In this document: positions 1 through 14,543 of the stretch, piece by piece | Layout of the letters: the number at the start of each line of letters is the position of its first letter | How positions within the stretch are numbered: position 1 is the first letter of the stretch | Assembly (NCBI GenBank): GCA_027577415.1 | Contig: JANBQS010000617.1 | Coordinates: forward strand, 1 to 14,543 | DNA: 14,543 nt | Origin: Coemansia sp. RSA 922 | Lineage: Eukaryota; Kickxellomycota; Kickxellomycetes; Kickxellales; Kickxellaceae | Direction: 5' to 3' | The notes under the pieces: model-generated | Seen by the model: only the letters and a program-made list of their open reading frames with translations | Database searches by the model: none | Told to the model about the DNA's origin: nothing | Program-made: the position numbers and the translations under genes

Positions 1-402
1 AGGGAGAGGCGATCCCCGCACAGACGCTCTCACTGAGCTTGAGATTATCTCGTACAATTGACGAGAATAATGGCCTCCGAAAGCACATGCCGCTTCCACC
101 CCGCACTCCCCTCTCATCGCGCTGCATTTGCAAAAGTCATATGAGCATCAAGGTTCATTTCGCATCGTCTCTGAGGGCCCGAGTATAAAAAGAGCAAGCG
201 CATCCGCCGACACATTCGCACATACTCTGATAACGACACCCCTTTTTTTTCTTCGTTTCTTCTCTCAAAACATTCTTGCTTTTTTTTGTGTTACTGCTTT
301 TCGATCGCCTTCTCTTCCTGGTCCATTTTGCGCAGTTACCTCCTCCCCCCTCTTTGTTTGTCTGTTGACTGCCCTGCAGAACCTCTTTAATTATTATCTA
401 AT
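1..402. other. Upstream region and 5' leader of the acyl-CoA synthetase gene
   Basis: No gene is seen here. The right half is the promoter and leader of the downstream gene: a TATA box at 184-190 followed by a long pyrimidine-rich stretch (about 238-360) running to the ATG at 403. Near the left edge two short inverted repeats overlap: GAGAT/ATCTC (41-45 and 47-51) and CTCGT/ACGAG (49-53 and 61-65), the second pair enclosing a CAATTG at 55-60. Reading frames crossing this stretch have no family resemblance and lack ATG starts. Confidence 0.6.
184..190 (+). promoter_or_regulatory. TATA box of the acyl-CoA synthetase gene
   Basis: TATAAAA lies 213 bp upstream of the ATG at 403. Initiation about 30 bp downstream would give a pyrimidine-rich leader of roughly 185 nt. 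It is assigned by position and sequence only; no transcript data are available. Confidence 0.5.
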
Positions 403-2472
403 ATGCCTTCTGTCGTCAAGCAAAAGTCGTACCGGGTACCAAACTCCGAGGTGCCCGGCAGCACCTACATCCTCCGCCACCCGGACAGCAAGGACTCGCT
501 AGAGGTACCCGGCATCCGCGACAACTATGCCACCAACGTGTTTGGCATGCTGCAAGACTCGGCCAAGAACCACGGCAACCGTGAATTCCTTGGTCGTCGC
601 TCGTACAACCAGCAGACCAACAAGTTTGGCGAATTCCAGTGGATCACCTACAGCGAGGCGTACGAGCGCGTGCTAAAGATTGGCAGCGGCCTGGTTCACG
701 TTCTGAAACGCCACGTACGCCCCGACGATGACATCAACTCCATCACGCGTCTGCCGCTGGGCATGTATGCGCCGAACCGAGTCGAGTGGATTCTGGCGGA
801 CTATGCCGGTCTTTCGCAGAACATGTATACTGTGGCGTTGTACGATACGCTGGGCGCCGATTCCATCGAGTATATTGTCAACCACGCCGAGATTGAGATC
901 CTGGTGTGCTCGCTGGACAAAGTGCCAAAGCTTCTCAAGTTGCGCGAAAAGCTACCAAAGCTCAAGGCCATTGTGAGCATGGATAGCTTTGCGCCCCAGA
1001 CTCCTGACGAGACCCTGCCGAGTCCCTTCAACACGAGCAGCGTTACCGTGCTCAAGCAGTGGGCCGACGCCTCGGGAATCGCACTATACGACCTGCCTGC
1101 CGTCGAGGCCCTGGGTGCCGCTGAGCCCATTCATCCACGTATGCCAAAGACCGACGACGTCTTTTGTCTGTGCTATACTTCGGGTACGACGGGTACGCCC
1201 AAGGCTGCCATGATCATGCACAGCAACATGGACTACGTCCAGCGCGTGGTACCCCAGTTCGTGCCCGTTACTTCCCCGCCCGTTTCCCTGTCGTACTTGC
1301 CTTTGGCGCACATCTACGAGCGATTCTGCCAGATCTATGTCATGTCTTCGGGCGGCAAGATCGGAGTCTTTTCAGGCAACATCCTCAACATCGTCGACGA
1401 CTTGCAGACACTGGGCCCCAACATCTTTAACAGCGTACCTCGCTTGCTCAACCGCATCTATGACCGCTTGGTGGCTGGCACTATCCACGCTCCGGGACTC
1501 ACGGGAGTCATTGCTCGCCGCGCTGTTGCCGACAAGATGGCCAACCTGGCTGCTGGCAAGGGAAACACCCATGCGTTCTGGGACCGTGTTTTGTTCCGCA
1601 AGATCAAGGCGCTACTTGGCGGCAACCTAGAGTTTGTGTTGACTGGCAGCGCGCCTATCGACAAGAACGTGCTGCAGTTCCTGCGCATTTGCTTCTGCTG
1701 CCAGGTCTCCGAGGGCTGGGGTGCCACCGAGACCTGCGGTCTAGGTATCGTCAACACCAAGACTGAAAACCAGGCTGGCCGCGTCGGTGTCCCCCAGCAG
1801 GGCATGGAGCTAAAGCTAGTGGATGTACCAGACATGAAGTACTTTTCCACAGATAAGCCGTGCCCTCGCGGCGAGATGATGGTCCGCGGTCCCTGTGTGT
1901 TTGGCGGTTACTACAAGGACGCCGAGAAGACCAAAGAAACCATTCTTGAGGGCGGCTGGCTAGCCACTGGCGACGTTGGGCGTATCAACGAGGACGGCAC
2001 TGTATCGATTATTGACCGCAAGAAGAATATCTTCAAGCTCTCACAGGGCGAGTACGTGGCTCCCGAGGCCCTAGAGAACATTTACGGTAACGACAGCTAT
2101 ATTCAGCAGGTCTTTGTCCATGGCGACTCGTTGCAGAGCTGCTTGGTCGGCGTCATAGTACCTGACCCCGAGGCTTTTGTCCCTTGGGCGCAGAAGATTG
2201 CTGGCGGCCACAATGACACGCTGGAGGCCCTGTGCCGCAACGAAAAGGTCAATAAGGTTATGGTCGAGCGCTTGGCTACCATGGGTCGCAAGGCCAAGCT
2301 CCAGGGGTACGAGATCCTCAAGGCTATCAAGATCGACCATCGGCCGTTTGATATTGAGACTAATGCCATTCTGACGCCTACGCTGAAACTCAAGCGCAAC
2401 ATTGCCGCCGACTATTATCGCTCCGACATTGACAGCATGTATGCAGCAATTACCTCTACTCAGACAAAGTAG
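403..2472 (+). CDS. Long-chain fatty acid--CoA ligase (acyl-CoA synthetase, FAA/ACSL family)
   Basis: This 689-residue single-exon protein is an adenylate-forming enzyme that activates long-chain fatty acids: ATP + fatty acid + CoA gives acyl-CoA + AMP + PPi. That feeds lipid synthesis, beta-oxidation and fatty-acid uptake. The AMP-binding signature TSGTTGTPK is at 259-267 and the second core motif GWGATETCG at 438-446. The FACS signature runs from GGWLATGD (517-524) through DRKKNIFKLSQGEY (538-551). The C-terminal LTPTLKLKRN (657-666) carries the expected catalytic lysine, most likely Lys662. Length matches yeast Faa1/Faa4 (about 700). There is no N-terminal membrane anchor and the C-terminus (QTK) is not a PTS1, so a peroxisomal form by that route is not supported. 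The ATG is the first in frame after the TATA box and leader. The family is certain; which FAA paralogue it equals is not. Confidence 0.96.
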   Translation: MPSVVKQKSYRVPNSEVPGSTYILRHPDSKDSLEVPGIRDNYATNVFGMLQDSAKNHGNREFLGRRSYNQQTNKFGEFQWITYSEAYERVLKIGSGLVHVLKRHVRPDDDINSITRLPLGMYAPNRVEWILADYAGLSQNMYTVALYDTLGADSIEYIVNHAEIEILVCSLDKVPKLLKLREKLPKLKAIVSMDSFAPQTPDETLPSPFNTSSVTVLKQWADASGIALYDLPAVEALGAAEPIHPRMPKTDDVFCLCYTSGTTGTPKAAMIMHSNMDYVQRVVPQFVPVTSPPVSLSYLPLAHIYERFCQIYVMSSGGKIGVFSGNILNIVDDLQTLGPNIFNSVPRLLNRIYDRLVAGTIHAPGLTGVIARRAVADKMANLAAGKGNTHAFWDRVLFRKIKALLGGNLEFVLTGSAPIDKNVLQFLRICFCCQVSEGWGATETCGLGIVNTKTENQAGRVGVPQQGMELKLVDVPDMKYFSTDKPCPRGEMMVRGPCVFGGYYKDAEKTKETILEGGWLATGDVGRINEDGTVSIIDRKKNIFKLSQGEYVAPEALENIYGNDSYIQQVFVHGDSLQSCLVGVIVPDPEAFVPWAQKIAGGHNDTLEALCRNEKVNKVMVERLATMGRKAKLQGYEILKAIKIDHRPFDIETNAILTPTLKLKRNIAADYYRSDIDSMYAAITSTQTK

Positions 2473-2678
2473 TTTTTCCCTACTATTCCTTTAACATGTA
2501 TTTTGCTATATCAAACACAACTTGAGCGATCAATATGCATGTCGTGCTGCCATAACTTGATTTTGGTGACAAGCAGGCGAAGTGGAGCTGCGTATGAGCC
2601 GAGCTGGATCTGCTACTTTTTTATTTTAAAAAACATAGTTCATTGTTTCTGTTGCCTTTCTATCTTTAACTTTTTTTT

Positions 2679-3839
2679 ATGCCACGTCTACCTGTCACGC
2701 TAGTGGAGGCCAGCTCCAAGGGAGCAGTTGCTTTTATCTTTGGCGCCAATTTCCACGTTACCGACAGCGCTGGCAAGGTTATTGCATCGACCATCGCCAA
2801 TAGACAAAACGACCAAGTAGCAAAGATTGAGAGTCCCAGCAAGGGCAACATCCGAGCCGGGGCATTTAGCCGGGACGGTTCTCTGTTTGCCATATGTACT
2901 GTGGACAAGGGACTGTACGTCTACGAGACCGAGAACTGGAAGACGGTTCGCAGCCTAGACAGCGAAAAGCGCTGTAACGCACTGGCCATAGACCCTAGTG
3001 GCGACGTTTTGGTAACTGCTGACAAATTTGGTGACGCGTATTGGGTGGGTATATTCCCGGATACTGCAGAAAAGCCCCACATCCTGCTAGGACATGTGTC
3101 TAACCTTTGCGCGATTGATTTTTCGTTTAACGAGCCGCCCTATGTGTTGACCTGCGATCGCGATGAAAAGCTGCGTGTTAGCAGGTTTCCGAATGCCTAC
3201 AACATTCAGTCGTTTGGCTTGGGTCATACCGAGTTTATCACCTCTGTGGCTCCCGCACGCTTTGCCATAGACAATGCTGTCACTGCTTCGGGTGATGGCA
3301 CCCTGAGGCTTTGGAATATGCATACTGGCGAGCTGCTACAGACCGTGGAGATGAGCAAGTATTTGGCCAAATACTATGAGAGCGGTGCAGCGGTGTGCGG
3401 TGAAAATACCTATGAAGATAGGACTGCCGCCAACCAGCGGTATGGTATTCTCCGTGTTCGCGCTGTCGATGCGATAGAGTCGTTTGTTGCTGTCGTTGAG
3501 AGAATCCCTGCGGTCTTGGTGTTCCCGTTCCGTCAGGGCAAACTTGGCGAGCCACAGGTTATTGATATTGCCCAGCCACCTACCGATGTCGGTGTTCTGG
3601 GAGACCGTCTAGTTGTCTCATACACACCAAAGGCCAGTGGTGAGCTCGTTGCTGTGCTAAAATATGACGGAAACCAGTACGTGGCTGACGATGAATTGAC
3701 TACCGCCTTGTCTTTGAACGTCACGACTATGGAGACCGAAACAGTGCCAAAGATTGCATCGATCTTTGTTTGGGGAAACAAGATGTACTTGGAACGGCCC
3801 AAAGGCGAAGAAGGCGACGAGCATGACGAGCAAGAGTAA
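2679..3839 (+). CDS. TRM82: tRNA (guanine-N7-)-methyltransferase non-catalytic WD40 subunit (Trm82/WDR4)
   Basis: This 386-residue single-exon beta-propeller protein is the structural partner of the methyltransferase Trm8/METTL1, which makes m7G at position 46 of many tRNAs. The family-specific stretch is in the middle: LGH at 137-139, then DRDEKLRVSRFPNAYNIQSF (160-179) and LGHTEF (181-186). The matching region of human WDR4 reads very similarly. A clear WD repeat, SGDGTLRLWNMHTGELL, starts at 204. The N-terminal ADKFGDAYW segment is also typical of the family. The protein is somewhat shorter than yeast Trm82 (444) and close to human WDR4 (412); the C-terminus ends in an acidic tail. The start follows a T-run, so its context is weak, but no other in-frame ATG lies upstream. 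Only 206 bp separate it from the acyl-CoA synthetase stop. Trm8 itself is not in the window. Confidence 0.93.
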   Translation: MPRLPVTLVEASSKGAVAFIFGANFHVTDSAGKVIASTIANRQNDQVAKIESPSKGNIRAGAFSRDGSLFAICTVDKGLYVYETENWKTVRSLDSEKRCNALAIDPSGDVLVTADKFGDAYWVGIFPDTAEKPHILLGHVSNLCAIDFSFNEPPYVLTCDRDEKLRVSRFPNAYNIQSFGLGHTEFITSVAPARFAIDNAVTASGDGTLRLWNMHTGELLQTVEMSKYLAKYYESGAAVCGENTYEDRTAANQRYGILRVRAVDAIESFVAVVERIPAVLVFPFRQGKLGEPQVIDIAQPPTDVGVLGDRLVVSYTPKASGELVAVLKYDGNQYVADDELTTALSLNVTTMETETVPKIASIFVWGNKMYLERPKGEEGDEHDEQE

Positions 3840-3879
3840 ACTCTACCTTTATGTGATAAATGCAATTACCAAGGCAACA

Positions 3880-3885
3880 AATAAA
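3880..3885 (+). terminator. Poly(A) signal of TRM82
   Basis: AATAAA lies 41 nt after the TRM82 stop codon on the same strand. It faces the poly(A) signal of the minus-strand micro-gene at 3969-3974, so the two 3' ends converge within about 90 bp. Confidence 0.6.
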
Positions 3886-3968
3886 ATTATAGTGATTGCG
3901 TTAAACGTTGATGACATATCCCGAGCACACACTTTGTTAAATGAGAATTCTAAATGTTTAAAGCATTA

Positions 3969-3974
3969 TTTATT
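3969..3974 (-). terminator. Poly(A) signal of the secreted micropeptide gene
   Basis: The plus strand reads TTTATT, giving AATAAA on the minus strand 35 nt after the stop codon of the 29-codon gene at 4009-4098. This spacing limits the transcript to roughly 190 nt and leaves little room for a further exon. Confidence 0.5.
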
Positions 3975-4008
3975 TGTTGATTAATGGTTAACAGGTGGAG
4001 GGGAGAGT

Positions 4009-4098
4009 CTAGGGCCAGGGTCCGAGCCAGACGACCTGGGCGTTGGCAGTTGCGGCGGCGACAACGACGATGGCAAGGAGGGTAGCGTAGGCGTTCAT
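4009..4098 (-). CDS. Putative secreted micropeptide: 20-residue signal sequence plus 9-residue peptide
   Basis: This 29-codon reading frame was found by reading the minus strand. Residues 1-20 form a textbook signal peptide: a short polar start (MNAYAT), a hydrophobic core of Leu, Ile, Val and Ala, then ANA at 18-20, an ideal A-x-A cleavage site. The predicted mature peptide is QVVWLGPWP, with two Trp, two Pro and an N-terminal Gln that could cyclise. Support beyond the frame: a TATA box at 4168-4175, a CA-rich leader, a good ATG context (A at -3), 23 of 29 codons ending in G or C (19 in C) inside AT-rich flanks, and an AATAAA 35 nt past the stop. No plausible splice donor (GTAAG type) is present, so a first exon of a larger protein is less likely. 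Function is unknown: a signalling, defence or pheromone-like peptide is conceivable, and a decayed secreted-protein gene is the main alternative. Confidence 0.6.
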   Translation of the reverse strand: MNAYATLLAIVVVAAATANAQVVWLGPWP

Positions 4099-4659
4099 GG
4101 TTAGAGAATTGTTAGTTGGTTTGTTGATAATGTTTTGTTGGGAGGGTGAGACGTGGACACATCCTCCTTTATATACTCATTTGTCGTGCGATCATTACAC
4201 TCGCTTCTTTATTAGTACGCATGTATTCTGAAACATACGCACAAACATACAATAGAAATTCACGGTATTATCGGCAATTAAATGAAATATCTCTGCAATT
4301 GCACTATTACGTAGGTCATGATATTGTCATCAATAGCTGTATTTTCAAATCATCGGCAAGTGGCAATTGTACCAAAATGAAAGCTGATACAACATGTCCA
4401 CATGGTGCAAATACGCTGAAAGTGTGTCCTATTGTGTGAATTGGCACACACACTCTGGCTCATTTGAATGCCTGCCTATTCTACAAAGCGGATAGATTAC
4501 AATTGTAGCAACATCGAAACAGGTATAACTGGATTTAACTGGACAGTGGAGCAATCGAGATGTAACGGTTTAATTTCAATATTTTGCAATATTACACGGA
4601 ATCTAGGTGTATTTATCAAAAATAATCCAAGTAGCAAGTTTCTTTTTGTATTTTTCATT
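4099..4659. other. AT-rich intergenic region: micropeptide promoter and 3' flank of the kinase gene
   Basis: No protein gene is supported here. Reading frames across it are AT-rich and have no family features. The left part holds the leader and TATA box of the minus-strand micropeptide gene. Further right are three CAATTG hexamers (4296-4301, 4364-4369, 4500-4505), two of them inside perfect 10-bp palindromes (4294-4303 and 4498-4507). There is also a TGTGTG-N6-CACACA inverted repeat at 4433-4450. The right end is the 3' flank of the kinase gene; no clean AATAAA was found for it. Confidence 0.55.
4168..4175 (-). promoter_or_regulatory. TATA box of the secreted micropeptide gene
   Basis: The minus strand reads TATATAAA, followed by G. 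It is 77 bp upstream of the micropeptide ATG (4096-4098). Initiation about 30 bp downstream would leave a leader of roughly 45 nt that is rich in C and A and looks unstructured, like leaders of strongly expressed fungal genes. Confidence 0.55.
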
Positions 4660-6667
4660 TTACGCGATATAGCGGCGCTTAAGCAAAGTGGCCTCTCCCA
4701 TGTTGAGAGAAAACAGCCCAGCGTTATTGCCAGACTGAATACCGCCATTTTGCTTGTTGCGAGCATTGCGGTTCTTCTTCGAGGGCAGGTCCAAGACTCG
4801 CGAGATAAAGCTCAGATCCGCATCAGCAGCATGCACATCGACAGGGTCACCCTGAGTGCCCTGCCAGCAGTGACGCGCCTGGATAGGAGTAGCAACAGCC
4901 TGGATGTTGACCCAGCCGTTAGCCAAGTTCTGAGTGCGCGGAGTTTGTGGCTCACGAACACGCGAGCGGCCCAAAAAGTCGGCATGCTGAGGGCCAGGGC
5001 TCTTGACGCCGTGCTGGCCAAAGGCAGCATCCCACGCCGGCGTGCTCGCATAGCGTAGATGTGCTTGCTCGTCGTCGCCCAGACGGCGCATGGCATACGC
5101 CAAGTCGTACGCGTTCTTCATCGTGTTGCGCGGCGAGAACTGAGCCTGGTCGGCGGCCTGCGCAGTGCTAATAAGCGGCTGGCGGAGTGTCAAGTGAGTC
5201 ATGCGATTAACGGTGCGACGCTTGTTGACCGATGAGCGGGCAGCGGCAGCAACAGCAGCGCTGTCGTACATCTCGTTCAAACCATCGACAATCCACGGGT
5301 GGCGCATAAAGTCCTGGATCGTGTAGCGGCGAGCCGGGTTCAGCTCCAGCAGCATGCTGACCAAGTGCTTGACCTGCGGGTTGACGTCATCCCACCACGG
5401 CGACAGGAACTCGTACTGCCCCAAAGCGACCTTGCGAGTCAAAACCTTGACGTCCTCGTCATAAAAGGGCGGAAACCCGCAGACCATGGCGTAAAGCATG
5501 CAGCCCAAGCCCCACATGTCAACAGCCTTTGTGTAGAGCTCGTCACGCACGACCTCAGGCGCAGCATAGCCAGCAGTACCACAAGGTGTGTGCGTGGACT
5601 GGTTCCAGACGACCTTGCTGAGGCCAAAGTCAATGAGCTTTACGCGGCCAATACCGCCACCGCCAACGCCAGGCACAAAAATCCCTTCCTCCATCTTCTC
5701 GCTAGTGTCGCCCTGGCGCTGCTTTTCCTTGGCTCCCGAAGACACTACTGGGATGGGCTCAAAGACAACGTTTTCGAGCTTGAGATCGCGCTGCACAATG
5801 CCGTTGGCATGCAGGTACTGTACGGCCTCTGCAACTTGAATTATGACATGACGTGTCAGCCGCTCGCCCAAGTACGTCAGCTGTAGTACGCGGTCAAACA
5901 GCTCGCCGCCCTCGGCAAATTCCATGACCAGGTAGTAATAGTCGCGCGACTCGCAAAATCCAATAAGCTTGATAATGCGGGGGTGGCGCAGGCTCTCCAT
6001 GATGGCGACTTCCTTGTGGATGTTGGCTATCTGGACTGGCGTCAAACCTGACTTGCAAATGGCCTTGATGGCCACCTCCTCACTCGTAGCATCTTGGCGC
6101 GCGCGGTAGACCTTGCTGAATGCGCCTCTAAAGACATGTAAAAAAAAAAAGTGTGGAGGCAATTAGAGCAAGCTAGACAATGCAAAGTGAGCATGCAAAA
6201 CAAAGGGCAGAAAAGCACTGTCACATGGCGAGGCAGGGGCGCTTCAGGGAGCACGCGAACAATGTAATATCCCAAGTGAGAAGGACTACCTACTCTCCTA
6301 TCCTGCTTATGACCGTGTATCCCTCAATCGACGGGAATCCGTTACCCTCAGCGTCAGCACCGTGTGTAACACCAGCGTTGGAGTTCCTGCGGTTGTTTGA
6401 GCGGGTCTTGGCGGCCTGTTCCGCCGCGCTGTCGTCCTCGTCGCTGCTTTCCAGCATGTACAGCGTCTCCTTCAGACCGCTGATAGAGCGCCGGCGGCGA
6501 CCTCCGCCCGTAAGGCTGTTGGTCGTGCCAAACGTTTTGCTGCGAATGTCCATGTCCTCTATCTCAACCGCCGCCATTTGCTGAGCCCCACGGCGGCCGG
6601 TCGCGCGGTAGGTGGTGGCATTGGCCTTGGAGGAATCGCCACTTGATCTGTTGCTAAAGATGCCCAT
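4660..6667 (-). CDS. Rck2/Srk1-like MAPK-activated (CAMK group) protein kinase, QRD variant
   Basis: There are two exons: 6667-6294 and 6127-4660, joined in phase 2 across a 166-nt intron, giving 613 residues. The join restores the glycine loop RIGEGAFSKVY (121-132). Other kinase landmarks are VAIK with Lys146, alpha-C Glu164, catalytic-loop Asp239, DFG at 291-293 and APE at 314-316. Between the catalytic loop and DFG sits a long insert with PGVGGGGIGRVK (277-288), a feature of fungal Rck2/Srk1 kinases, which act below the Hog1/Sty1 stress MAPK on translation and cell-cycle targets. Thr305-Pro306 in the activation loop is the expected MAPK site, and the extreme C-terminus carries LLKRR (606-610), like the MAPK docking motif of mammalian MAPKAP kinases. 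The odd feature is Gln237 where HRD kinases have His (codon CAG at 5791-5793). The N-terminal 115 residues are Ser-, Arg- and acid-rich and look disordered. Confidence 0.9.
6128..6293 (-). other. Intron of the kinase gene
   Basis: The donor GTAGGT begins at 6293 and the acceptor TTTAG ends at 6128, preceded by a run of T residues. A CTCTAAT branch-point candidate lies about 36 nt from the acceptor (6162-6168). Removal gives GA + A = Glu125 and an unbroken glycine loop, which fixes the boundaries. Confidence 0.9.
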
Positions 6668-7273
6668 TTATAAAGAGAAAAAAGAAAGTATAGTCTATGC
6701 TGTGGTATGTGTATCTGTGCGTACGCGCGAGGTGAACAAGAAAAAAAGTCAAGAAAAAAGTATTGTTAAACTAAGACAACAAACGATGATGCTGAGATAC
6801 GGAAAAGGAAAGAAAGGGGAAGAGAAGAGGTGATGCAGTTCTATCGCAGTAAGAAGATATGTCAAGAGCGCAGGGGAAAAAGGGTATCGATAGGGACGAA
6901 GGGTGGTGGTGGCGCTTCTGCGTTTAATTATTTAGAGGCGTGATAAGAGATGCAAATGTGAGAAAGCGATAGAAGCGGGTGCAAGAGACAGAGGCAGCCA
7001 CCAAGTATTCAAGGTGGCTTCCTAGTTTTCACAGGAAGGTTTTTGCAACAGAAAGAAATAAACACAAAGCAAGTAGATACTCTTTGTGAAGTTGGCTACT
7101 TTCTGATTCATGTCAATCACCCAAACAGTCAGTCAGAGCGCGAATCCCCTTCTCCCCTGCCACATCCAAGTCGTTTGCGGGCTTTTAAGCGGGCTGGATA
7201 ACTCCAAAGTTACATTTTTTTTTTTCAACCAAATACACCAACTATGTACAAAATATTTTTTTTAAAAAACTAT
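6668..7273. other. Intergenic region: kinase promoter and 3' flank of the forkhead gene
   Basis: No gene is seen. On the minus strand the sequence next to the kinase ATG is a long pyrimidine-rich leader or promoter (about 6668-6840). Two short hairpins share an arm: AGCCACC/GGTGGCT (6996-7002 and 7013-7019) and CTTCCT/AGGAAG (7018-7023 and 7033-7038). The right end is the forkhead gene 3' flank, with A/T homopolymer runs around 7216-7267. No clear AATAAA for that gene was found. Confidence 0.55.
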
Positions 7274-9277
7274 TCAGGTCGGCGGCTCATGCGCATCGCT
7301 GAATGTAAAATACGTAGAGATATCGCCCATGTTTGCCAGTCCGCTGCTAGCGCTGCCATTGCTCATAGGCGCACCATAGGCGATGTTTTGTGCTTGGTTC
7401 CTGTCAACATCGCCCACTGGCTGCAGCGCAGTGGCTAAATGGGGACCAATCGTCGGTGGACCGTCATTATTTCCGATGTCCTCTAGCGATTCCGACATTT
7501 GCTTGTGCACCGTCGCACCGCCAAGATTATTGGCTTGCTGCGGTGTCAGCAGATGCGAGGGCAGCGACGAAGTGGGCTTGACTTGTAGACGGGTCTTTAG
7601 TGACATGAGAATGCTCTCGTTTGCAAGAGCATTGTAGCCGCTGTCGCGCGCATTGGTTCCGCTTATATCGGCCGGTGTTGGCGCCACTGGCTCCAGATGC
7701 ATGCTCTGACTGTTATTGGCACTGTTCGTATAGCCTTCGGGGCCGTTGGACAGAGGCGGCGGTCGTGCCGACTTTGGGCGCTCGGCTTGTAAGAAAGACT
7801 CAAACGATTGCATCGACGACTCCACAGCCGATGGCGCAGTAGCTGTCGATGTGGCAAACGGATTCAGTCCACTGAGCGAGTTGGGCGCATCAAACTTCGT
7901 CGTAGTCTCTGCTACCCCATCGCCCATTGGAGTCACTCGACCGCCAGGGGCTCCCATCGGCGTAGCTGGATAGGGCTGGTAGCGGTTAGAAGGCAGAACT
8001 TGCAAAGACGCCCTTCGCAGCGCAAACGCGCCATGGCCATGTGGCATCGGGTGGTTTGCGCCCATTTCGCTAATGCTCGAGGTAACGCTCATCAAAAACG
8101 GATTGATTGTCGCTAGCTCTGACTGCCGTATTCCTGGCGATGTAAAGCTCAGCGGCGGCTGCGTGGGTAGCTGGGGCTGCAAGGGCGCGGCAAAGGCGGG
8201 GCCGTTGCCGCCGGACATATGCATAGGCATAGCGCCAAGGGCTTCAAGTTGGCCGTCTCTGGGCAGCGAGTATCGGTGCATAGGTGGTGGCTTACCCGCA
8301 TTATTCATAGTAGAGTCCAGCACCGCCAAATCCACAGTCCAATATGCGCCCTTGCCCGGCTCGTTGGCGGGTCGCGGTATCCTGACAAATGTCTTATTCA
8401 GCGAGAGGTTGTGACGTATAGAGTTCTTCCACCCGGATCCAGCAGATTTAAAGTACGGGTAGTTATCCATGGCCCAGTTGTAAATCTCGTTCAGCGTCAT
8501 TTGCTTTCGTGGGTGGTGGAGAAGGGCGTAGGTAATCAGTGTCGCATAAGAGTATGGCGGCTTGCCAGCGGTGTGCGTTTTGAGCTGCGCCGCACCACTC
8601 AAGAGCAAAGCAATGTCGGGTGGGCCAGGCGGATTGACCCCTGTTGCTGACGACGATTTCGTAGATGCCTGCGACGGCGAGTTCATTGACAGAGAGGTGT
8701 TTGTCGATCCAGCGTGGCTAAGACCGGCGGGAGTGGTAGTGGCCGGCATATTCCCGTTCTGATGCAAGCCAGAGGACATGTGAGGAAAGGCGGCGTCAAT
8801 GTCAAATTCGCTTTGGCGCTGCTGAAGGGGCATAGACGATATCGAGGCGTTCTGGCTGGGCACCATACCGAATATCTCGTTGCGAAACGGCAGGTGGGGC
8901 GGTCGATGCTGGAATTGCAGGCCGGGCGGCTGCGTCGGTGGTGGTATCTGCGGCAACATGGAAATGTCAAAGGACTGCCGATGCAGAACCCTATGCTGCT
9001 GTTGCTGAAGCTGCTGCAGGTGGTGCGTGTGCAGCGATGCACTCAGCTGCTGGATGGACGCAGATGATGGCATTGCGGGCTGAGGGACCACTGCACTCGC
9101 TTGCGCCCTCTGCTGAGCATCTGCTGGAGGCACTGAGAACGGATTGATGAACCCGCCTGGAAGCACCTCTGGGTACACCGCCTTCTCATCTAGCGGGTAC
9201 GACGGTCTTCCACCGTCGCGATCCATCGGGAAGAGCGAGATAAATGGGACTTTCTGCTGCGCTCTCGCCGGAACCAT
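7274..9277 (-). CDS. Forkhead (winged-helix) transcription factor
   Basis: This 667-residue single-exon protein has one forkhead DNA-binding domain in its centre, about residues 239-316. It begins KPPYSYATLI (239-248), includes recognition helix WKNSIRHNLSLNKTF (283-297) with the base-contacting Asn285 and His289, and ends in PGKGAYWTVD (307-316). The domain is canonical and should bind the GTAAACA-type core. The rest is low-complexity: a His/Gln-rich run (84-100), Pro-rich stretches, and a long Ser/Pro/Asn-rich C-terminal half that probably serves transactivation or regulation. There is no FHA domain, so it is not a direct Fkh1/Fkh2 match and is nearer the FHA-less Hcm1/Sep1/Mei4-like group, though I cannot assign an orthologue. 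The start is well supported: an in-frame TGA lies two codons upstream of the ATG. It shares a 1.17 kb divergent intergenic region with RanBP1. Confidence 0.93.
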   Translation of the reverse strand: MVPARAQQKVPFISLFPMDRDGGRPSYPLDEKAVYPEVLPGGFINPFSVPPADAQQRAQASAVVPQPAMPSSASIQQLSASLHTHHLQQLQQQQHRVLHRQSFDISMLPQIPPPTQPPGLQFQHRPPHLPFRNEIFGMVPSQNASISSMPLQQRQSEFDIDAAFPHMSSGLHQNGNMPATTTPAGLSHAGSTNTSLSMNSPSQASTKSSSATGVNPPGPPDIALLLSGAAQLKTHTAGKPPYSYATLITYALLHHPRKQMTLNEIYNWAMDNYPYFKSAGSGWKNSIRHNLSLNKTFVRIPRPANEPGKGAYWTVDLAVLDSTMNNAGKPPPMHRYSLPRDGQLEALGAMPMHMSGGNGPAFAAPLQPQLPTQPPLSFTSPGIRQSELATINPFLMSVTSSISEMGANHPMPHGHGAFALRRASLQVLPSNRYQPYPATPMGAPGGRVTPMGDGVAETTTKFDAPNSLSGLNPFATSTATAPSAVESSMQSFESFLQAERPKSARPPPLSNGPEGYTNSANNSQSMHLEPVAPTPADISGTNARDSGYNALANESILMSLKTRLQVKPTSSLPSHLLTPQQANNLGGATVHKQMSESLEDIGNNDGPPTIGPHLATALQPVGDVDRNQAQNIAYGAPMSNGSASSGLANMGDISTYFTFSDAHEPPT

Positions 9278-9573
9278 CAGTCACTTTTTCTTTTGTTTGC
9301 ACGCAAGAGAGTGCGTGTGGGGTTAGGCAACCAAGTAGAGCAACCCCAAGCGGTAGTGGCGAGTAAGGGTGTTCTGCTAATAATATCGACGCTGGTGTAC
9401 ACAGTTGTGAAATGATAGAAAGGCAAGATCCAGATTCTTGTAACTCGGAAATAAAGATGGTTATTTGTTTGGAAACAAAAGGATATGAACAAGGTCTTAC
9501 GAGTAAGAAGAAGAGGCAAAAGTTCTTTGCTCGTCTTTGCAAAATCAGCTGCCTGCTGGTGAAGTGTAGGAAA

Positions 9574-9590
9574 GGCGGCGGCGGCGGCGG
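9574..9590 (+). repeat. GGC trinucleotide microsatellite
   Basis: Nearly six GGC units lie in tandem in the 5' flank of the forkhead gene, about 300 bp upstream of its ATG. It is non-coding as far as I can see. Confidence 0.8.
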
Positions 9591-10272
9591 CCAGCAGCTG
9601 CAGTGGGGCGGGCCAACATCTGGGATGGGAGAGTGGTGATACGCCGATACCCACGCCCTTGGTAAAAAAAAATGTGAATCGGCGCTTCATACATAATGCG
9701 ACAAGGGCCCATTCAGCCACACGTGCGCCGCCATTCCTCTCTCCAATATTCTCTTACCATTGAAGGGCGGGTGGTCGAATAGGCGTTAACCTATGCCGGC
9801 CCCGGGCTAAGCGGCTAAATAGTAATGAAATGAAGATGGGGAGGGTGCTTTCTCTTTGTTTATGTGCCCCTCCGCCCCCTTGCCAATTAGAGGCTGGCTG
9901 TCTCGCCCTCCTGCATATGCGCCCCCGTCTGCCCCGGTGAATGGTGGTCGTACGTGGGGATAAGAAAGCGTGGTGAAAAAAAAACCCCTCGTATCGCCCA
10001 TGTTCGTGTCGGATCTTACTTAGACGCTTGCTGCTGCCAAATTGCGATCGAGCGGCGCCGCCGGGCCAGGTTGCACACGGTGCACCTGACACGTTCTTTT
10101 TTCTTCTCCTTTCCGACGGTTTGGGAAGGCAATGAGCACGGCAGAGCTGTTGCTACGACGATGGGCGTACAAAGCGGTCAGCTGACGGCAGCCAGTTACC
10201 AGGGGAACCAGTTGATGCGAGGTCTCGAGTTTACATAGGATCGCTCTTGTGTACCAGATGAAATATGAATAG

Positions 10273-10306
10273 TCGGCTCAGCTCAATAAGCATCACTTTG
10301 AGCCGA
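10273..10306. repeat. 8-bp inverted repeat upstream of RanBP1
   Basis: TCGGCTCA (10273-10280) and its perfect reverse complement TGAGCCGA (10299-10306) are separated by 18 bp. The repeat is about 140 bp upstream of the RanBP1 ATG, overlapping an ATTGG (CCAAT on the minus strand). It is a candidate two-site regulatory element, with no other support. Confidence 0.45.
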
Positions 10307-10446
10307 TTGGGGATCAAGCGAGCCAGAATATTTTTTTTACCTCTCTGTTGACGTTTTGGTTTTGGCCTTGTATCGAATTTCCTTCTTCTTATTCGCACAC
10401 ACCCTTTTCAGCTAAATCCCAATCTATAGAAACTACTATATTCACA

Positions 10447-11318
10447 ATGTCTGAGCTGGAGAACAAGCCTGTCGCTGCCGTTGAAGACGCCCAGGTAAGC
10501 ACCAGTAGCTTGGATCTGCTGCATTCGGCCTAGTGAAAATGCAAGTGCATTTTCGCAGCCAGAGGTGTTTTTCTTAGCCTCTGTAAGCAATGCGCTGAAC
10601 CTGAAATTGACTGCGTTCTTTACTAATGTTTGAATTGACTGCGGTGTTTATTTTTTTAGGAGGAGGAGGAGACCGTCGAGAGCGTCGATGTGCATTTCGA
10701 GCCCGTTGTCAAGCTTGAAGACGTTGTCGTCAAGACCCACGAGGAAGATGAGACCGAAATCTTTAAAATGTAAGGTGTCGCAGTGGTGGCCGCAGTTACC
10801 TCTTGCTCTTGTACATGGGTAGCAAATACTAACTTGTATGACGTATGCACTTTCTTGTATTCGTTAGGCGCGCCAAGCTTTTCCGCTTTGACCAGGAGGC
10901 CAAGGAGTGGAAGGAGCGCGGCACTGGCGATGTTAAGCTGCTGAAGCACAAGGAGAACGGCAAAGTGCGCCTGCTGATGCGCCGTGACAAGACGCTAAAG
11001 GTCTGCGCCAACCACTACATCACCGAGGAGATGGTTCTGTCGCCCAATGTCGGCTCTGACCGTTCGTGGGTGTGGAATGTGGCTGCTGACTTGGTCGACG
11101 ATGAGGTCGAGCGCCAGCTCCTGGCCATCCGCTTTGCCAACTCGGATAACGCTGGAAAGTTCAAGGAGGCCTTTGAGGATGCCCGCGACAACAACAAAAA
11201 GCTCGCTGGCTCTGCCGCCGAGTCCAAGCCCGAGGCGTCCGACGAGGATGACAACGAGTCTGGCAGCGATGCTGAGGAGGAAGACGAGAAGACTGAGGAA
11301 GCCGAGAAGAAGGACTAG
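10447..11318 (+). CDS. YRB1: Ran-specific GTPase-activating co-factor RanBP1 (Yrb1)
   Basis: There are three exons, 10447-10494, 10660-10769 and 10868-11318, giving 202 residues, almost the length of yeast Yrb1 (201). It binds Ran-GTP and helps RanGAP hydrolyse it, releasing Ran from karyopherins at the cytoplasmic face of the nuclear pore. The Ran-binding domain covers about 27-160: HFEPVVKL (28-35), [13 protein letters not shown] (49-61), [13 protein letters not shown] (66-78), [12 protein letters not shown] (91-102). The exon joins restore this domain exactly: the second one splits the Met53 codon (AT + G). A short acidic N-terminus and a long Asp/Glu/Lys-rich C-terminal tail flank the domain. 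I see no clear leucine-rich nuclear export signal of the kind in vertebrate RanBP1. An AATAAA lies 58 nt after the stop. It converges with MET14 across a 105-bp gap. Confidence 0.96.
10495..10659 (+). other. RanBP1 intron 1, rich in stem-loops
   Basis: The donor is GTAAGC; the acceptor is TAG after a T-run. The phase-0 boundary follows Gln16. A TACTAAT branch point lies at 10621-10627. The 165-nt intron also holds a 10-bp hairpin (10533-10556, tetraloop AAGT), a 6-bp hairpin (10560-10583), and an 11-bp perfect direct repeat AATTGACTGCG (10605-10615 and 10633-10643) that brackets the branch point. Confidence 0.9.
10770..10867 (+). other. RanBP1 intron 2
   Basis: The donor GTAAGG is at 10770 and the acceptor TTAG ends at 10867. 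A perfect TACTAAC branch point lies at 10827-10833, 34 nt from the acceptor. It is 98 nt long and phase 2, with the split Met53 codon restoring the conserved [10 protein letters not shown] segment. Confidence 0.93.
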
Positions 11319-11375
11319 GATGTGTGTATCTCTCTGTGCTATGTCTCACTACTAAATGGCTTTTCTTTTCCAAGT

Positions 11376-11381
11376 AATAAA
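11376..11381 (+). terminator. Poly(A) signal of RanBP1
   Basis: AATAAA lies 58 nt after the RanBP1 stop, inside the 105-bp gap before the convergent MET14 stop codon. The 3' untranslated regions of the two genes therefore probably overlap or abut. Confidence 0.6.
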
Positions 11382-11423
11382 TTCTTTTCAGCTCTCTATT
11401 CTATTTCGTAAGGTACATATGAA

Positions 11424-12041
11424 CTACAACAGATTGCTGGCTTCCAGGTAGGCGACAATTTGCGCAACTGCCTCGGCAATGGTGTTCTGATCTGTGCGGA
11501 TATGGACTTCAGGCGTCTCGGGAGCCTCATATGGCGCGCTAATGCCAGTGAAGTCCTTGATCTCGCCAGCGCGTGCTTTCTTGTACAGCCCCTTGGGGTC
11601 GCGCTGCTCGGCGACTTCAACGGGCAAGTCAGCAAACACCTCGACAAACGGGATACCCGCCTCCTTGTGCAGCTGGCGAGCGCTGTCACGGTCGCTGCGG
11701 TAGGGCGAAATAAAGCTGGTAATGGCGATGGCCGCAGAGTCAGCAAAGAGCTTGCTGACCTCGGCTATGCGACGGATGTTCTCAGTGCGGTCCTCGGGGC
11801 TGAATCCCAGGTTCTTGTTCAATCCGAACCGGATATTGTCTCCATCCAGTCGGTATACGTTGATGCCGCGGTGGAGCAAGTGCTGTTCAAGTGCGCTGGC
11901 TATCGTGCTCTTGCCCGAGGCCGAAAGACCAGTGAACCAGATGGTAAGACCAGTCTTGTGCTTCAGCAGTTGCGCGCGCTCATCGCGGCTGACCTGGCCT
12001 TCGTGCCATGTAATGTTGGAGGGAGTAGAGCTGGAAGACAT
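11424..12041 (-). CDS. MET14: Adenylylsulfate (APS) kinase, Met14 type
   Basis: This 205-residue single-exon enzyme catalyses ATP + adenylylsulfate giving ADP + PAPS, the second step of sulfate assimilation toward cysteine and methionine. The P-loop is GLSASGKST (38-46). The APS-binding stretch [17 protein letters not shown] runs 65-81. SFISPYR (109-115) holds the conserved serine (Ser112) near the transfer site. The lid region is [10 protein letters not shown] (148-157), followed by [12 protein letters not shown] (164-175). There is no sulfurylase domain, so it is the free-standing form usual in fungi (yeast Met14 is 202). The reading frame is open a further 22 codons upstream but contains no ATG there; the chosen start at 12039-12041 gives the normal family N-terminus (NITWH at 9-13). 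It shares the short gap 12042-12318 with the Vps20-like fragment on the other strand. Confidence 0.97.
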
Positions 12042-12318
12042 AGTTGTAAATGCGAGATATAAAGAGGAGATATCGTAGCTGAAAAGGATAAAAATGGCAT
12101 TTACCAAACTCTATTTGTACCCTTGTCTGAGCGCGTGTGGCAGTGTAGGCGGAAAGTAGAGTTCCTGCCCAAGCTGTCTGCCAATTGGTTGAATATGACG
12201 CGAGAATCCTTACTAAAGTGCTAATAATTTATCAGAGCGCGCAGATGAACTTTCCAACTTTATTTTATCTCCCAGATTGCTTAGCCGGGAGAGAAAAAAA
12301 ATAAACCTGTATGGTTGA
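12042..12318. other. Short divergent gap: MET14 promoter upstream of the Vps20-like exon
   Basis: All three plus-strand frames are interrupted and none shows ESCRT-III helix sequence. The stretch must contain the MET14 promoter. A TGTGGC at 12136-12141 faintly resembles a Met31/Met32 core, and there is a CCAAT at 12181-12185. Two splice-acceptor-like sites, ending TTTATCAG and ATCTCCCAG, occur at about 12227-12234 and 12267-12275. Confidence 0.5.
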
Positions 12319-12351
12319 GCCAGCAAGGTTCTGACGCAACTTCACAAGGAA

Positions 12352-12672
12352 ATGCGCATAGAGGATGTCGAGCGGTTGGCCGACGATACAGTAGAAGCTA
12401 TAGCCTACCAGAACGAGGTTTCTGACATTTTGCAGTCAAATATGACCGCCGAAGACGAGGAGGCCATGTTGGAGGAGCTGGAGGAGTTGGAGCGGCAAGA
12501 GGCCGATAGACTGAGACTCGACCTCCCGCGTGCGCCCAATGGTGCCTTGCCAGACAAAGAGATTGTAGAGCCCGAGGAGGAACCTGAAGAGGAACCCGAA
12601 GAGGAGGAGGAAGAAGAAGATGAAGAAGAAGAGGCGCCTCAGCGCTCGCGAAACAACCCTATGCTTGCATGA
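12352..12672 (+). CDS. Vps20/CHMP6-like ESCRT-III C-terminal segment, N-terminal half missing
   Basis: This 106-codon frame matches only the C-terminal half of Vps20/CHMP6, the ESCRT-III subunit that links ESCRT-II to Snf7 polymerisation on endosomes. Matching segments are IEDVERLADDTVEAIAYQ (3-20), TAEDEEAMLEELEELE (32-47) and a MIM2-type Vps4-binding segment LPRAPNGALP (58-67), comparable to LPEVPSEPLP in human CHMP6. The conserved frame runs on upstream of the ATG (VLTQLHKE, 12328-12351) to a TGA at 12316, so the ATG is probably internal and the exon begins near an acceptor-like CAG at 12321-12323. The basic N-terminal helices (about 100 residues) are absent, and the 280 bp back to MET14 cannot hold them. 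The last third is an unusual Glu-rich tail. It may be a truncated gene, an orphan duplicated exon, or a short expressed regulator. Confidence 0.72.
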   Translation: MRIEDVERLADDTVEAIAYQNEVSDILQSNMTAEDEEAMLEELEELERQEADRLRLDLPRAPNGALPDKEIVEPEEEPEEEPEEEEEEEDEEEEAPQRSRNNPMLA

Positions 12673-13009
12673 TGTCAGCCATGGTTGGCATTTGATTCCC
12701 GCCTTGAGGCCTCATCTGTGTGCGCCTCTCGGTCCTATACACCAGGTGCAGTGCGCTAGATGCCTGAGATGTCAGGCGCTGTGCTCACAAGTGCAGACCA
12801 ACCGGTTGGCTAGTCGCTTAGAGGCACTTTGCACAATGCCACCACAGATACATTAGCTTTCGATCACATTTGTGCGTAATATACAAACATATCCGCGTGA
12901 ACGACAAACAAGTACAGGCAAATTGAGATATGCATGATATATTAAATGAACTAACTACCACTTAGAGGAGCTGTTTCTATGCACTGTACAAGGATTCTAA
13001 GGAGCGCAA
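12673..13009. other. Intergenic region between the Vps20-like exon and the PY-motif gene
   Basis: No gene is seen. The two flanking genes converge here. One compact hairpin, GCCTGA-GATG-TCAGGC, sits at 12762-12777 in a more GC-rich patch. The right part is AT-rich. No AATAAA was found for either gene. Confidence 0.5.
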
Positions 13010-13615
13010 TTAGGACGACAAACCCTGGTTGTGGTAGTCAGTGAACCCGCGAGGATGTAGTGGTGGTTTCTCAAAGGCTGCCTGTCCAAGTCTCCATTGG
13101 CGAACGACGAGGGACACTGGCGTCAAGTCTTCGATATCAGCATACGTTGGAAGCAATTCATAGTCGCTATAGCCGTCACCAGACAAAGTCGCCGGACGTG
13201 TCGTATAGTCACTGCGGCTGCTGGTTGTGGCTTCTATACCTTCGCCACTCGTTTGATCGACTGACATATCCGATGAACGCACACTACATGTAGCTGATGC
13301 TGGTAGTGACATATTTGGCTGACATCTACAGTTTATGCGCTGCTCGGCTCTCAGCGGCGAGGCAACGACTCCAATCTCCAGCGCTTCTGCATATGTCAGC
13401 GGGTGGCGGGTACTGCCAGCGTACGGCGGTGGAGGTGGGAATGGCACGTCGTTGATAATTGCCCAAGCGCCACGGCTGTAAACAGGCGGTGAATTGTGAA
13501 TAATGGCAGCCCTAGCGCGAGCTAACGATTTTAAGATGCGAGTGCCTATTGTGACGCTGGGCCTGGGACCCCACACTAATGTCTGCTCAGCGGTATTCCT
13601 AGCCTCAGCATTCAT
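13010..13615 (-). CDS. Uncharacterised protein with PPxY-type (WW-domain-binding) motifs
   Basis: I do not recognise a family. The 201-residue protein is Pro-, Ser- and Ala-rich, with no transmembrane segment and no signal peptide. Two PPxY motifs, PPVY (43-46) and PPPY (62-65, within a run of five prolines), and two looser relatives, PLTYAEALE (72-80) and LPTYADIED (155-163), are spread along it. PPxY, often with following acidic residues, is the ligand of WW domains such as those of the Rsp5/Nedd4 ubiquitin ligases. A role as an Rsp5 adaptor or substrate is a reasonable inference, not shown. The frame continues 35 codons upstream without an ATG, so the first ATG at 13613-13615 is taken as the start. 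A TATATA at 13629-13634 is too close to serve this ATG with normal TATA spacing. No orthologue can be named. Confidence 0.62.
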   Translation of the reverse strand: MNAEARNTAEQTLVWGPRPSVTIGTRILKSLARARAAIIHNSPPVYSRGAWAIINDVPFPPPPPYAGSTRHPLTYAEALEIGVVASPLRAEQRINCRCQPNMSLPASATCSVRSSDMSVDQTSGEGIEATTSSRSDYTTRPATLSGDGYSDYELLPTYADIEDLTPVSLVVRQWRLGQAAFEKPPLHPRGFTDYHNQGLSS

Positions 13616-14543
13616 TATTAGGGACGGGTATATAGAACAAAAGTAAATAACAGAGAGATAATAATGACTAGCAGAGTTTGTCAATTTGTTCGAGATGAAG
13701 AGTGGGCCACCAGGCCACACCTTTTAAGCTACAAGGACGCAGCCACGAGCTCTCTGTGTCATACCTGTTGCTGGGTGTGACCGGTGAAATCGGAGTAGAA
13801 AGCCGCTAATCATTGGCGCAAGAGCCCCTATTGCGGAATAGCGAAGCTGGGGCGCAGTTTGCTTCATGGCACGCCGTCCCTCAACGTGCCTCGTTGTAGA
13901 GTCCCTGAGAGAAAGCAGAGCTTCTCTTTGCTTTTAGTTGTCGCTTGGGCTATTGCGGAGTCCGCACGTAGCGCAAACCCGATAGCTGGAACTAGCGTTA
14001 ATCAAAAGCCGATCTCTATCGCTCTCGCTTTACCCCTGAGTCCATAGCTCCATCACGATTACAAAAGAAGCCCCTTATTTTTGTTTGTGGAATTCCCTAC
14101 TTCGGAGACACAAAAGCACCGTCGTCTCACTCGTATTTGGCAAATTATATAGACTTGCCGCTGTGTATACATGTTGGGCTACCTGTGTTTCCTCATCTAA
14201 TAAAATACAAGGGTAGAGACATTATGTACGAAGAGTTTATTTTCTGCAGCGGGCATAAAATCAGTTAGTAAAAGGATTGCCAAAGTCAGGGCAAATCCGA
14301 ACTCAAACTTTAAAGTTGTAATGAAAAGGTCCTTGCCGTTGACATGAGTCTGAATGTGTACTTTCTCTTTTCAGCACGCAAGTGGTGGCATAATGACATC
14401 CGCTCCCAGAGAGAAAATAATCAAGTTTATTGTCGCATTAAAATGGCGATAGAGTGATAAAATTCAGAGAGAGTGAATTGATGTTTATTGTTGTAAAGAG
14501 AAACCCAGCTACTGCCCGGAAACCAAACAACTTCCCCTAGTGA
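13616..14543. other. Region without a supportable gene
   Basis: No reading frame here starts with ATG and shows protein character. The longest, at about 13859-14047 on the plus strand, begins at TTG. Features seen: a 10-bp direct repeat CTATTGCGGA (13828-13837 and 13950-13959); a palindrome TGCGGA-G-TCCGCA (13954-13966) that contains CGG-N3-CCG; an AATAAA on the plus strand at 14199-14204; an acceptor-like pyrimidine tract ending in CAG at 14374; and an AATTCA/TGAATT inverted repeat at 14461-14479. The left part is the promoter of the PY-motif gene. The right edge could be the flank of a gene outside the window. Confidence 0.45.

Follow-up and report, generated by a model that had tools for sequence, protein, structure and literature searches.

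The window, which is the whole 14,543-nucleotide stretch of Coemansia sp. RSA 922 DNA that was analysed, contains a Trm82/WDR4 gene at positions 2679-3839, whose product shares 98% identity with a Coemansia sp. S2 protein; its next best hits likewise come from Coemansia. The surrounding genes are ordinary, comprising an AMP-binding (acyl-CoA synthetase-like) gene at 403-2472, a protein kinase gene at 4660-6162, and a forkhead transcription factor gene at 7274-9277. Adjoining the Trm82/WDR4 gene is a micro-gene of 29 codons plus a TAG stop, located on the minus strand at 4009-4098 and recognised from its translation and from an alignment of 14 copies. The frame translates as MNAYATLLAIVVVAAATANAQVVWLGPWP before reaching the TAG codon. 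As the original prediction had pointed out, 19 of the 29 codons of this copy end in C, and the flanks are AT-rich, their GC content, taken in 500-base steps between 3751 and 4750, being 0.38-0.44, compared with about 0.48-0.61 over the adjoining genes. The number of C-ending codons varies from 10 to 19 of 29 across the 14 copies.

A Family of Fourteen Copies

The window's own assembly (20.4 Mb in 960 contigs) was searched with the 29-residue sequence. This search returned 14 matches on 13 contigs, the window copy included, which were 83-100% identical, full length, and free of internal stops. Every copy consists of 29 codons and a stop, which is TAG in 13 cases and TAA in one. A degenerate DNA pattern for WLGPWP matched those 14 places only, with no match for its backwards control. 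The occurrence of WLGPWP within a longer protein was considered and rejected, there being none outside the 14 as judged by the DNA pattern, which would miss a codon interrupted by an intron.

A degenerate pattern for the leader found the same 14 places when no mismatch was permitted. With up to two mismatches it found the 14 exact places and 16 others, 30 in total, against 29 for the reversed control. The 16 extra loci (L050-L065) were rejected as divergent family members, their translations looking unrelated. A core-plus-stop pattern with up to two mismatches matched the 14 exact places plus two, against one for the reversed control. We also observed that a 17-base core pattern with up to three mismatches matched 281 places (for example, G000:C82:39015-39031) against 122 in the reversed control. 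This excess neither shows nor excludes distant cores, and the core-plus-stop pattern speaks against there being many. There were no matches to viral or prokaryote contigs in the pattern scans. The protein database yielded no homologue among sequences of 22-70 and 36-115 aa (candidates sharing three 5-residue words), a null result that says little because genes so short are seldom annotated. Genes of 29 codons are commonly missed by gene annotation, and a family of such genes can therefore stay invisible.

Flanks of 2-8 kb at 87-95% identity are common to the copies on contigs C170 and C293, to those on C435, C40, C874, and C209, to those on C88 and C3, and to those on C20, C44, and C285 (copy C285a). 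The window copy (C617), the C11 copy, and the second C285 copy (C285b) share with other copies only pieces that are each at most about 0.35 kb long. With four flank-sharing groups and three lone copies, the 14 genes thus lie in seven flank contexts, between which only the frame, the leader, and pieces of the promoter can be aligned. The long-flank groups may have arisen by segmental duplication or may represent separated haplotypes, and pairs of copies are consequently not independent of each other. For the acyl-CoA synthetase gene, the genome contains a single match and, in addition, a 101-base piece at 72%. The Trm82 gene of the window also has one match, whereas RPL3 occurs twice with equal score, on contigs C188 and C954 (L067 and L068), which indicates partial duplication or partial phasing of the assembly. 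In L067, an antisense frame of 464 aa is open against RPL3.

The C435/C40 and C88/C3 contexts have in common a stretch of 0.5-0.6 kb at 77-78% identity, some kilobases upstream (L013:5-600 and L017:5869-6462). This stretch overlaps a DUF4246 gene in L017 and is separate from the micro-gene unit. A mobile element was rejected as an explanation of the family, as the neighbours differ and the flanks are not shared between contexts.

Conservation of the Frame

Nei-Gojobori analysis of the 91 pairs of copies gave means of 0.258 for pS, 0.051 for pN, and 0.167 for dN/dS. The dN/dS ratio was 0.172 for the part encoding the predicted signal peptide and 0.164 for the core. Although pN is lower in the core than in the signal part (0.026 versus 0.063), so is pS (0.146 versus 0.300); the ratio is therefore the same, and no stronger protein-level constraint on the core is evident. 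By Fitch parsimony, the 48 changes fall 8, 7, and 33 on codon positions 1, 2, and 3 (p = 5.7e-7 against one third), an exact p-value that is untrustworthy because the pairs are non-independent and the tree was built from the leader and coding part, that is from the same bases as were counted, while the direction is plain. When substitutions were simulated at random, a mean of 13.2 of the 48 were synonymous, and none of the 3000 runs exceeded 25. Averaged over pairs of copies, identity falls from 89% in the coding part to 60% over the 100 nt upstream and 40% over the 100 nt downstream.

The claim that this locus is a micro-gene is thus borne out by 14 conserved paralogous copies with mainly synonymous change and a common promoter and stop. 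Conservation of the frame, checked here among the paralogues of one assembly, held in all 14. We conclude from these sequence patterns that the 29-codon frames almost certainly constitute a real coding family. Splicing of the frame to a longer downstream protein, which had been raised as a counter-explanation, is contradicted by the stop in 14 of 14 copies; moreover, the downstream DNA cannot be aligned beyond the 3' region between copies of different flank contexts.

An element of another kind, whether a mobile element, an RNA gene, or a duplicated promoter, might carry the open frame incidentally. The dispersed copies do have in common a unit of ~0.4 kb with pieces of similarity, and the register-aligned antisense frame is also stop-free in 14 of 14 copies. 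However, change at the third position of the sense frame favours the sense strand over the open antisense frame. Together with the dN/dS of 0.17, the conservation of the stop, and the codon bias described below, this third-position bias largely contradicts a non-coding or repeat element, and Rfam has no match in window positions 3800-4700. We regard such an element as extremely improbable.

Promoter, Leader, and 3' End

A TATA box, TATATAAA, is found at 4168-4175 on the minus strand, with TATAAA beginning 75 nt before the ATG. All 14 copies have a counterpart that starts 72-82 nt before the ATG and reads TATAAA (12 copies) or TATTTAA (two copies). The probable 5' leader, read from the sequence with a putative transcript start, occupies 4099-4145 on the minus strand and is CA-rich and ATG-free. 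Every one of the 14 copies has an A at position -3. Eleven of the 14 have an ATG between the TATA box and the start codon, at a distance of 51-71 nt from the start codon, and transcription is assumed to start downstream of this ATG. A 97-aa frame at 4146-4439 on the plus strand runs antisense over the promoter and TATA box of the micro-gene, probably by chance.

Pattern searches of the copies and of the genome revealed a distal promoter module, TTGTAGAATA ... AATTCACACAAT, at 4431-4486 on the minus strand. All 14 copies carry the sequence TTGTA(G/A)AATA, with at most one mismatch, 312-391 nt upstream of their ATG. The exact 10-mer TTGTAGAATA occurs in six of the seven contexts with all 14 copies counted; in shuffles, which used a single copy for each context, the maximum was two contexts, so the two figures are not strictly comparable. 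The genome contains 12 matches to the composite pattern TTGTARAATA-N(9-39)-AATTNNNACAAT, each of them 326-391 nt upstream of a family member (reversed control, 0); the pattern was derived from these copies, and its informative part is that nothing else in 20 Mb matches. The C11 and C44 copies escape the strict composite, and both carry the first element. The best reading of these patterns is that the module is private to the family and that the copies are co-regulated. A private module would imply a dedicated regulator, perhaps with a positive feedback loop.

Comparison of the copies also suggests AAATA, at 3971-3975 on the minus strand, as a possible 3'-end signal. AAATA follows the stop by 27-38 nt in 12 of 14 copies, a number that shuffles of 100 nt also reached for some 5-mer. 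The longer AAATACA is found in 10 of 14 copies, related copies being treated separately in this count, against a shuffle maximum of five for a 7-mer; it is absent from the window copy.

Codon Use

Across the copies, 22-25 of the 26 degenerate codons end in a pyrimidine, as compared with simulated means of 15.4-16.5 based on four window genes. With RPL3 as the reference, which as one gene is a thin yardstick, and the four window genes as the background, the codon log-likelihood of the window copy is 7.9. The 11 pieces of RPL3 itself score 3.7-8.0, and 76 pieces of the four window genes average -5.1 and reach 5.4 at most. Thirteen of the 14 copies beat a codon simulation at 0.006 or better, and the C3 copy does so only at 0.05. 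Codon use resembling that of a ribosomal protein gene, taken with the TATA box, lends indirect support to the earlier suggestion that the gene is highly expressed.

Predicted Product

Codons 1-20 (MNAYATLLAIVVVAAATANA; 4039-4098, minus strand) are predicted to encode a signal peptide on the basis of a hydrophobic core, an A-x-A motif, and hydropathy. The hydrophobic core, residues 7-18, has a mean Kyte-Doolittle value of 2.75 in the window copy. The sequence A-N-A precedes Q in 13 of 14 copies and A-N-V (A20V) in the remaining one. The n-region has no basic residue, which counts against the signal-peptide explanation. Codons 21-29 (4012-4038, minus strand) would, from the 14-copy comparison, encode the mature nonapeptide, in which eight of the nine residues are invariant. 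Residue 2 is V or A, so the predicted peptide is QVVWLGPWP in seven copies and QAVWLGPWP in seven. The original prediction had described a complete signal peptide followed by a nonapeptide; the hydrophobic core and the ANA/Q site are consistent with this description, the cleavage itself being a prediction from sequence.

No further residue follows the nonapeptide, and the predicted signal peptide runs directly into the core, with no visible pro segment. Because none of the 14 peptides contains K or R, they cannot have a Kex2 site. The peptide has no match in Pfam or among PDB sequences. On present evidence the product is very probably a secreted nonapeptide, and conversion of its N-terminal Gln to pyroglutamate is chemically likely. 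The computed [M+H]+ values of the two core forms are 1081.583 and 1053.552, with 1064.556 and 1036.525 for the pyroglutamyl forms and 1063.572 and 1035.541 for the cyclic forms.

If the signal-like segment were to remain uncut, it could serve as an anchor, leaving nine residues exposed in the lumen or outside the cell to regulate a partner in the membrane. The mean hydropathy of 2.06 over the 19-residue window from residue 7 (window copy) would suit a membrane micro-protein of this type. However, the A-N-A/Q sequence kept in 13 of 14 copies suits signal peptidase, and the segment has many Ala residues and would be a short anchor. A membrane role is accordingly unlikely in our view, and a secreted nonapeptide remains the preferred product.

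Neighboring Genes and Possible Tailoring of the Core

Pfam was run on 18 of the 67 listed ORFs of 100 aa or more around the copies. Twelve of the 18 have ordinary domains (kinases, RasGEF, S49 peptidase, PPR, Arb2, FUSC, DUF4246, RING, forkhead, and others) and six have none; the neighbours hint at no function for the micro-gene. In four copies (L013, L014, L015, and L016) a peptidase family S49 gene lies about 500 nt upstream of the micro-gene, the assignment coming from Pfam on L013:1228-3492 only and the other three being its duplicates by DNA. Family S49 is that of the bacterial signal peptide peptidase SppA. The four copies have a common flank, and so this neighbour may mean nothing.

The nonapeptide might alternatively be the core of a ribosomal peptide precursor that is further tailored by cyclisation or some other modification. 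The fungal ribosomal cyclic peptide precursors of the MSDIN family and the dikaritins offer a comparison. The micro-gene is like them in its Pro at a core border and, in the MSDIN case, in its tiny precursor and in being one of a multigene family. The short, Pro-terminated core makes a head-to-tail cyclic form conceivable, and the six scanned ORFs that lack a Pfam domain fit in with this idea. The micro-gene differs in that its precursor begins with a predicted signal peptide and ends with the core, which is almost the same in all copies. In addition, there is no tailoring domain among the 18 scanned of the 67 neighbouring ORFs. We see only a slim chance that the core is tailored in this manner.

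Possible Function of the Nonapeptide

We propose the following mechanism. The TATA promoter of each gene and the common distal element would give strong, co-regulated transcription, and the 29-residue pre-peptide would enter the secretory route. Signal peptidase would cut after ANA and so directly free Q(V/A)VWLGPWP; neither a pro-region nor a dibasic site nor a repeat would be involved. Closure of the N-terminal Gln to pyroglutamate may follow. The uncharged, Trp/Pro-rich peptide would act as a diffusible signal between hyphae, either entering cells via an oligopeptide transporter or binding to a receptor at the surface. Taken as a whole, we somewhat favour a set of co-regulated, high-output genes for a nonapeptide that is freed by signal peptidase alone and is probably a diffusible, Qsp1-like signal.

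The closest comparison is with Qsp1 of Cryptococcus neoformans, which published accounts describe as an 11-mer that leaves the cell as a pro-peptide, is cleaved extracellularly by Pqp1, and acts inside cells after import by Opt1 (PMC7537855, PMC6571750, PMC5959073). Both are very short fungal peptides, uncharged and rich in Gly, Pro, and aromatic residues, secretion in the present case being predicted. Qsp1 works via an oligopeptide transporter, and a profile search of this genome found four OPT-family matches over the cut-off. OPT transporters import food peptides too, so their presence is not specific to signalling. In contrast to Qsp1, which is matured by the extracellular protease Pqp1, the nonapeptide would need signal peptidase alone; it is encoded by 14 gene copies and belongs to another phylum. 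Compared by eye, the 11-mer as given in PMC5959073 has nothing alignable with the nonapeptide. The suggested resemblance is in the way of working, and membership is not claimed.

The ascomycete alpha-type pheromones are described as peptides of 9-14 residues made from pre-pro precursors that contain repeats with Kex2 sites (PMC6265332, PMC3068285). The micro-gene product would follow a similar classical secretion route, and its predicted mature part of nine residues falls within the 9-14 given in PMC6265332. The micro-gene differs in having no pro region, repeat, or dibasic site, and so lacks the defining feature; its copies are separate genes rather than repeats in one precursor. Receptors of the Ste2/Ste3 type (PF02116, PF02076) gave no matches in this genome and likewise none in 14 control genomes. 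Kickxellomycotina may, at somewhat less than even odds, have a signal system that needs only signal peptidase to free the message from its minimal pre-peptide of 29 residues, with output raised through 14 dispersed co-regulated genes in place of repeats within one precursor.

The main rival to a signal is a nonapeptide secreted in bulk, with an antimicrobial, surface-active, coating, or self-assembling function, for example around spores or at the hyphal surface. The 14 copies, TATA promoters, and ribosomal-protein-like codons suggest dosage, and 14 strong copies fit bulk production at least as well as they fit a signal; the uncharged, hydrophobic, Trp/Pro-rich peptide would also be in keeping with it. 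However, the mature part has not diversified among the paralogues, unlike arms-race peptides. Most antimicrobial peptides are charged, whereas this one has no charge, and with only nine residues it would be small for a structural polymer. Copy number and codon bias thus favour mass production, and the near-invariant mature part together with the private promoter element favours a message read by a fixed partner. We place the signal first, as a possibility just short of evenly balanced, and the bulk product second, as a rather unlikely but serious one.

The sequence WLGPWP appears in no openly licensed PMC paper. By title and the start of the abstract, such a peptide is the subject of none of the openly licensed papers on Coemansia and secreted peptides, PMC10386755 and PMC10478498 among them, and among the matches listed from the same literature there was nothing closer. 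The nonapeptide is a candidate chemical signal for fungi for which we found none described in openly licensed PMC papers. Were it a signal, it would provide a handle on cell-cell communication in Kickxellomycotina. The idea is directly testable, the peptide being synthesisable and its masses known. The design of a signal peptide plus message also means that the mature sequence can be read from DNA, which would allow other early-diverging fungi to be mined for families of this kind. The search with the leader pattern also brought up, in L062 (contig C537 near 7898), a further small frame that looks secreted, MYSYVTLAVFALVSFAAAAPMPIP..., of 61 aa and unrelated to the family.
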